NCBI RefSeq assembly: GCF_001423405.1
Contig: NZ_LMNS01000040.1
Span: 637-64,636, forward strand
Length of the DNA: 64,000 bases
Direction: 5' to 3'
Source: Methylobacterium sp. Leaf123
GTDB lineage: Bacteria > Pseudomonadota > Alphaproteobacteria > Rhizobiales > Beijerinckiaceae
Shown: positions 1 through 64,000 of the stretch, in pieces
Position numbering within the stretch: the stretch's first letter is position 1
How the letters are laid out: the number at the start of each line of letters is the position of its first letter
Program-made: the position numbers and the translations under genes
The notes under the pieces: generated by a model
What the model was told of the DNA's origin: nothing
What the model saw: only the letters and a program-made list of their open reading frames with translations
The model's database searches: none

Positions 1-165
1 AGAAGGACAGCGATCGCCCGATCCAGTCACCCGGATCAGCTCCGCTCACCAACAATCCCGAAGACCAACAGCGCCCGGATCAACCGACACCCCGGAACCA
101 GAAGGACAGCGATCGCCCGATCCAGTCACCCGGATCAGCTCCGCTCACCAACAATCCCGAAGACC
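1..165. repeat. Tandem direct repeat, 99-bp period
   Basis: A 66-bp unit at 1-66 recurs without mismatch at 100-165. The copies are separated by 33 bp that occur only once here (67-99), so the period is 99 bp. The first copy begins at the window edge, so the array probably continues upstream. The period is a multiple of three, and the frame stays open from base 1 into the M23 peptidase frame, so a repetitive N-terminal extension cannot be excluded. I think a non-coding minisatellite upstream of the peptidase is more likely. Confidence 0.85.
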
Positions 166-483
166 TTCGAAGCTCTCGGCCACCAAGCGGTGGACCGCGG
201 CGCCTCGTCGGTGAGGCAGCTTCTATGGGGTGACCGATCCGGCGTCAACGGCCAAATCGCAGAAAGTTCGACACCCCACCACGTCGACATCACAGCCTTA
301 CGACAGCCTCTTTGCAGGCCGTCATCAGTAGGGGCCCAACCGCCTCAATCTGGACATGCTGGCCCCGGACATCGGTCCCGTCGGCCGCGCGTCGTACCGC
401 GAAGTCCCATGTCGCTCGCCCCGCGCGAGTCTGGTAGGACAGAGCGGGAGAACCGGTCCGAAGCGCCGACGCAGAGGAAGTCC

Positions 484-2577
484 GTGACGCGCGAGCGACT
501 GAAGATCGGGGGAACGGCGGCCACGGCGAAGCAACGCCCGCCGACTCTGCCGCGAGGCGTCGAACCGCCGCTGAACCTGCTCGGTGCGGATGCCCGGCAG
601 ATCGACCGGCGCGACGTCAATCTGCGCTGGCTCTGTGCCAGCGCGCTCACCGGCATTACCGGCGCACTCCTGATGGGCGCGGCGATCCATGTCTCCCTTC
701 AGGGCGATGCGTCGCTCGCGGCCGTCTCGGATCGGCCGAATCTCGGCCCCCGTCCGCAGACGCAGGCCCCCGCCATCGAGGAGGCCGGGATCGCCTCGGC
801 GCACAAGGGGGATCGCCTCGTCCGTAACCTGATGATCGCCTCGGCCAAGCAGAGCTTTCGCACCCCGGTGACGGTGCGTCTCGGCGAGCGGGAGATCATC
901 AAGGTCCGGCCCTTCGTCCGGATCTCTTCCAACCTGTCGATGTCGACCGGCGTGTTCGCCAGCGATATCCCGCGTTTCGATCCGATGAAGTTCGTCTCCG
1001 ACGAGCCACAGGAGCGCGCGCCCGATCCCGGCGCCGCGGACGCACCGGGCGCCGAAGTCACGGTGGTGAAACGCGACCTCGCCGAGGTCGCCGTCGATCC
1101 CGGCGCCCCCGCGCTCTCGGACGAGGACGTGACCGCGCAGATCGAGGAAGAGCGGCGCCTCGCGGCGGAAGCCGGGCGCCGCACCGCCCTGCCGCTGGCG
1201 CCCCAGATCCTGCTTTCGCGCACCCTGCAGCACGGCTCGGCCTTCGCCGGGTTCGGTGAAGCCAACGGCCAGGGGAAGGGCAAGCTCGGCGAGGACAACA
1301 GCCCGTTCAAGTCGATCGAGGTGCTCGTCGTCCCCGAGAACGTGACGAAGCTCGCCAAGGTGGAGCTGCGCGCCGGCGAAGCCCCGCTGGTCGAGGAGCG
1401 TGACCTCGCGCTCAAGCGCGGGGAGACCCTCGACGGCGTTCTCAAGGCAACGGGGCATGCCTCCGATCCGGCGATCGCGGGCATCGTCACCGCGCTCGGC
1501 GGGAAGGCCAAGGTCGCGGCCCTGTCGGAGGGCCAGCAATTCCGCGTGCAGTTCGCGCCCGGCCCGAAACCCGGAGACGGGCGGCAAGTGACCCGCGTGG
1601 TGCTGTTCGGCGAGAGCGGCGTCCAGGCGATCGCCGCGATCAACGATCACGGGGCCTTCGTGCCCGTGGCGCCGCCGGTGGACGAGTCGCGGGGGCGCAA
1701 CCGGGAGCAGGCCCAGGCCGAGGCGCCGGACGACGACGAAGAAGATGAGGGCAGCGGTCCGCGGCTCTACCAGAGCCTCTACGAGACCGGTGCGCGCCAC
1801 GAGGTGCCGCGCCCGACGATCGAGGACATCATCCGGATCTTCAGCTACGACATCGACTTCCAGCGCCGGATCTCTTCGGGCGACGGGATCGATCTGTTCT
1901 ACACCTACGACGAGGAAGCCGGCCCCAGCGCCGCCGAGCGGCCGGAACTGCTCTATGCCGCGCTCAATCTCGGGGGCGAGTCGCGCAAGGTCTACCGTTT
2001 CCAATCACCGGATGACGGCTCGATCGACTATCTCGACGAACAGGGCCGCTCGCTGAAGAAGTTCCTGATCCGCAAGCCCATCGCCGACGGCATCATGCGC
2101 TCGGGCTTCGGCTACCGGCGCCACCCGATCCTCGGCTATGCCAAGCTCCATACCGGCGTCGATTGGGCCAACCCGATCGGCACGCCGATCGTGGCCGCCG
2201 GCAACGGCACGGTGATCAAGGCGGAATGGGATTCGGGCTACGGCCGCCGGGTCGAGGTCCAGCACATCAACGGCTACGTCACGACCTACAACCACATGTC
2301 GCGCTTTGCCCGCGGGGTCAGCGCGGGCAGCCGTGTCCGGCAGGGGCAGGTGATCGGCTATGTCGGCTCGACCGGCCTCTCCACCGGCGCGCACCTGCAC
2401 TACGAGGTGATCATCAACGGGCACTTCGTCGATCCGATGAAGATCCGCGTGCCGCGCGGTCGCGAACTCGACGGTCGCCTGCTCGCCGAATTCAAGCGCC
2501 AGCGCGACCAGACCGAGGCGACGATGCAGAAATCGAAGACCGCCACGGCGATGGCGCAGCGCGACGCGATGCGGTGA
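484..2577 (+). CDS. M23-family metallopeptidase (LytM-type, envelope)
   Basis: Predicted cell-wall endopeptidase that cleaves peptidoglycan peptide crosslinks, or a LytM-type amidase activator. With the GTG start used here it has about 697 residues. One membrane segment lies near residues 49-72, which would anchor it in the inner membrane with a periplasmic body. A long low-complexity, LysM/opacity-like middle follows. The C-terminal M23 domain carries a HTGVD zinc motif (His near 556) and a HLH motif (near 637-639), so it looks catalytically intact. The GTG has AGGAAG just upstream. The same frame has an ATG at 409 and a GTG at 190 and is open to the window start, so the N-terminus is uncertain. 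Followed by a convergent LprI-like gene. Confidence 0.85.
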   Translation: MTRERLKIGGTAATAKQRPPTLPRGVEPPLNLLGADARQIDRRDVNLRWLCASALTGITGALLMGAAIHVSLQGDASLAAVSDRPNLGPRPQTQAPAIEEAGIASAHKGDRLVRNLMIASAKQSFRTPVTVRLGEREIIKVRPFVRISSNLSMSTGVFASDIPRFDPMKFVSDEPQERAPDPGAADAPGAEVTVVKRDLAEVAVDPGAPALSDEDVTAQIEEERRLAAEAGRRTALPLAPQILLSRTLQHGSAFAGFGEANGQGKGKLGEDNSPFKSIEVLVVPENVTKLAKVELRAGEAPLVEERDLALKRGETLDGVLKATGHASDPAIAGIVTALGGKAKVAALSEGQQFRVQFAPGPKPGDGRQVTRVVLFGESGVQAIAAINDHGAFVPVAPPVDESRGRNREQAQAEAPDDDEEDEGSGPRLYQSLYETGARHEVPRPTIEDIIRIFSYDIDFQRRISSGDGIDLFYTYDEEAGPSAAERPELLYAALNLGGESRKVYRFQSPDDGSIDYLDEQGRSLKKFLIRKPIADGIMRSGFGYRRHPILGYAKLHTGVDWANPIGTPIVAAGNGTVIKAEWDSGYGRRVEVQHINGYVTTYNHMSRFARGVSAGSRVRQGQVIGYVGSTGLSTGAHLHYEVIINGHFVDPMKIRVPRGRELDGRLLAEFKRQRDQTEATMQKSKTATAMAQRDAMR

Positions 2578-2599
2578 GGCCGGAGAACGGCCCGCATCC

Positions 2600-3094
2600 T
2601 CACCTTGGCTCGAGCGAATCCCGGATCGTCATCAGATCGAGCGCCCGCAGGGCCGTCTGATCCATGATGCACTCGCCCGAGAGCGGACCGCCGATGGTGC
2701 CGCCCGGATAGACACGTCCCGGCCACTCGCAGGCTTGCGCGCGAAACTTCAGCCAGGTCTGCTGGACGCCCTTGAGGTCCGCTTTGCCGTCCTCATCGAA
2801 CTTGGCCATGGCCTCGCGGTAGGCGCGGTTCAGGAGCGTATCCCAAACCGTGTGCTCCCGGTCGAAGCAGGTCATCATCCCCACCGTGCCGGAGCCGTCA
2901 GGCGTTTCCTGGCAGGGCCCCGACACCCGGCCGATGCAGGCGCACCGCTGGGCGGATGTCTCCTTGCCCTTGAGGCATGCCTCGATCGTCGCGGCATCCT
3001 TCGCCGATGAGGCGGGGCGGTCCGCGTCCTGCGCGAGGGTGGGTGCGGCGAGCGCCCAGGCCGACAAAATCAAGATCGCACGAAACGATCGCAT
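2600..3094 (-). CDS. LprI-like (DUF1311) secreted protein
   Basis: A 164-residue protein with a typical signal peptide (hydrophobic run in residues 5-20, cleavage near LAQ-DAD). The mature part has several cysteines and the C-terminal pattern seen in LprI/DUF1311 lysozyme-inhibitor-like proteins (LNxAYxxxM, LxxxQxxWLKFRxxxC). Family members are periplasmic and some inhibit lysozyme, but function here is inferred from the pattern only. The ATG at 3094 was chosen because the signal peptide begins there; the longer frame adds unrelated residues. Stop codons of this gene and the M23 peptidase converge within about 25 bp. Confidence 0.7.
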   Translation of the reverse strand: MRSFRAILILSAWALAAPTLAQDADRPASSAKDAATIEACLKGKETSAQRCACIGRVSGPCQETPDGSGTVGMMTCFDREHTVWDTLLNRAYREAMAKFDEDGKADLKGVQQTWLKFRAQACEWPGRVYPGGTIGGPLSGECIMDQTALRALDLMTIRDSLEPR

Positions 3095-3190
3095 CGTGCC
3101 CGGCCCCCTCACGGTCGCTCGCCGCTCCCCACGAATTCCCGATGGGTCGCTGCGACACAAGCCCCGTGAGACGCTGGATCAACACAACCG

Positions 3191-4069
3191 TCAGAACCCG
3201 AGCCGCGCCCGCACATCTTCGACGGTGACGCCCTGGGCGCGCAGATCGGCGAGCGACTCGGAGCCCTTCGACTTGGCGAGCTTCTCGCCATCTTCCGCCC
3301 GGATCAACGCATGGTGGTGATAGGCCGGGGCCGGAAGGCGCAGGAGGTGCTGGAGCAGGGCGTGCAGGTCGGTGGCCGCCTCCAGATCCTGCCCGCGCAC
3401 GACATGCGTGATCCCCTGCACCGCGTCGTCGCAGACCACGGAGAGGTGGTAGCTCGTCGGCACGTCGCGCCGGACGATCACCGCATCGCCCCAGCGGGCG
3501 GGATCGGCCCTGACCGTCTCCTCGGCACCGTCTTCCGGCGAGAAGCGGCGGACGAGGGGTGGATCGGCCAGCGTTCGCAGTGCGGCCGGCATGTCGAGGC
3601 GCCAGGTATGCGGCTCGCCTCGCTCGATGCGGGCGCGTCGCTCGTCGGCGGACAGAGCGCGGCAGGTGCCAGGATAGAGCGGGGCGCCATCGGGATCGTG
3701 CGGAACCGGGACGCCTCGCGCTTGGCGGGCCGCGACCTCTGCCGCGATCCGCCCCCGTGAGCAGAAGCAGGGATAGATCAGGTCCCGCGCCGCCAAGGCG
3801 TCGCGCGCCGCGGCGTAGTCCGAAAAATACTCGGATTGGCGGCGGATCGGTTCGTCGAAGCTGAGCCTGAGCCAGTCGAGATCGGCCAGGATGCCCGCCA
3901 CGAATTCGGGCCGGGCGCGGCCGAGATCGATGTCCTCGATCCGCAGGAGCAGGTCTCCGCCGAGGGTCCGGGCAATGCGGGCGTTCAGTAGGGCGGAATA
4001 GGCGTGGCCGAGATGCAGGCGGCCATTCGGGCTCGGGGCGAAGCGGAGCCTCGGTTCTGGGGGTTGCAT
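3191..4069 (-). CDS. gluQ: Glutamyl-Q tRNA(Asp) synthetase
   Basis: Truncated glutamyl-tRNA synthetase paralogue (292 residues) that attaches glutamate to queuosine at position 34 of tRNA(Asp). The class I HIGH signature appears as HLGH at residues 19-22, after RFAPSPNGRL. The KMSKS-like loop is KLAKSKGS near the C-terminus. Zinc ligands match the family pattern: CFC at 101-103 and YPGTC ending at Cys136. There is no anticodon-binding domain, as expected for GluQRS. The ATG at 4069 has GGAAG about 6 nt upstream and is preferred over a TTG 24 bp further out. A small cysteine-rich membrane-protein gene lies upstream on the same strand. Confidence 0.95.
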   Translation of the reverse strand: MQPPEPRLRFAPSPNGRLHLGHAYSALLNARIARTLGGDLLLRIEDIDLGRARPEFVAGILADLDWLRLSFDEPIRRQSEYFSDYAAARDALAARDLIYPCFCSRGRIAAEVAARQARGVPVPHDPDGAPLYPGTCRALSADERRARIERGEPHTWRLDMPAALRTLADPPLVRRFSPEDGAEETVRADPARWGDAVIVRRDVPTSYHLSVVCDDAVQGITHVVRGQDLEAATDLHALLQHLLRLPAPAYHHHALIRAEDGEKLAKSKGSESLADLRAQGVTVEDVRARLGF

Positions 4070-4117
4070 CGTGCTTCCAGATAGGCCGGACAACCTGCTT
4101 TCGGGGCGAGGCTCCCG

Positions 4118-4417
4118 TTACGGCTCCCCGGCACCGCGCAGGCAGGTCTCGGGGCCGGGCGTGCAGGCGATGCCCGGCAGGGAACAGGCGATCTCCTCGC
4201 CGATCCGGCGGCAGACCTTGCAGCCGTCGCCCCACTCGGCGCAGCTCTGATTCCGGGCTGGGTCCGATGCCGGAACGGCGCTTGGAGCGGGTGGATGGGC
4301 CGCGCGCGGCGCCAGGGCGCCGATCAGCACGGTGGCCGCCACGAGAGCGATCACGCTCCATGTCACCGTGCGGTCGAGACGGGCGGTCTGCGGATCGGTC
4401 GAAGGGTCTGCGGCCAT
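4118..4417 (-). CDS. Hypothetical Cys-rich single-pass membrane protein
   Basis: A 99-residue protein with one transmembrane helix near residues 20-40 (VIALVAATVLIGALA) and a short tail containing six cysteines (SCAEWGDGCKVCRR ... CSLPGIACTPG ... CL). The cysteines would lie in the periplasm if the N-terminus is inside and could form disulfides. No known family recognised. It lies 48 bp upstream of gluQ on the same strand and may be cotranscribed. The ATG at 4417 is chosen because upstream codons in the frame are unlike a protein N-terminus. Confidence 0.6.
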   Translation of the reverse strand: MAADPSTDPQTARLDRTVTWSVIALVAATVLIGALAPRAAHPPAPSAVPASDPARNQSCAEWGDGCKVCRRIGEEIACSLPGIACTPGPETCLRGAGEP

Positions 4418-4581
4418 GGCCCGGTGTTGGCGCGGATGCGGCGGGACTGTCAACGCTGCGGCGACTGACGGGTGCGGCTTGCTCGAGACCTGGCGGGGCC
4501 TGAAATGCAAGCGGTGCCGAGGCTCCGTGCAACCAGAGTGGGAACATCCGGCACGCTCATTGCGATGCCGTCGGCAGGAAC

Positions 4582-4854
4582 ATGAAGAAGCGGCCCTGGG
4601 GAGGAGAGTTCTACGCCAGAACGGAGCCTCAACGCATGCTCTACGGCCTCTACTTCCTGACCTGCATGGTCGCGAACCCGACCCATTGCGTCATGCGGGT
4701 TCACCGCTTCAACGAAGACATCGTCACCCCGCAGCAATGCCTGTCGGCGGCCCAGCCGCAGATGGCGGCATGGCAGAACGCCCATGGCGACCGCTGGCGC
4801 GTGGCCCGCTTCCGCTGCGGCTCGCCCCCGCGGGATGACGGGACGCGGATCTGA
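4582..4854 (+). CDS. Small hypothetical protein, possibly secreted
   Basis: A 90-codon frame, function unknown. An internal ATG at 4636 begins a hydrophobic stretch (MLYGLYFLTCMVANPTHC) resembling a short signal peptide and has GGAG about 9 nt upstream, so a 72-residue product is also possible. The first ATG has AGGA upstream. The remainder has Cys near positions 36, 53 and 79 and ends in a WRVARFRCG motif. Convergent with htpG, with stop codons about 20 bp apart. Confidence 0.55.
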   Translation: MKKRPWGGEFYARTEPQRMLYGLYFLTCMVANPTHCVMRVHRFNEDIVTPQQCLSAAQPQMAAWQNAHGDRWRVARFRCGSPPRDDGTRI

Positions 4855-4876
4855 TCACCCGCATCCCGTCCTTTCC

Positions 4877-6757
4877 TCAGGCCGATTCTGCCGGCTTCGC
4901 GGCGGTGCCCGCCAGCGCCGCCGCGACGGCACGGGCAAAGGCTACCGGATCGCGGGGCGTGTCGCCGTCCTGAACGCGGGCGAGGTCGAGCAGCGTGCCG
5001 GCTTCGGCCTTCAGATCCTCGCCGGCCTCGGCCCGCTCGTTGAGCGAACGGATCAGGGCGTGGCGCGGGTTGATCTCCAGGATCGGCGCGGAACCGCCGA
5101 AGCCGCGGCCGGCCCGGCGCAGCAGGCGCTGCATCTGGAGGTCCGGCCCCATGCCGGAGGCGGCGAGCACCACGGCGCTGTCCACGAGGCGATCGGTGGT
5201 CCGCACGTCGGAGACCTCCGGCTCCAGCGCGAGCTTGAGGGCGGCGACGAGTTTGTCGAGCGCGGGCGCCACCTCGGCCGTCTCACCCTCGGGCTTGAGC
5301 TTCGCGAGGTCGGCCGAGCCCTGCGTGACCGAGCGCAGGGGCTTGTCCTCGAACTTGCCCAACTGCTCCGGCCAGAACGCATCGACGTGGTCGGACAACA
5401 GCAGAACCTCCACGCCGCGGGCGCGGAAACCTTCGAGCTGGGCGGAGTTCTTCAGCGCCTCCACATCGTCGGCGACGAGGTAGTAGATCGCCTCCTGCTC
5501 CGGCTTCATCCGCGAGACGTATTCGGGCAGCGAGGTCCAGCCCTCCTGCGTTGAGGAGCGGAAGCGCAGGAGCGGTGCTATCTCGGCGCGGCGCTCGAAA
5601 TCCTCGTAGATGCCTTCCTTCAGCACCGGCCCGAAATTCTCGAAGAACTTCTGGTACTCGTCCGCCTTCTCCGCATTCTTCGAGCGGCTCGACAGCTCGT
5701 TGATGACGCGGGTGGTGACGGCGCGACGGATCTTCTGCAGCGTCGGCGTCGATTGCAGCATCTCGCGGGAGACGTTGAGCGGCAGGTCATCGGTGTCGAC
5801 CACGCCGTGGACGAAGCGCAGCCAGTTCGGCAGCAACTCGGCCTCGTCGGTGATAAACATGCGCCGCACATGCAGCCGCACCTTGGAGCGGCGGTCATCC
5901 TCCATCGGCATGAACGGCTTCATGCTCGGCACGAACAGGAGGCCGGTGAATTCGAGCGCGCCCTCGGCCCGCCAGTGCAGCGTCGCCCAAGGCTCGTCGA
6001 AGCCGTGGCTGACGGTGCGGTAGAACTCCTTGTACTGCTCTTCCGTGATCTCGGATTTCGGCTTGCGCCAGAGCGCGGTGCCGCGATTGGCCGCCTCCTC
6101 CTTGCCCTCCGCATCGCGGATCGCGATCGGCACGGCGATGTTGTCGGCCCATTTGCGCACGACGTGGTCGAGCCGGTAGCTCTCCAGGTACTCGTCGGCG
6201 TCCTCTTTCATGTGCAGCACGATGTCGGTGCCGGGCTGCTCGCGGCTCGCCGGCTCCAGGGTGTAGCTGCCCTTACCGTCCGAGGCCCAGGTCCAGGTCT
6301 CCTCGCTGCCCGCGCGGCGGGAGGTGACGGTAACGCGGTCGGCCACCATGAAGGCGGAGTAGAAGCCGACGCCGAACTGGCCGATCAGGCTCGGGCGCTG
6401 ATCCTCGCCGCCCTCCGCCGCCCGCTCGCCGAGCGCCTGCGAGAAGGCACGCGTGCCCGAACGCGCGATGGTGCCGAGGTTCTGCGCCAGATCCTCCTTG
6501 CTCATGCCGATCCCGGCATCCGAGATCGTGAGCGTGCGCGCATCCTTGTCGGGGGCGATCAGCACCCGGGCGTCGGAGGGGAGCGCCAAGGCCTCGTTGG
6601 TCAGCGCCTCGAAGCGGCGCCGGTCGGTCGCGTCGGCCGCATTGGCCACCAACTCGCGCAAGAAAATCTCGCGGTCGGAATAGAGCGCGTGGACCACGAG
6701 GTCCAAAAGGCGCCCGACCTCGGCACCGAATTCGTGCCGCTCTACCGTCTCGCTCAA
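4877..6757 (-). CDS. htpG: Molecular chaperone HtpG (Hsp90)
   Basis: ATP-dependent cytosolic Hsp90 chaperone, 626 residues, the usual length for HtpG. The N-terminal GHKL ATPase carries [12 protein letters not shown], the DAGIGM motif and the [15 protein letters not shown] lid/nucleotide motif; the middle and C-terminal dimerisation domains follow. The start is most likely TTG at 6757: it begins at the conserved [13 protein letters not shown] and has GGGAG about 9 nt upstream. The longer frame to 6886 adds residues unlike the family. A strong hairpin just upstream (6874-6899) separates it from the next gene, so htpG probably has its own promoter in 6758-6870. Confidence 0.96.
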
Positions 6758-6873
6758 AGGCCTGTCTCCCCGTCTGGCGTGCCACCCCGGAGCACCCGCG
6801 CCCATGCGGCGGGTGTTCGGAGGAACACGCGAAAAAGCGGGGGCGATATGCCCATGGCGCGACGGCAATTCAA

Positions 6874-6899
6874 TCGCCGCGGGCACACGCCCGCGGCGA
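6874..6899 (-). terminator. Hairpin terminator downstream of the 6912-7262 gene
   Basis: A perfect stem CGCCGCGGGC / GCCCGCGGCG around an ACAC loop, with A/T-rich flanks on both sides. It lies 13 bp beyond the stop codon of the minus-strand small gene and upstream of htpG. There is no long U tract, so efficiency is uncertain. Confidence 0.6.
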
Positions 6900-6911
6900 A
6901 ATTGTCGCGTT

Positions 6912-7262
6912 TCAGGCCGCCAAAGCCGTCGGCGATGCCGTGTTCACGGACGGCACGGCCTCGATGCGCTGGTGCACGGTGTCGAACGCCGTGCGGATGG
7001 CCACCACCGCGTCCTCGACGGCGACCAGGGCGGCGAGCTGCAGATTGCCCGGAACGTCGCCGACGCGGCGCGTCGCGACAACAATGGAATGCTCGAGCCT
7101 CAACAGTTCTTCCTCGGCACTCGTGCCGGAAAGATGAGCCAACCGCTGTAGCGTGGCTTCCAAAGCATGGCGCAAGACAAGTGTTCTCACGCGATCCTGA
7201 AGGATCGCCCGTTCGTTCTGCTTCATGTGCGGAGATACCTGCCGATTCGCGAGGACGACCAT
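6912..7262 (-). CDS. Hypothetical alpha-helical protein
   Basis: Up to 116 residues, no family recognised. The sequence is leucine/alanine-rich and helix-forming ([21 protein letters not shown]...), without membrane segments or cysteines. It may start at the ATG at 7226 (MKQNERAIL, 104 residues); neither start has a strong Shine-Dalgarno. Its terminator-like hairpin at 6874-6899 suggests an independent transcript. The 278 bp from here to the GGT-like gene show no further gene. Confidence 0.55.
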
Positions 7263-7540
7263 GTCATCTCGCCCGCATCGGCGCAGTTCCTTTTCTGCAA
7301 CATTTGCAAAAAGCAGAGACGCCGCCTGGAACCATTGCGGAGTCGTGGGAATCCGCCCCGCGCGGACGCACCCTCAGCGCGCATCCGAAGCCGTCTGCGA
7401 CCCTACGGAAACCGGTCGCGCGATCGCGGAATGCCGGGGGTGCGCGGTGGCGGGGAGCGCGGCAGTTGCCCTTCGCGCCGACGCGTGGTCCTGATCGAGC
7501 CTCTCGGCCCGTCCGACCTCAGGTTTCGTCAGAGTCCGTC

Positions 7541-9136
7541 ATGCCCGACACGCCCGTCTTCGCCCATGCGGCCGTCGCCGCCCCTCATGCGCTGGCGGCT
7601 TCGGCCGGGCAGAATGTGCTGGCGCAGGGCGGCAACGCCATCGAGGCGATGGTGGCCATGGCCGCCGCCATCGCGGTGGTCTACCCGCATATGAACGGCA
7701 TTGGCGGCGACGGCTTCTGGCTGATCCGCGAGCGGAACGGCCGCGTGCGCGGCATCGAGGCCTGCGGTCCGGCCGGCCGGCTCGCGACCCGCGCCCGCTA
7801 CCGGGAGAAGGAGCTCGACGCGATCCCGTCCCGCGGCCCCGACGCGGCGGTGACGGTCGCCGGCACCGTCGGCGGCTGGCGCCTCGCCCTGGACATGTCG
7901 CGCGCCTTCGGCGGCCGGCTCCCCCTCGACGCGATCCTCGCCGACGCCATCCGCCACGCCCGCGCCGGCTGCCCGGTCTCGGCCTCGGAAGCGCGCTACG
8001 TCCCGAAGGAACTCGACACGCTCCACGACGCGCCGAATTTCGCCGCGACCTATCTCGATGACGGCAAGCCCTACGCGGCCGGCGCGATCCGGGCGCAGCC
8101 CAAGCTCGCCGATACCCTGGCCCAGCTCGTCCATGCCGGGCTCGACGACTTCTACCGGGGCGATATCGGCCGCGAGATCGCCAGCGACCTGGAACGCCTA
8201 GGCGCCCCCGTCAGCCGCGAGGATCTGAAGGCCTACGCGGCCAAGGAGCGGGCCCCGCTGACCCTGCGGCGGCGCGACGCCACGCTCTACAACTTCCCGC
8301 CGCCGACCCAGGGTCTCGCGGCGCTGATCATCCTCGGCCTCTTCGACCGGCTGAACATCGCCGAGCCGGAGACCACCGCGCATTATCACGGGCTGATCGA
8401 GGCGACGAAGCGCGCCTTCGCCATCCGCGACCGCTTCGTCACCGATTTCGACCGCCTCACGGGCGACCCGGCCGCCTTCCTCGATCCGAAGCGCCTCGAC
8501 CGCGAGGCCGCCCTGATCGACATGCGCCGTGCGGCGAGCATCCCGGTGCGCTCGGGCGAGGGCGACACCGTCTGGATGGGCGCCATCGACAACGAGGGCA
8601 TGGCCGTCTCCTTCATCCAGTCGGTCTATTGGGAATACGGCTCCGGCACGGTGCTGCCGACCACCGGCATCTGCTGGCAGAACCGCGGCATGTCGTTCTC
8701 GCTCGATGCGAACGCGGTGAACCCGCTGGAGCCGGGCCGGCGCCCGTTCCACACCCTGATCCCGGCCCTCGCCGCCTTCGACGACGGAAGGGTGATGTCC
8801 TACGGCTCCATGGGCGGCGACGGGCAGCCGCAGTTCCAGGCGCAGATCTTCACCCGCTACGCCGATTACGGGATGTCGGTGGCCGATGCGGTGGACGCGC
8901 CGCGCCTGCTCTACGGCCGCACCTGGGGCGCGGAGTCGCTGAGCGTGAAGGTCGAGGACCGCTTCGATCCGGCCTGCATCGCGGCGCTCCGGCGCCTGGG
9001 CCACGACATCGAGGAGTTGGGCGGCGCCTATATCGACTCGCTGGGACATGCCGGCATGCTGGTGCGCCACCGCAAGAACGGGCGGATCGAGGCGACGCAC
9101 GATCCGCGTTCCGACGGCGGCGCGGCGGGGCTCTGA
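7541..9136 (+). CDS. Gamma-glutamyltransferase/HpxW-like Ntn-hydrolase
   Basis: Self-processing N-terminal nucleophile hydrolase of the GGT superfamily, 531 residues. Large-subunit landmarks include the GGNAIEAMVAMAAA and MNGIGGDGF motifs; the likely processing and nucleophile site is DTV with Thr343, followed by the small subunit (GSMGGDGQPQFQ). The run DTVWMGAIDNEGMAVSFIQS resembles the subgroup that includes HpxW (oxamate amidohydrolase) more than classical glutathione GGTs, whose nucleophile sits in TTH. No signal peptide is seen, so it may be cytosolic. The reaction is therefore uncertain: gamma-glutamyl transfer/hydrolysis or oxamate-type amide hydrolysis. It opens a + strand series ending with an OxlT-like carrier. 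Confidence 0.85.
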   Translation: MPDTPVFAHAAVAAPHALAASAGQNVLAQGGNAIEAMVAMAAAIAVVYPHMNGIGGDGFWLIRERNGRVRGIEACGPAGRLATRARYREKELDAIPSRGPDAAVTVAGTVGGWRLALDMSRAFGGRLPLDAILADAIRHARAGCPVSASEARYVPKELDTLHDAPNFAATYLDDGKPYAAGAIRAQPKLADTLAQLVHAGLDDFYRGDIGREIASDLERLGAPVSREDLKAYAAKERAPLTLRRRDATLYNFPPPTQGLAALIILGLFDRLNIAEPETTAHYHGLIEATKRAFAIRDRFVTDFDRLTGDPAAFLDPKRLDREAALIDMRRAASIPVRSGEGDTVWMGAIDNEGMAVSFIQSVYWEYGSGTVLPTTGICWQNRGMSFSLDANAVNPLEPGRRPFHTLIPALAAFDDGRVMSYGSMGGDGQPQFQAQIFTRYADYGMSVADAVDAPRLLYGRTWGAESLSVKVEDRFDPACIAALRRLGHDIEELGGAYIDSLGHAGMLVRHRKNGRIEATHDPRSDGGAAGL

Positions 9137-9225
9137 GCTGAAAGGCGGCTTGCCCCGCTCAGCATGGGCGGTACCCTCCGCGCAAAGGCCCGCCTGACAA
9201 GCGGGCGTGACGGGAGGTGCGATCC

Positions 9226-10863
9226 TTGGCCCACTTCATCAACGACCGCGCCGGGCTCGTCACCGATGCCATCGACGGGCTCGTCGCGGGCAGCGGCGGA
9301 GCGCTGGCACGGCTCGACGGCTACCCCGAGATCCGCGTCGTGCTGCGGGCCGAGCCCGAGCCGGGCCAAGTCGCCGTCGTCTCCGGCGGTGGTTCGGGGC
9401 ACGAGCCGGCCCATGCCGGCTTCGTCGGGCCGGGGCTGCTCGCGGCGGCGGTGTGCGGCGACGTCTTCGCCTCGCCCTCCGTCGAGGCCGTGCTCGCCGG
9501 CATCCTGGCGGTGACGGGCGAGGCCGGCTGCGTCCTCATCGTGAAGAACTATGCCGGCGACCGCCTGAATTTCGGCCTCGCCGCCGAGCGCGCCCGGGCG
9601 CTCGGCCGCCGGGTCGAGACCGTGCTGGTCGCCGACGACATCGCCCTCCCCGACGCGGCCCGGCCGCGGGGGCTCGCCGGCACGCTCTTCGTCCATAAGA
9701 CCGCGGGCCACGCCGCCGCCTCCGGCGCGCCGCTCGAAGAGGTGGCGGCGTTGGCCCGGCGCACGGCCGGCGCGGTGCGCACCCTCGGCATCGCCGTCTC
9801 CACTGCGACGATCCCCGGCGCGAAACCGGAGCCGCGCTTGGCCGAAGGTCAGGCGGAACTCGGCCTCGGCATTCACGGCGAACCCGGCATCGAGCGCATC
9901 GACCTGCCCCGCGCCGACGCGCTCGCCGCGCGCATGACCGCGCGCTTCCCCGCGCCCATCGCGGGGGCCGACCGGCTGGCCCTCCTCGTCAACAATCTCG
10001 GCTCGACCACGGCCCTGGAGATGGCGGTGCTGACGAAGGCGGTGCTCGCGACCGATCTCGGCCAGCGGGTGCGGCTGCTCCTTGGCCCCGCCCCGGTCAT
10101 GACTGCGCTCAACATGCACGGCGCCTCCCTCAGCTTCCTGGCCCTGGACGAGACAATCGAGGCCGCCCTTCTCGCCGAGACCCCGGTCGCCGCCTGGCCG
10201 CGCGCACGGACCTTGCGCGAGCCGATCGTCCGGCCGCTGCCGGAGGGGCTCGCCGGTGGACCGGCACCGACGCCTTCGCGGGATGCGGTCGTCGCCGCGC
10301 GGATCGAGGCGGTGGGTCGGGCCCTGATCGCGGCGGAAGCCTCGCTCAACGCCCTCGATGCACGGGTGGGTGACGGCGATACCGGCTCGACCTTCGCCGA
10401 GGGCGCCCGCGCCGTGCTGGCCGATCTCGACCGGCTGCCCCAAGCTGAGCCCGCCGCCCTGTGCCGGGCGCTGGGCGAGCGCCTCGGGCGCGCCACGGGC
10501 GGATCGAGCGGCGTGCTGCTCTCAATATTCTTCGCCGCCGCCGGCGCGGCGCTCGCCACGGGCGCGGACTGGCCGGCCGCCTGCGCCGCGGGCGTCGCGC
10601 GGGTGCGCGAAGTTGGCGGCGCCGGCCCCGGCGACCGCACCATGCTCGACGCGGCGATTCCGGCAATCGCGGCGCTGGCCGCCTCGGGCCTCGACGCGGC
10701 GGCGCGGGCGGCCCGCGCGGGCGCCGAGGCGACCGCCGGGATGGAGCGGGCCGCCACCGGCCGCTCCAGCTACCTCGCCGGCAGCGACCTCAAGGGCCAT
10801 CCCGATCCGGGCGCCGTTGCGGTGGCGACCGCCTTCGAGGCACTGGCCGCGGAATCGAAATGA
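9226..10863 (+). CDS. Dihydroxyacetone kinase, fused DhaK-DhaL (ATP-type)
   Basis: Phosphorylates dihydroxyacetone to dihydroxyacetone phosphate. The N-terminal DhaK domain has SGGGSGHEP and the covalent-binding histidine (His217 in GIHGEPG). The C-terminal DhaL domain has the Asp-rich nucleotide/Mg site DARVGDGDTGST and GGSSGVL. Fusion of K and L in one 545-residue chain is the ATP-dependent form and needs no PTS partner (DhaM). TTG at 9226 is preferred because GGGAGG lies 8 nt upstream; a GTG at 9217 overlaps that ribosome site. In a methylotroph such a kinase could salvage C3 triose, but its role here is inferred. Confidence 0.92.
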   Translation: MAHFINDRAGLVTDAIDGLVAGSGGALARLDGYPEIRVVLRAEPEPGQVAVVSGGGSGHEPAHAGFVGPGLLAAAVCGDVFASPSVEAVLAGILAVTGEAGCVLIVKNYAGDRLNFGLAAERARALGRRVETVLVADDIALPDAARPRGLAGTLFVHKTAGHAAASGAPLEEVAALARRTAGAVRTLGIAVSTATIPGAKPEPRLAEGQAELGLGIHGEPGIERIDLPRADALAARMTARFPAPIAGADRLALLVNNLGSTTALEMAVLTKAVLATDLGQRVRLLLGPAPVMTALNMHGASLSFLALDETIEAALLAETPVAAWPRARTLREPIVRPLPEGLAGGPAPTPSRDAVVAARIEAVGRALIAAEASLNALDARVGDGDTGSTFAEGARAVLADLDRLPQAEPAALCRALGERLGRATGGSSGVLLSIFFAAAGAALATGADWPAACAAGVARVREVGGAGPGDRTMLDAAIPAIAALAASGLDAAARAARAGAEATAGMERAATGRSSYLAGSDLKGHPDPGAVAVATAFEALAAESK

Positions 10864-10874
10864 GGGGATCGACG

Positions 10875-11720
10875 ATGAGCCATCTGAACCAGGACCAGAG
10901 CGACTACTGGAACGGCGAGGTCGGGCAGCGCTGGGCCCTCTACCACGAGGCGCTCGACACCGCCTTCGCGCCCTTCACCGAGGCGCTGTTCGCCCGCGCC
11001 GCCCTCGCGCCCGGTGCCCGCGTGCTCGATATCGGCTGCGGGGCGGGCGACACCGCGCTCCGCGCCGCGCGGCAGGTCGGCAGCGACGGCCACGTCACCG
11101 CGGCCGACCTGTCCGAGCCGCTGCTGGCCGTCGGCCGCGAGCGGGCGGCACGGGAGGCGCCGGGCGCCGCCCCGATCGACTGGCTCCGGGCCGACGCCCA
11201 GGACCACGCCTTCAGCGCCCGCTTCGATCACGCGCTCTCGCGCTTCGGCGTGATGTTCTTCGAGGCTTCCGTCGCCGCCTTCACCAATATCCGCAGCTCC
11301 CTCGTGGCGGGCGGGCGGATGACCTTCCTCTGCTGGCGCAGCATGGCGGAGAACGCCTGGGTCACGCTGGCGCGGGACGCGGTGCTGCCGATCCTGCCCG
11401 AGACCGAGGCACCGGAGCCGGGCGCGCCGGGCCCCTTCCGGTTTGCCGCACCGGAAACGCTTCTGCCTATTCTTGAGGCAGCCGGTTTTCACACCATCGA
11501 ATGCGAGCCGGTGGATCGGATGATGCGGGTCGGCGACACCCCTGAGGCAGCAGCCGACTTCGTAGCGACCCGCGGCCCTATCGCCCGCCTGCTGCGCGAG
11601 CGGGAGCCGGCCGTGAAGGATGCTGCCTTGAACATCATTACGGAGCTTTTCACCGATCGCTTCGGGGCCAGCCCCGTCGAACTCGGTGCGGCCTGCTGGC
11701 TCGTCACCGCACGAACCTGA
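10875..11720 (+). CDS. Class I SAM-dependent methyltransferase
   Basis: A 281-residue Rossmann-fold methyltransferase of the UbiE/Methyltransf_25 type. Motif I VLDIGCGAGDT sits near residues 50-60, followed by an acidic loop (AADLSEP) and motif FGVMFFEASVAAF. Substrate unknown. It begins 12 bp after the dihydroxyacetone kinase stop, with GAGGGG about 7 nt before the ATG, so the two are probably cotranscribed. An ATG at 10860 overlapping the previous stop is an alternative start. The C-terminus looks complete. Confidence 0.85.
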   Translation: MSHLNQDQSDYWNGEVGQRWALYHEALDTAFAPFTEALFARAALAPGARVLDIGCGAGDTALRAARQVGSDGHVTAADLSEPLLAVGRERAAREAPGAAPIDWLRADAQDHAFSARFDHALSRFGVMFFEASVAAFTNIRSSLVAGGRMTFLCWRSMAENAWVTLARDAVLPILPETEAPEPGAPGPFRFAAPETLLPILEAAGFHTIECEPVDRMMRVGDTPEAAADFVATRGPIARLLREREPAVKDAALNIITELFTDRFGASPVELGAACWLVTART

Positions 11721-11771
11721 AGTTTGCTCCTGGCACATCCCTTGCCTAGCCCCGGCGCCGCAAGGGAGTGA

Positions 11772-13067
11772 ATGATGCATACAATTTCCGATCGGACGCG
11801 GTGGATCCAGCTCGGCCTCGGTCTCCTCGTCATGATGACGATCTCCAGTCCGCAATATGTCTGGACGCTGTTCGTGAAGCCGTTCCAGGCGACCACCGGC
11901 GCGAGTCTCGCCGCCGTGCAGGTCGCCTTCACGATGCTGATCGTGCTCCAGACCTTCTTCTCGCCGGTGCAGGGCTGGCTGATCGAGCGCTTCAGCGCGA
12001 AGGCGATGATCGCCCTCGGCGCCGCCCTGTCGGGGCTGGGCTGGGTCGCGGCCTCCTACACCGACACGCTGTGGGGCCTCTACGCGACCTACGGCCTGCT
12101 TTGCGGCCTCGGCACCGGCATCGTCTATGTCGGCGTGGTCGGGCTGATGGTGCGCTGGTTTCCCGAGCGGCGCGGCTTCGCGGCCGGCGTCGTGGCGGCG
12201 GGCTACGGCATGGGCGCCATCGCCACGACCTTCCCCATCACCGACATGATCGCCGCCTCGGGCTATCGCCACACGCTCTTCGTGTTCGGCGCGGTCATGG
12301 CCGTGATCGGTGTCGCCGCCGCGCTCGGCCTGCGCACCCCGAAGGCCCGCGAGACCCCCGCCATCCCCGCCGACAAGGTGGCGAGCGCCGCCCGCGACGT
12401 GGCCCCGGCTCAGATGCTGAAGACCCCGCTGTTCTGGCTGATGTTCGCCATGATGGCGATGATGTCGACCGGCGGCCTGATGGTCGTCGCGCAGTTCTCC
12501 GCCTTCGCCAAGGAGTTCGGCGTCGCCGACGCCATGGTGTTCGGCTTTGCCGCCCTCCCCTTCGCGCTTACCTTCGACCGCATCACCAACGGCCTGACGC
12601 GACCCTTCTTCGGCTGGGTCTCGGACCATGTCGGCCGCGAGAACACCATGGCGGTGGCCTTCGCGCTCGAAGCCGTCGCCATCGGCCTGCTGCTGATGTT
12701 CCGTGAGAACGCCTACGCCTTCGCCCTGCTCTCGGGCGTCGTGTTCTTCGCCTGGGGCGAGATCTTCTCGCTGTTCCCCTCCACCCTCACCGACACCTTC
12801 GGCACGAAGCACGCGACCACCAACTACGGCTTCCTCTACATGGCCCAGGGCGTCGGCTCGCTGCTGGGCGGCCCCGTCGCCGCGCTGATCCACGACGCGG
12901 TCGGAAGCTGGGTGCCGGTCTTCGGCATCGCCATCGGCCTCGACCTCGTCGTGGCGGCACTCGCGTGGTTCGTGCTCAAGCCCGCCCGCCGCGCCTATCT
13001 CGGCGTGCCCGGCCCGGCCGTGCCGGAGATGGCCGCGCCGCTCGCCGTCCGCCCGGCGGTGGGCTGA
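11772..13067 (+). CDS. MFS transporter, oxalate/formate antiporter (OxlT) type
   Basis: A 431-residue 12-helix major facilitator. The first helix contains SSPQYVWTLFVKPFQ, a hallmark of the OxlT/oxalate-formate antiporter subgroup, and the MFS loop motif appears as RPFFGWVSDHVGRE. It likely exchanges oxalate or a related dicarboxylate for formate across the inner membrane; substrate is inferred from family only. GGGAG precedes two adjacent ATGs. A near-perfect terminator hairpin follows at 13120. Methylorubrum can grow on oxalate, which makes the assignment plausible, and the upstream HpxW-like hydrolase could supply oxalate. Confidence 0.85.
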   Translation: MMHTISDRTRWIQLGLGLLVMMTISSPQYVWTLFVKPFQATTGASLAAVQVAFTMLIVLQTFFSPVQGWLIERFSAKAMIALGAALSGLGWVAASYTDTLWGLYATYGLLCGLGTGIVYVGVVGLMVRWFPERRGFAAGVVAAGYGMGAIATTFPITDMIAASGYRHTLFVFGAVMAVIGVAAALGLRTPKARETPAIPADKVASAARDVAPAQMLKTPLFWLMFAMMAMMSTGGLMVVAQFSAFAKEFGVADAMVFGFAALPFALTFDRITNGLTRPFFGWVSDHVGRENTMAVAFALEAVAIGLLLMFRENAYAFALLSGVVFFAWGEIFSLFPSTLTDTFGTKHATTNYGFLYMAQGVGSLLGGPVAALIHDAVGSWVPVFGIAIGLDLVVAALAWFVLKPARRAYLGVPGPAVPEMAAPLAVRPAVG

Positions 13068-13119
13068 GGCGCCGGCCGATCCCAGCCCCCTGGCCGATCC
13101 GACCGGGGGCGCGTAACGA

Positions 13120-13156
13120 AGTCCGCGAGACGGCTCCCGTCATCGCGGACTTTTTT
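13120..13156 (+). terminator. Rho-independent terminator after the OxlT-like gene
   Basis: Nine-base stem AGTCCGCGA / TCGCGGACT with a 14-base loop, immediately followed by a run of six T residues. This is one of two textbook intrinsic terminators in the window. It isolates the upstream series from cobL, whose ATG lies 31 bp downstream, so cobL transcription must start within or very near this hairpin or read through from upstream. Confidence 0.9.
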
Positions 13157-13187
13157 GCATGCCATCGACCCTGCGGCAGCCGCTGCC

Positions 13188-14423
13188 ATGACGGCACCGT
13201 CCCGTGAGCCCGATCACGCCCCCTGGCTCGCCATCGTCGGCATCGGCGAGGACGGGCGGGCGGGCCTCTCGCCGGCCGCCGCCGCCGCCCTCGACGCGGC
13301 GGAGTTGGTCTATGGCGGGCGCCGCCATCTCGCGCTGGCCGCGCCGCTGGCCGCCGAGACCCGGCCCTGGCCGAGCCCGATCGACACGGCCTATCCCGGA
13401 ATCCTGGCCCGGCGCGGCCGGCCGACCTGCATCCTCGCCACCGGCGACCCGTTCCATTACGGCATCGGCGCCGAACTCGCCCGGCTGGTGCCGGCGCAGG
13501 AGATCCGCGCCTTCCCGCAGCCCTCCGCCTTCAGCCTCGCCGCGGCCCGGCTCGGCTGGTCGCTGCCCGAGACCGCCTGCCTCACGCTGCACGGGCGCGA
13601 CCTTTTCGGCATCGTGCCGCATCTCCAACCCGGTGCCCGTATTCTCACCCTGTCCTGGGACGGCGCGACGCCTGCGGCCGTCGCCGCGCTGCTCGCCGAG
13701 CGCGGGTTCGGGGGTTCGCGGCTCACCGTGCTCGAAGCGATGGGCGGCCCGAACGAACGGGTGCGCGCGGCGCGCGCGCAAAACTTCGACCTGAGCGAGA
13801 TCGCCGCTCTCAACACCGTCGCGGTCGCGGTGGAAGCCGCCCCCGGCGCGCGGATCGTGCCGCTGAGCCCCGGCCTCGACGATGCGTGGTTCGAGAATGA
13901 CGGCCAACTCACCAAGGCCGAGATCCGCGCGGTGACACTCGCGGCCCTGCGCCCGCGGGCCGGCGAGACCCTGTGGGATCTCGGAGCCGGCGCCGGCTCG
14001 GTCTCGATCGAATGGTGCCTGCGCCATCCCGCCAACCGCGCCGTCGCGGTGGAGCGCCGCCCGGACCGGGCCGAGCGGATCGCCCGCAACGCGCGGGCGC
14101 TCGGCGTCGCGCCCCGCGTGCAGGTCGTTGTCGGCGGCTCACTCGCGTCGCTGCCCGCCCTCCCCTCCCCTCGGGCCGTCTTCGTCGGGGGCGGCGTCGC
14201 CGAGCCCGGCCTGCTCACCGCGTGCCGCGATGCGCTTCCGCAGGATGGCCGCTGCGTCGCCAACGCCGTTACCCTGGAGGGCGAGGCCGCCCTGCTCGCG
14301 GCCTTTAGCGAGGCCGGCGGCGCCCTGCGCCGGCTCTCGGTCGCCCACGCCGTGCCGGTCGGCGGCCTCACCGGCTGGCGCCCGGCCATGCCGATCACGC
14401 AATGGGTCTGGACGAAGCCGTGA
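13188..14423 (+). CDS. cobL: Precorrin-6Y C5,15-methyltransferase (decarboxylating)
   Basis: Bifunctional enzyme (411 residues) of the aerobic cobalamin pathway: methylates C5 and C15 of precorrin-6Y and decarboxylates the acetate side chain. The N-terminal half is a CbiE-like tetrapyrrole methylase (VGIGEDGRAGLS, ATGDPFHYGIG). The C-terminal half is a CbiT-like SAM methyltransferase (LWDLGAGAGSVSIEW, motif I). The ATG at 13188 fits the family N-terminus. Its last codon overlaps the GTG of cobE (GTGA), indicating translational coupling. No cobalamin riboswitch could be recognised in the short leader. Confidence 0.95.
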   Translation: MTAPSREPDHAPWLAIVGIGEDGRAGLSPAAAAALDAAELVYGGRRHLALAAPLAAETRPWPSPIDTAYPGILARRGRPTCILATGDPFHYGIGAELARLVPAQEIRAFPQPSAFSLAAARLGWSLPETACLTLHGRDLFGIVPHLQPGARILTLSWDGATPAAVAALLAERGFGGSRLTVLEAMGGPNERVRAARAQNFDLSEIAALNTVAVAVEAAPGARIVPLSPGLDDAWFENDGQLTKAEIRAVTLAALRPRAGETLWDLGAGAGSVSIEWCLRHPANRAVAVERRPDRAERIARNARALGVAPRVQVVVGGSLASLPALPSPRAVFVGGGVAEPGLLTACRDALPQDGRCVANAVTLEGEAALLAAFSEAGGALRRLSVAHAVPVGGLTGWRPAMPITQWVWTKP

Positions 14424-14827
14424 CTCCGCCCCGCCTCGTCGCCGGCATCGGCTTCCGCCAAGCGACGACAGCCGCGGAGATCGTCGCGCTGCTGAACCGG
14501 GCGCTGGCCGAGGCCGGGCTCGCATCCGAACAGCTTGCCGCCATCGCCACCGCCGCGGACCGGGCCGGTGAACCGGCGGTCCGCGAGGCCGCCGCCGTCT
14601 TCGGCCTCACGCCCACCGCGCTTGATGCGGCGGCCCTGATGGCGGTGGACGCGCGGGTCGTGACCCGCTCGCACCGGATCGAGGCGAGCCGCGGCGTCGG
14701 CTCGGTGGCGGAAGCGGCGGCTTTGGCCTGCGCCGGCCCGGCCGCACGCCTCCTCCTGCCCCGCATCGCCAGCGCGGGCGCCACCTGCGCCCTTGCCGTT
14801 GCGGACCGGGCGTCAATCCTTTCTTAA
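14420..14827 (+). CDS. cobE: Cobalamin biosynthesis protein CobE/CbiG C-terminal type
   Basis: A 135-residue protein matching the CobE/CbiG_C domain (VAGIGFRQATTAAEI, LTPTALDAAAL, SVAEAAAL), which occurs in aerobic B12 clusters; its precise role is not settled. The GTG at 14420 overlaps the cobL stop by four bases; an ATG at 14402 within cobL is an alternative in the same frame. Cotranscribed with cobL. Confidence 0.88.
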   Translation: MTPPRLVAGIGFRQATTAAEIVALLNRALAEAGLASEQLAAIATAADRAGEPAVREAAAVFGLTPTALDAAALMAVDARVVTRSHRIEASRGVGSVAEAAALACAGPAARLLLPRIASAGATCALAVADRASILS

Positions 14828-14914
14828 CCACACCATCGAAGAGGCCGCACAGCGAAGGGAACCTTTCACGCAATGGGGCCAAGATGGCCGCCTGCAGCAG
14901 GGAGGGGCGGGGCG

Positions 14915-16006
14915 GTGACGGACTTGTCGGTTCCCACCCTGCAATTCACCGACTTCCTCGTGTTCGGCGCCTGCGCCGCGATCTTCCTCTGCGCCTGGCT
15001 GCTGCACCGGCAGAAGACCTATTTCCTCTGCTTCGGGGTGAGCTACGCCGTCTGCGCGGCCATGGCCGTGTGGTTCGTGGATTTCGGCTCTTACGGCAGC
15101 ATCTGGTCGCCGTTCGGCTGGTCGCTCGCCGGGGCGACCTTCTGGATCGGGCTCCGGCTGTTCGACGGGCGCCCGGCGGTGACGGGGCCGATGATCGGCC
15201 TGTTCCTGTTCCCCACGGCCACGCATCTCGGGCTCACGCTCGCGGGCGCCAGCCCCGCTGCGGTCAATGCCGGCAGCACGATCGCCTATGCCATCCACGA
15301 GGCTGCGGCGGCAGTTTACGTGTTCCAAAGCTCACCGCGGCGAGCCCCGCTGCGCCACCTGATCGCCGGGGCCCTGCTCGCGATCGCGCTCGTGATCGGC
15401 CTGCCCCTGCTGCCGGTGTCCGAGGCGTCGGTCCGCCTGTCCGTCATCGCGATCTTCATCGTCGATCACATCACCTCCATCCTCCTGACCACGGCGATTC
15501 TCGCCCTGGAGGCGGAGCGGGCCTATGCCGCCGTCGCGCGGATGGCGCGGACGGATGCGTTGACGGGCGCGCTGAACCGGCAGGGCCTCGCGGCCGAGAC
15601 CGATGGGGTGACCGAGGCCGGTATCATCATCGCGGATCTCGACCATTTCAAAACGGTCAACGACCGGTACGGGCATGCCGCAGGCGACGCGGTTTTGCGC
15701 GACTTCGCCGCGCGGGCGACGGCACTCCTGCCCGAGGGCGGCCATCTCGCGCGGTTGGGCGGCGAGGAGTTCGGGATCGTGCTGCCCGGACACGATCACA
15801 ACGCGACGACCTATCTCGCCGAGCGCCTGCGCCGCGCGGTCGGCGGCGTGCCCGTCCCCTGGAACGGATCGGCCGTCCCGATCACGGTGAGCATCGGTGT
15901 CGCGATGCTCCGAGCCGGCGAGGCGTTGAGCGAGAGCCTGGAGCGCGCCGACAAGGCGCTCTACGACGCCAAGACCGACGGCCGGAACCGCGTCCGGGTC
16001 GCGTAA
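14915..16006 (+). CDS. Membrane-bound diguanylate cyclase (GGDEF)
   Basis: An N-terminal membrane module of about six or seven helices (residues 10-205) precedes a complete GGDEF domain with RTDALTGALNRQG, the metal/substrate region ADLDHFKTVNDRYGH and the catalytic GGEEF at residues 282-286. It should make cyclic di-GMP. The RxxD inhibitory site normally five residues before the signature is absent (PEGGHLARL precedes GGEEF), so product inhibition by that site is not expected. GTG at 14915 is preferred because GGAGG lies upstream; an ATG at 14873 would add 14 residues. It sits between the two cobalamin gene pairs without an obvious functional link. Confidence 0.9.
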   Translation: MTDLSVPTLQFTDFLVFGACAAIFLCAWLLHRQKTYFLCFGVSYAVCAAMAVWFVDFGSYGSIWSPFGWSLAGATFWIGLRLFDGRPAVTGPMIGLFLFPTATHLGLTLAGASPAAVNAGSTIAYAIHEAAAAVYVFQSSPRRAPLRHLIAGALLAIALVIGLPLLPVSEASVRLSVIAIFIVDHITSILLTTAILALEAERAYAAVARMARTDALTGALNRQGLAAETDGVTEAGIIIADLDHFKTVNDRYGHAAGDAVLRDFAARATALLPEGGHLARLGGEEFGIVLPGHDHNATTYLAERLRRAVGGVPVPWNGSAVPITVSIGVAMLRAGEALSESLERADKALYDAKTDGRNRVRVA

Positions 16007-16027
16007 GCGCGTCGGCCCAAAAGGAAT

Positions 16028-16045
16028 GTGAGCGGCACCGCTCAC
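16028..16045. terminator. Convergent-gene hairpin
   Basis: Perfect inverted repeat GTGAGCGG / CCGCTCAC with a two-base centre. It is located between the convergent ends of the diguanylate cyclase and LysR genes and may act as a bidirectional terminator. No T tract is present on either side. Confidence 0.45.
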
Positions 16046-16068
16046 CGCCGCCTTGCGAAACCCGCCGC

Positions 16069-16977
16069 TCAGCCTGTCCGGTCGCCTTGCGACACGCTGC
16101 CGATTCGCTCCGCCGCGAAGCGCTCACGCAGCCATGCGGCGGCGGGGCCGCAGGGCCGCTGCTTGTGCCAGACCAGTTCCAGGGCGATGGGCCAATCGCC
16201 CTTGTCGAATTGCAGGTCCGGCGTGACGAGGTCCGGCGCGGTGAGGGACGAGGCGATGACGTGATCGGTGACGAAAGCCCAGCCGATCCCGTGCTTCACC
16301 ATCTCCAGGATCACCCAGTGGCTCTCCACCCACCACACCTCGGCCGCCACCCGCAGACGGCGCTTTTCCGGCCCGTCGCCGCGCGCCGCGACGAGAATCT
16401 GGCGGTGGCGCTTCAACTCCTCCCACTCCACCCGCGCCTTGGCGAGCGGATGGTCGCGCCCGCAGACGAGCTTGAGCGGCACCCAGCCGATGGTCTGGAA
16501 GCCGAGTTCCGTCGGGAGGATCTCCTGGCGCCACATCACGCCGAGGTCGGCAGCACCCGACTGCACCATGCGGCTGACATCCTCCATCAGCGGGAAGAGC
16601 AGCTCCAGTTCCACGAAGGGGAAGGCCTGGGCGAAATCGGCGAAGAGGGCGCCGAGGGCGTGTTCGGGGTAGAGTTCGTCGATGGCGACGACCAGCCGGT
16701 TCTCCACCCGCTGCTCCAGACTGCTCGCCACGCCGATCAGGTGCTCGCGCCGGTCGAGCACCACCCGCGCTTCCGAGAGCAGCCGCTTCCCCGCCGGGGT
16801 GAGCACCGGATTCCGGCCCGTCCGGTTGAACAGCGCCAGCCCCAGATCGGCCTCGAGATTGGCCACCTGCGTGCTGACGGCCGATTGCGCCTTTCGCAGC
16901 ACGCGGGCGGCGCCCGAGAAGGACCCGGCCTCGGCCGCTGCGACGAAGGCCTGGAGTTGGTCGAGTGAAACGGACAT
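16069..16977 (-). CDS. LysR-type transcriptional regulator
   Basis: A 302-residue LysR regulator. The N-terminal winged helix (LDQLQAFVAAAEAGSFSGAARVLRKAQSAVS) is followed by the usual linker and a periplasmic-binding-like effector domain. It is divergent from a PACE-family efflux gene with 89 bp between starts; in Acinetobacter the PACE pump AceI is controlled by a neighbouring LysR protein, so the downstream gene is the likely target. A perfect T-N11-A palindrome lies three bases upstream of the start codon, overlapping its own ribosome-binding region, which suggests autoregulation. The effector is unknown. Confidence 0.93.
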   Translation of the reverse strand: MSVSLDQLQAFVAAAEAGSFSGAARVLRKAQSAVSTQVANLEADLGLALFNRTGRNPVLTPAGKRLLSEARVVLDRREHLIGVASSLEQRVENRLVVAIDELYPEHALGALFADFAQAFPFVELELLFPLMEDVSRMVQSGAADLGVMWRQEILPTELGFQTIGWVPLKLVCGRDHPLAKARVEWEELKRHRQILVAARGDGPEKRRLRVAAEVWWVESHWVILEMVKHGIGWAFVTDHVIASSLTAPDLVTPDLQFDKGDWPIALELVWHKQRPCGPAAAWLRERFAAERIGSVSQGDRTG

Positions 16978-16979
16978 CC

Positions 16980-16994
16980 ATCTGGTTTCCAGAT
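16980..16994. promoter_or_regulatory. Candidate LysR operator (T-N11-A palindrome)
   Basis: ATCTGGTTTCCAGAT is a perfect 6-3-6 inverted repeat fitting the LysR T-N11-A rule, located in the 89-bp divergent promoter region between the LysR gene and the PACE gene and only three bases from the LysR start codon. Confidence 0.65.
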
Positions 16995-17066
16995 ACGTTC
17001 CAACTTGGCATCCGGGGTATCGCAGATAGAAGGCGGCGGACCAACCCAGATCCTCCGAGCCTATCC

Positions 17067-17510
17067 ATGCGCACCACCCGCGACCGTATCCGCCACGCCC
17101 TCCTGTTCGAGCTGTTCGGCCTCGCGCTCATCATCCCGTTCGGAACGGTGCTGTTCGGCCTGCACGCCTCCCAGATGGGAGTGATCGGCGTGGGCAGCGC
17201 CATCACCGCGACCGCGTGGAACTACGCCTACAATCTCGGCTTCGATCGCACGATGCAGCGGCTGGCCGGGCACACGAAGAAGAGCCTACCCCTGCGAGTG
17301 GGCCACGCCGTGCTGTTCGAGGCCGGGCTGCTCGTGATCCTGCTGCCGCCGATCGCTTGGTATCTCGGCATCGGCCTCGCAGAGGCCTTCGTCATGGATC
17401 TCGCGATCGCGGCTTTCTACGTGGCCTACGCCTTCCTCTTCAATCTGGCCTACGACCGGGCTTTCCCGCTGCCGGGCTGGGGCGAGGTCGCGGCCGAGCC
17501 GTCCCGCTGA
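17067..17510 (+). CDS. PACE-family multidrug/biocide efflux transporter
   Basis: A 147-residue protein with four predicted helices made of two tandem BTP repeats: RHALLFELFGLALIIPF with WNYAYNLGFDR, then GHAVLFEAGLLVILLPP with FNLAYDRAFPLPGW. These duplicated motifs define the proteobacterial antimicrobial compound efflux (PACE) family, whose founder AceI exports chlorhexidine; natural substrates of most members are probably polyamines. The acidic residue in the first helix of each repeat (FEL, FEA) is conserved. Divergent from its putative LysR regulator. Substrate not determinable here. Confidence 0.9.
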   Translation: MRTTRDRIRHALLFELFGLALIIPFGTVLFGLHASQMGVIGVGSAITATAWNYAYNLGFDRTMQRLAGHTKKSLPLRVGHAVLFEAGLLVILLPPIAWYLGIGLAEAFVMDLAIAAFYVAYAFLFNLAYDRAFPLPGWGEVAAEPSR

Positions 17511-17587
17511 GCCGTCGCTCATTGCCTTGCGGCAACCGCGGTCATCGTCACTCCCCAACCGGCGCCCCGATGCTGTAAGCGGGCGTC

Positions 17588-18388
17588 ATGACCGTCCATT
17601 TTATCGGCGCCGGGCCGGGCGCCGCCGACCTCATCACCGTGCGCGGCCGCGACCGGATCGCGGCCTGCCCCGTCTGCCTCTATGCGGGCTCGCTGGTGGC
17701 ACCCGAGATCCTGTCATGGTGCCCGGACGGGGCGCGCATCGTCGACACCGCGCCCCTCGACCTCGATGCGATCATGGACGAGATCGGGCGCGCGCATGCC
17801 GCCGGCCAGGACGTGGCGCGGCTGCATTCCGGCGACCTGTCGGTCTGGAGCGCGCTGGCCGAGCAGACCCGCCGGCTCGACGCGCTGGGCATCCCCTATA
17901 CCGTGACGCCCGGCGTCCCCTCCTTCGCCGCCGCCGCCGCCCTGTTGCGGCGCGAGTTGACGGTGCCGGGGCTCACCCAATCGGTGGTGCTCACCCGCAC
18001 CTCGGGCCGGGCGAGCCCGATGCCGGAGCGCGAAAAACTCTCCGCTTTTGCGGCCACCGGGGCGACCTTGGCGCTGCATCTCTCGATCCACGTCGTCGAG
18101 CAGGCGTGCACTGATCTCGTCCCGTTCTACGGGCCGGACTGCCCCGCCGCGGTGGTGTTTCGCGCGACATGGCCCGACGAGCGGGTGCTAACGGGCACGC
18201 TCGCCACGCTCCCTGAGCGGGTCCGGGCGGAAAACATCGAGCGCACCGCGCTGATCCTGGTCGGACCGGCGCTCGACCCGTCGGATTTCCGCGAGAGCGC
18301 GCTCTACGCCCCCGATTACGACCGCCGCTTCCGCCCCCGCGGCGCGGTCGGCGCGCCCGGCGCAGCATCGGACGAGGCCGCATCGTGA
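17588..18388 (+). CDS. cobM: Precorrin-4 C11-methyltransferase
   Basis: SAM-dependent tetrapyrrole methylase (266 residues) that methylates C11 of precorrin-4 in B12 synthesis. Diagnostic motifs are [18 protein letters not shown] at the N-terminus, the YAGSLV segment, [10 protein letters not shown] and [12 protein letters not shown]. The stop overlaps the cobB GTG by four bases (GTGA), so the pair is translationally coupled. Separated from cobL-cobE by the cyclase, LysR and PACE genes, so B12 transcription here is split into at least two units. Confidence 0.96.
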
Positions 18389-19710
18389 CCCCCGCCCCCG
18401 GCCTCCTCATCGCCGCACCCCGCTCCGGCTCCGGCAAGACCACGGTGACGCTCGCGCTGATGCGGGCCCTGCGCCGCCGGGGCGTGGCGATCCGCGGCGC
18501 GAAATGCGGGCCGGACTACATCGACCCCGCCTTCCACGAGGCGGCGACGGGCCTGCCCAGCCTCAACCTCGACAGCTTCGCCATGCCCGACGCGCTGCTC
18601 GATGCCTGCGCGGGCCTGAGCGCGCGCGCGGCCGATCTCGTCGTCGCCGAGGGCTCGATGGGGCTGCATGACGGCATCGTCGCGGGTGAGGGCCGCACGG
18701 GCGCCAACGCCGACATCGCCGCGCGCTACGGCTGGCCGGTGGTTCTGGTGCTCGACGTATCGGGCGCCGCGCAATCAGCGGCGGCCGTGGCGCTCGGCTG
18801 CGCGGCCTACGATTCGCGGATCCGGATCGCGGGCGTGATCCTCAACAAGGTCGCAAGCCCGCGCCATCGCCGCCTCGTCGAGGCGGGACTGTCGCGGGTG
18901 GGGCTGCCGGTGCTCGGCGCCTTCCCGCGCGAGGCGAGCCTCGTCCTGCCCGAGCGCCATCTCGGCCTCGTCCAGGCAGGCGAGACCGCCGACCTCCACG
19001 CCCGGCTCGACCGGCTCGCCGACCTCGCGGAAACCGCCCTCGACCTCGACGCGATTCTGGCCGTGGCCGGCGGGCATGCCCCTGCCGCCACCGACGGCCT
19101 GCCGAAGCCGCCGGCGCAGCGGATCGCGGTGGCGCGGGACGCCGCCTTCTCGTTCCTCTACCCGCATATGCTGGCGGGCTGGCGCGCGGCCGGTGCCGAG
19201 ATCGTGCCGTTCTCGCCCCTGGCCGACGAGGCGCCGGGGGCCGATTGCGAGGCCTGCTGGCTGCCCGGTGGCTACCCCGAACTGCATGCGGGGCAGCTCG
19301 CGGCGGCACAGGGCTTCCTCGGCGGCCTGCGGGATTTCGCGCAGACGCGGCCGGTCCATGGCGAGTGCGGCGGCTACATGGTTCTGGGCGAGAGCCTGGA
19401 GGATGCCGACGGGCTCACTCATCCGATGTGCGGCCTGCTGCCGGTTGCGACCTCGTATCGGCGGCGCAAGCTCCATCTCGGCTACCGCGTCGCGCATCTG
19501 CTCGACGACGGGCTGCTCGGCCCCGCCGGCACGCGCCTCGTCGGGCACGAATTCCACTATGCAAGCGAACTCACACCCACGCCGGGGGACGAAATCGCGC
19601 TGGCGCGGGTGACGGATGCGGAAGGGGTGCCGCTCGGCCTCGCCGGCCATCGCCGGGGCCGTGTCACGGGCAGCTTCTTCCACCTGATCGCCGGGACGGC
19701 GGAGGCGTGA
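18385..19710 (+). CDS. cobB: Cobyrinic/hydrogenobyrinic acid a,c-diamide synthase
   Basis: Glutamine- and ATP-dependent amidation of the a and c acetate groups of the corrin ring (CobB/CbiA, 441 residues). The N-terminal DTBS-like ATPase has P-loop [11 protein letters not shown] near residues 11-21; the C-terminal class I amidotransferase domain has the cysteine nucleophile Cys328 in HGECGGYM and a late catalytic His in GHEFHYAS. It begins with GTG overlapping the cobM stop. No other cob genes follow; cobG/H/I/J/K are outside this window or elsewhere. Confidence 0.96.
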
Positions 19711-19880
19711 CGCGGGCCGGCATCGCCGCCCCGTCGAAGCATCGATCGAGCGGCACCTGTCTCAGCCCCTCGCACCATCGGCCGAGAGCGCGCGGGACGA
19801 TGCGCTCTTCGAAGTCGATGCCGGTTCGGCGAGGGAAGGCCCGCGGCCCGCGAGGGCCACGACAGGCCGACCCGATGCCT

Positions 19881-20306
19881 TCAGCTCGGGCGCACCTCGA
19901 CGGCCTCGACGACGTCCGGCTCTTTCTTGCGGCCGAGGCGGGCGGCGCTGCGCACGATCGCCAGAACCTCGCGGCGCATCTGATCGTCCTCGATCGTCGC
20001 GAAGGCGCGCAGCAGATCGACGGCCCCGTGCGCGCGCAGGAAGCCGAACACCTCCGTCTGCTCCTGGGCGGCGGCGCCGTCGCCTTCCTCGAAGAAGGCG
20101 GAGACGGGGACTTCGAGCAGACGGGCGATTTCGCGCAGGCGCCCGGCGCCAACGCGATTCTGGCCCTTCTCGTATTTCTGGACCTGCTGGAAGGTCACAC
20201 CCACCGCGGTCCCGAGCGCGGTCTGGCTCAATCCGCGTGCCTTGCGCAGCGCGGTGATCCGGAGCCCGACGAGGCGGTCGACATCGGTTGTCTGTTTCGG
20301 CATCAT
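19881..20306 (-). CDS. XRE-family helix-turn-helix regulator
   Basis: A 141-residue cytoplasmic regulator of a type common in Rhizobiales. The Cro/C1 helix-turn-helix lies at residues 12-68 (RITALRKARGLSQTALGTAVGVTFQQVQKYEKGQNRV). The C-terminal helix-rich part (EVFGFLRAHGAVDLLRAFATIED) resembles the SinR-like regulators of this order. Two adjacent ATG codons at 20306 and 20303. Target unknown; it faces a large intergenic region containing an 18-bp palindrome that is a candidate binding site. The 170 bp between cobB and this gene hold nothing I recognise. Confidence 0.88.
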   Translation of the reverse strand: MMPKQTTDVDRLVGLRITALRKARGLSQTALGTAVGVTFQQVQKYEKGQNRVGAGRLREIARLLEVPVSAFFEEGDGAAAQEQTEVFGFLRAHGAVDLLRAFATIEDDQMRREVLAIVRSAARLGRKKEPDVVEAVEVRPS

Positions 20307-20523
20307 CTTACGGCACGGTCCCTGTGCGATGTCGCGGACCGACCCAAGGACCTCAGGTCGGCAGCGCTTGAGCTTTTGCCAGCGTCTTCGGGCATCTCGA
20401 AACGCTTCTACTACCGGAGCAGGTCGGGCAGATGCGTTTTAGAGGCAACCGTATCGCAGTGGTTTAGCCTAGCCGCAGCATCACCATGAAGTGCATACGC
20501 AATGCAAGAGCCTACCTGTAGCC

Positions 20524-20541
20524 AACTGAAAGTTTTCAGTT
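20524..20541. promoter_or_regulatory. 18-bp perfect palindrome, candidate operator
   Basis: AACTGAAAGTTTTCAGTT is an 8-2-8 inverted repeat in the A+T-rich intergenic region upstream of both divergent genes. Size and symmetry suit a dimeric regulator such as the adjacent XRE protein; this link is inference. Confidence 0.45.
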
Positions 20542-20626
20542 TTCCAGCAAGTTTCTGTTCACCGAACGTTCCTGCAGCGAAAACGTCAACGCCGTCCGGA
20601 GTTTGGTGGGATTTCTCACGAATTCG

Positions 20627-20678
20627 CTGAGGCAGAGCCATCCGCACCACAGGCGGTGCTGATGGCTCTGCCTCAGCC
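20627..20678. repeat. Long inverted repeat (16-bp perfect stem)
   Basis: GCTGAGGCAGAGCCAT at 20627-20642 is repeated exactly in inverted orientation at 20663-20678. The 20-base loop itself contains a smaller CCGC/GCGG stem. It lies about 80 bp before the monooxygenase start. No T tract follows, so it is not a standard terminator; it may be a leader structure or a dispersed palindrome. Confidence 0.75.
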
Positions 20679-20757
20679 TACGAGCGAAACTACGTAGAGT
20701 CATCATGTTCGAGCGGTCGCGTTGGGGCCGGCTCGCTCAGATCGGGAGCGTCACGGC

Positions 20758-21093
20758 ATGTTCATCGCAATGAACCGGTTCAAGGTCATCAAGGAATCGG
20801 CGGAAGATTTCGAGCAGGTCTGGCTCGGACGCGACAGTCACCTCGGCGAGATGGAGGGCTTCGTGGAGTTTCATATGCTCAGGGGGCCGGAGGCCGAGGA
20901 CCACATCCTCTACGCCTCGCACACCGTCTGGCGCTCGCGCGACGATTTCGAGGCGTGGACCCGCTCGGAACAGTTCCGCAAGGCGCATGGCCGGGTGCCC
21001 GGCACCAAGCCGCTCTATCTCGGCCACCCGCAATTCGAGGGCTTCGAGTCGATCCAGACCCTCGCCCGGCCGCAGAGCGAGCAGGCCGCCTGA
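20758..21093 (+). CDS. Heme-degrading/antibiotic-biosynthesis-type monooxygenase (HmuQ-like)
   Basis: A 111-residue ABM-fold protein. The pattern MNRFKVIKESAEDFEQVW, GFVEFHMLRGPEAEDHILYASHTVWRSRDDFEAWT resembles the IsdG/HmuQ heme oxygenases of rhizobia, including an early Asn in the MNRF motif and several His residues available as heme ligands. If so, it opens heme to release iron in the cytoplasm. GGGAG lies about 9 nt upstream of the ATG; an internal ATG 12 bp downstream is possible. No heme-transport genes are adjacent, so physiological linkage is not shown. Confidence 0.75.
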   Translation: MFIAMNRFKVIKESAEDFEQVWLGRDSHLGEMEGFVEFHMLRGPEAEDHILYASHTVWRSRDDFEAWTRSEQFRKAHGRVPGTKPLYLGHPQFEGFESIQTLARPQSEQAA

Positions 21094-21098
21094 CCCAA

Positions 21099-21135
21099 GC
21101 GCCTCGCCCCGGACATCGGATCCGGGGCGAGGCGC
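21099..21135. terminator. Convergent-gene hairpin
   Basis: Perfect 15-bp stem GCGCCTCGCCCCGGA / TCCGGGGCGAGGCGC with a 7-base loop, six bases after the monooxygenase stop and before the convergent Fsr-like gene. No T tract; probably a transcription end or mRNA-stabilising structure. Confidence 0.6.
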
Positions 21136-21231
21136 CCGTTCGTTGCCCTCGTCCGGCGTTAGGAAAATCGACCGAGAGGTTACGCGGCTAAGCTCCAAAC
21201 GGATGCGCACTGACCCGGCTCGGCAAAGGCA

Positions 21232-22479
21232 TCACCGCAGCCGCGGCAGGAACACCGCCATTAGCCCGAGTGCGGGGAGGAAGGCGCAGAGATCGTAGAC
21301 GCGCTCGATGCCGACATGGTCGGCCATCTCCCCGAGCAGCGCGGCACCGAGGCCGCCCATACCGAAGGCGAAGCCGAAGAACAGGCCGCCGACGAGCCCG
21401 ATCCGGCCCGGTAATAATTCCTGTGCATAGACCAAGATCGCCGGCATGGCGGATGCCAGGATCAGTCCGATCGGCACCGACAGAATCACCGTCCAGAACA
21501 GATTCACGTGCGGCAAAGTCAGCGAGAACGGCAGCACGCCGAGAATCGAGATCCAGATCACGAACTTGCGCCCGAATCGGTCCCCGATCGGGCCGCCGAG
21601 AATCGTCCCCGCCGCCACCGCGCCGAGGAAGACGAACAGGTAGACCTGGGCGAGCGCCACCGGCACGTCGAAACGGTGGATCAAGTAGAACGTGTAGTAC
21701 GACGAAAAGCTCGCCATGTAGAAGTATTTGGAGAAGATCAGCCCCAGCAGGATCGCGATCGTCACCACGATCCGCACCCGGCTCAGGCTGCCGGAGGCGG
21801 CGCCCGTGCTCTTCCGGGCGGTTCTCGGCGTCGTGGCGAGCCGCTGCGCGTACCAGCGACCGACCGTGCCGAGCATGAGGATGCCGGCAAGCGCGGCGAG
21901 GCAGAACCACGCGACGCTGCCCTGGCCATGCGGCACCACGACGAAGGCGGCGAGCAACGGCCCGAGGGCCGTGCCGGCATTGCCGCCGACCTGGAACACC
22001 GACTGCGCCAGTCCGTAGCGGCCGCCGGATGCGAGCCGCGCCACCCGGCTCGCCTCGGGATGGAAGATGGCGGAGCCGAGCCCGATCAGCGCCGCGGCGG
22101 CGAGCAAGGCGCCGTAGGCCGACGCCACCGACAACAGGGCGAGCCCGGCCAGGGACAGCACCATGCCGATGGCGAGCGAATAGGGCAGCGGGCGCCGGTC
22201 GGTGTAGAGGCCGACGGCCGGCTGAAGCAGCGAGGCCGTCCCCTGGAACACGAAGGTGATGAGGCCGATCTGCCCGAAATCGAGGTGGAAGCCGGCCTTG
22301 AGCAGCGGATAGAGCGCCGGCAGAAGCGACTGCACGAGATCGTTGAGGAGGTGCGAGAGGCTGAGGCCGATCAGCACCGCCAGGGCCGGGGAGGCTTGTC
22401 CGCGCGCTTGGGCCGGCGCCGTCACGGCGACCTCGGGCGGGCCGGGCAATCCTGGATTCTCAACTGCTTCGGCTCGCAT
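21232..22479 (-). CDS. MFS exporter, fosmidomycin-resistance (Fsr) type
   Basis: A 415-residue, 12-helix major facilitator. N-terminal helix ALAVLIGLSLSHLLNDLVQSLLPALYPLLK and the segment GLITFVFQGTASLLQPAVGLYTDRRP, with GLGSAIFHPEASRVAR, are characteristic of the Fsr subgroup, which exports fosmidomycin and other toxic compounds. The second half has SKYFYMASFSSYYTFYLI and GGPIGDRFGRK. The N-terminal 30 residues are hydrophilic and Pro/Ala-rich. The physiological substrate is unknown. Convergent with the monooxygenase-like gene. Confidence 0.87.
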   Translation of the reverse strand: MRAEAVENPGLPGPPEVAVTAPAQARGQASPALAVLIGLSLSHLLNDLVQSLLPALYPLLKAGFHLDFGQIGLITFVFQGTASLLQPAVGLYTDRRPLPYSLAIGMVLSLAGLALLSVASAYGALLAAAALIGLGSAIFHPEASRVARLASGGRYGLAQSVFQVGGNAGTALGPLLAAFVVVPHGQGSVAWFCLAALAGILMLGTVGRWYAQRLATTPRTARKSTGAASGSLSRVRIVVTIAILLGLIFSKYFYMASFSSYYTFYLIHRFDVPVALAQVYLFVFLGAVAAGTILGGPIGDRFGRKFVIWISILGVLPFSLTLPHVNLFWTVILSVPIGLILASAMPAILVYAQELLPGRIGLVGGLFFGFAFGMGGLGAALLGEMADHVGIERVYDLCAFLPALGLMAVFLPRLR

Positions 22480-22885
22480 GCCGCACTCCGTCCGGACCGA
22501 CGACTGGACGGCCCTCCCGCATTGCTTTGTTCAAAAAATAAGTGCTGATCTTTCAAGCTCTCGCACCGCGAGACCAGTGATTCCCTCGTAGAAAACGCGT
22601 CTTTCGTTTCACATCGGCTGCTGATCGTGTCCGGGGGGATCGATCCGGGGCCGATCGGCGTTCGGGTCGCGCACCGCGACGGGTCAGGCCCTCCGGAGGA
22701 TCAATCCTTCGGGAAGCCGGGCTTTCGTCCGCGGGCTCGTATGTCAGTCCCGTTTCGCCCGAGCAACGGCACCGTCACGCATCCGGTGCGCAGCTTGCGC
22801 GGGACGCCGCAGAACCGGGCGCGGCGACCGAAAACGTCCCGCGTCGGGACACTTCACCGCCCCAGGGCAGCACAGCGCGGGACAC
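22480..22885. other. 406-bp intergenic region
   Basis: Divergent promoter region between the Fsr-like exporter and the glycosyltransferase. I see an A+T-rich patch near 22525-22560 that could contain promoters, but no gene, palindrome or repeat that stands out. Confidence 0.6.
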
Positions 22886-24391
22886 ATGTTTCACCAGCGC
22901 CCCCCTCAGCAGTACCAGCGGCTGCCCGATGACGGGGTGAGCCGCTCCGTCTGGGCTTCGCTTCTGCCGCGTCGGCGGCGCATGGCCCTGCGCGTGGGCA
23001 TCTCGGCCTCGCTGCTGGCGGCCGATCTCGTGGCGATCTTCGCGGTCGGCTTCGCGGTGGATGTCGCCTACCACGCCTATATCGGCGACGGGGAGCTGAT
23101 CCCGCTCACCAACAGCATGAACCTTCAGACGGCTGGCTTCCTGTCCGTGATCGTCGTGCTGACCAACCTCGCCCGCGGCGAGTACAGCATCGAGCGCTGC
23201 CTGTCGCAGACGCCGCATCTGCAGCGCCGGGCGACGCTCTGGCTCATGGCCTGGGCGGTCGCCCTGCTGGTCGGCTTCGCGACGAAGACGACTCAGGACT
23301 TCTCCCGCGTCGCCTCGGCCGCCTTCTTCCTCGCCGGCCTGCCCGTCACGATCCTCGTCCGCGCGGCGACGGTGGCGCTGGTGCGCCGCAGCAGCACCTC
23401 CGGCTCGCCCTCCGCCAGCCGCGTCCACCTCGTCGGCTACGAGGAGGACGTGACGAACTTCTACGCCAACAACGATGTCGAGGCGTTGGGATTGCGCATC
23501 GTCGGGACGAGCTACCTGCGCCGCCCCGAGCCGACATCCGGCCTGGGGAACGCGGAGTCCTTGCTCGCCGAGGATCTCGACCTCGCGGTCTCGGTGGTGC
23601 GTTTCCTGCGGCCCGACGACGTGTTCGTGCTGGTGCCGTGGTCGGAGCCCGCCGACATCGAGCGCTGCATCGATGCCTTCCTGCGGGTGCCGGCCGCCCT
23701 GCATCTGCGGCCCGGCACGATGATGGACCGCTTTCCCGACCTGCAAGTGGCTCGGGTCGGCCGGCTCTCGGGCATCAATATCGGTCGCCGTCCGCTCTCG
23801 GTGGGCGAGATCCTGCTCAAGCGCGCCTTCGACGTGACGCTGGCCGGGATCGGGCTCCTGATGCTCGCGCCGCTCTTCGTCGCGCTCGCCGTACTGATCA
23901 AGCTCGACAGCCCCGGCCCGGTCTTCTTCCGGCAGCGGCGCTACGGCTTCAACCAGGAGGCCTTCGGCGTCTTCAAGTTCCGCAGCATGAAGGCGGCTCC
24001 CGACGCCCCCTTCCGGCAGGCCTCGCGCAACGACGAGCGCATCACCCGCGTCGGCGCCCTGCTGCGCCGGACCAATCTCGACGAGCTGCCACAGCTCCTA
24101 AATGTGATCCGGGGCGACATGTCGCTCGTCGGCCCCCGCCCGCACGCGCTGGCGCATGACCGCAGCTTCGAGCGCCGCATCGCCCTCTATGCCCGCCGCC
24201 ACAACGTGAAGCCGGGCATCACCGGCTGGGCGCAGGTGAACGGCTTTCGCGGCGAGACCCTGACCGACGCGGCGATGGAGAGCCGCGTCCAGGCCGATCT
24301 GCACTACATCGACAACTGGTCGCTCTGGCTCGACATCACGATCCTGTTCCGGACGATCGCCTCGCCGCGCGCCTACCGCAACGCCTGCTGA
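22886..24391 (+). CDS. Polyprenyl-phosphate sugar phosphotransferase (exopolysaccharide initiation)
   Basis: A 501-residue polyisoprenyl-phosphate hexose-1-phosphate transferase (WbaP/ExoY/GumD family), which loads the first sugar-phosphate onto undecaprenyl phosphate at the inner membrane. Four N-terminal helices (residues about 35-155) precede a CoA-binding-like cytoplasmic domain. Then comes the catalytic C-terminal domain: KRAFDVTLAGIGLLMLAPLFVALAVLIKLDSPGPVFFRQRRYG, KFRSM, RTNLDELPQLLNV, SLVGPRPHA and KPGITGWAQVNGFRG. It stands alone without other glycosyltransferases, so it probably serves a polysaccharide encoded elsewhere. The sugar is not predictable. Confidence 0.93.
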   Translation: MFHQRPPQQYQRLPDDGVSRSVWASLLPRRRRMALRVGISASLLAADLVAIFAVGFAVDVAYHAYIGDGELIPLTNSMNLQTAGFLSVIVVLTNLARGEYSIERCLSQTPHLQRRATLWLMAWAVALLVGFATKTTQDFSRVASAAFFLAGLPVTILVRAATVALVRRSSTSGSPSASRVHLVGYEEDVTNFYANNDVEALGLRIVGTSYLRRPEPTSGLGNAESLLAEDLDLAVSVVRFLRPDDVFVLVPWSEPADIERCIDAFLRVPAALHLRPGTMMDRFPDLQVARVGRLSGINIGRRPLSVGEILLKRAFDVTLAGIGLLMLAPLFVALAVLIKLDSPGPVFFRQRRYGFNQEAFGVFKFRSMKAAPDAPFRQASRNDERITRVGALLRRTNLDELPQLLNVIRGDMSLVGPRPHALAHDRSFERRIALYARRHNVKPGITGWAQVNGFRGETLTDAAMESRVQADLHYIDNWSLWLDITILFRTIASPRAYRNAC

Positions 24392-24397
24392 CCACGA

Positions 24398-24967
24398 CTA
24401 TGACGCCTCGGGCGCGTCCCCGCGCCCGCGACAGGCGCCGCACTCCCCCTCGACCTCCAGAATCCGGCTCGTCGGGGTGAAACCGGCCCCGGCCAGCGTC
24501 TGGTCGAGGGCGCTCTCGACCGCCGGGGCGGTCATCTCGTCGATGCCGCCGCAGGTGCGGCAGATCAGGAAGACGAGGCCCGCCCCCGCGCCGTGCTCGT
24601 GCCCGCACGAGACGAAGGCGTTGCGGCTGGAGATGCGGTGGACGAAGCCCTGCTCGGTGAGGAAATCGAGCGCCCGGTAGACCGACACCGCCGCGACCCG
24701 GCGCCCGGGGGCGCTCATCCGCTCGGCGATGTCGTAGGCGCCGAGCGGCTTATGCTCCGCGGCCACCGCCGCGAGCACGTCCCGCCGCAGCCGCGTGAAT
24801 TGAAGGGCGCGCGCCTGGCAGAGCCGCTCCGCCCGCTCGATCATCGCCTCGACCGAGACGGCATGCCCGCCGCAGCCGGACGCGCCATGACCGTGATGGT
24901 CATGCGTGTGGCCGTCCCCGTGGGCGCCGTCGCCTTGGCCGTGCTCCTGCTGCGCGTGACCGCGCAT
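24398..24967 (-). CDS. zur: Fur-family zinc uptake regulator Zur, His-rich N-terminus
   Basis: A 189-residue Fur-family repressor divergent from the znu genes, which with its metal motifs indicates Zur. The winged helix spans roughly residues 50-110 (LTRLRRDVLAAV...AVSVYRALDFLTEQGFVHRI). Structural zinc cysteines are in CRTCGG and CGACRG, with CGHEH as a probable sensing site. The first 40 residues are an unusual His/Gly-rich tail with about nine histidines, rare in Fur proteins and possibly extra zinc binding. A candidate Zur operator lies at 25057-25071 in the divergent region. Convergent and nearly abutting with the upstream glycosyltransferase (6 bp). Confidence 0.9.
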   Translation of the reverse strand: MRGHAQQEHGQGDGAHGDGHTHDHHGHGASGCGGHAVSVEAMIERAERLCQARALQFTRLRRDVLAAVAAEHKPLGAYDIAERMSAPGRRVAAVSVYRALDFLTEQGFVHRISSRNAFVSCGHEHGAGAGLVFLICRTCGGIDEMTAPAVESALDQTLAGAGFTPTSRILEVEGECGACRGRGDAPEAS

Positions 24968-25056
24968 CCCGACCTCCCCGGTCCCGGCGCCCGGTGTCGC
25001 CGTTTATCGTTGCCGCTCGTATCGACACTCGGCACGGGCCGATTGAACTCGGCCCA

Positions 25057-25071
25057 TGTTACAGTGTATCA
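25057..25071. promoter_or_regulatory. Candidate Zur operator
   Basis: TGTTACAGTGTATCA is an inverted repeat of form TG-N-TACA-N-TGTA-N-CA (arms match at all defined positions), A+T-rich compared with its surroundings, in the zur/znu divergent region about 90 bp from the zur start and 130 bp from the first znu-operon start. Confidence 0.6.
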
Positions 25072-25198
25072 GCCCGACCAAGATAGGCGTCCGGCCGCAA
25101 TCGGGCAACGAGGCGGGCAACGGCGCGGGCCGCGATAGTCCCGGCCCCGCGCCCGGCCTCCGCGACACCGCCCGCGCCGGTCCATCCTCGGAGATCCC

Positions 25199-25330
25199 AT
25201 GACCCGTGCCGGCGGGACCGTCCGCCTCCCGCGCCGCTCGCTGTTCCGCAGCGGAGTCGGCCCGCGTCTCGTGGCCGCCCTCATCCTGTCGAGCCTGCTC
25301 TGGGCCGTGATCCTGTGGGCCAAATCATGA
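25199..25330 (+). CDS. Small (43-residue) membrane protein of the znu operon
   Basis: An open frame of 43 codons with a good ribosome site (GGAG about 8 nt before the ATG). The product has an Arg-rich, positively charged N-terminal half followed by one predicted helix (LVAALILSSLLWAVILWA). Its TGA overlaps the znuC ATG (ATGA), so it is almost certainly translated and coupled to znuC. No known family recognised. It could be a small accessory subunit or leader of the zinc transporter. Confidence 0.7.
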   Translation: MTRAGGTVRLPRRSLFRSGVGPRLVAALILSSLLWAVILWAKS

Positions 25331-26217
25331 GCGGCGAGGCCGCGCGCGCCGGCGCGATCCGATTTCAGGGCCTGACGCTCGGCTACGACCGGCATCCGGC
25401 GGTCCACCATCTCGACGGCACCATCGCGGCCGGCGACCTGCTCGCCGTGGTCGGGCCGAACGGCGCGGGCAAGTCGACGCTGCTGAAGGGCATCGTCGGC
25501 GAGATCCGCCCGCTCGATGGCAGCGTCGAGGCGGGGCCGCGCTCCGGCGCCATCGCCTACCTGCCGCAGGCCGCCGAGATCGACCGCAGCTTTCCCTTGA
25601 GCGTCCTCGACCTCGTGGCGATGGGGCTGTGGCGCCCGCTCGGCGCGTGGCGCAGCCTCACCCGCCAGCGCAGCCGCCTGATCGAGGCGCTCGCGGCGGT
25701 CGGGCTCAACGGCTTCGAGGACCGGCCGATCGGCACCCTCTCCGGCGGCCAGTTCCAGCGCGCCCTGTTCGCCCGGCTGATCCTGCAGGATGCGCGGATC
25801 ATCCTGCTCGACGAGCCCTTCACCGGCATCGACGAGCGCACCACCGCCGACTTGCTCACCCTGATCCGCGGCTGGCACCGCGAGGGCCGGACCGTGGTCG
25901 CGGCCCTGCACGACCTCGGTCAGGTGCGCGCGCATTTCGCCTCGACCCTCGTTCTCGCCCGCCGGCCCATCGCCTGGGGCCCGACGCGCGAGGTGCTGAC
26001 GCCGCCGGTGCTGGCCCGGGCGCTGCGCCTGTCGGAGGCCTGGGACGAGGCCGCCGCGATCTGCCGCCATGAGGCGCACGAGGCGCATCACGGCGGCTCC
26101 CCGGAGACCCCCGCGCCGGGGCACGGCCATGCCGGGCACGGTCACGGCCACGATCATCACGAGCACGGCCATCATGATCACGACCATGGCCGCGCGCATC
26201 ACGGGGCCGTCTCGTGA
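25327..26217 (+). CDS. znuC: Zinc ABC transporter ATP-binding protein
   Basis: A 296-residue ABC ATPase energising zinc import. Walker A GPNGAGKST, signature LSGGQFQ, Walker B IILLDEP and switch His (ALHDLGQV) are all present. The C-terminal 45 residues form a His-rich tail with about 18 histidines, a common add-on in zinc transport ATPases. The ATG at 25327 overlaps the upstream small gene; the stop overlaps the znuB GTG (GTGA). Expression is probably repressed by zinc-bound Zur. Confidence 0.95.
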   Translation: MSGEAARAGAIRFQGLTLGYDRHPAVHHLDGTIAAGDLLAVVGPNGAGKSTLLKGIVGEIRPLDGSVEAGPRSGAIAYLPQAAEIDRSFPLSVLDLVAMGLWRPLGAWRSLTRQRSRLIEALAAVGLNGFEDRPIGTLSGGQFQRALFARLILQDARIILLDEPFTGIDERTTADLLTLIRGWHREGRTVVAALHDLGQVRAHFASTLVLARRPIAWGPTREVLTPPVLARALRLSEAWDEAAAICRHEAHEAHHGGSPETPAPGHGHAGHGHGHDHHEHGHHDHDHGRAHHGAVS

Positions 26218-27101
26218 CGTTTGCCGATTGTCTTGATTTCCTGATCGGCCCCTTCGTCGAGTTCGGCTTCATGCGCCGGGCGCTCGCCGGGTGCCTCGCG
26301 CTGTCCCTCTCGGCCCCGCCGCTCGGCGTCTTCCTGATGCTGCGCCGGATGAGCCTGATGAGCGAGGCGATGAGCCACGCCATCCTGCCCGGCGCCGCCG
26401 CGGGCTTCCTCGTCGCCGGGCTGTCGCTGCCGGCGATGACGCTGGGCGGGCTCGTGGCCGGGCTCGCGGTGGCGCTGGCCGCCGGGCTCGTCACCCGCTC
26501 GACCGTGCTGAAGGAGGATGCCAGTCTGGCCGCCTTCTACCTGATCTCGCTAGCGGGTGGGGTGTTCCTCGTGTCGCTGCGCGGCTCGCAGGTCGATCTG
26601 CTGCACATCCTGTTCGGCACCGTGCTGGCGCTCGACGACGACGCGCTCACGCTGCTCGGAGGCATCGCCAGCCTCACGCTGGTGGCGCTCGCCCTGCTCT
26701 ACCGCCCGCTGGTGATCGAGTGCGTCGATCCGTTGTTCCTGCGCACGGTCAGCCGCGCCGGCGGTCCGGTGCATTCGGCCTTCCTCGCGCTGGTGGTGGT
26801 CAACCTCGTCGGCGGCTTCCAGGCGCTCGGCACGCTGCTGGCGGTCGGCCTGATGCTGCTGCCGGCGATCACCGCCCGGTTCTGGGCCGCCGACCTGTCG
26901 GGTCTGATCCCGGTGGCGATGCTGGTCTCGATGCTCTCCAGCGTGACCGGCCTGCTCGTCTCATACCATGCCGGCATCCGGCTCCCGACGGGACCGGCGA
27001 TCGTGCTGGCGGCGGGCGCGCTCTACCTCGTCTCGATGCTGGTCGGCCCCCGCGGCGGCCTGCTCCACCGCCTCGTGCGGCGGCGCCACTTGGAGGCGTG
27101 A
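26214..27101 (+). CDS. znuB: Zinc ABC transporter permease
   Basis: ABC-3 family integral membrane permease, 295 residues with about eight helices (LMLRRMSLMSEAMSHAILPGAAAGF is the conserved ABC-3 cytoplasmic motif). It forms the zinc channel with ZnuC. Starts at a GTG overlapping znuC. No periplasmic binding protein (znuA) gene follows, so it must be encoded elsewhere. A 20-bp palindrome sits 8 bp after the stop. Confidence 0.95.
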   Translation: MTFADCLDFLIGPFVEFGFMRRALAGCLALSLSAPPLGVFLMLRRMSLMSEAMSHAILPGAAAGFLVAGLSLPAMTLGGLVAGLAVALAAGLVTRSTVLKEDASLAAFYLISLAGGVFLVSLRGSQVDLLHILFGTVLALDDDALTLLGGIASLTLVALALLYRPLVIECVDPLFLRTVSRAGGPVHSAFLALVVVNLVGGFQALGTLLAVGLMLLPAITARFWAADLSGLIPVAMLVSMLSSVTGLLVSYHAGIRLPTGPAIVLAAGALYLVSMLVGPRGGLLHRLVRRRHLEA

Positions 27102-27108
27102 GGCGAAT

Positions 27109-27128
27109 CGCTCCGGCGCGCCGGAGCG
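27109..27128 (+). terminator. Hairpin after znuB
   Basis: Perfect 20-bp palindrome CGCTCCGGCG / CGCCGGAGCG just after the znuB stop. No T tract follows; it is likely the end of the znu transcript but may not act as an intrinsic terminator alone. Confidence 0.5.
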
Positions 27129-27280
27129 GCCCCGATTCATCATGGCCGGGAGGATGCGCCCCGCGGCGCGAAGGCATCGACCTGATGCGTCTCCAGGCGT
27201 GAAGGCGCCGTCTGCCGACGGCCACCGTGGCGCCGGCAACACATCGTTCACCATTCCAACGCGTCGTTCGGCCCCGAGGC

Positions 27281-27309
27281 TTTACACAGAACAAAACAGG
27301 AACAAAGAT
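27281..27309 (+). promoter_or_regulatory. SOS promoter with LexA box in the spacer
   Basis: A -35-like TTTACA (27281-27286) and a -10-like AAAGAT (27304-27309) are separated by exactly 17 bp. The spacer contains GAAC-AAAACAG-GAAC (27289-27303), a perfect match to the alphaproteobacterial LexA operator GAAC-N7-GAAC. LexA bound here would block RNA polymerase. The downstream gene starts at 27336. Confidence 0.8.
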
Positions 27310-27335
27310 CACTCCATCAACAGGGAGTGGAAGCG

Positions 27336-27440
27336 ATGACCAAGCGTGTGCTCTTCACCAGCCTCGTCGAGTTCACCGCCTTTGGCCTGCTCTTCGGAGC
27401 GGTCGCGCTCTGGGCGGTAGCCTTGGCGCCGATCCATTAA
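27336..27440 (+). CDS. SOS-regulated 34-residue membrane protein
   Basis: A 34-codon frame with a strong ribosome site (AGGGAG, 8 nt before ATG). The product has a short basic N-terminus (MTKR) and one hydrophobic helix (LLFGAVALWAVALA) and ends in PIH. It is directly preceded by a promoter with a perfect LexA box, so it should be induced by DNA damage. Single-pass small proteins with this control exist in Caulobacter (SidA, a division inhibitor). Homology to SidA is not claimed; the parallel is one of size, topology and regulation. dnaE follows about 200 bp downstream with its own likely start. Confidence 0.75.
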   Translation: MTKRVLFTSLVEFTAFGLLFGAVALWAVALAPIH

Positions 27441-27645
27441 AGGTTCGCGTTCGAGCGCGGTTTGTTCCGGCCTCGGCTGCGTTGCTCACAGGAAAGGGCA
27501 TCGAGCCGGCGTTTTCGGCCCGCCGCGCCGATCCGCACGGCGTCGGGCGCGAAGAGCGGTGGATATCGGGCGCAGTGCGGCGCCTTGGTGACAGACTCGG
27601 AAGGCATGGAGCGGCGATCTTAGCGGGCTCCGAGCAGGGTCCTTC

Positions 27646-30600
27646 ATGGCGCGCACACTCAAAGAGGTCGGCTTCGTCCACCTCCATGTCCACTCGTCTT
27701 ACTCGCTGCTCGAAGGCGGCGTGAAGGCGGGCGATCTCGTCAAGGCGGCCGCGGCCGACCGGCAGCCTGCGCTCGCGCTCACCGACACCAACAACCTGTT
27801 CGGGGCGCTGGAATTCTCCGAATACGCCGCCAAGGCGGGGATCCAGCCGATCGCCGGGCTCCAGCTCACGATCTGCTTCGAGGCGCCCGACCCGATGGCG
27901 CGCCTGCCCCAGGCCGGCTGCGCCAACATCGTGCTGCTCGCCCAGGACGAGACCGGATACGGCAACCTGCTGCGGCTCGGCAGCCGGGCCCATTTCGACG
28001 GTCCGCTCGGCGCCGCCCCCAACCTCGCCGTCTCGGCACTGGAGGGCAATGTCGAGGGGCTGATCGGCCTCACCGGCGGGCTCACGGGGCCGCTCGATAC
28101 CAGCCTGCGCGCCGGCCGCGCCGATCAGGCCGCGCGCCGCCTGGAGATCCTGAAAGGGGCGTTCGGCGAGGACCGGCTCTACGTCGAGATCCAGCGCCAC
28201 GGCCTTGATGACGAGCGCGCGGTCGAGCGCGAATTGCTGCGGCTCGCGGACACGAACGGCCTCGGCATCGTCGCCACCAACGAACCGTTCTTCGCCAAGC
28301 CCGGCGATTACGACGCGCACGACGCGCTGCTCGCCATCGCAGAGGGCCGTCTCGTCTCCGACGAGCGCCGCCGCCGGCTGACCCCGCGCCACGCCTTCAC
28401 CACGCGCGCCGCGATGATGGAGCTGTTCCGCGATCTGCCGGACGCGCTCTCGGCCTCCGTCGAGATCGCCATGCGTTGCTCCTACCGGGCGCGCACCCGC
28501 AAACCCATCCTGCCGAATTTCGCCAGCGTCGCTGCGGGCGAGGCGCCGCCCATGGCCGAGGCCCTGGCCGAAGCCGCCGAGACGCCGGTTCAGGCGGTCG
28601 CCGCCGACGAGCCGACGGAGCTGTGCCGGCAGGCCGAGGCCGGGCTGGAGCTGCGCCTGAAGCAGCACGGCACCGCCCCCGGCTTCACAGAGGAGGATTA
28701 CCGCGCGCGGCTGAAGTTCGAGCTCGACGTCATCGTCAAGATGAAGTTCCCGGGCTACTTCCTGATCGTCTCGGACTTCATCAAATGGGCCAAGGACCAC
28801 GACATCCCCGTGGGGCCGGGCCGCGGCTCGGGCGCGGGCTCGCTGGTGGCGTGGTCGCTCCTCATCACCGATCTTGACCCCCTCCGCTTCGGCCTGCTGT
28901 TCGAGCGCTTCCTCAATCCTGAGCGCGTCTCGATGCCGGACTTCGACATCGACTTCTGCGTCGAGGGCCGCGAGCGGGTGATCCGCTACGTGCAGCAGCG
29001 CTACGGCGAGCGGCAGGTCGGGCAGATCATCACCTTCGGTACGCTGCTCGCCCGCGGCGTGCTGCGCGACGTCGGCCGCGTGCTGGAAATGCCCTACGGG
29101 CAGGTCGACAAGCTGACCAAGCTCGTGCCGCAGAACCCGGCCAACCCCGTGACCCTGGCCCAGGCGATCGAGGGCGAGCCCAAGCTCCAGCAGGCGATCG
29201 AGGAGGAGCCGATCGTCGCGCGCCTCATCGAGATCTCGAAGAAGCTGGAGGGCCTGCACCGCCACGCCTCGACCCACGCCGCCGGCGTGGTGATCGGCGA
29301 CCGCCCACTCGAAGAACTGGTGCCGCTCTACCGAGACCCGAAGACGGGCATGCGGGTGACCCAGTTCAACATGAAATGGGTCGAGCAAGCCGGCTTGGTA
29401 AAGTTCGACTTCCTTGGCCTCAAGACCCTCACCATGCTGCGGTGCTGCACCGATCTGCTCAAGCAGCGCGGCATCGAGGTCGATCTCGCCCAGATCCCGC
29501 TGGATGACAAGAAAACCTACGAGCCGATGGGCCGGGGCGAGACCGTCGCGGTGTTCCAGGTGGAATCCGCCGGCATGCGGAAAGCGCTCTGCGAGATGCA
29601 GGCCGACCGCCTGGAGGACATCATCGCCCTGGTGGCGCTCTACCGGCCGGGCCCGATGGCCAACATCCCGGTCTATTGCGAGCGCAAGCTCGGGCGCGAC
29701 GCCGGCAACGAGGCGAGCTGGTACTCGCACCCGATGCTGGAGCCGATCCTGAAGGAGACCTTCGGGATCATCGTCTACCAAGAGCAGGTGATGGAGGTCG
29801 CCAAGGTTCTCGCCGGCTACACGCTGGGCGAGGCCGACATGCTCCGCCGCGCCATGGGTAAGAAGATCAAGGCGGAGATGGACGCCCAGCGCGACCGCTT
29901 CGTGAAGGGCTGCACCGAGAACGGCCTGACCAAAGCCAAGGCCGACGAGATCTTCGACCTGCTCGCGAAGTTCGCCGATTATGGCTTCAACAAGTCCCAC
30001 GCCGCGGCCTACGCGCTGGTGACCTACCAGACCGCCTATCTGAAGGCGAACCATCCGGTCGAGTTCCTGGCCGCGGCCATGACGCTCGACATCGACAACA
30101 CCGACAAGCTCGCCGAATTCCGCCAGGACGCGCAGCGCCTGAAGATCACCGTCGAGCCGCCGTCGGTGAACACCTCCGGCGTGGTGTTCGACGTGCGGGA
30201 GGGGCGCATCCTCTACGCGCTCGCCGCGATCAAGGGCGTCGGCCGCTCGGCGGTGGAATCGATCGTCGCCGCCCGCGGTGACACACCGTTCAAGGATCTC
30301 GCCTGCTTTGCCCGGCGCCTGAACCCGCGCCACGTCAACAAGCGCACGCTGGAGAACCTGATCGCGGCCGGGGCGCTGGATTGCATCGAGCCCGACCGGG
30401 CACGCGCCTGGGCCGCGGTCGAGCCGATGATGAAGATGGCCCAGGGCGCGGCCGAGGCCGAGACCTCGGGCATCACCGACATGTTCGGCGGCGTCGCCTC
30501 GGTGGATGTGGCGCTGCGCATCCCAGCCCACGAGTTCTGGACCCACACCGACAAGCTGAAACGCGAGTGCGATGCCATCGGCTTCTTCCTCTCGGGCCAT

Positions 30601-31167
30601 CCGCTCGACGAGTACGGGCCGATCCTCGAAAAGCTGCGGGTCCAGTCCTGGGCGGATTTCTGCCGGGCGGTGCGGGCGGGCACGGCCAGCGTCGGGCGGA
30701 TCGCGGCCTCGGTGCTCGACCGCTCGGAGCGGCGCACCAAGAGCGGCAACAAGCTCGGCATCGTCATCCTCTCGGACCAGACCGGGCATTTCGAGGCGAT
30801 CATCTTCTCCGAAGGGCTCAACCAGTACCGCGACATCCTCGAACCCGGCCGCCCGCTGGTGCTGACGATCCAGGCCAATCTGGAGGGCGAGGACGTGCGC
30901 GCCCGCATCACCACCGCCGAACCCCTCGATCAGGCCGCCGCCCGCCACCAGAAGGGCATGCGTATCTTCCTGCGCGATGACCGCGCCTTGAGTTCGGTGC
31001 AGCAGCGCCTGACCCTGCGCGGCGAGGGCGAGGTGTCGCTGATCCTCATCCTCGATGGCGGCGAGCGCGAGGTCGAGGTGCGACTGAAGGATCGCTACCA
31101 GGCGACCCCGCAGGTTGCGGGTGCGCTGCGCGCCGTGCCGGGGGTGGTTCAGGTCGAGGTGAACTGA
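27646..31167 (+). CDS. dnaE: DNA polymerase III alpha subunit
   Basis: Replicative polymerase catalytic subunit, 1173 residues, the usual DnaE1 length. The PHP domain starts with FVHLHVHSSYSLLEG and ALTDTNNLFG. The polymerase core has GPGRGSGAGSLVAW and the catalytic PDFDIDFC, followed by KFDFLGLKTLT, RPGPM and YGFNKSHAAAYA. The C-terminal helix-hairpin-helix, OB-fold and tau-binding region follow. It is not the DnaE2 paralogue, since there is no imuA/imuB next to it. A strong hairpin follows the stop codon. Start ATG at 27646 fits the family N-terminus. Confidence 0.97.
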   Translation: MARTLKEVGFVHLHVHSSYSLLEGGVKAGDLVKAAAADRQPALALTDTNNLFGALEFSEYAAKAGIQPIAGLQLTICFEAPDPMARLPQAGCANIVLLAQDETGYGNLLRLGSRAHFDGPLGAAPNLAVSALEGNVEGLIGLTGGLTGPLDTSLRAGRADQAARRLEILKGAFGEDRLYVEIQRHGLDDERAVERELLRLADTNGLGIVATNEPFFAKPGDYDAHDALLAIAEGRLVSDERRRRLTPRHAFTTRAAMMELFRDLPDALSASVEIAMRCSYRARTRKPILPNFASVAAGEAPPMAEALAEAAETPVQAVAADEPTELCRQAEAGLELRLKQHGTAPGFTEEDYRARLKFELDVIVKMKFPGYFLIVSDFIKWAKDHDIPVGPGRGSGAGSLVAWSLLITDLDPLRFGLLFERFLNPERVSMPDFDIDFCVEGRERVIRYVQQRYGERQVGQIITFGTLLARGVLRDVGRVLEMPYGQVDKLTKLVPQNPANPVTLAQAIEGEPKLQQAIEEEPIVARLIEISKKLEGLHRHASTHAAGVVIGDRPLEELVPLYRDPKTGMRVTQFNMKWVEQAGLVKFDFLGLKTLTMLRCCTDLLKQRGIEVDLAQIPLDDKKTYEPMGRGETVAVFQVESAGMRKALCEMQADRLEDIIALVALYRPGPMANIPVYCERKLGRDAGNEASWYSHPMLEPILKETFGIIVYQEQVMEVAKVLAGYTLGEADMLRRAMGKKIKAEMDAQRDRFVKGCTENGLTKAKADEIFDLLAKFADYGFNKSHAAAYALVTYQTAYLKANHPVEFLAAAMTLDIDNTDKLAEFRQDAQRLKITVEPPSVNTSGVVFDVREGRILYALAAIKGVGRSAVESIVAARGDTPFKDLACFARRLNPRHVNKRTLENLIAAGALDCIEPDRARAWAAVEPMMKMAQGAAEAETSGITDMFGGVASVDVALRIPAHEFWTHTDKLKRECDAIGFFLSGHPLDEYGPILEKLRVQSWADFCRAVRAGTASVGRIAASVLDRSERRTKSGNKLGIVILSDQTGHFEAIIFSEGLNQYRDILEPGRPLVLTIQANLEGEDVRARITTAEPLDQAAARHQKGMRIFLRDDRALSSVQQRLTLRGEGEVSLILILDGGEREVEVRLKDRYQATPQVAGALRAVPGVVQVEVN

Positions 31168-31177
31168 GTGTCGCTCG

Positions 31178-31217
31178 TGAAACGCCCGCTGCGCCGCCGT
31201 GCCCAGCGGGCGTTTCA
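31178..31217 (+). terminator. Hairpin after dnaE
   Basis: Perfect 14-bp stem TGAAACGCCCGCTG / CAGCGGGCGTTTCA with a 12-base loop, 11 bases after the dnaE stop. A few T residues are inside the 3' arm rather than after it; likely the transcript end. Confidence 0.65.
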
Positions 31218-31469
31218 TGAGGCATTCGGAGCGGGATCGGCTGCAATCGGCCGGTAACCAATCCGATCACGTCCGCAGAATCATGGCGTTGCAGCGCCGT
31301 TTGTGCCTCACCGCCGCCACAGCTCGGTGATTCTGCCAAGGTATGGTTCGTCCGAACTCAAGGTAACGGGCATGGGCTCCGATCGCGGGGCTCGCCCGGT
31401 GCCGCGCAACGGCCGAAGTCCTGTGATTGCCGCGGCGCCGCGTAAGGCCGCCGCCTGATGGAGTGTGGG

Positions 31470-32255
31470 ATGACCGGACACGGTTTGAGAATGGTGGCCA
31501 TCGCCGCCCTGATGGGGCTGGCCGGCACGGCGCAGGCGGCGCAGTGCGGCAACAATGCCGCCGGCTTCGAGGCCTGGAAGGACGAATTCGCCGCCGAGGC
31601 CAAGGGCCGAGCGAGCCCGGCCTCGCTCGCAGCCCTCGCCAACACCTCCTACTCCACCGCGACCATCTCGGCCGATCGCGGCCAGAAGAGCTTCAAGCTC
31701 TCGCTCGACCAGTTCCTGGCCAAGCGCGGCGGCAACACCATCGTCTCCCGCGGGCGCGCCCTCAAAGCGCAGAACGCGGCGCTCTTCGCCTCGATCGAGC
31801 AGCGCTACGGCGTGCCGCCGGGCCCGCTGCTGGCGATCTGGGGCATGGAGACCGGCTTCGGTGCCGTGAAGGGCAACGTCAACACCCTCTCGGCGGTGGC
31901 GACGCTGGCCTACGATTGCCGCCGCTCGGCCTACTTCACCGATCAGCTCTACGCGGCGCTCAAGCTCGTCGATAGCGGCGTCCTGACGCCGGCGACCCGG
32001 GGTGCAGCCCATGGCGAGGTCGGCCACACCCAGTTCCTCCCGAAGAACGTCCTGACCTACGGCGTGGGCGGCAGCCTCGACAGCGCGCCGGTCGCGCTGA
32101 ACTCCACCGCCAACTTCCTGAAGGGTCACGGTTGGCAGCGCGGCGCGGGCTACCAGCCCGGCGAGCCGAACTTCGCCGCGATCCAGGGCTGGAACGCCGC
32201 CGGCGTCTACCAGCGCGCCATCGCGCTCCTCGGCGCCCGGATCGACGGGCAGTAG
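31470..32255 (+). CDS. Lytic murein transglycosylase (MltB-like)
   Basis: A 261-residue secreted muramidase-type enzyme. An N-terminal signal peptide (VAIAALMGLAGTAQAA) is followed by a MltB/SLT_2 domain; the probable catalytic glutamate lies in IWGMETGFG, with later motifs GHTQFLPKNVLTYGV and NSTANFLKGHGW. It cleaves peptidoglycan glycan strands to anhydromuropeptides in the periplasm. No lipobox is seen, so it is probably soluble. The ATG at 31470 has GGAG about 6 nt upstream, better than an ATG 12 bp earlier. A dispersed palindromic repeat follows the gene. Confidence 0.9.
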   Translation: MTGHGLRMVAIAALMGLAGTAQAAQCGNNAAGFEAWKDEFAAEAKGRASPASLAALANTSYSTATISADRGQKSFKLSLDQFLAKRGGNTIVSRGRALKAQNAALFASIEQRYGVPPGPLLAIWGMETGFGAVKGNVNTLSAVATLAYDCRRSAYFTDQLYAALKLVDSGVLTPATRGAAHGEVGHTQFLPKNVLTYGVGGSLDSAPVALNSTANFLKGHGWQRGAGYQPGEPNFAAIQGWNAAGVYQRAIALLGARIDGQ

Positions 32256-32264
32256 TCTTCGCGT

Positions 32265-32356
32265 CCGTCAGGGCGAGCGGAGCGAAGCCGTCCCGCGGCG
32301 TGCCCGATCCGGCACGCCTGCCCCCGGATGGTTTCGGCTCCGGCTCGCGATGACGG
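32265..32356. repeat. Dispersed palindromic repeat (RIME/REP-like)
   Basis: An imperfect inverted repeat of about 30 bp per arm: CCGTCAGGGCGAGCGGAG on the left, and the same type of sequence read from the other strand at 32326-32356 (CCGTCATCGCGAGCCGGAG). The centre also has a GCGTGCC/GGCACGC stem. Sequences of this GTCATxGCGAGC class occur as dispersed intergenic elements in Rhizobiales genomes. Confidence 0.7.
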
Positions 32357-32365
32357 TGGCGAGCA

Positions 32366-33061
32366 CTACGCGCAGGCGGCGCGCCGCTCCCGCAGGCGCT
32401 CGGCCACGAGCGCCTGAAGCGACCACAGATGCCGGTCGTGGATGCCGAGCCGGGCGCAGGCCTCCACGGTGCGGAACAGATACTCGGCGCTCGGGCCCAG
32501 ATGCCCGCAGGCGGCGGCGATCTTGTCCGCGATCTCGGTGTCGGAGAGGCGGCCGGTGTAGCGGTCGCTCTGCCGGTTCACCATGAAGGTCAGCGCCGTG
32601 ACCGGCCCGGTCTCCGTCTCGACGGTGACCCAGCGGCCCTCATAGCCCTTGCCCTTCATCTCCCGCCGCCAGACCGGCATCAGGATGCCATGCGGGTCGG
32701 CATCGTCCAGGCGGAAGGCGACGCCGCGGCAGATCCCGCCCCGGTCGAGCCCCAGCACGAAGCCCGGATTCTCCGGCGTGCCGCGAAACCGCCGCTGCAA
32801 CAGGCAGAACCGGCGGTGCCAGCCCCGCAGCGTGCCGAGCCGTTGCTCGGTGAAGGCGAATTCCGGGTTCCACAGCAGCGAGCCGTAGGCGAACACCCAC
32901 AGGCCGCCCTCGGAGGAGGCGCGACGCGTCAGCATCGCCGCAAGCTCGGGCGCGAGGTCGGCGTCGGAAAGCAGCGTCAGCGCGGTCTCATCGTCGGGGA
33001 CGGTGTCGGGATGGGCACGGGCGATGAGGTCGAGGGAGAGCGACAGGGAACGAGGCGGCAT
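32366..33061 (-). CDS. ChaC-type gamma-glutamylcyclotransferase
   Basis: A 231-residue cytosolic glutathione-specific gamma-glutamylcyclotransferase of the ChaC family, converting glutathione to 5-oxoproline and Cys-Gly. Landmarks are WVFAYGSLLWNPEF, GWHRRFCL and the RGTPENPGFVLGLDRGG substrate loop. The ATG at 33061 is chosen because ChaC proteins begin close to this point; the longer frame adds 20 unrelated residues. Convergent with the transglycosylase across the palindromic repeat. The 146 bp upstream to the insertion element contain nothing recognisable. Confidence 0.9.
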   Translation of the reverse strand: MPPRSLSLSLDLIARAHPDTVPDDETALTLLSDADLAPELAAMLTRRASSEGGLWVFAYGSLLWNPEFAFTEQRLGTLRGWHRRFCLLQRRFRGTPENPGFVLGLDRGGICRGVAFRLDDADPHGILMPVWRREMKGKGYEGRWVTVETETGPVTALTFMVNRQSDRYTGRLSDTEIADKIAAACGHLGPSAEYLFRTVEACARLGIHDRHLWSLQALVAERLRERRAACA

Positions 33062-33203
33062 GATGCCAGGATCACCTTCGCAGGACGTATTAAGCAACAG
33101 CCGCAGGCGGAAGGGAGACACGCCTCACCTCCACGTCCCATTGAGGCATTTCCGGGTTGACGAGGGCCTCCCGCTTAGTACGAAATGCGGACTTCAGAGA
33201 GTT

Positions 33204-33207
33204 CTAG
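33204..33207. repeat. Target-site duplication, left (CTAG)
   Basis: CTAG immediately outside the left terminal inverted repeat; the same four bases flank the right end at 34049-34052. Confidence 0.65.
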
Positions 33208-33216
33208 GGCCTGTTG

Positions 33217-33664
33217 TCACTTGATCCAATCGCAGGCTGCGGCGAGGCAGAGGACGCCTGTGAAGCTGGCGGCGGTCTTCTCGTAGCGGGTGGCCACCGC
33301 CCGCCATTCCTTCAGCCGCGCCCAGAGGCGCTCGACGCGGTTGCGGTTGGTGTAGATCCAGTCCGGGCAGCGGGTGGGTGCTTCGTTGCGCTTGGTGGGG
33401 ACGGCTGGCTTGGCGCCCACGTCGCGGATGTGCTGACGGAAGCCGTGACTGGAGTAGCCGCGGTCGGCCACGACCCACAGCGGCACGCCGGGCAACTGGT
33501 CGAGCAACGGCACGGCGTGGGGCAGTTCGTGCGCCTGTCCCGGCGCGAGGCGGAAGGCGACGGCGCGGCCCGCGCCGTCGGCGATCACGCAGGCCTTGGT
33601 GCCATACCCGCCACGAGACCGGCCAAGCGCTTCACGACCGTCTCGCTCGGTCGCAGATCCCCCC
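33217..33664 (-). CDS. IS5-family transposase, C-terminal frame (OrfB, via -1 frameshift)
   Basis: This frame supplies the catalytic C-terminus: the second Asp in WVVADRGYSS and the Glu in RYEKTAASF, with GGYGTKACVIADG upstream. It has no start of its own. An AAAA-GGGGGG run (33659-33668 on the window strand as CCCCCCTTTT) lies where the two frames join and would allow a glycyl-tRNA to slip back one base, giving a fused transposase of about 255 residues from the OrfA start at 33983. The stop codon lies inside the left terminal inverted repeat. Confidence 0.85.
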
Positions 33665-33983
33665 TTTTGGCCGCACCTGCCGCCTTCTGGTGCGCCCGCA
33701 TGTTGGTGCCGTCGAGGAACACCATGCCGAGCTGCACGCCGCGCTCCTGCACCAGGGCGAGCAGGCGCTCCCACACCCCGGCACGCGCCCAGCGGATGAA
33801 GATCTGCGCCGCCCGCCACCACGGCCCGAACTCGTCTGGAATGGCGCGCCACTTGGCCCCGTTCTGGTGCCGCCACAGGATGGCCGAGAGCGTGCGTTGC
33901 AGGTCCTGCGGCGGGGTCTTCGCCTTCGGCCGGCAGGCATGCACCAGCGGCTCTAGAGCCGCCCACTGCGCGTCGTTCAGCAT
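33585..33983 (-). CDS. IS5-family transposase, N-terminal frame (OrfA)
   Basis: A 132-residue product with the DUF4096-like N-terminal DNA-binding domain typical of IS5/IS427 (LNDAQWAALEPLV, LSAILWRHQNGAKWRAIP, W.R..QIFIRWARAGVWERLL). It also carries the first catalytic Asp of the DDE triad (MVFLDGTNMRAH). After the frameshift site the frame reads on to its own stop 25-26 codons later. Confidence 0.9.
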   Translation of the reverse strand: MLNDAQWAALEPLVHACRPKAKTPPQDLQRTLSAILWRHQNGAKWRAIPDEFGPWWRAAQIFIRWARAGVWERLLALVQERGVQLGMVFLDGTNMRAHQKAAGAAKRGDLRPSETVVKRLAGLVAGMAPRPA

Positions 33984-34048
33984 CAGCCCGCTCCATCCAG
34001 AGGACGGAAAATGCTCACACCCCCAAGACGTTCAGGCGACGACAGACC

Positions 34049-34052
34049 CTAG
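34049..34052. repeat. Target-site duplication, right (CTAG)
   Basis: CTAG immediately outside the right end of the IS5-family element. It contains the TAG stop codon (minus strand) of the adjacent M15 peptidase gene. Confidence 0.65.
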
Positions 34053-34996
34053 TTCCAGTCCTTTCCGAATATGTAATCTCGGTACTTCCATGGAGGCGAA
34101 GGCTTGAGTTTTGCCTCGGAATAAAGCTTCGAAAGCTCGCTGCCGAAGGTCGTGACGCCTCGGATCAGGCCAACCTCGTATTGGAAATGCCACCACTCCG
34201 CGCCAAGATAGTCACCGCCGCCCTCGAAAGCCTTTCGCGCGCGGATAGGCCTGAAACCGTGTTTCTCGAACACTGCCGTCAGGTCCAAGAGGTGGTCGGT
34301 GACCGACACGCCTTTGACACGGCTCTTATGCGTGACGACGTTCCTAACCGTCGTACTCGGAGGAAGAGCGCCACTTGCTGCGCTTTTCGCCGCGCAGCGT
34401 GCGTAGACTCGATAGCGACGATCCCCAAGACGCTCAACGACGTAAGGGTCGGTATCGGGCTTCATCATCCCGCTATAGATCATCAGGTCATGCGCCCGGC
34501 CTGAATAATGGAATGAGGTCGCACTCTGATTCGGTCCGACTTTGAAGTATAAATCGCGGATTCCGCCCGAGGATGTGATCAGGCCGCCATGCTTATGAAC
34601 TTCGTCACAGACTTGATCGAATGCGATCATCACGTCGCTGCGCAAGCGGATCCGGTCATAACCGTCGCCGTACTTGTCGCCTGATCTCGTGGCGATCGTG
34701 AGTTTGTTGTCTGTCGGGAGTACAAGAGGCGCGCTGAGTTCCAGATTGCGTGAGCTAAGCGCTGCCTGCAAAGCTTCGATCGTCACGAGGCCAACACGGC
34801 CATCCGTGTATAGGCCGCGGTCTTCCTGAAAACGAGTGACCGCATCCTCGGTGTCATTTCCGAAAATCCCGTCCGTCTCCAAAGGCTGGAAGTCTGCGGA
34901 AGAGCTTGCGGAGATTCTGCCCTGAAAGTGGAGAAAATTCAGAGCTTCCTGAATAGAACGAACTTCCTCGCCTTTAGCGCCCTTCTCGAGAGTCAT
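34049..34996 (-). CDS. Peptidoglycan-binding M15-type (VanY-like) carboxypeptidase
   Basis: A 315-residue protein. An N-terminal peptidoglycan-binding domain 1 (GEEVRSIQEALNFL ... DGIFGNDTEDAVTRFQ) is followed by a D-Ala-D-Ala carboxypeptidase-like M15 zinc domain with SFHYSGRAHDL and EWWHFQYE supplying His-Asp-His ligands. No signal peptide is visible, so it may be exported by another route or with a phage/secretion system, as for endolysin-type enzymes. Start ATG at 34996 has GGAGGG 5 nt upstream. Codon use and base composition are less GC-rich than neighbours, suggesting acquisition by transfer. Its TAG stop lies in the CTAG target duplication of the adjacent insertion element. Confidence 0.82.
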   Translation of the reverse strand: MTLEKGAKGEEVRSIQEALNFLHFQGRISASSSADFQPLETDGIFGNDTEDAVTRFQEDRGLYTDGRVGLVTIEALQAALSSRNLELSAPLVLPTDNKLTIATRSGDKYGDGYDRIRLRSDVMIAFDQVCDEVHKHGGLITSSGGIRDLYFKVGPNQSATSFHYSGRAHDLMIYSGMMKPDTDPYVVERLGDRRYRVYARCAAKSAASGALPPSTTVRNVVTHKSRVKGVSVTDHLLDLTAVFEKHGFRPIRARKAFEGGGDYLGAEWWHFQYEVGLIRGVTTFGSELSKLYSEAKLKPSPPWKYRDYIFGKDWN

Positions 34997-35116
34997 GGCA
35001 CCCTCCAAATTTTCAGTCGTCCGAGAATTGCATTATACGCAGAAAAATCAATGCGGCACCATTCGATTTCGCAGTTTAAACCATCTGTAGATTGTACCGG
35101 GAGCCAAGCCCGCTCC

Positions 35117-35137
35117 GCAGTCCATTATATGGACTGC
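35117..35137. promoter_or_regulatory. 21-bp inverted repeat upstream of the M15 gene
   Basis: GCAGTCCAT / ATGGACTGC separated by TAT, in an A+T-rich 210-bp gap between the M15 peptidase start and the convergently placed lipoprotein stop. It could be an operator for the less GC-rich gene or a small hairpin; no partner regulator is seen. Confidence 0.45.
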
Positions 35138-35206
35138 CGTCATGGCAGGCGAGCGTACGATGACTGCAGAATCAATGCGCTTTCTTCTTGCAAAAGAAGG
35201 GAAGGG

Positions 35207-35602
35207 TTAATTGGCCAAGCCCGAATCAAGCTCCGCAAACGGCTCGCTGCGATGCCCCTCGCAGACATCCTCCTCGTCCCGCAGGACGGTGAGCGCCCCG
35301 GCCTCCTCCCGCACCACGAGCTTGGGCCGTTCCGGCTTGCCGAAGGTGCGTCCGCTCATCCGGGTCGAGATGCAGGTGAGCTGGCGCCCGCCATCCTCGA
35401 ACGGGCCGGCGATCCGGCTGTGGGCGAACCGCACCGGGATCAGCGAGACCGAACCGAAGGCGACCTGGCGCCGAGCCAGCGCGGCGATCCGCTCGCGGAC
35501 CGTGCCGGTGGCGGCGGAAGGCGAAGGCGGGGCAGCGGTCGCGGTGCAGCCGCCGACCGCGAGGACCATTGCCAGCATCACCCCGCTGCGCCGCCCGAGC
35601 AT
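35207..35602 (-). CDS. Putative lipoprotein
   Basis: A 131-residue protein with a short signal peptide and lipobox (LAVGGC), so it is probably lipidated at Cys20 or nearby and exported to the periplasmic face. The remainder has two further cysteines (LTCISTRMSGRTFGKPERPKLVV, EDVCEG) that may form a disulfide. No family identified. ATG at 35602 is preceded by a GTG in frame. Convergent with nothing; divergent from recO with about 130 bp between starts. Confidence 0.65.
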   Translation of the reverse strand: MLGRRSGVMLAMVLAVGGCTATAAPPSPSAATGTVRERIAALARRQVAFGSVSLIPVRFAHSRIAGPFEDGGRQLTCISTRMSGRTFGKPERPKLVVREEAGALTVLRDEEDVCEGHRSEPFAELDSGLAN

Positions 35603-35732
35603 CACCGAATCTCCCGTTGCGGGAAAAGCGTAGCGGTTTCGATCAGGGCGTGAAACGGGGTGCGGTTCGCACGGGCCCTCTCTTCCGCCTGCAGTGCTCC
35701 CACAGGCCGAGAAAAATGACTATCTGTCTTCC

Positions 35733-36473
35733 ATGCAATGGATCGACGATGGCCTGGTGATCGGCCTGCGCAAGCACGGCGAGACCGGGATCGTGCTCGA
35801 ACTGATGACGCCGGCGCACGGGCGCCATCTCGGGCTGGTCCATGGCGGCCGCTCGCGGCGGATGCAGCCGATGCTCCAGCCCGGCAACACCCTGCGCGCG
35901 ACGTGGCGGGCCCGGCTCGACGGGTCGCTCGGCTCCTACGCGGTCGAGCCCCTGACCCTGAACGCCTCGCGGCTGATGGATTCGGGCCTCGCGCTCTACG
36001 GGGTCGCGCATCTCTCGGCGCTGCTGCGGCTCCTGCCGGAGCGCGACCCGCATCCGGCGCTCTACGAGGCGGCGCAGATCCTGCTCGCCCATCTCGACGA
36101 TCCCGAGATCGCGCCTGCGCTGATGGTGCGGTTCGAACTGGCGCTGCTCGCGGGGCTCGGCTTCGGCCTCGACCTGTCGCATTGTGCGGCCACGGGCGCC
36201 AACGACGCCCTGGTCTACGTCTCCCCGAAGAGCGGGCGCGCGGTCAGCGCCTCGGCGGGCGAGCCCTATCGTGACCGCCTGCTGGCGCTGCCGCCCTTCC
36301 TGCGCGACCGCGACCAGCCCGGCAGCGGCTGGCGCACGCCCGACGCCCACGACGTTCGGGAGGGGTTTACCTTGACGGGGTACTTCCTCGATCAGCATGT
36401 CTGGCGTCCGCGGGCGCAGGCGACGCCGGAGGAACGCGCACGATTCGTCGCACTCGGCACTGGCCAGAGTTGA
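35733..36473 (+). CDS. recO: DNA repair protein RecO
   Basis: A 246-residue recombination mediator that loads RecA with RecF/RecR and anneals single strands. N-terminal OB-fold (MQWIDDGLVIGLRKHGETGIVLELMTPAHGRHLGLVHGG) and a helical C-terminal domain (LYEAAQILLAHLDDP, FELALLAGLGFGLDLSHCAATG) match alphaproteobacterial RecO. The four-cysteine zinc site found in many RecO proteins is not present. Start chosen at the conserved MQWIDDG; upstream residues in the frame are not conserved-looking. parC follows after 121 bp. Confidence 0.95.
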   Translation: MQWIDDGLVIGLRKHGETGIVLELMTPAHGRHLGLVHGGRSRRMQPMLQPGNTLRATWRARLDGSLGSYAVEPLTLNASRLMDSGLALYGVAHLSALLRLLPERDPHPALYEAAQILLAHLDDPEIAPALMVRFELALLAGLGFGLDLSHCAATGANDALVYVSPKSGRAVSASAGEPYRDRLLALPPFLRDRDQPGSGWRTPDAHDVREGFTLTGYFLDQHVWRPRAQATPEERARFVALGTGQS

Positions 36474-36594
36474 CCGTGTTCGTGTTATGTTCCGGTTTAT
36501 TTCGAGAAGCGCCGTGACCCGTCGGGACGGGGCGCGGTAGCGGACGCCAACGCAAGGTCGGCGCCCGGACTGAACTGACGATGTGGAGTGAGTG

Positions 36595-38841
36595 ATGGGC
36601 CAGCCCGTCCTGCCGCCGCCGAGCGACGGCATCGAGAGCGTCGAGCTGAAGACGGCGCTGGAGGAGCGCTACTATGCCTATGCGCTCTCCACGATCATGC
36701 AGCGCGCGCTGCCCGATGCCCGCGACGGCTTGAAGCCCGTGCACCGGCGCATCCTCTACGGCATGCGCCTGCTGCGGCTCGACCCGACCTCGGCGTTCAA
36801 GAAATGCGCGAAGATCGTCGGCGACGTGATGGGTGACTTCCACCCGCACGGCGACCAAGCGATCTACGACGCGCTGGTGCGCCTCTCCCAGGATTTCGCC
36901 CAGCGCTACCCTCTGGTCGATGGCCAGGGGAATTTCGGCAATATCGATGGCGATGGTCCGGCGGCCTACCGCTACACCGAGGCGCGGCTGACGGAAGTCG
37001 CCCGCCTGCTGCTCGACGGGATCGACGAGGACACGGTCGATTTCCGCGCCTCCTATAACGGCGAGAAGGAGGAGCCGATCGTCCTGCCGGCGGCCTTCCC
37101 GAACCTGCTCGCCAATGGCAGCCAGGGCATCGCGGTCGGCATGGCGACCTCGATCCCGCCGCACAACGCCGCCGAACTCTGCGACGCGGCGCTCTACCTG
37201 ATCCAGAACCGCGAGGCGACGTCGGAACAGCTCTGCACCTTCGTGCAGGGGCCGGACTTCCCCACCGGCGGCATCCTGATCGACTCAGCCGAGAGCATCC
37301 GCGAGGCCTACCGCACCGGCCGCGGCGGTTTCCGCGTGCGCGCCCGCTGGGCCAAGGAGGATCTCGGCCGCGGCACCTGGAACATCGTCGTCACCGAGAT
37401 TCCCTACGGCGTGCCGAAGGCGCGGCTGATCGAGAAGCTCGCCGACCTGCTCCAGGAGAAGAAGCTGCCGCTGCTCGCCGACGTGCGCGACGAATCGGCG
37501 GAGGATGTGCGCGTCGTGCTGGAGCCGCGTTCGCGCTCGGTCGATCCGGTGATGCTGATGGAATCGCTGTTCCGGCTCTCCGAGCTGGAATCGCGGATTC
37601 CGCTGAACCTCAACGTCCTCGTCGGCGGCGTCGTACCCCGGGTGATCGGCCTTGCCGAATGCCTGCGCGAGTGGGTCGATCACCGCCGCGTCGTGCTCCA
37701 GCGCCGGTCGAGCTACCGCCTAGGCCAGATCGAACGGCGCCTCGAAATCCTCGGCGGCCTGCTCATCGTCTATCTCGACCTCGACGAGGTGATCCGCATC
37801 ATCCGCGAGGAGGACGAGCCGAAGGCCGCGCTCATGGCGCGGTTCGAACTCACCGAGGTCCAGGCCAACGCCATCCTCGACACCCGTCTGCGCTCCCTGC
37901 GCAAGCTCGAAGAGATGGAGCTGAAGCGCGAGTTCGAGGCGCTGACCGCGGAGAAGGAGGGGATCGAGGGATTGCTGGCCTCCGAGAAGCTCCAATGGAC
38001 GGAGATCACCAAGCAGATCCGCGCGGTGAAGAAGACCTTCGGCCCCGAGACCAAGCTCGGCAAGCGGCGCACTACGCTCGAAAATCCGCCGGACACCGCC
38101 GGGATCGACTTCACCGCCGCCATGGTCGAGCGTGAGCCGATCACCGTGATCCTGTCCGAGAAGGGCTGGATCCGGGCGCTCAAGGGGCACGTCGCCGACC
38201 TGTCGGGCGTCACCTTCAAAGGCGACGACAGCCTGAAGGTCGCCTTCCTCAGCGAGACGACGGCCAAGATCCTGCTGCTCGCCTCGAACGGCAAGGTCTT
38301 CACCCTGGAAGCCTCGAAGCTGCCCGGCGGGCGTGGCTTCGGCGATCCGGTGCGGCTGATGGTCGATCTCGACGACGGCACCGAGATCGTGGCGGCCCTG
38401 CCCTACAAACCGGAGAGCAAGCTGCTCGTCGCCGGCTCGGACGGCCGCGGCTTCATCGCGCCCTCCGACGCGCTGGTCGCCAACACCCGCAAGGGCAAGG
38501 CGATCCTCGGCCTCGATGAGGGGACGCACGCGGTGCTGCTGGTGCCGGCCGAGGGCGACCATGTCGCCGTCTGCTCATCCGACAAGCTGATGCTGGTCTT
38601 CCCAGCCTCCGAAGTCACGGAGCTCGGCCGCGGCAAGGGCGTGCGCCTGCAGCGCTGCCGCCAGAGCCAGCTCGCGGATGCCTGCGTCTTCACCCTGGCG
38701 GAAGGCCTGCCCTGGCGCGATGGCTCGGGTCAGGCGCGGCTCGCCAATGCAGGCATGCTGGAGAAGTGGATGGGCCACCGGTCCGATGCCGGCACGCTGA
38801 TGACCCGCAGCTTCCCGAAATTCGAGCGGTTCGGGAAGTAG
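36595..38841 (+). CDS. parC: DNA topoisomerase IV subunit A
   Basis: Type IIA topoisomerase cleavage subunit (748 residues) that decatenates daughter chromosomes with ParE. Catalytic tyrosine is Tyr127 in AYRYTEARL. The breakage-reunion and tower domains and the C-terminal beta-pinwheel (about 500-748) are present. In the quinolone region the sequence is [12 protein letters not shown]: Gln88 and Asp92 replace the Ser and Glu that contact drug in enterobacterial ParC, probably a lineage-typical difference. ATG at 36595 has GGAG upstream; an in-frame GTG lies directly before it. Ends 76 bp from the convergent infA. Confidence 0.95.
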
Positions 38842-38917
38842 GGTTTTCGACTTTCGGGCGGTGCCCTGTGGGGCGCCGCTCGGCAAGCTCGATCGAACGA
38901 AGGGCGGTTCGACGCCT

Positions 38918-39193
38918 TTAGCGGCGACGGAACTGCTGGCCGCCGCGCTGGGGCGGACGCGGACCGGAGCGCTCGTCCTTGTGACGGAACACGAGGCGAC
39001 CCTTCTCCAGGTCGTAGGGGGACATCTCGACGGTGACGCGGTCTCCGGCCAGAGTCTTGATGCGGTTCTTCTTCATCTTGCCGGCCGTGTAGGCGACGAT
39101 CTCGTGACCCTGGTCGAGCTGCACGCGGTAGCGCGCGTCCGGCAGGATCTCGACGACCAAGCCGTCGAACTGCATCAATTCCTCTTTTGCCAT
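38918..39193 (-). CDS. infA: Translation initiation factor IF-1 (extended)
   Basis: S1-like OB-fold factor that binds the ribosomal A site and assists IF-2 and IF-3. Starts [24 protein letters not shown], with [25 protein letters not shown] as the core. At 91 residues it exceeds the usual 72 by a basic Arg/Pro/Gln/Gly tail ([16 protein letters not shown]), as in a subset of rhizobial IF-1 paralogues. GGAGA precedes the ATG by about 9 nt. The upstream 315-bp leader region contains a large inverted repeat. Confidence 0.95.
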
Positions 39194-39509
39194 ACATCTA
39201 TCTCCGGCCGGGCTGCCTGCACGGGGCGCTCCGGCAAAATCAAAAATCGGTCTATCGTGCGAAACGCGCGGCGCTGCGGGTCCGATCCGCTCGGGACGAG
39301 AGGCGTCAGCGATGCCGGGCGTCGGGTGCCTTTCGCGAAACTCCCGGATCGGGGAGTCCTCCCTTCGGCCGGACAAGCGGCACGACGGGTGTTTCGCGAA
39401 GGGCACCAATCCTGCGACTTAAGCGTCGGACGCGCTTTGTGCAAGAATATCCGCCCCGGAATGCCCGCTTAACCTCAACGCCGGGTGGAATCTCGTGGCC
39501 TCCGCCGCC
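39194..39509. other. 316-bp intergenic/leader region of infA
   Basis: Between the infA start and the end of the LivK-like gene, both on the minus strand. It holds the 17-bp inverted repeat (39325-39341 / 39391-39407) and a nested CTCCC/GGGAG stem. No gene is evident; it probably carries the infA promoter and long 5' leader. Confidence 0.6.
39325..39407. repeat. Long-range inverted repeat in the infA leader
   Basis: GGTGCCTTTCGCGAAAC at 39325-39341 pairs with GTTTCGCGAAGGGCACC at 39391-39407 with one mismatch, enclosing about 49 bases that contain their own CTCCCggatcGGGGAG stem. Confidence 0.7.
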
Positions 39510-40622
39510 TCATGGCGAGACGTCGTTGCCGGCAAAGTCGAGCCGCCCGTCGGGAAGCCGGCGCCACGCGGCGACCGAGAACGGCGGCTTCACAAGATCG
39601 CCACCTGCGTCGAACGCCACCTCGCCAAGCACCGTGCGCAGGGCGGCACCGCTATGGAGAAAGGCGGCGACCTTGGCCGGCTCGACCGAGCGCGCACCCT
39701 CGATCCCCTGCCGCACGACTTCGACCGCCGCGTAGGCGGGGCCGGCGAACATCTCGGCCTCCGCATTCCGCGGCGCCTTGGCGCCCCTCGGTTCGGGCAG
39801 GCGCGGCGGGGCGGGCGCCACCGTCATCAGCGTGCCCTCGGCGCCGGCAATTTGCGAAAAGTCCCGGTCGAGCAGCCCGTCGCTGCCGATCACCTGCGTC
39901 GACAGGCCGGCCTCGCGCATCGCCCGGACCAGCGCGCCGGCCGGGGCGGACAGGCCGCCGAAATAGATCGCCTCGATCCCGAGCGCCCGCAGCTTGGCGA
40001 CGAGCGCCGCGATCTCGCGATCGTCGCGGGAGACGCCCTCGAACAGGCGTTCCTGCCCGCCGCGGGCCTTGAGGGCGCGGGCGGCCTCGTCGGCGAGCCC
40101 GCGACCGAAGCTGGTCTTGTCATGGACGATGGCGACCGGCTTGCCGCGGAACCGCTCGGCCAGCAGCGTGCCGCCGAGTGCGCCCTGCTGCGCGTCGCTG
40201 CCCGAGAGCCGGAACAGCAGGCCGGCGCCACGGCGGGTCAGCGGCGCCCAGGTCGCGCCAGGCGTGACCGAGACGATGCCGGCCTCCTCGTAGACCGAAC
40301 TTGCCGCGGCGGCGGCGCCCGAGGTGAGCGGGCCGATGACGAAGCGCACGCCGCTGCCGGCGAATTTGCGCGCGACCGCCACCGCCTGTTTGGGGTCGGC
40401 GGCATCGTCCTGCACCACGAGCTGGAGCTTGCGCCCCATGACTCCACCGGCGCGGTTGATCTCGGCGACCGCCTGCTCGACCCCGAGCCGCGCCCCCTGG
40501 CCGAACCCGGCATCCGGCCCGCTCAACGGCGCGGCGAGCCCGATCTTCAGCGGCTCGGCGGCGCTGGCAGGACCTGCGAGGGTGAGGGCGAGAAGGGTCG
40601 CCAACGCACTCCGCTTCGACAC
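39510..40622 (-). CDS. Periplasmic binding protein, branched-chain amino acid (LivK) type
   Basis: A 370-residue ABC-transporter substrate-binding protein of the peripla_BP_6 group. Signal peptide (ALATLLALTLAGPASA) then KIGLAAPLSGPDAGFGQGARLGVEQAVAEINRAGGVMGRKL, FVIGPLTSGAAAAAS and GPAYAAVEVVRQGIEGA, typical of Leu/Ile/Val or amide binding proteins. No permease or ATPase genes adjoin it, so it is an orphan and may serve a transporter encoded elsewhere or act as a sensor protein. GTG at 40622 is favoured because GGGAG lies 6-7 nt upstream. Confidence 0.85.
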   Translation of the reverse strand: MSKRSALATLLALTLAGPASAAEPLKIGLAAPLSGPDAGFGQGARLGVEQAVAEINRAGGVMGRKLQLVVQDDAADPKQAVAVARKFAGSGVRFVIGPLTSGAAAAASSVYEEAGIVSVTPGATWAPLTRRGAGLLFRLSGSDAQQGALGGTLLAERFRGKPVAIVHDKTSFGRGLADEAARALKARGGQERLFEGVSRDDREIAALVAKLRALGIEAIYFGGLSAPAGALVRAMREAGLSTQVIGSDGLLDRDFSQIAGAEGTLMTVAPAPPRLPEPRGAKAPRNAEAEMFAGPAYAAVEVVRQGIEGARSVEPAKVAAFLHSGAALRTVLGEVAFDAGGDLVKPPFSVAAWRRLPDGRLDFAGNDVSP

Positions 40623-40791
40623 ACCACGCTCCCGTCCGGCCACTGGAAAATCCGCCGTCCTTGATGAAGTCCGCCTCGCGGGCTTGCAAGCGCCGCGGTT
40701 GGCCGCATTGCGGAACGAGCCGACAGGCCTACCTCTCTCGTGACGGGACGGTCGGGAGCGGCGGAACCGGTAGTTTCAGGACGTGAATCCC

Positions 40792-41115
40792 ATGCTCTCC
40801 ACCGACGACGACATCCTGCGCGCCGCCGAGGGCTGGCGACGCGAGGGCCGCGCGGTCGCACTCGCCACCGTGATCGAGACCTGGGGCTCGGCGCCGCGCC
40901 CGGTCGGCAGCCATCTCGTCATCGACGGTGACAGCCGCTTCCTCGGCTCGGTCTCCGGCGGCTGCGTCGAGGGCGCGGTCATCACCGAGGCGCTGGAGGT
41001 GATCGAGGACGGGCGCCCGCGCACCTTGGAGTTCGGCGTCGCTGACGAGACCGCGTGGCGGGCCGGCCTCTCCTGCGGCGGCCGCATCCGCGTCTTCGTC
41101 GAACGCATCGACTGA
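40792..41115 (+). CDS. XdhC/CoxI N-terminal-domain protein
   Basis: A 107-residue protein equal to the N-terminal XdhC_CoxI domain (AVALATVIETWGSAPRPVGSHLVI, GSVSGGCVEGAVI, GLSCGGRIRVFVE). In molybdenum hydroxylase maturation, XdhC protects the molybdenum cofactor and supports its sulfuration before insertion. The partner domain lies in a separate gene 223 bp downstream. Cys residues of the SGGC and SCGG motifs are present. ATG at 40792 preferred; GTG at 40783 also possible. Confidence 0.9.
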   Translation: MLSTDDDILRAAEGWRREGRAVALATVIETWGSAPRPVGSHLVIDGDSRFLGSVSGGCVEGAVITEALEVIEDGRPRTLEFGVADETAWRAGLSCGGRIRVFVERID

Positions 41116-41147
41116 GCCATAGGCGCCCGTGCCGATCCCACCCACCG

Positions 41148-41255
41148 CCTCATCCTGAGGTGCCGCAGCGAAGCGGTGGCCTCGAAGGATCCTCCAGAAG
41201 CCTCGCGATCCCTGGAGGATCCTTCGAGGCCGCTTCGCGGCACCTCAGGATGAGG
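41148..41255. repeat. Large dispersed palindrome (108 bp)
   Basis: Nearly perfect inverted repeat with outer arms CCTCATCCTGAGGTGCCGC and its complement at 41237-41255. Nested inner arms GGCCTCGAAGGATCCTCCAG are repeated inverted around a 13-base centre. Sequences of this CCTCATCCTGAGG class are abundant as intergenic elements in Methylobacterium and Bradyrhizobium-like genomes. It sits between the two XdhC half-genes. Confidence 0.8.
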
Positions 41256-41338
41256 ACGTGAGTTGGAACGAAGGTCGCGTGGCTCCGCCGGTTCTTCGAG
41301 CCGAAACCCGACTTGCTCTATCGCTTCCCGAGACCCCC

Positions 41339-42055
41339 ATGCGCCTCGACACCCTGTCGGCCCTCAACGCGGAGCGCGCGGCGCGCCGCCCGGCCCTGAT
41401 CGTCACCGATCCCGAGGATGGCGGCCAGCGCCTTGTGCGCGCCGCCGAGATCGATGCCGACCCGCTTGGCCCCCTGCTGCGCGAGCGCCTGCACAGCGGC
41501 CGCAGCGGCCTCGGCGAGGGGCCCGACGGGCGCCCGGTCTTCGTAGCCGTCCACGCCCCGCCGGTGCGCTTCGTCGTCATCGGCGCGGTGCACATCTCCC
41601 AGGCCCTGGTACCGCTCGCGAGCCAACTCGGCCTCGACCTCACCGTGATCGATCCGCGCACGGCCTTCGCCAGCCCGGAGCGGTTTCCCGGCGTGCGCCT
41701 GATTGCCGAATGGCCGGCCGAGGCGCTTCGAGAATTCGGGCCGCTCGACGCCTACACGGCGGTGGCGGCGCTGACCCACGATCCGAAGATCGACGACCCC
41801 GCCCTCGTCGCGGCGCTGCGGGCGGACTGCGCCTATATCGGCGCCCTGGGCTCGCGAAAGACCCATGCCCGGCGCGTCGAGCGGCTACAGGCGGCGGGAT
41901 TCGACGCGGCGGCGATCGGCCGGATCCACGCGCCGATCGGGCTCGATATCGGCGCGGTCTCGCCCGCCGAGATCGCGCTGTCGATCCTCGCCCAGGTCGT
42001 CGCGACCCTGCGTCAGGACCGCATCAAAGGCAGCAACGCGGCGGCGGGACGCTGA
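41339..42055 (+). CDS. XdhC C-terminal (Rossmann) domain protein
   Basis: A 238-residue protein corresponding to the XdhC C-terminal domain (VRFVVIGAVHISQALVPLASQLGLDLTVIDPR, AVAALTHDPKIDDPAL, YIGALGSRKTHARR, IGLDIGAVSPAEIALSI). In many bacteria this is fused to the N-terminal domain; here they are separate genes. The usual HxGxxG-type NAD loop appears as GAVHIS. Start ATG at 41339, ribosome site weak. A molybdopterin-binding protein gene begins 4 bp after the stop, suggesting one transcript. Confidence 0.9.
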   Translation: MRLDTLSALNAERAARRPALIVTDPEDGGQRLVRAAEIDADPLGPLLRERLHSGRSGLGEGPDGRPVFVAVHAPPVRFVVIGAVHISQALVPLASQLGLDLTVIDPRTAFASPERFPGVRLIAEWPAEALREFGPLDAYTAVAALTHDPKIDDPALVAALRADCAYIGALGSRKTHARRVERLQAAGFDAAAIGRIHAPIGLDIGAVSPAEIALSILAQVVATLRQDRIKGSNAAAGR

Positions 42056-42059
42056 GCCG

Positions 42060-43059
<1,000 letters not shown>

Positions 43060-43070
<11 letters not shown>

Positions 43071-43650
43071 GCCGCGCATCGGCGCGGTGCTCCTCGCCGC
43101 CGGCCTCGGCTCCCGCTTCGGGCAGGCCGCGAAGATGCTCGCGCCCTATGCCGGCCGGCCGATGGTGCGCCGCGCCGCCGAAGCCGCCCTGGCCTCGCAC
43201 GCCGGACCGGTCGTCGCGGTGCTCGGCGCCCATGCCGAGGCGGTGCGGGCCGCGCTGGCCGGCCTCGACCTGAGGCTCGTCGAGAACCCCGATCCCGCCG
43301 CCGGCCTCTCGACCTCGCTGCGGATCGGGCTTGCCGCCCTGCCGCCGGGCACCGAGGCAGCCTTGGTGCTGCTCGGCGACATGCCGCGGATCGGGCCGGC
43401 TCATCTCGATGCGCTGATCGCGGCCTATGCCGGCGCGATGCCGCGTCCCTCCGCCGTGGTGCCGGTGAGCGAGGGGCGCCGCGGCAACCCGGTGCTGCTC
43501 AACCTCGTCCGCCTCGGTGCCGACCTCGCCGCGCTGACCGGCGACCACGGCGCAGGGCCGATCCTGAAGCGGCGCGGCGACGTGCTGGAGCTGCCGGCCG
43601 ATCCGGCGGTGATCTTCGACGTCGACACCCCGGAGGCACTGGGGGGCTAA
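43060..43650 (+). CDS. MocA/MobA-like molybdenum cofactor nucleotidyltransferase
   Basis: A 196-residue NTP transferase of the MobA/MocA family. It has the N-terminal nucleotide motif LLAAGLGSRFGQAAKML, LVLLGDMPRI with the metal-binding Asp, and RRGNPVLL and GDHGAGPIL. MocA forms molybdopterin cytosine dinucleotide, the cofactor of XdhC-dependent hydroxylases; CTP versus GTP preference cannot be fixed here. It overlaps the upstream gene, and a GTG immediately before the ATG is an alternative start. Confidence 0.88.
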
Positions 43651-43651
43651 T

Positions 43652-43813
43652 TCAGCCCTTGTGCGCCGCGCGCTTCGCCTCCGTCCGGCAGCGGTCGGAG
43701 CAGTAGCGCACCTCGTCCCAGACCCGCTCCCACTTCTTGCGCCACGCGAAGGGGCGGCCGCACTGGGCACAGATCTTTTCAGGGAGATCGCCCTTACGGC
43801 GCATCGGCGGCAT
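43652..43813 (-). CDS. DUF2256 zinc-binding small protein
   Basis: A roughly 53-residue protein consisting of a DUF2256 domain: [20 protein letters not shown] followed by VRYCSDRC, a four-cysteine zinc-ribbon-like arrangement. Function unknown; members often sit near cryptochrome/photolyase-type or redox genes in other bacteria, but no such partner is here. Start among three nearby ATGs is uncertain (43825, 43813, 43804); the first lies inside a dispersed palindrome, so 43813 is chosen. Convergent with the MocA-like gene, with adjacent stops. Confidence 0.75.
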
Positions 43814-43821
43814 CGGCTGGA

Positions 43822-43868
43822 GCATCGTCCCGAAAGCTGGCCACCGGCTTTTTCGAAAAAGACGATGC
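43822..43868. repeat. Dispersed palindromic element, copy 1
   Basis: Begins GCATCGTCCCGAAAG and ends AAAAAGACGATGC; outer arms are complementary and a CTTTTTCGAAAAAG palindrome lies within. Homologous copies lie at 45684-45725 (truncated) and 61153-61198. Confidence 0.8.
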
Positions 43869-43916
43869 AAAACCAAAAGGCGAGAGCCTCATCCTGGATC
43901 CATCCAGGACGAAGGT

Positions 43917-44783
43917 CTAGCGCCCGATCTGCCCGGCCTCGTTGAGCGCCACCTGGCTCCAGCGGGTGAACTGCACGTAGCCGTCGCGGGCGGCTACCAC
44001 GATCTGGCGGCGGTAGCGGTGCACCACGGTGCCGGGGGCGTGGCGATGGGCCTCCTGCCAGCCATCGGCGGCGGCGACGAAGACGCGGGCATTGCCGAGC
44101 CGGGCGATGGTCTCGATCGTGCCGAAGGCGCGCACGCGGCGCAGCACCTCGGCGACGTCCTTGCGGAAGTCGAGGGTGCGGTCGGCATCGTTCACCCGCG
44201 GCCAGTAGGAACCGTCGCCCTGCGGTTCCGCCTTGCGCCAGCGCTCGGCCAGATCCTTCCCGATCGGCCCGAGGGCGAGGCGGCGGGCCGCCATCTGGCA
44301 CTTGGTGAGCAGCGTCTCGTGAGTCTCGTGACCGTCGAGGGGGAAGATGTCCTGGGCGAGGATGTCGCCGGTGTCGAAGCCCTGCTCGGCGAGGACGTGG
44401 GCGGTGACGCCCCAGCTCTCGTAGCCGTCGAGAACCGCCTTGAAGAGCGGGTACGGCCCGCGCCCCGTCGGCAGCGGCGAGGGGTGGAGGTTCAGGGCGT
44501 AGCGCACCCGCCCGTGCCAGCCCCGCACGAGCCAGGGATAGCCGGAGACGACGAGGACCACGTCGCGGCCGTGCTCGTGGGCGAGGCGCTCGATGTCGTC
44601 GGGCAGCAACCGCGAGAGCTGGATCGGGATGCGGTGGCGCCGGGCCTGGGCCACCACGACCTCGTTGTGATCGTAGATGCCGTCGCAGGGCCGGGTGAAC
44701 AGCTTCACCGGCGTCCAGCCGGCTTCGATCAGCCCGTCGAACACGCCGCCGAGGAAGTCGATGCCGGCAAAGGCGAATTTCAT
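43917..44783 (-). CDS. Formyltransferase-family protein (Fmt/ArnA-like)
   Basis: A 288-residue protein with the formyltransferase fold: N-terminal MKFAFAGIDFLGGVFDGLIEAG, catalytic region ALNLHPSPLPTGRGPYPLFKAVLDG (Asn and His of the triad) and FDTGDILAQDIFPL (Asp). The C-terminal FMT_C-like domain follows. It is not methionyl-tRNA formyltransferase itself, which has a longer N-terminus and the SLLP motif; it may formylate a sugar or amine. The substrate is not predictable. Start ATG at 44783 at a clear MKFAFAG N-terminus. Confidence 0.85.
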   Translation of the reverse strand: MKFAFAGIDFLGGVFDGLIEAGWTPVKLFTRPCDGIYDHNEVVVAQARRHRIPIQLSRLLPDDIERLAHEHGRDVVLVVSGYPWLVRGWHGRVRYALNLHPSPLPTGRGPYPLFKAVLDGYESWGVTAHVLAEQGFDTGDILAQDIFPLDGHETHETLLTKCQMAARRLALGPIGKDLAERWRKAEPQGDGSYWPRVNDADRTLDFRKDVAEVLRRVRAFGTIETIARLGNARVFVAAADGWQEAHRHAPGTVVHRYRRQIVVAARDGYVQFTRWSQVALNEAGQIGR

Positions 44784-44937
44784 GGGCAGAGACGTCCCGT
44801 GGCTGGCCGCCCTGCGACGTTCGGCGCAGGTCAGCGGCGGCGTTGGCCGGCTCCACGCCGACCGGCTCCGCCTTAGCTAGTGGATTTCGAGCACGGGCGA
44901 AATCGTCGGGCGGACACCGCCCGACAGGGGGGGCTTC

Positions 44938-45672
44938 ATGGAACGGGTCGTGATCTACGGCGGAACCGGCGGCATCGGCCTCGCCACGGCGCGGGCCCTG
45001 CGCGAACGGGGCGCGGCCCTCCACCTCGTCGGCCGCGATCCGGAGCGCCTGGAACGGGCCGCCTCCGAACTCGGCGAGACCGGCTTCACCGCGGGCGACG
45101 TCACCGATCCGGCCCTGTTCCCCCGCGTCGCCTCGGAGGCGGGCCCGCGCCTCGGCGGCCTCGTCTACGCGGTCGGCACGATTCAGCTCGCGCCTCTGGC
45201 CAAGCTCGACCCGGCGCGCATCGAGGCGGATTTCCGCATCAACGCCCTCGGCGCCTTTCTCGCGGTGCAGGCGGCGGCCCCCGCGCTCAAGGCCGGAGCG
45301 GGCGAGGCCAGCGCGGGCGTGGTGCTGTTCTCCACCGTCGCCGTCGCGCAGGGGTTCTCGCACCATGCCTCGGTCGCTATGGCCAAGGGGGCGGTCGAGG
45401 GGCTGGCCCTCTCGCTGGCCGCCGAACTCGCGCCCGCGATCCGGGTGAACGTGGTCGCCCCCTCGCTGACCCGGACGCCGCTCGCCGAAACCATCACCCG
45501 CAACGCGACGCTGGCCTCCGGCATCGCGTCGATGCACGCGCTCCAGCGCGTCGGCGAGCCCGAGGATGTGGCGGCACTCGCCGCCTTCCTCGCCGGTCCT
45601 GAGGCGGGCTACATCACCGGTCAGGTGATCGGCGTCGATGGCGGGCGCTCCTCGCTGCGCACCAAGGGGTAG
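44938..45672 (+). CDS. Atypical short-chain dehydrogenase/reductase
   Basis: A 244-residue SDR with an intact nucleotide-binding GGTGGIG loop (residues 8-14), NALG and the C-terminal GQVIGVDGG. The catalytic Ser132 is present in FST, and Lys150 is present, but the expected tyrosine four residues before Lys150 is Val146 (SVAMAKGA instead of YxxxK). It may be a non-canonical reductase, use another acid, or be a ligand-binding homologue. Arg in position GRD after the beta2 strand suggests NADP(H). Substrate unknown. The end of a palindromic element follows. Confidence 0.87.
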   Translation: MERVVIYGGTGGIGLATARALRERGAALHLVGRDPERLERAASELGETGFTAGDVTDPALFPRVASEAGPRLGGLVYAVGTIQLAPLAKLDPARIEADFRINALGAFLAVQAAAPALKAGAGEASAGVVLFSTVAVAQGFSHHASVAMAKGAVEGLALSLAAELAPAIRVNVVAPSLTRTPLAETITRNATLASGIASMHALQRVGEPEDVAALAAFLAGPEAGYITGQVIGVDGGRSSLRTKG

Positions 45673-45683
45673 GCGGCCCTCCC

Positions 45684-45725
45684 GCATCGTCCCGAACGGT
45701 GGTTGGCGGCTTTCGGGACAAGGTT
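45684..45725. repeat. Dispersed palindromic element, truncated copy 2
   Basis: GCATCGTCCCGAACGG at 45684 matches copies 1 and 3, but the second outer arm has decayed (GGGACAAGG instead of GGACGATGC). It lies between the SDR and bcsS stop codons. Confidence 0.65.
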
Positions 45726-46487
45726 CTAAAGCGCGCTCCAGACAGCGAGGGAGACGTAGGGGCTCCACTGGTTGAGCGGCGTCTCGAGCTGGCCTCCGGC
45801 GGAGATGCGGAAGCGGTAGTCCCCCATCGCGTAGTCGGTGATGTGCAGTCCGACGCTCCATTTCCGGTAATCGGTCCGGTCGCCGTAGACGGCCGCCTCG
45901 GGGCCGAGATACGCGCCGAACAAGGCAGCACCCCAGGACAGCCGGATATAAGCGTCGCCGCGGGCCGAGCCGAGGATCACCGTCGCGGTCGCCAGCGTCG
46001 TCTCGGTCGGCCGCGCCCAGACCTCGCCGTGCAGGCGAAAACCCGCCCGCAGGGGAAGCGCCTGGACGAAGCCGGGGCCGGACAGCGCCTCCCAGGAGGC
46101 TTCGGGGCCGGCGAACACCGTCACCGCCCCCCATTCCCGGATGAACTGATAGCCGCCGAGGGCGGCCCCGAGGGCGGTAAAGCGCATCAGAACCGGCATG
46201 CCGCCTCCGCCTTCCGGCCGCACGCCGCCCCCGGCCGTCACCAGGGCGACGGGGCCATCGCGGTCGAACCGATCGAAGACGAGCTTCGCTCCGGCTGCGG
46301 AAAAGGCGGACGGGCCGGCCTCCATGCTGCCGAACAGGACCGTCCGGAGGGTCGCATCGTCACCGCGGGCCGGGCCACAAGCGAGGATGACGGCCGGAAC
46401 AACGACAGCGAGGGCGCGACGGCGTGAGGCCCGCCGGGACAAGGCCGGGCGGCGCGAGCCATTACGAGAGGATGCGCGTTTCGACAT
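45726..46487 (-). CDS. bcsS: Cellulose biosynthesis protein BcsS-like
   Basis: A 253-residue secreted protein with a long arginine-rich n-region, a signal peptide core (ALAVVVPAVILACGPARG) and a beta-rich body (repeated aromatic-ended strands such as WSVGLHITDYAMGDYRFRISAGG, SPYVSLAVWSAL). This resembles BcsS, found in Rhizobiales near or apart from cellulose synthase genes; its mechanism is not established. Probably an outer-membrane-associated or periplasmic beta protein. Start ATG at 46487 has no good ribosome site; a TTG at 46520 is possible. Divergent from exoD across a region with a 6-3-6 palindrome. Confidence 0.7.
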   Translation of the reverse strand: MSKRASSRNGSRRPALSRRASRRRALAVVVPAVILACGPARGDDATLRTVLFGSMEAGPSAFSAAGAKLVFDRFDRDGPVALVTAGGGVRPEGGGGMPVLMRFTALGAALGGYQFIREWGAVTVFAGPEASWEALSGPGFVQALPLRAGFRLHGEVWARPTETTLATATVILGSARGDAYIRLSWGAALFGAYLGPEAAVYGDRTDYRKWSVGLHITDYAMGDYRFRISAGGQLETPLNQWSPYVSLAVWSAL

Positions 46488-46560
46488 GGGAGGTCGCGCA
46501 GGAATCGGCGGAACGACCAATGGTTGTCACAGCAGATGGCCGTGGTTAAGAGAAATTTAC

Positions 46561-46575
46561 AACTTAGGATAAGTT
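46561..46575. promoter_or_regulatory. Palindrome in the bcsS-exoD divergent region
   Basis: AACTTAGGATAAGTT is a perfect 6-3-6 inverted repeat in the A+T-rich 250-bp gap between the divergent bcsS and exoD genes; a candidate operator shared by both. Confidence 0.5.
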
Positions 46576-46738
46576 CGTCGTGTGGATTTACTTGAAATAA
46601 TGAGCACGATGATTGCGACAACCTGAACGTGGGCGGGCCCCGTGTGGCACGGCACGCGCGCACCCGTGGCGACGCTTGGCGGATGAGCCGGGTTGGGCTA
46701 GAGCCGCGCTTACCGAAAAAACCAACGGCCGAGCCGGT

Positions 46739-47371
46739 TTGTCCTCCGCTGCGCGCACTTCCGACGTTCTCACCATGCTCGCGAGCCAGGAGAGCGAGCG
46801 TCTGACCGTCGGCGATATCATCGCTGTGCTGCGGGATCGCGCCTTCGCGCTGCTCGTGGTTCTGCTCGGCCTGCCCAACTGCCTGCCGATGCCGCCGCCG
46901 ATTCCGCTGATCTGCGGTGTGGTTCTGCTCGTCATCGCCATCCAGATCGTGGCCGGGATGTCGTCCCCGTGGCTGCCGCGGCGGCTGCTCGATCAATCGA
47001 TCGCCCGCGAGACGGTGGCGAAGGCGGTGAAGCGGGCGGTGCCCCTGCTGCGCCGGCTGGAGCGCTGGTCGCGCCCGCGCCTGACCGTGTTCGACGGGGC
47101 CATCGGCATGCGCGGCATGGGCGTGCTGATCCTCGCGCTGTCGCTGGCGCTCATCGTGGCCCCGCCCTTCTTCGGCCAGATCCCGCTCGGGCTCGCAGTC
47201 TCGCTGATCGGACTCGGGCTGGTGGAACGCGACGGATTCGTGGTGCTGATCGGGCTGCTGATCGGCGGCGTTGGCGTCGGGATCTCGATCGGCTTCGTCT
47301 ACACCCTGTTCGCCAGCGTCATGGGCGCCTTCGCTTGGCTCTCCCAGGCGATCCCCGGCCTCGGGCTGTAG
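46739..47371 (+). CDS. exoD: Exopolysaccharide synthesis protein ExoD
   Basis: A 210-residue inner-membrane protein with about five helices. ExoD features are RTSDVLTMLASQESERLTVGDIIAVLRDRAFALLVVLLGLPNCLPMPPP and GIGVLGMGV-like segments later (GMRGMGVLILALSL). In Sinorhizobium ExoD affects exopolysaccharide production and alkaline tolerance; the biochemical role is not known. The start is uncertain: TTG at 46739 keeps the conserved RTSDVL segment but has a weak ribosome site, while an ATG at 46775 would lose it. Possible codons further upstream (46676) exist. Confidence 0.85.
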   Translation: MSSAARTSDVLTMLASQESERLTVGDIIAVLRDRAFALLVVLLGLPNCLPMPPPIPLICGVVLLVIAIQIVAGMSSPWLPRRLLDQSIARETVAKAVKRAVPLLRRLERWSRPRLTVFDGAIGMRGMGVLILALSLALIVAPPFFGQIPLGLAVSLIGLGLVERDGFVVLIGLLIGGVGVGISIGFVYTLFASVMGAFAWLSQAIPGLGL

Positions 47372-47570
47372 CCCTCACAAAGCCGCGCTCGGCCCCTTTC
47401 CTGAATAAGACCGCTTTGCCGACAGGTGCCCCGCGCCCTCGATCGGGACGACGCCGCTTGTCGCGATCCGCGCGCGTCGGCGAGGTGATTGCGGTGGCCC
47501 GGGGCGAAATCGTCGGAAACGGGATCACGCGCACCGACGCATCCGCGGCCGGACGTTTCCGATCCCCGCC

Positions 47571-48281
47571 CTATGCCAACTGCTCGATCATCCCGTCGCG
47601 GATCGTCACGCGGCGATCCATGCGGGCGGCGAGGTCCATGTTGTGGGTCGCGATCAGCGCCGCGAGGCCGGAGGCGCGCACGAGCTGGAGCAGGATGCTG
47701 AAGACTCGGCCCGCGGTCTGGGGGTCGAGGTTGCCCGTCGGCTCGTCGGCGAGCAGCAGGCGGGGTCCGTTGGCAACCGCACGGGCGATGGCGACGCGCT
47801 GCTGCTCGCCGCCCGACAATTCGGCCGGGCGATGCGGCAGCCGTTCCTTCAGGCCGAGAAAGCCGAGCAGTTCGGCGGCGCGCGCTTCCGCCTCCTTGCG
47901 GGCCAAGCCGCGGATGAGCTGCGGCAGCACCACGTTCTCCAGCGCCGAGAACTCCGGCAGCAGGTGGTGGAACTGGTAGACGAAGCCCATCTCCTCGCGC
48001 CGCAGACGGGTGCGCTCGCCATCCGACATGCCGGCCGTCGGCTGGCCGCCGATATAGACCTCGCCGCCATCCGGCCGCTCCAACAGGCCGGCGACGTGGA
48101 GCAGGGTCGATTTGCCCGCGCCCGACGGCGCGACCAGGGCGACCAACTCGCCTGGCCAGATCGCGAGATCGGTGCCGCGCAGGATTTCGAGCGTCCCCTC
48201 GCCTTGGTGGTAGCGGCGCTGGACGCCCGCGAAGAACAGGGCCGGCACGGGCTGGGCGCCGCCGGCATTCGTCTGAGCCAT
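47571..48281 (-). CDS. lolD: Lipoprotein-releasing system ATP-binding protein
   Basis: ABC ATPase (236 residues) that powers extraction of mature lipoproteins from the inner membrane to LolA. Walker A is APSGAGKST, the signature LSGGEQQ, Walker B LLLADEP, switch His in ATHNMDL. Q-loop [18 protein letters not shown] matches LolD. Last gene of the minus-strand block proS-lolC-lolD; 15 bp after lolC stop. 199 bp separate its end from exoD. Confidence 0.95.
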
Positions 48282-48296
48282 ATCGAGGGCGTTCCG

Positions 48297-49616
48297 TCAG
48301 CCGTAGCGCAGGGCCTGCACCGGATCGAGCCGGGCGGCGCGCCAGGAGGGATAGAGGGTCGCCGCCAGCGACAGCAGCACCGAGGTGATCACGATGATGA
48401 CGACCTCGCTCGTGTTCATCTCGGCCGGGATCTCGGCGAGGAAGCGCACGGTGGGGTCCCAGGCGGTGGGAAACAGGGTGCGCTGGATCGGCTTGATGTT
48501 GAGCGTGAACAGCACGCCGCCGATCAGCCCGATCGCCGTGCCGACGAGGCCGATCAGCGCCCCGTTGATGAGGAAGACCCGCATGATCGTGCCCGGTGTC
48601 GCCCCCATCGTGCGCAGGATCGCGATGTCCGAGGACTTGTCGCGCACGAGCAGGATCAGGCCCGAGATGATGTTGAGGGTCGCCACGATGACGATGAGGT
48701 TGAGGATCAGGAACATCACGTTCCGCTCCACCTCAAGCGCCCCGAAGAAGGTGCGGTTGGTCTGGCGCCAGTCGGTGAGCAGCACCGGGCGCTCGGCCGC
48801 CATTTCGAGCGGTTCACGCATCTCGCCCACCGCGTCGGCATTCTCGAGATAGATCTCGATCACGCTCACATCGCCGTCGCGGTTGAAGAAGGCCTGCGCC
48901 TCGGCCAGCGGCATGAAGGCCATGGTGGTGTCGAAATCGGTCACGCCGATCTCGAAGATCGCCTTGACGGCGTAGGTCTTGGTGCGCGGCGCGGTGCCGA
49001 ACGGCGTGCTCGCGCCCTTCGGCGTCGAGAGCGTCACCTGATCGCCCGCTTGGAGACCGAGGGAATCGGCGAGCCGCTTGCCGAGCGCCACCCCCTGGCC
49101 ATCGTCGAAGCCTTCGAGCGTCCCACCCTTGATCGCGCCGGAAACGGCGGGGATCTTCGGCAGGTCGGCCTCGCGCACGCCACGCACCAGCACGCCGGAG
49201 CCGCCATAGGGCGAGGAGGCAAAGGCCTGCCCCTGCACCATCGGCACCACGGCGCGCACGCCCGCGACCTTTTCGAGCCGGTCGGAGAGATCGACGTAGT
49301 CGGTGAAGAGCCGGTCGATCGGCGCGGCGAAGACGTGGCCGTTGAGCCCGATGATCTTGGAGCGCAGTTCCGAGCGGAAGCCGTTCATCACCGAGAGCAC
49401 GATGATGAGCGTGGCCACACCCACCGCGATGCCGAGCACCGAGAACAGGGCCACTACCGAGACGCCGCCGCCCCGGCGGCGGGCCCGCAGATAGCGGCCG
49501 GCAATGATCCACTCGAACCCCGCGAAGGGCGGCGTGGAAGCGCTCGCGCGGGCGTTCTTCAGCCGTGCGAGGACGCCTTTCAAGGAGACACCGGCCTTAC
49601 CCAACGCAAGCGCCAT
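48297..49616 (-). CDS. lolC: Lipoprotein-releasing system permease (LolC/LolE type)
   Basis: A 439-residue MacB/FtsX-fold permease with one helix near residue 60 (VVALFSVLGIAVGVATLIIVLSVMNGF), a large periplasmic domain and three C-terminal helices ending SWRAARLDPVQALRYG. Single LolC/E homologue as usual in alphaproteobacteria. Partner of LolD. Twelve bp downstream of proS, likely cotranscribed. Confidence 0.94.
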   Translation of the reverse strand: MALALGKAGVSLKGVLARLKNARASASTPPFAGFEWIIAGRYLRARRRGGGVSVVALFSVLGIAVGVATLIIVLSVMNGFRSELRSKIIGLNGHVFAAPIDRLFTDYVDLSDRLEKVAGVRAVVPMVQGQAFASSPYGGSGVLVRGVREADLPKIPAVSGAIKGGTLEGFDDGQGVALGKRLADSLGLQAGDQVTLSTPKGASTPFGTAPRTKTYAVKAIFEIGVTDFDTTMAFMPLAEAQAFFNRDGDVSVIEIYLENADAVGEMREPLEMAAERPVLLTDWRQTNRTFFGALEVERNVMFLILNLIVIVATLNIISGLILLVRDKSSDIAILRTMGATPGTIMRVFLINGALIGLVGTAIGLIGGVLFTLNIKPIQRTLFPTAWDPTVRFLAEIPAEMNTSEVVIIVITSVLLSLAATLYPSWRAARLDPVQALRYG

Positions 49617-49628
49617 CGCGGCCGGTCC

Positions 49629-50954
49629 TCAGAGGCGCCGGATGCGGGCGGGAAGATCGACGGAATCGAGGGTCTCGCGCTCCCCGCTGGCGCGGCGCTT
49701 CAGCTCGATCTTGCCCTCGGCCAGACCCTTCGGGCCGACGATCACCTGCCAGGGCAGGCCGATCAGGTCGGCGGTGGCGAATTTGGCGCCCGGCCGCTCG
49801 TCGCGGTCGTCGTAGAGCACCGACAGGCCCGCCGTCTCCAAGGCCGCCTGGATCTCGGCGCAGGCCGTGTCGCAGGCGCCATCCCCGACCTTGAGGTTGA
49901 TCAGCGCCACGTCGAAGGGAGCGATCGCGTCCGGCCAGATGATGCCGGCCTCGTCATGGCTCGCCTCGATGGTCGCGGCCACGAGCCGGCTCGGGCCGAT
50001 GCCGTAAGAGCCCATATGGACCGGGCGCTCGCTTCCGTCGGGGCCGGTGACGACCGCCTTCATCGGGGTCGAGTACTTGGTGCCGAAATAGAAGATATGG
50101 CCGACCTCGATGCCGCGGGCGGAGAGGCGCGAGGCCTCCGGCACCTCGGCGAAGACCGCCTCGTCATGCATCTCGTCGGTGGCGGCGTAGTGCGAGGTCC
50201 AGGCATCGACGACGCCCTGCAGCCCGGCCACGTCGTCGAAATCGACGGAAGGCGGCGGCACCGGCATGTCGAGATAGGCCTGATCGCAGAAGACCTCGCT
50301 CTCACCGGTCTTGGCGAGGATGATGAACTCGTGGCTGAGATCGCCGCCGATCGGCCCCGTATCGGCGCGCATCGGGATCGCCCGCAGGCCGAGCGTCTCG
50401 AAGGTCCGGAGGTAGGAGACGAAGACCTTGTTGTAGGAGTGGCGTGCCGCGGCCTGATCGATGTCGAACGAGTAGCCGTCCTTCATCAGGAACTCGCGCG
50501 AGCGCATGGTGCCGAAGCGCGGGCGCACCTCGTCGCGGAACTTCCACGAGATCTGGTAGAGGTTCTTCGGCAGATCCTTGTAGGAGCGGGTGCTGGCCCG
50601 GAAGATCTCGGTGACGACCTCTTCCGCGGTCGGCCCGTAGAGCAATTCGCGCTCGTGCCTGTCCTTCAGGCGCAGCATCTCCTTGCCGTAGGCCTCGTAG
50701 CGGCCGGATTCGCGCCAGAGGTCGGCGGCCTGGATCGTCGGCATCAGGATCTCGATGGCGCCCGCGCGGTCCTGCTCGGCGCGGATCACGTCGCAGACCT
50801 TGTTGAGGACGCGCAGACCCAGCGGCAGCCACGCATAGATGCCGGCCGCCTCCTGGCGGATCATGCCGGCGCGCAGCATCAGCCGGTGCGAGATGATCTC
50901 CGCTTCCTTCGGCGTCTCGCGCAGGATCGGCAGGAAGTAGCGGGAGAGACGCAT
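49629..50954 (-). CDS. proS: Prolyl-tRNA synthetase (short alphaproteobacterial type)
   Basis: Class II synthetase charging tRNA(Pro), 441 residues, lacking the insertion editing domain (the short ProRS form of alphaproteobacteria). Motifs: [46 protein letters not shown] at the N-terminus, [61 protein letters not shown] and the C-terminal anticodon domain. The start at 50954 is the conserved MRLSRY; the long upstream frame is not part of it. Confidence 0.96.
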
Positions 50955-51182
50955 CGTTCGACCTTGGAAGCGGGCGGGCGCAGCCGGAGAGGAGCTAGGC
51001 CAGCGTGCGGAGGCACACAACACATTGCCCCCGCAAAACACAAGCGCCCTGCGAACACAGGGTCGGCCGGCAATGCGGCGGAACGAAGCCGGCGAAGCAG
51101 CGGCGTGCAGCGTTCTCGACGAACCGTGGAGGCTGTTTGACGCGTCGCTTGCAAAAAAGCGCCGCGAACCCTCTCTCGCCTG

Positions 51183-51211
51183 ATGACAAAGGGAAATGTT
51201 CTTCCTATAAG
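51183..51211 (+). promoter_or_regulatory. Sigma70-like promoter of a candidate RNA gene
   Basis: ATGACA (51183-51188) and TATAAG (51206-51211) separated by exactly 17 bp. Expected start of transcription is near 51218. No coding gene follows on this strand before a clear terminator. Confidence 0.5.
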
Positions 51212-51217
51212 CAGCGC

Positions 51218-51366
51218 CGTGATGGTCGCAGCCCACGAGGCAGCGCACGGTCCGGGTCTTGGGAGGAACAATCAGCCAACGCGCCGCAAGCAATGCGCGA
51301 CATAAATCAGGCTGAAAAATACTTCGGTTATCCAAAGCAAGGCCTTGTGCCTTGCTTTTTGTTTTT
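51218..51366 (+). ncRNA. Candidate small RNA (about 149 nt)
   Basis: Defined by a sigma70-like promoter upstream and a strong intrinsic terminator at its end in a 468-bp region without convincing protein genes. A 27-codon frame (ATG 51222) has no ribosome site. It is transcribed opposite to proS, from the region upstream of that gene. I do not recognise it as 6S, SRP, tmRNA or RNase P RNA. Family unknown. Confidence 0.45.
51334..51366 (+). terminator. Rho-independent terminator
   Basis: Nine-base stem AAAGCAAGG / CCTTGCTTT, loop CCTTGTG, then a U-rich tract (TTTTTGTTTTT). Its orientation serves + strand transcription although both neighbouring protein genes lie on the minus strand. Confidence 0.85.
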
Positions 51367-51422
51367 GGACTGAGCCTCTTCTTGAGCGCGGCTTTCCTCT
51401 ACTCCGGAGCGCCCTGTCGCCT

Positions 51423-51764
51423 TTACAGGCGGGCGAGCGGGAAGATCAGAAGCGCCGCGAAGAATGCGATGGCGGCCAGAAGCGTCGTCAGCAACGCCTT
51501 CTCACGCAGGCGCGGGCTCGCGGGCGCCCCCGGATCCTGGCCCGGCACCAGCCGCTGCGGATCGGCCTCGGCGGCATTGCCCAGCGGCAGGATCGCGAAC
51601 AGGAAGGTCCACCACAGCACGAAGTAGAGCGCCAGCGCGCCGAACACCGTCAGCTCGAACCCCTTCACGGCCACCGTCGCGAACAGCGCCGTCAGAAGGG
51701 CCACCGTCAGAAGGGTCAGCGGGGTCGAGGCGGTCAGGGTGCGAAGGGACAAGCGGGTCATCAT
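51423..51764 (-). CDS. DUF1467-family membrane protein
   Basis: A 113-residue protein with two strong helices (TLLTVALLTALFATV..., LTVFGALALYFVLWWTFLFAILPLG and a C-terminal LLTTLLAAIAFFAALLIF), typical of DUF1467. The motif YFVLWWTFLFAILPLG is characteristic. This gene commonly sits between the methylmalonyl-CoA epimerase and proS in alphaproteobacteria; function unknown. Two adjacent ATGs (51764, 51761); ribosome site weak. Confidence 0.85.
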   Translation of the reverse strand: MMTRLSLRTLTASTPLTLLTVALLTALFATVAVKGFELTVFGALALYFVLWWTFLFAILPLGNAAEADPQRLVPGQDPGAPASPRLREKALLTTLLAAIAFFAALLIFPLARL

Positions 51765-51833
51765 TTTCAAAACGGCATGAAACGGCCGGGCCAATGCCCG
51801 ACCGATCGATCGATGGGAACGGGCAACCGTCCC

Positions 51834-52238
51834 TCAGACCTGCTCCAGCTCCACCAGCGTCCCCAGGAAGTCCTTGGGGTGGAGGAAGATCACCGGCTTG
51901 CCGTGCGCACCGATCCGCGGCTCGCCGGTGCCGAGCACACGGGCGCCGGCCGCCTTCATCTGGTCGCGGGCAGCGATGATGTCCTCGACCTCGTAGCAGA
52001 CATGGTGGATGCCGCCGGCCGGGTTCTTGTCGACGAAGCCCTGGATGGTCGAGTTCTCGCCCAGCGGCGACATCAGCTCGACCTTGCTGTTGGGCAGTTC
52101 CACGAACACCACCGTCACGCCGTGCTCCGGCTGCGGCAGCGGCTCGGTCACCTTGGCGCCGAGCGTATCGCGGTAGACCGCCGTCGCCGCGTCGAGATCC
52201 TTCACCGCGATGGCGACGTGATTGAGCCGTCCGATCAT
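51834..52238 (-). CDS. mce: Methylmalonyl/ethylmalonyl-CoA epimerase
   Basis: Vicinal-oxygen-chelate enzyme of 134 residues that interconverts the stereoisomers of methylmalonyl-CoA (and ethylmalonyl-CoA). In methylotrophs using the ethylmalonyl-CoA pathway the same enzyme works in glyoxylate regeneration. Motifs: LNHVAIAVKDLDAATAVYRDTLGA, GVTVVFVELPNSKVELMSPL, GGIHHVCYEVEDI (metal His), PKDFLGTLVELEQV (metal Glu). Start ATG at 52238 has AGGGAGG upstream and fits the family; the longer frame does not. A GC-rich hairpin separates it from rnj. Confidence 0.95.
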   Translation of the reverse strand: MIGRLNHVAIAVKDLDAATAVYRDTLGAKVTEPLPQPEHGVTVVFVELPNSKVELMSPLGENSTIQGFVDKNPAGGIHHVCYEVEDIIAARDQMKAAGARVLGTGEPRIGAHGKPVIFLHPKDFLGTLVELEQV

Positions 52239-52346
52239 TGCTGCCTCCCTGTTGTCTCGAACATCACGCCCGGCCATCCTGAGCCCGGCGTGATGGATGC
52301 GATCCCGCGCGCCGCTCTCTCCGGAACAGTCGCGCTTGCTCACAAT

Positions 52347-52379
52347 GCGCGCCCGCTCGCCGAGGCGAAGCGGGCGCGC
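52347..52379 (-). terminator. Hairpin after rnj
   Basis: GCGCGCCCGCT / AGCGGGCGCGC perfect 11-bp stem with an 11-base loop, six bases beyond the rnj stop on the minus strand. No U tract; a probable transcript end or attenuator before the epimerase. Confidence 0.5.
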
Positions 52380-52384
52380 CGCGA

Positions 52385-54058
52385 TCACACCTCGACCACC
52401 TGCACGTGGCAGGCGGGCTTCTTGCCCCAGGCCTCGTTGACGGCCGAGCGCACGGCGCGATCGACCGCGTTCTCGACGGCCTCCGAATCCTTCATCTTGC
52501 CGCGCGACAGGCCGTTGAGGGTGCGGTTGACCGTATCGACCACGGTGTCGAGCAGCGGCTCGCCGCTCCGGCCGCGATTGGGCAGGCCCATGATGTCGAC
52601 CGCCGGATCGCCGATCACCTCACCACGCTCGTCGATGGCGATGGCCACCGAGACGATGCCCGTCTGCGAGAGCTTGCGCCGCTCAGGGATCGCCCGGTCC
52701 TTGGAATCGATGAGGACGTTGCCATCCTTGTAGAGCCGCCCGGCGCGGACATGCTCGACCACCTCCGGCTTGCCCGGCGCGAGGCGGACCACCGCGCCGT
52801 TGCGGGCCTTCACCACTGACTCGACGCCCTGCGAACGGGCAAAGCGCGCATGCTCGTCGAGATGCAAAGCCTCGCCGTGCACCGGAACCACGGCCTTCGG
52901 CCGCGCCCAGGAATACATCGTCACCATCTCCTCGCGGCGGGGATGGCCGGAGACGTGGACGAGTTCGGTGCGGTCGGTGATGACCTCGATGCCGTCCTCG
53001 ATCAGGTCGTTGATGATGGAGCCGACATCGCGCTCATTGCCGGGAATGGCGCGCGACGAGAAGATCACCCGGTCGCCGGCCGTGAGCGAGATCGCCGGAT
53101 GGTCGTGGCGCGAGACCCGCGACATCGCCGCCCGCGGCTCACCCTGCGAACCGGTGAGCAGGCAGACCACCTTGTCGCGCGGGATGTGGGAGTAGGACTC
53201 GGCCGAGAGGAAGTCCGGCAGTCCGTCGAGGTAACCGCATTCGCGGGCGACATCGATCACCCGGTCCATGGCGCGGCCGACGGCGATCACCTGACGCCCG
53301 CAGGCCTGCGCCGCTTCCGCCACGGCACGGATGCGCGCGACGTTGGAGGCGAAGGTCGTCACCGCCACGCGGTGGGGCGCATTCTCGATCAGCTTGTGCA
53401 GGGTCGCGGAGACCTCGGACTCGCTCGGCGAGCGGCCCTCGCGCAGCACGTTGGTGGAGTCACAGATGAGGGCGAGGATGCCCTCGTCGCCAAGCGCCGT
53501 GAACGCCTCTGGGGAGGTCGAGTCGCCGGCCACCGGGGTGTCGTCGAGCTTCCAGTCGCCGGTATGGAGCACGAGGCCGTGCTCGGTGCGGATCGCCACC
53601 GCGTTCGATTCCGGGATCGAGTGCGCCACCGGCACGAACTCGATCTCGAACGGCCCGACGGTCACGCGCCGGCCCGGCTTGATCTCGCGGAGATCCACCT
53701 TCGGCGCGCCGGGCTCGGAGAGGCGGCGGGTCTCGAGCAGGTTCTTGGCGAACCGCGTAGCGTAGACCGGCGCCTTGATGCGCGGCCACAGCTCGGAGAT
53801 CGCGCCGATATGGTCCTCGTGCGCGTGGGTGATGAAGATCGCGAGAAGGTCCTTCTTGCGCTCCTCGATGAAGGTGAGATCGGGGAACATCAGGTCGATG
53901 CCGGGCAATCCCTCCTCGCCGGCAAAGCCCATTCCGCAATCGACCATGATCCATTTGCGCTGCTTCTCGGGTCCGATCCCGTAGAGGCCCGCATTCATGC
54001 CGATCTCGCCCACGCCGCCGAGCGGCACGAAGACGAGTTCGTCCTGCCGTGTCGTCAT
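52385..54058 (-). CDS. rnj: Ribonuclease J
   Basis: A 557-residue metallo-beta-lactamase/beta-CASP ribonuclease with 5'-3' exo- and endonuclease activity. Zinc motif HAHEDHIG, later HTGD and beta-CASP motifs (RVAVTTFASNVARI, VCLLTGSQGEPRAAMSR, VHVSGH, PVHGEALHL). The C-terminal dimerisation domain is complete. In alphaproteobacteria RNase J works in rRNA maturation and mRNA turnover alongside RNase E. It starts 19 bp after birA, likely cotranscribed. Confidence 0.95.
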   Translation of the reverse strand: MTTRQDELVFVPLGGVGEIGMNAGLYGIGPEKQRKWIMVDCGMGFAGEEGLPGIDLMFPDLTFIEERKKDLLAIFITHAHEDHIGAISELWPRIKAPVYATRFAKNLLETRRLSEPGAPKVDLREIKPGRRVTVGPFEIEFVPVAHSIPESNAVAIRTEHGLVLHTGDWKLDDTPVAGDSTSPEAFTALGDEGILALICDSTNVLREGRSPSESEVSATLHKLIENAPHRVAVTTFASNVARIRAVAEAAQACGRQVIAVGRAMDRVIDVARECGYLDGLPDFLSAESYSHIPRDKVVCLLTGSQGEPRAAMSRVSRHDHPAISLTAGDRVIFSSRAIPGNERDVGSIINDLIEDGIEVITDRTELVHVSGHPRREEMVTMYSWARPKAVVPVHGEALHLDEHARFARSQGVESVVKARNGAVVRLAPGKPEVVEHVRAGRLYKDGNVLIDSKDRAIPERRKLSQTGIVSVAIAIDERGEVIGDPAVDIMGLPNRGRSGEPLLDTVVDTVNRTLNGLSRGKMKDSEAVENAVDRAVRSAVNEAWGKKPACHVQVVEV

Positions 54059-54077
54059 CTTGTTCGTCTATCCAGTC

Positions 54078-54917
54078 TCAGGCCGCCGTCGCGGCACTTC
54101 CGAAATGCACCTCGCCCGCCGTCACGGTTCGTCGGGTTCCGTCCGGGGCGAGGATCACGAGCCGCCCCCCCTCGTCGATCGTTTCAAAGATGCCCGTCAG
54201 CGTAGCCTCGGCCATGCGAACCGACACGGGGGCGCCTACCCCCGCCGCGCGCTCCAGCCACCGCCGCCGGATATTCGAGAATCCGCGCCCCTTGTTCCAG
54301 ATCCGGACGGCTTCGACAAACCGTTCCGACAGGAATTCGAGCAGCATCGGCGCATCCGCCGCGGAAAAAGCGCTCAGCGCCGCCGCCGGATAGGGCAAAC
54401 CGTCCGGCGCGGCCGCGACGTTGACGCCGAAACCCACCACCACCGCCCGCCGCCCGCCGGGGAGCGTCTCGGCTTCCAACAGGATGCCGGCGAGCTTTTT
54501 GCCCTCGGCGAGGACGTCGTTGGGCCATTTCAGATGGATGGTGGCCGAGGCCGGAGCAAGACCGTGCGGCAGCGGCGCACCCTCAGGCTCCGCGTGCGGG
54601 GATTGGGCTGGCCTGCACGCATCGCGTAAGGCGTCCACCAGTGCCACGCCGGCCACGAAGCCCAGCGTCGCGACCATGTCCGGCGCCACACCGGCTACCG
54701 GCATCAGCAGGCTCGCGGCGAGGTTGCCCTCCGGCGAGGTCCAGGCGTTGCCGCGTCGGCCGCGGCCCGCCTCCTGGCGATGGGTCGCGACCCAGAGCGG
54801 GCCGGTCTCGCCGCCATGGGCGAGGCGCATGGCCTCGCTGTTGGTCGAGTCGAGCCGGTCGTGGCTGTGGAGCCGGTGTCCCTCGGACCGGGCCGCCGGA
54901 CTCAGCCGGAACTGCAT
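54078..54917 (-). CDS. birA: Biotin--acetyl-CoA-carboxylase ligase
   Basis: A 279-residue biotin protein ligase that biotinylates the BCCP of acetyl-CoA carboxylase and other carboxylases (for example propionyl-CoA carboxylase of the ethylmalonyl-CoA route). Motifs: LDSTNSEAMRLA, the biotinyl-AMP site GRGRRGNAW (GRGRxGR/N pattern), IHLKWPNDVLAEGKKLAGILLE, and the C-terminal SH3-like domain. There is no N-terminal DNA-binding domain, so it is not a repressor. It lies 19 bp after nuoN, a common alphaproteobacterial arrangement. Confidence 0.94.
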   Translation of the reverse strand: MQFRLSPAARSEGHRLHSHDRLDSTNSEAMRLAHGGETGPLWVATHRQEAGRGRRGNAWTSPEGNLAASLLMPVAGVAPDMVATLGFVAGVALVDALRDACRPAQSPHAEPEGAPLPHGLAPASATIHLKWPNDVLAEGKKLAGILLEAETLPGGRRAVVVGFGVNVAAAPDGLPYPAAALSAFSAADAPMLLEFLSERFVEAVRIWNKGRGFSNIRRRWLERAAGVGAPVSVRMAEATLTGIFETIDEGGRLVILAPDGTRRTVTAGEVHFGSAATAA

Positions 54918-54936
54918 CCGCCTCAGAACAGCAACC

Positions 54937-56376
54937 TCAGAACAGCGATTTGGCAGCGTCGCCGGCTGCCGAGACCAGCGGGGCCGGGATGAGGAAGAAC
55001 AGCACCACGACCGCGCTCGACACGCCGAGCACGATGGCCGAGCCCGGCGGGATCCGCTCGTAGGGCGCCTTGGGCTCGTCGAAGTACATCACCTTGACGA
55101 GGCGCAGGTAGTAAAAGGCACCGACGACCGAGGTCACCACGCCGACGACGGCGAGCGTCACGAGGCCGGCCTTGATGGCGGCGGCGAAGACGTAGAACTT
55201 GGCGAAGAACCCGGCGAGCGGCGGAATGCCGGCGAGCGAGAACATCATCGCGGCCAGGCAGAAGGCCAGCCACGGATGGGTGCGCGAGAGGCCCGAGAGA
55301 TCGTCGATCGTCTCGAACATCTGATCCTTGCGGCGCATGGAGAGCAGCACCGCGAAGGCCCCGAGCGTCATCGCGAGGTAGATGATCATGTAGATCACCA
55401 CGCCGCGGATGCCCTCCTCCGAGCCGGCCGCGAGGCCGATCAGGGCGTAGCCGACATTGCCGATGGAGGAATAGGCCATCAGGCGCTTGATGTTGCGCTG
55501 GCCGATCGCGGCGAACGAGCCGAGCGCCATCGAGGCGATCGAAATGAACACGATGATCTGCTGCCAGACCGCCGTGACGTCGGGGAAGGCGCCGATGAAG
55601 ACGCGCACCGTCATCGCCATGGCGGCGATCTTCGGCGCGGAGCCGAAGAAGGCGGTGACCGGCGTCGGCGAGCCCTCGTAGACGTCCGGCGTCCACATAT
55701 GGAACGGCACGGCCGCGAGCTTGAAGGCGACGCCGGCGGCCACGAACACGATGCCGAGCACGATGCCGAAGCTCGACGGGCCGTCGAGCGCCGTGACGAT
55801 GCCGGGGAAGGAGACGGTGCCCGTGAAGCCGTAGACCAGCGAGGCGCCGTAGAGCAGCATGCCCGAGGAGAGCGCGCCGAGCACGAAGTACTTCAGGCCG
55901 GCTTCCGTGGACTTCACGTCGTCGCGGTGGAAGGCGGCGATGACGTAGGCCGCAAGCGATTGCAGCTCCAGCCCGAGATAGAGCGAGATGAGGTCGTTGG
56001 CCGAGGCCATGACCAGCATGCCGATGGTGCAGAGCACGATCAGGATCGGGTACTCGAACCGGTCGATGCGCTCGCGCTGGAAATAGTCGCGAGACAGCAG
56101 GATGGTCGCCGCCGAGCCGATCAGGATCAGCGCCTTCATGATCCGTGCGAAGGGATCGGCGATGAAGGCGCCGTTCAACGTCGTCACGCTGCCCGTCTGG
56201 GAGACGACGAGGAAGAAGGTGAAGATCAGCAGGATCAGCGCGCCGACATTGACGCCCTCGGACGAGCGCTCGCCGCGCCACGCCCCGTAGAGGACGAGCA
56301 GCAGAGCGCCGACGCTCAGGACGATCTCCGGCAGGACCGGCGTGATCGCCGGCAGGACGGACTGGATCGGGGTCAT
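54937..56376 (-). CDS. nuoN: NADH-quinone oxidoreductase subunit N
   Basis: Antiporter-like proton-pumping subunit of complex I, 479 residues and 14 helices. The conserved [24 protein letters not shown] and the central lysines of antiporter-like subunits are present, and [15 protein letters not shown] marks TM segment 12. ATG at 56376 overlaps the nuoM stop by four bases. Last subunit gene of the nuo operon. Confidence 0.97.
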
Positions 56377-57956
56377 CGCGCGGCGGCCTCGACGGTTTTC
56401 TGGGACTCGAGGGCGGCCGTCTTCTCCGCGGCGGCGGATTTCGCGGCCTTGGCGGCGGCCTCGGCGGTCTGCGTGTTGGCAAGCGCCCCGCGCATGTTCT
56501 GCACCAGCGCCTCGGTGGACGGCGCGAAGGTGTCGAGCACGGGCGCCGGGTGGACGCCGTACCAGATCGTCAGCGCGACGAGCGGCGCGATGATGATCTT
56601 CTCACGGGTGTCGAGGTCGAGGATGCCCTGGAGGTTGGGCTTGTCGAGCTTCCCGTAGATCACCCGGGCGTAGAGCCACAGCGCGTAGCCCGCCGAGAGG
56701 ATGATGCCGAACACCGAGAAGAAGGCGACCGTCGGATTGGCCTTGAAGGCCCCCATCATCGCCAGGAACTCGCCGACGAAGCCCGACGTGCCGGGAAGGC
56801 CGACATTGGCCATGGTGAAGACCATCATCGCGGCGGCGTAGAGCGGCATCCGCTTCACGAGGCCGCCATAGGCCGCGATTTCGCGGGTGTGCATCCGGTC
56901 GTAGACGACGCCGACGCAGAGGAAGAGCGCCCCCGAGACGATGCCGTGCGAGATCATCAGGAACAGCGCGCCCTGGATGCCCTGCTCATTCAGGGTGAAC
57001 AGGCCGAGCGTCACGAAGCCCATATGCGCCACCGATGAGTAGGCGATCAGCTTCTTGATGTCGGTCTGCATCATCGCGGTGAGCGAGGTGAAGATGATCG
57101 CGATCACCGAGAGCGCGAAGACCAGCGGCGCGAACTCCGTGGAGGCGTCCGGCAGCATCGGCAGTGATATCCGGATGAAGCCGTAGCCGCCCATCTTCAG
57201 CAGGATACCCGCCAGGATCACCGAGCCCGCGGTCGGCGCCTCGACGTGGGCGTCGGGGAGCCAGGTATGGACCGGCCACATCGGCATCTTCACCGCGAAG
57301 GAGGCGAAGAAGGCGAGCCAGAGCCAGGTCTGCATGTGCACGGGGAAGCGGTGCGCCAGCAGCGTCGGGATGTCGGTGGTGCAAGCCTCCCAGTACATCG
57401 CCATGATGGCGAGCAGCATCAGCACCGAGCCGAGCAGGGTGTAGAGGAAGAACTTGAAGCTGGCGTAGATGCGCCGCTTGCCGCCCCAGATGCCGATGAT
57501 GAGGAACATCGGGATCAGGCCTGCCTCGAAGAACAGGTAGAACAGGACGAGATCGAGGGCGCAGAACACGCCGATCATCGTCGTCTCAAGGACGAGGAAG
57601 GCGACGAAGTACTCCTTCACCCGGTTCTCGACCGAGAGCCACGACGCCCCGATGCAGAACGGCATCAGGAAGGTGGTCAGCAGGATCAGCGGCATCGAGA
57701 AGCCGTCGACGCCGAGCTTGAACCGGATCGTTTCGGCGAGCCAGGCATGGCTCTCGATGAGCTGGAAGCTCGGGGAGGCGATGTCGTAACGGGCCCAGGC
57801 GGCCAGCGAGAGCAGGAAGGTGACGATCGTCGTGATCAGCGCCGCCCAGCGGGCGTTGCGCTTCACGGCCGCCGTCTCCTCACCCAGCGTCAGGATGAAG
57901 GCGGCGCCCGCAAGCGGGACGATCAGAAGCCCGGAGAGTATGCCGAGGCCGAGCAT
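56373..57956 (-). CDS. nuoM: NADH-quinone oxidoreductase subunit M
   Basis: Antiporter-like complex I subunit, 527 residues. [15 protein letters not shown]-type segments, [35 protein letters not shown] and [21 protein letters not shown] are signature elements. The C-terminus has an Ala/Lys-rich extension (about 45 residues) beyond the usual end. The ATG at 57956 shares one base with the nuoL stop; the longer frame start is rejected. Confidence 0.97.
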
Positions 57957-60046
57957 CAATGGGTCCCCCCAGGCACGCCGGAGACGAGGTACCACGTGAT
58001 CAGGCCGGCGACCCCGACGAGCATCACGAAGGCGTAGTGGTAGACGTAGCCGGTCTGGAAGCGGACCACGCCGCGGGTGATGTCGACCACCCGAGCCGAG
58101 ATGCCGTCGGGGCCGAGGCCGTCGATGACGCGCCCGTCACCCTCCTTCCAGAGGAACAGGCCGAAGTTCTTGGCCGGCCGCACGAAGATCCGGTCGTAGA
58201 TCTCGTCGAAGTACCACTTGTTGAGCAGGAAGCGGTACAGGATCGGCTGCGACTCCGCGAGGCGATGCGGCAGATCGGGCCGGCGCAGATACATCCAGAA
58301 GGCCAGCAGGAAGCCGAGCACCAGCATCACGAAGGGCGAGGCGGCGACCCAGCCCGGCGCGTCGTGGATCTTGTGCATGATGTCGTTGCCGGACCCGTGC
58401 GGGAGCGCGTTGCCCCAGAACTTGTCCATGTCGTGCCCGATGAAGCGCTCCTTGAAGATCAGGCCGGCGAACAGCGCACCGAAAGCCAGGATCGCCAGAG
58501 GGATCGTCATCACGAGCGGGCTCTCGTGCGGCGTGTGGGCATGGTCGTCGTGGTGCTCGATCGCGCTGTGCGAAGCGGGCTCGACGTCGTGGCCTTGATC
58601 GTCGTGGGCGACGCCCTCGTGGTGTCCCGGCGCGCCGTCCGCCGCGTGCGCCGTAGCGGCGTGGGCATGGTCGTCGTGACCATGGGCGCCATTCGCCACC
58701 CAGCGCTGTGGTCCCTCGAAGGTGAGGAAGAACAGGCGCCAGGAGTAGAACGAGGTCATCAGCGCGGCGATCACGGTGGCGAGGAACGCCAGCACGTGGC
58801 CGGGGCGGTCCGACATGTAGGCCGCCTCGATGATCGCATCCTTCGAGTAGTAGCCTGAGGTGAAAGGGAAGCCGATCAGCGCGATGGTGCCGATCGTCAT
58901 CATCGCCGTGGTGAAGGGGATGTAGCGGCGTAGCCCCCCCATGTTCCGCATGTCCTGCTCGTGGTGCATCGCGTGGATGACCGAGCCGGCACCGAGGAAC
59001 AGCAGCGCCTTGAAGAAGGCGTGGGTGAAGAGGTGGAACACGCCCGTGGCGTAGGCGCCGACGCCGAGGCCGACGAACATGTAGCCGAGTTGCGAGCAGG
59101 TCGAGTAGGCGATGACCCGCTTGATGTCGTTCTGCACGAGGCCGACGGTCGCCGCGAAGAAGGCGGTGATGCCGCCGATGACCGTGACGACGGTGAGCGC
59201 GGTCGGGGCCAGCTCGAACAGCGGCGACAGGCGCGCGACCATGAACACGCCGGCCGTCACCATGGTGGCGGCGTGGATCAGCGCGGAGACCGGGGTCGGG
59301 CCCTCCATCGCGTCGGGGAGCCAAGTGTGCAGCAGGAACTGCGCCGACTTGCCCATCGCGCCCATGAACAGGAGCAGGCAGGCCAGCGTCAGAGCGTGCC
59401 AGTCATGGCCGAGGAAGTGGAAACTCGCGTCCTTCAGCTCCGGGGCCTTGGCGAAGATCGCGTCGAAGCCGACCGAGCCGGTCAGGACGAAGACGAGGAA
59501 GATGCCGAGCGAGAAGCCGAAATCGCCGACGCGGTTGACGATGAAGGCTTTCATCGCCGCGGCGTTGGCCGAGGGCTTCTCGTACCAGAAGCTGATCAGG
59601 AGGTAGGAGGCGAGGCCGACGCCCTCCCAGCCGAAGAACATCTGCACGAGGTTGTCGGCCGTCACCAGCATCAGCATGGCGAAGGTGAACAGCGACAGGT
59701 AGGCGAAGAAGCGCGGCCGGTGCGGATCCTCGTGCATGTAGCCGATGGAGTAGAGGTGCACGAGGGTCGAGACCGAGGTCACGACCACCAGCATCACCGC
59801 GGTCAGCGTATCGACCTTGAAGGCCCAATCGACCACGAGGTCACCGGCGCTGAACCACTGGACGACCTGCTCGGTCTTCGCCTGCCCGTCGCCGGTGACG
59901 AGGAAGAACGCCCCCCAAGAGAGCAGCGCCGCGAAGGCGAGGCAGCCCGTCGTCACGAGCTCGCTCATCCGCGCTCCGATGAACCGGCCGAACAGGCCGG
60001 CGATCAAGGCGCCAATGAGCGGGAAAAAGACGATCGCGTGATACAT
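57956..60046 (-). CDS. nuoL: NADH-quinone oxidoreductase subunit L
   Basis: Largest membrane subunit of complex I (696 residues), an antiporter-like proton pump with the long amphipathic C-terminal helix. Motifs: [118 protein letters not shown] His-rich loop near residues 450-500 ([24 protein letters not shown]...) is an expansion found in related organisms. Stop overlaps nuoM start. Confidence 0.97.
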
Positions 60047-60104
60047 GGGTCGGTCGTGCCTCGCAGCAGGCGGACGAAGGGTCGGGGCTCTCTCGGAGGG
60101 AGCG

Positions 60105-60410
60105 TCAGCCCTTCATCATGCTCACGTCCTCGACGGCGATGGAGCCGCGGTTGCGGAAGAACACCACCAGGATCGCGAGGCCGATCGCAGCCTCGGCCGC
60201 GGCGACCGTCAGCACGAACAGGGCGAAGACCTGTCCGGTGATGTCGTTGAGGTGGGTCGAGAAGGCGACGAGGTTGATGTTCACGGCGAGCAGGATCAGC
60301 TCGACCGACATCAGGATGACGATGACGTTCTTGCGGTTGATGAAGATGCCGAGCACGCCGAGCGTGAACAGGATCGCGGCAACCGTCAGGTAGTGGCTCA
60401 ATCCGATCAT
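60105..60410 (-). CDS. nuoK: NADH-quinone oxidoreductase subunit K
   Basis: Small membrane subunit, 101 residues with three helices ([42 protein letters not shown] with the conserved Glu, and [20 protein letters not shown]). Five bp downstream of nuoJ; nuoL follows after 58 bp. Confidence 0.97.
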
Positions 60411-60415
60411 CGGCC

Positions 60416-61036
60416 TCAGACCTCCACGCCCTGCCGCGAGGGCACCTTGATGGTATCGACCGCCATGCCCTGCGTGCGGGCGTTCTGCACGGTGATGTTC
60501 TGGCGTTTCACGCCGGTGCGCTCGCGCAGGGTGAGCACGATGGCCCCGATCATCGCCACCAGCAGGATCAGGCCGGCGATCTGGAAGGCGTAGACGTAGT
60601 CCGTGTAGAGCACCCGGCCCAACGCCTCGGTGTTGGTGGCGGTCTCACCGTGGGCGGCACGGCCGAGCGGCGCCTGAACGAGGCCCGGATCGATGGTCCA
60701 GGTGCCGACGACGAGGACCAGCTCGATCAGGAAGATCGCGCCGATCAACCCACCGATCGGCAGGTAGCGCTGGAAGCCCTGGCGGAGGGCGGCGAAGTCC
60801 ACGTCGAGCATCATCACGACGAAGAGGAACAGCACCGCGACGGCGCCGACATAGACGACGACGAGGATCATCGCCAGGAATTCGGCGCCCATCAGCACGA
60901 ACAGCCCGGCGGCGTTCACGAAGGCGAGGATCAGGAACAACACCGAGGTGACGGGGTTCCTGGCAGCGATCACCATGAAGCCCGAGGCCACGGCGAAGCC
61001 CGCGAAGAGATAGAAGAAGGCGGCGGCTGCGGTCAT
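60416..61036 (-). CDS. nuoJ: NADH-quinone oxidoreductase subunit J
   Basis: Five-helix membrane subunit, 206 residues ([70 protein letters not shown]). [31 protein letters not shown] is the conserved TM3 with a pi-bulge. The upstream 209 bp to nuoI carry a dispersed palindrome. Confidence 0.97.
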
Positions 61037-61152
61037 GCGATTTTCAGCATCGGCCGCCCAAGCGAGCGGCTCCCTTCTGCCTCGGTGGACCCTCGGCCGC
61101 AGGCGGCGGCCCGTCTAGCGCATCGAGAGCGAGGCGCTAGGTTCCTGTTTCC

Positions 61153-61198
61153 GCATCGTCCTTTTCCGAAGGCCGGAAGCCGCCGTTCGGGACGATGC
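61153..61198. repeat. Dispersed palindromic element, copy 3
   Basis: GCATCGTCC at 61153-61161 and GGACGATGC at 61190-61198 form the outer arms. Read from the other strand it begins GCATCGTCCCGAACGGCGG, clearly related to copies at 43822 and 45684. It interrupts the nuo operon between nuoI and nuoJ. Confidence 0.8.
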
Positions 61199-61245
61199 TC
61201 TATAGAACTGGGCTGTGCGGCGCACAACCGATGTCGGCGGCCGAA

Positions 61246-61734
61246 CTAGCGGTAAGGCGCGTCGACCGCGATGTTGCGGGCGATCTCGCGTTCCCAGCGA
61301 TCGCCGTTCTCGAGGAGCTTCTGCTTGTCGTAGAGCAGCTCCTCACGGGTCTCGACCGAGAACTCGAAGTTCGGCCCCTCGACGATGGCATCCACCGGGC
61401 AGGCTTCCTGGCACATGCCGCAATAGATGCACTTCACCATGTCGATGTCGTAGCGCGTGGTGCGCCGCGTGCCGTCGTTGCGGCGCGGCCCCGCCTCGAT
61501 GGTGATGGCCTGGGCCGGGCAGATCGCCTCGCAGAGCTTGCAGGCGATGCAGCGCTCTTCGCCGTTGGGATAACGGCGCAGGGCGTGCTCACCGCGGAAA
61601 CGCGGCCCGCGATGGCCCATCTCGAAGGGGTAATTGATCGTAGCCTTCGGCTTGAAGAAGTATTTCATGGCGAGGAAGAACCCCGACACGAACTCCTTCA
61701 GGAGGAGGCTTCTGGCGACCTGATCGAGCTTCAC
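61246..61734 (-). CDS. nuoI: NADH-quinone oxidoreductase subunit I
   Basis: Peripheral-arm ferredoxin-like subunit with two 4Fe-4S clusters N6a/N6b, 162 residues. Motifs [19 protein letters not shown] and [19 protein letters not shown] give the eight cysteines. It transfers electrons towards the quinone site at NuoB/D/H. Upstream nuoH ends 87 bp away; nuoJ is separated by a repeat. Confidence 0.98.
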
Positions 61735-61820
61735 GGCGCGATCTCCGATTCGTTGGAAGCCTTGCCGCGCGAAGGTATGACCCGCTCGCGTGACGGAAAG
61801 GCGACCTCACAAGGGATGGC

Positions 61821-62843
61821 TCAGGCGCCCGGCGCGAGTCCGGTGAGCTTGAGGACGAAGGCGACGACGATGACCGAGATCAGCGAGAGCGGGAGGAAGA
61901 CCTTCCAGCCGAGCCGCATGAGCTGGTCATAGCGGTAGCGGGGTACCATGGCTTTCACCATGGCGATCATGAAGAACAGGAAGCTGGCCTTCAGCGTGAA
62001 CCAGATCACGCCGGGCACCCAGGTGAAGGGCACGAACGGGATCGGCGAGAGCCAGCCGCCGAGGAACAGGACCGTGCCGAGCGCGCACATGGTCATGATC
62101 GCCACGTACTCGCCGAGCATGAACAGCAGGTACGGGGTGGAGGAATACTCGACCATGTAACCCGCCACGAGCTCCGACTCGGCCTCAGGCAGATCGAAGG
62201 GCGGGCGGTTGGTCTCGGCCAAAGCCGAGACGAAGAACACGCCGAACATCGGGAACAGCCAGAGCCAGTACCAGCCGAACAGGCCGAGCGCCGTGTCCTG
62301 CGCCATCACGATGCGCGAGAGGTTGAGCGAGCCGGCGCAGAGCAGCACGCAGATGATGACGAAGCCGAGCGAGACTTCGTAGGAGATCATCTGCGCGGCC
62401 GAGCGGAGCGCGCCGAGGAAGGCGTATTTCGAGTTCGAGGCCCAGCCGCCCATGATGACGCCGTAGACGCCGAGCGACGAGATCGCGAAAATGTAGGTGA
62501 TGCCGACATTGATGTCGGCGATCGCCCAGCCGTCGGCGAGCGGGATCACCGCCCAGGACGCCAGCGCCAGCATCGCGAAGACCAGCGGCGCCAGCAGGAA
62601 GATCGCCTTGTTGGCGCCCGCCGGGATCACCGGCTCCTTCAGAACGAACTTGAGCAAGTCGGCAAAGGACTGGAACAGACCCCAGGGCCCGACCACGTTC
62701 GGGCCGCGGCGCAACTGCACCGCCGCCCAAATCTTGCGGTCGGCCAGCAGCGCGTAGGCGATGAAGACGAGGAGCGCGGCGAGGAGCACGAAGCTCTTCA
62801 ACGCGATCAGCAGGACGGTGCCGAGCACTTCCCAGAAGGTCAT
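61821..62843 (-). CDS. nuoH: NADH-quinone oxidoreductase subunit H
   Basis: Eight-helix subunit (340 residues) that forms the quinone access channel. Conserved [66 protein letters not shown] and GWLSPIPF segments are present. GxxG-type charged loop residues appear intact. Twelve bp after nuoG. Confidence 0.98.
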
Positions 62844-62855
62844 CGGTGGCGTCCC

Positions 62856-64000
62856 CTATTCCGCCGCTTCGAGGGCACGGCCTCGGGCGAGGCCGGAACA
62901 CTCGGCGAGCACCCGCGAGGCGCGGGCGATCGGGTTGGTGAGGTAGAAATCGGCGACCGGCGAAGAGAAAGTCGCCTTCTCCGTCGCGGCCGGAAGCGCG
63001 GCAAGCCGATCGAGCGTTGCAGCCGCATCAGAGGGCTCGACCTGCCCGACCGCCGCGAGATGCGGATGGGCGGCATACATCGCCTTGCGCAACGCGGCGA
63101 GCGAATCGTAGGGCAGGCGCTTGCCGAGCACGTCGGAGAGCGCGCGCAGGATCGCCCAATCCTCGCGGGCGTCGCCCGGCGGGAAGCCCGCGCGGTTGGC
63201 CATCTGCACCCGGCCCTCGAGGTTGACGTAGGTCGCGCTCTTCTCGGTATAGGCCGCGCCCGGCAGGATCACGTCGGCGCGGCTCGCGCCGGCATCGCCG
63301 TGGGTGCCCTGGTAGATCACGAAGGCGCCCGGCCCGATCACCCGCTCGTCGGCGCCGAGATTGAACACGACGTCCAGCGCACCCGGCTCCAGCATCTGCG
63401 AGAAGCGCAAGCCCCCCTCCCCCGGTACGAAGCCGAGATCGAGCGCGCCGACGCGGGCGGCCGCCGTGTTGAGCACGCCGAAGCCGTTCCAGCCATCGGT
63501 CACCGCGCCGACGGCCTTGGCCAGCGCTGCGGCGGCGGCGAGCGAACCGAGCCCGCCCTCGCCGACGATGACGAGCGGACGCTGGGCTTGTCTCAGCACG
63601 TCGAGGAAGCTGTGCTCGCCCTTGGCGATGGAGTCGAGCGTGTCGTTGCCCGCGCCGAGATAGGTGTAGGGGTAGGTCAGGTCCGGCTGCTCGTCGAGGA
63701 TCAGGCCGATCGAGACCGGCGCCATGCGCCAGCGCTTGCGGATGCGCACGTTGAGCAGCGACGCCTCGGTGCGCGGGTTGGCGCCGACGATCAGGATCGC
63801 ATCCGCCTGCTCGATGCCGGGGATGGTCGCGCCGAGGGTGTAGGCGGCCCGGCCCCAGGCCGGATCGATCGCCTCGCCGGTCTGGCGCGCGTCGAGGTTC
63901 GTGACGCCGAGCGAGCCCATCAGCGCCTTGAGGGCGAAGATCTCCTCGGCACCGGCGAGGTCGCCGACGAGCGCGCCGACGCGCTTGGGATCGGCGCCCT
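62856..64000 (-). CDS. nuoG: NADH-quinone oxidoreductase subunit G (partial, C-terminal part)
   Basis: The molybdopterin-oxidoreductase-like domain of the complex I subunit that carries Fe-S clusters in its missing N-terminal part. About 381 residues are in the window; the gene runs off the 64000 edge with an open frame. Motifs: LVGDLAGAEEIFALKALMGSLGVTNLDARQ, ILIVGANPRTEASLLNVRIRK, VILPGAAYTEKSATYVNLEGRVQ, RAGFPPGDAREDWAILRALSDVLG. No stop or frameshift is seen inside this part. It leads the visible portion of the nuo operon. Confidence 0.97.
   Translation of the reverse strand, partial: GADPKRVGALVGDLAGAEEIFALKALMGSLGVTNLDARQTGEAIDPAWGRAAYTLGATIPGIEQADAILIVGANPRTEASLLNVRIRKRWRMAPVSIGLILDEQPDLTYPYTYLGAGNDTLDSIAKGEHSFLDVLRQAQRPLVIVGEGGLGSLAAAAALAKAVGAVTDGWNGFGVLNTAAARVGALDLGFVPGEGGLRFSQMLEPGALDVVFNLGADERVIGPGAFVIYQGTHGDAGASRADVILPGAAYTEKSATYVNLEGRVQMANRAGFPPGDAREDWAILRALSDVLGKRLPYDSLAALRKAMYAAHPHLAAVGQVEPSDAAATLDRLAALPAATEKATFSSPVADFYLTNPIARASRVLAECSGLARGRALEAAE

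Follow-up and report, generated by a model that had tools for sequence, protein, structure and literature searches.

The DNA upstream of dnaE in Methylobacterium sp. Leaf123 raises the question of whether a very short reading frame that follows a LexA-type operator is a gene at all and, if it is, whether its product belongs with SidA, the 29-residue inner-membrane protein that Caulobacter uses as its primary inhibitor of division in the SOS response and that acts on FtsW (PMC4211646). The answer that we favor, and hold with reasonable confidence, is that the frame encodes an inner-membrane microprotein of 34 residues under repression by LexA, that it constitutes the Methylobacterium version of the Caulobacter sidA–dnaE locus, and that its product blocks division by way of the late septal machinery. 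Throughout, the window is the whole stretch of 64,000 nucleotides that was analysed, and features lie on its forward strand unless the strand is given.

Layout of the Locus

A putative LexA operator, GAACAAAACAGGAAC (GAAC-N7-GAAC, 27289-27303), lies between a −35-like hexamer, TTTACA (27281-27286), and a −10-like hexamer, AAAGAT (27304-27309). At the register of the former, CTTTACA is the majority sequence among 61 genus loci; the latter is a weak match to TATAAT. Two bases separate TTTACA from GAACAAAACAGGAAC, and the operator takes up 15 of the 17 bp of the spacer. No promoter passes a sigma-70 scan of 27000-27800, because AAAGAT makes a poor −10 element. The operator is assigned by its match to the motif, and binding of LexA and repression by it are inferred. 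An exact box also stands upstream of lexA in this genome.

Between AAAGAT and the ATG at 27336 lie 26 nt, including a Shine–Dalgarno-like AGGGAG (27322-27327). The frame that follows (27336-27440) encodes MTKRVLFTSLVEFTAFGLLFGAVALWAVALAPIH in 34 codons, with a TAA stop ending at 27440. In the list of open reading frames an upstream GTG at 27327 offers an alternative start that would yield 37 residues; the ATG is preferred because relatives start there. A single-sequence AlphaFold2 model consists of one helix spanning residues 3-30 (mean pLDDT 93.7, pTM 0.51). With 34 residues and one predicted hydrophobic helix, the product agrees in size and design with a SidA-type protein; insertion into the membrane and topology are inferred.

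The upstream neighbor, a membrane subunit of an ABC-3 family transporter, ends at 27101. Downstream, after a gap of 205 nt, comes dnaE (27646-31167), identified by its equivalog, its Pfam domains and its adjacency, and conserved in this position. Its product passes the NF004226 equivalog (1412.6 bits against a cut-off of 1002) and stays below the cut-off of the error-prone polymerase model (574.6 against 939), and is therefore assigned to the replicative type, the DNA polymerase III alpha subunit. The sequence-only reading had claimed an operator between the two hexamers, a ribosome site and 34-codon frame 26 nt beyond the −10 element, a single-helix membrane protein, and a position just upstream of dnaE. 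The first two can be read directly in the DNA, the third agrees with the predicted helix, and the fourth is confirmed by the gap and the equivalog.

The interval between the microprotein gene and dnaE holds a further element. At 27482-27491, and at the same place in relatives, NNNNNCACAG recurs in 42 of 53 dnaE-linked genus loci (the background for CACAG is 0.02 per 130 nt). In some genus loci the element appears as TTATRCACA or TTGTCCACA, forms that resemble a DnaA box. Control of dnaE by DnaA through an element of the NNNNNCACAG type is possible.

Conservation and Selection

The occurrence of the motif is weak evidence in itself. GAAC-N7-GAAC is found four times in the window against 1.2 expected, and 132 times in the genome against 77 for a reversed control. 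Because the bare motif is only mildly enriched, conservation rather than motif count was used as evidence. Taken alone, the motif is hardly above chance; it is conservation that lifts the putative operator of the window above it. A single-sequence search recovered the protein from 37 of 37 own-genus genomes and from none of 24 other genomes of the order, and the exact box stands just upstream in all 37. The box is also exact in each of 61 named loci (60 from Methylobacterium/Methylorubrum and one from a Beijerinckiaceae MAG, a set that overlaps with the 37 genomes). Across these 61, 13 of its 15 positions are invariant, the eighth is kept in 98%, and the eleventh varies. The idea of a chance motif was rejected on the strength of this conservation, mild as the excess in raw count is.

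The reading frame bears its own mark of selection. Of 98 sequences, 76 distinct 34-codon coding sequences entered the analysis; L140 and L145 were excluded for length. In frame, pS is 0.50 and pN is 0.24, with a median dN/dS of 0.31; in both shifted frames, a control run on 60 of the 76, pN exceeds pS. Conservation of a non-coding element is rejected by this frame-specific selection. To judge from the codon pattern, the microprotein ORF is a real gene, with purifying selection acting in this frame only. Nearly every methylobacterium examined carries the microprotein, as do many related bacteria.

These comparisons bear on the broader claim of the sequence-only reading, that of an SOS-controlled gene with a SidA-like design, which was to be given up if the frame were not conserved with a bias toward synonymous change. 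The frame is kept in all 37 genomes and pS exceeds pN, and the claim survives. It had also been proposed that relatives be searched for a conserved LexA box upstream, and the box proves exact both in all 37 genus genomes and in 79 of 90 loci retained from outside the genus. The comparative data on the box, in the 37 genomes and the 61 loci alike, support the claim; the control itself is inferred.

Spread across the Order

The profiles used to find relatives carry no promoter information, so the box provides an independent test of their matches. With the genus profile, matches were found in 49 of 298 genomes of the family, namely 25 from the genus itself, 21 from g56 and three from g42; the exact box is present at all 24 loci of g56 and g42. 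A profile to which these two groups had been added matched 51 of 347 order genomes at E 0.05, and a broader profile, A3, matched 61 of 199. Both of these order-level counts include some spurious matches. Earlier members of A3 were chosen partly with the box in view, and only the 48 places not already in the profile count as independent. Of these, 37 are small frames (no longer than 160 codons, or with no more than 45 codons up to the stop) and 11 are long frames. An exact box lies within 130 bp in 25 of the 37 small-frame places and in none of the 11 long-frame places; with up to one mismatch the figures are 30 of 37 and two of 11. In background stretches the corresponding frequencies are 0.66% for an exact box and 8.4% for a box with at most one mismatch.

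Ninety loci from outside the genus, representing 17 taxonomic families of the order, were kept by hand, a choice in which the box was in part taken into account. Loci of the genus itself, hits at class level and repeats of the same places are not among them. The 79 exact boxes become 85 when one mismatch is allowed. L174, a spurious second match, and L186 were dropped before this count; L186, at a contig edge, carries both the box and dnaE. Other loci (L193, L196, L221-L224, L284 and L306-L319) were dropped for lack of a convincing small ORF with a box, and one of them, L313, has dnaE nearby and no box. Among the loci that were kept, L188 and L275 lack both the box and dnaE, and the four of family f44 have no box at up to one mismatch, three of these four preceding dnaE.

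Two groups show peculiarities of their own. Members from f44 at L288, L290 and L298 are only 27 residues long (for example, MIIRDVLALGSLITFMSMIAVWMQVLV); they precede dnaE, the only box in their vicinity is degenerate, and they are the shortest seen in the family. In g56 (L089-L091, L093, L155-L168, L172, L173), the LexA box is doubled at 20 of 21 loci: one exact copy lies between the promoter elements and a second exact copy, 21 bp away, covers the leader. The doubled boxes may be read as a sign of tight repression.

Kept Residues and the Possibility of a Toxin

Within the genus, Glu12, Trp26, Ala29, Leu30 and Pro32 are invariant. All 43 rows of the order profile share a tryptophan and, at one helix position, serine or alanine; a phenylalanine is found in 39. 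Aspartate or glutamate occurs near the cytoplasmic side in 29 rows, and 17 have an acid in the column of Glu12 of the window. This pattern of kept residues suggests, without proving, a helix–helix contact more than a pore. Database searches gave little: Pfam and NCBIfam contain no match at E 1 to the window protein or five relatives, PADLOC none to three proteins, and the PDB none at E 10 to the window protein. PHROGs returned only weak matches (E 0.032-0.25), in three of five proteins, and two queries found no plasmid-borne relatives at E 0.01.

A small hydrophobic product under SOS control might instead be a membrane-acting peptide akin to the type I toxins TisB and DinQ of E. coli, which would depolarize the membrane and slow growth without blocking the divisome. 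Both are very short SOS-induced membrane peptides, as the microprotein would be. TisB reportedly belongs to the same size class, with LexA control and a single hydrophobic helix, and it is said to be a type I toxin controlled by an antisense RNA; the tisB gene is said to have a long regulatory leader. DinQ, too, shares with the microprotein its size class, its apparent LexA control and its single hydrophobic helix, and differs from it as a type I toxin under an antisense RNA (PMC3567139). The tight operator, doubled as it is in 20 of 21 g56 loci, would likewise suggest a harmful product. Several points speak against a toxin, however. At most 26 nt separate the −10 element from the start codon, which leaves no room for a leader of the tisB type, and Rfam gives no match at E 1 within 26900-27900. 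The tryptophan and phenylalanine kept across the order suggest a specific partner, and the position matches that of sidA. We regard a toxin as unlikely.

Linkage to dnaE

By tblastn, 57 of the 61 named genus loci have dnaE downstream in the same orientation, and it is found within 900 nt downstream in 85 of the 90 kept loci outside the genus. In the genus loci the distance from the start of the microprotein match to that of dnaE is about 205-338 nt.

Published locus tags suggest the same neighborhood for sidA. In one numbering of the C. crescentus genes, dnaE is CC1926, lexA CC1902 and recN CC1983 (PMC1839093). In the other, lexA is CCNA_01979 (PMC11535069), recN is CCNA_02062 (PMC12700426), sidA is CCNA_02004 (PMC11034885), and CCNA_02005 is a nucleoside hydrolase (PMC3667746). 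If the two numberings are collinear, dnaE falls within CCNA_02003-CCNA_02005; since two of these tags are taken, dnaE would be CCNA_02003, beside sidA. That Caulobacter sidA adjoins dnaE is thus an inference from the tags, which do not give the orientation.

Conserved linkage is also a point against the preferred reading, as the box could serve dnaE. The small ORF would then be a translated leader or coupling element, and the function of the box would be to make dnaE SOS-inducible. Besides the frequency with which dnaE follows directly, this proposal can draw on the report that dnaE is SOS regulated in C. crescentus (PMC3323433) and on the lack of a conserved terminator behind the ORF, an intrinsic terminator being unsupported there (17 of 62 loci, and 20 of 62 when shuffled). 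Against a mere leader stands the amino-acid selection on the ORF, and the exact box stays with the ORF where dnaE does not: no dnaE is present in the 3 kb read at L120-L123 of the genus, none was found in the stretch read at L273 and L276, and at L172 dnaE is not downstream. Moreover, the tags give Caulobacter dnaE a division inhibitor as its SOS-controlled neighbor, and the LexA site credited to C. crescentus dnaE may be the sidA operator. A leader as the explanation of the ORF appears to us quite improbable; a leader role for dnaE and a role for the microprotein may nevertheless coexist.

The four genus loci without dnaE, L120-L123, are those of the Methylobacterium bullatum group. At L123, at least, the downstream sequence resembles, by eye, the end of an OmpA-like gene running in the opposite direction.

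Probable Relatives beyond the Order

At the level of the class, dnaE was found in 31 of 32 genomes, and the region upstream of it was read in 30. A box with a small hydrophobic ORF precedes dnaE in five (two from f61, two from f56 and one from f172). The other 25 loci have no boxed ORF, two of them with a box within 100 bp of dnaE. Class-wide profile matches were only partly examined (from one search, only L227, L228 and L234 of the new loci), and among those examined there was no convincing member outside the order of the window except in f61 (G663, G796); the other examined matches from beyond the order came without an exact box. Reading upstream of dnaE worked better than class-wide profile searches.

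In family f56, dnaE was found in 32 of 32 genomes, and in 22 of the 30 that were read, two of which are the f56 loci of the class-level set, a box and a small membrane ORF precede it. The eight without a boxed ORF come from g442 (four of six) and g443 (four of four). The ORFs mostly have 31-36 residues from the ATG judged likely, and by the printed starts no boxed ORF has exactly 29. The RNA family RF01867 (CC2171) scores above cut-off in seven of 21 from f56 and in none of 15 others, and below cut-off in nine more from f56 and in five of the 15; among 14 named controls it is above cut-off only in Caulobacter vibrioides. From this signature, f56 is probably Caulobacteraceae.

The order profile and a profile made of f56 sequences only, A6, give a gap-free alignment of 28 columns (hhalign 59%, E 9.2e-5), with a score reached by none of 300 shuffles of all columns and by one of 300 shuffles of the membrane columns. 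Only this broadest profile matches f56. Against another f56 profile, A5, the genus profile A1 gave no match (1.7%) and A3 a weak one (11.5%); A5 included one f172 sequence, L381 without two residues, and L378 with its GTG start as M. Neither Trp26 nor Glu12 of the window protein is conserved in f56.

Relationship to SidA and Other Inhibitors

The microprotein is probably the counterpart of sidA, in position and by orthology, a kinship that rests on position and design and not on SidA's own sequence. Common descent with SidA is likely, from the shared position next to dnaE. Kinship, which the sequence-only reading did not claim, now has the stronger support, and position contributes more to it than sequence does. 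Both are LexA-controlled single-helix inner-membrane proteins of about 30 residues (control of the microprotein being deduced from the operator sequence) whose genes lie beside dnaE (in Caulobacter, as inferred from the tags). They differ in length, 29 residues against 34, and function is known only for SidA.

Other division inhibitors are more distant in design. DidA of Caulobacter crescentus is a small, damage-induced, single-helix membrane protein that inhibits division, but it has 71 residues, is independent of the SOS response (DriD), and binds FtsN (PMC4211646). YneA, SosA and ChiZ of Gram-positives and mycobacteria are also damage-induced small membrane inhibitors of division, and differ in that YneA and ChiZ have a LysM domain and SosA an extended helix (PMC13396833). 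The transmembrane segment of YneA binds TM7 of FtsW, and AlphaFold 3 models put SidA, SosA and ChiZ on FtsW, with what their authors call low confidence (PMC13396833). In a literature search of limited depth, the accessible portions of the sources named no SOS division inhibitor of methylobacteria or rhizobia and discussed SidA only in Caulobacter.

The choice of target deserves separate consideration. An SOS-induced membrane modulator might act outside the divisome, on transport, respiration or envelope stress. Many single-helix microproteins bind transporters, and no partner has been shown for this one. It is the position held in common with sidA, together with the precedent of SidA, YneA, SosA and ChiZ as SOS-induced single-helix division inhibitors (PMC4211646, PMC13396833), that leads us to give such a modulator very little credence.

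A Proposed Checkpoint at dnaE

The microprotein is probably a stop-dividing signal after DNA damage, with induction and arrest both inferred. In the undamaged cell, LexA seated between the promoter elements would keep the gene off. Upon DNA damage, RecA would trigger cleavage of LexA, and the short leader and ribosome site would afford fast synthesis. The protein would enter the membrane as a single helix, its basic end facing the cytoplasm, and contacts would be made by the tryptophan and phenylalanine kept across the order and by the acidic residue near the cytoplasmic side. The helix would bind the late septal wall machinery, most likely FtsW, FtsI or FtsN, and division would be held until repair is finished. 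FtsW as the target is an inference as well, and against the preferred reading stands the fact that no expression, LexA-binding or phenotype data were met for members outside Caulobacter.

We also lean toward a more general proposal, in which the dnaE locus of Alphaproteobacteria is an old SOS checkpoint and sidA only its Caulobacter case. The order of the window, the probable Caulobacteraceae and a handful of further families would have retained a fast-evolving single-helix inhibitor that other lineages lost. Arrest may be coupled to the supply of polymerase through the shared promoter, and LexA sites attributed to dnaE would be those of the microprotein.

Each genome that carries the microprotein gains a defined candidate for an SOS division inhibitor, one that comes with its promoter, its start codon and target residues for mutation; candidates elsewhere can be sought simply by looking before dnaE. 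LexA sites credited to the regulation of dnaE may in fact belong to the microprotein gene. The family also provides a large set of natural variants of a minimal helix, a possible inhibitor of FtsW.

Other LexA-Like Sites in the Window

Two further exact copies of GAAC-N7-GAAC, at 20557-20571 on the reverse strand and 562-576 on the forward strand, have no link to a recognised SOS gene and may be due to chance. Another LexA-like site, GAACATAACACGAAC (36478-36492, reverse strand), lies between recO and parC, the gene for subunit A of topoisomerase IV. Eight stretches from relatives were considered; the parC motif was found in three, and in all three an exact box lies at the same distance before parC. 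It is possible on this evidence that parC belongs to the SOS regulon.
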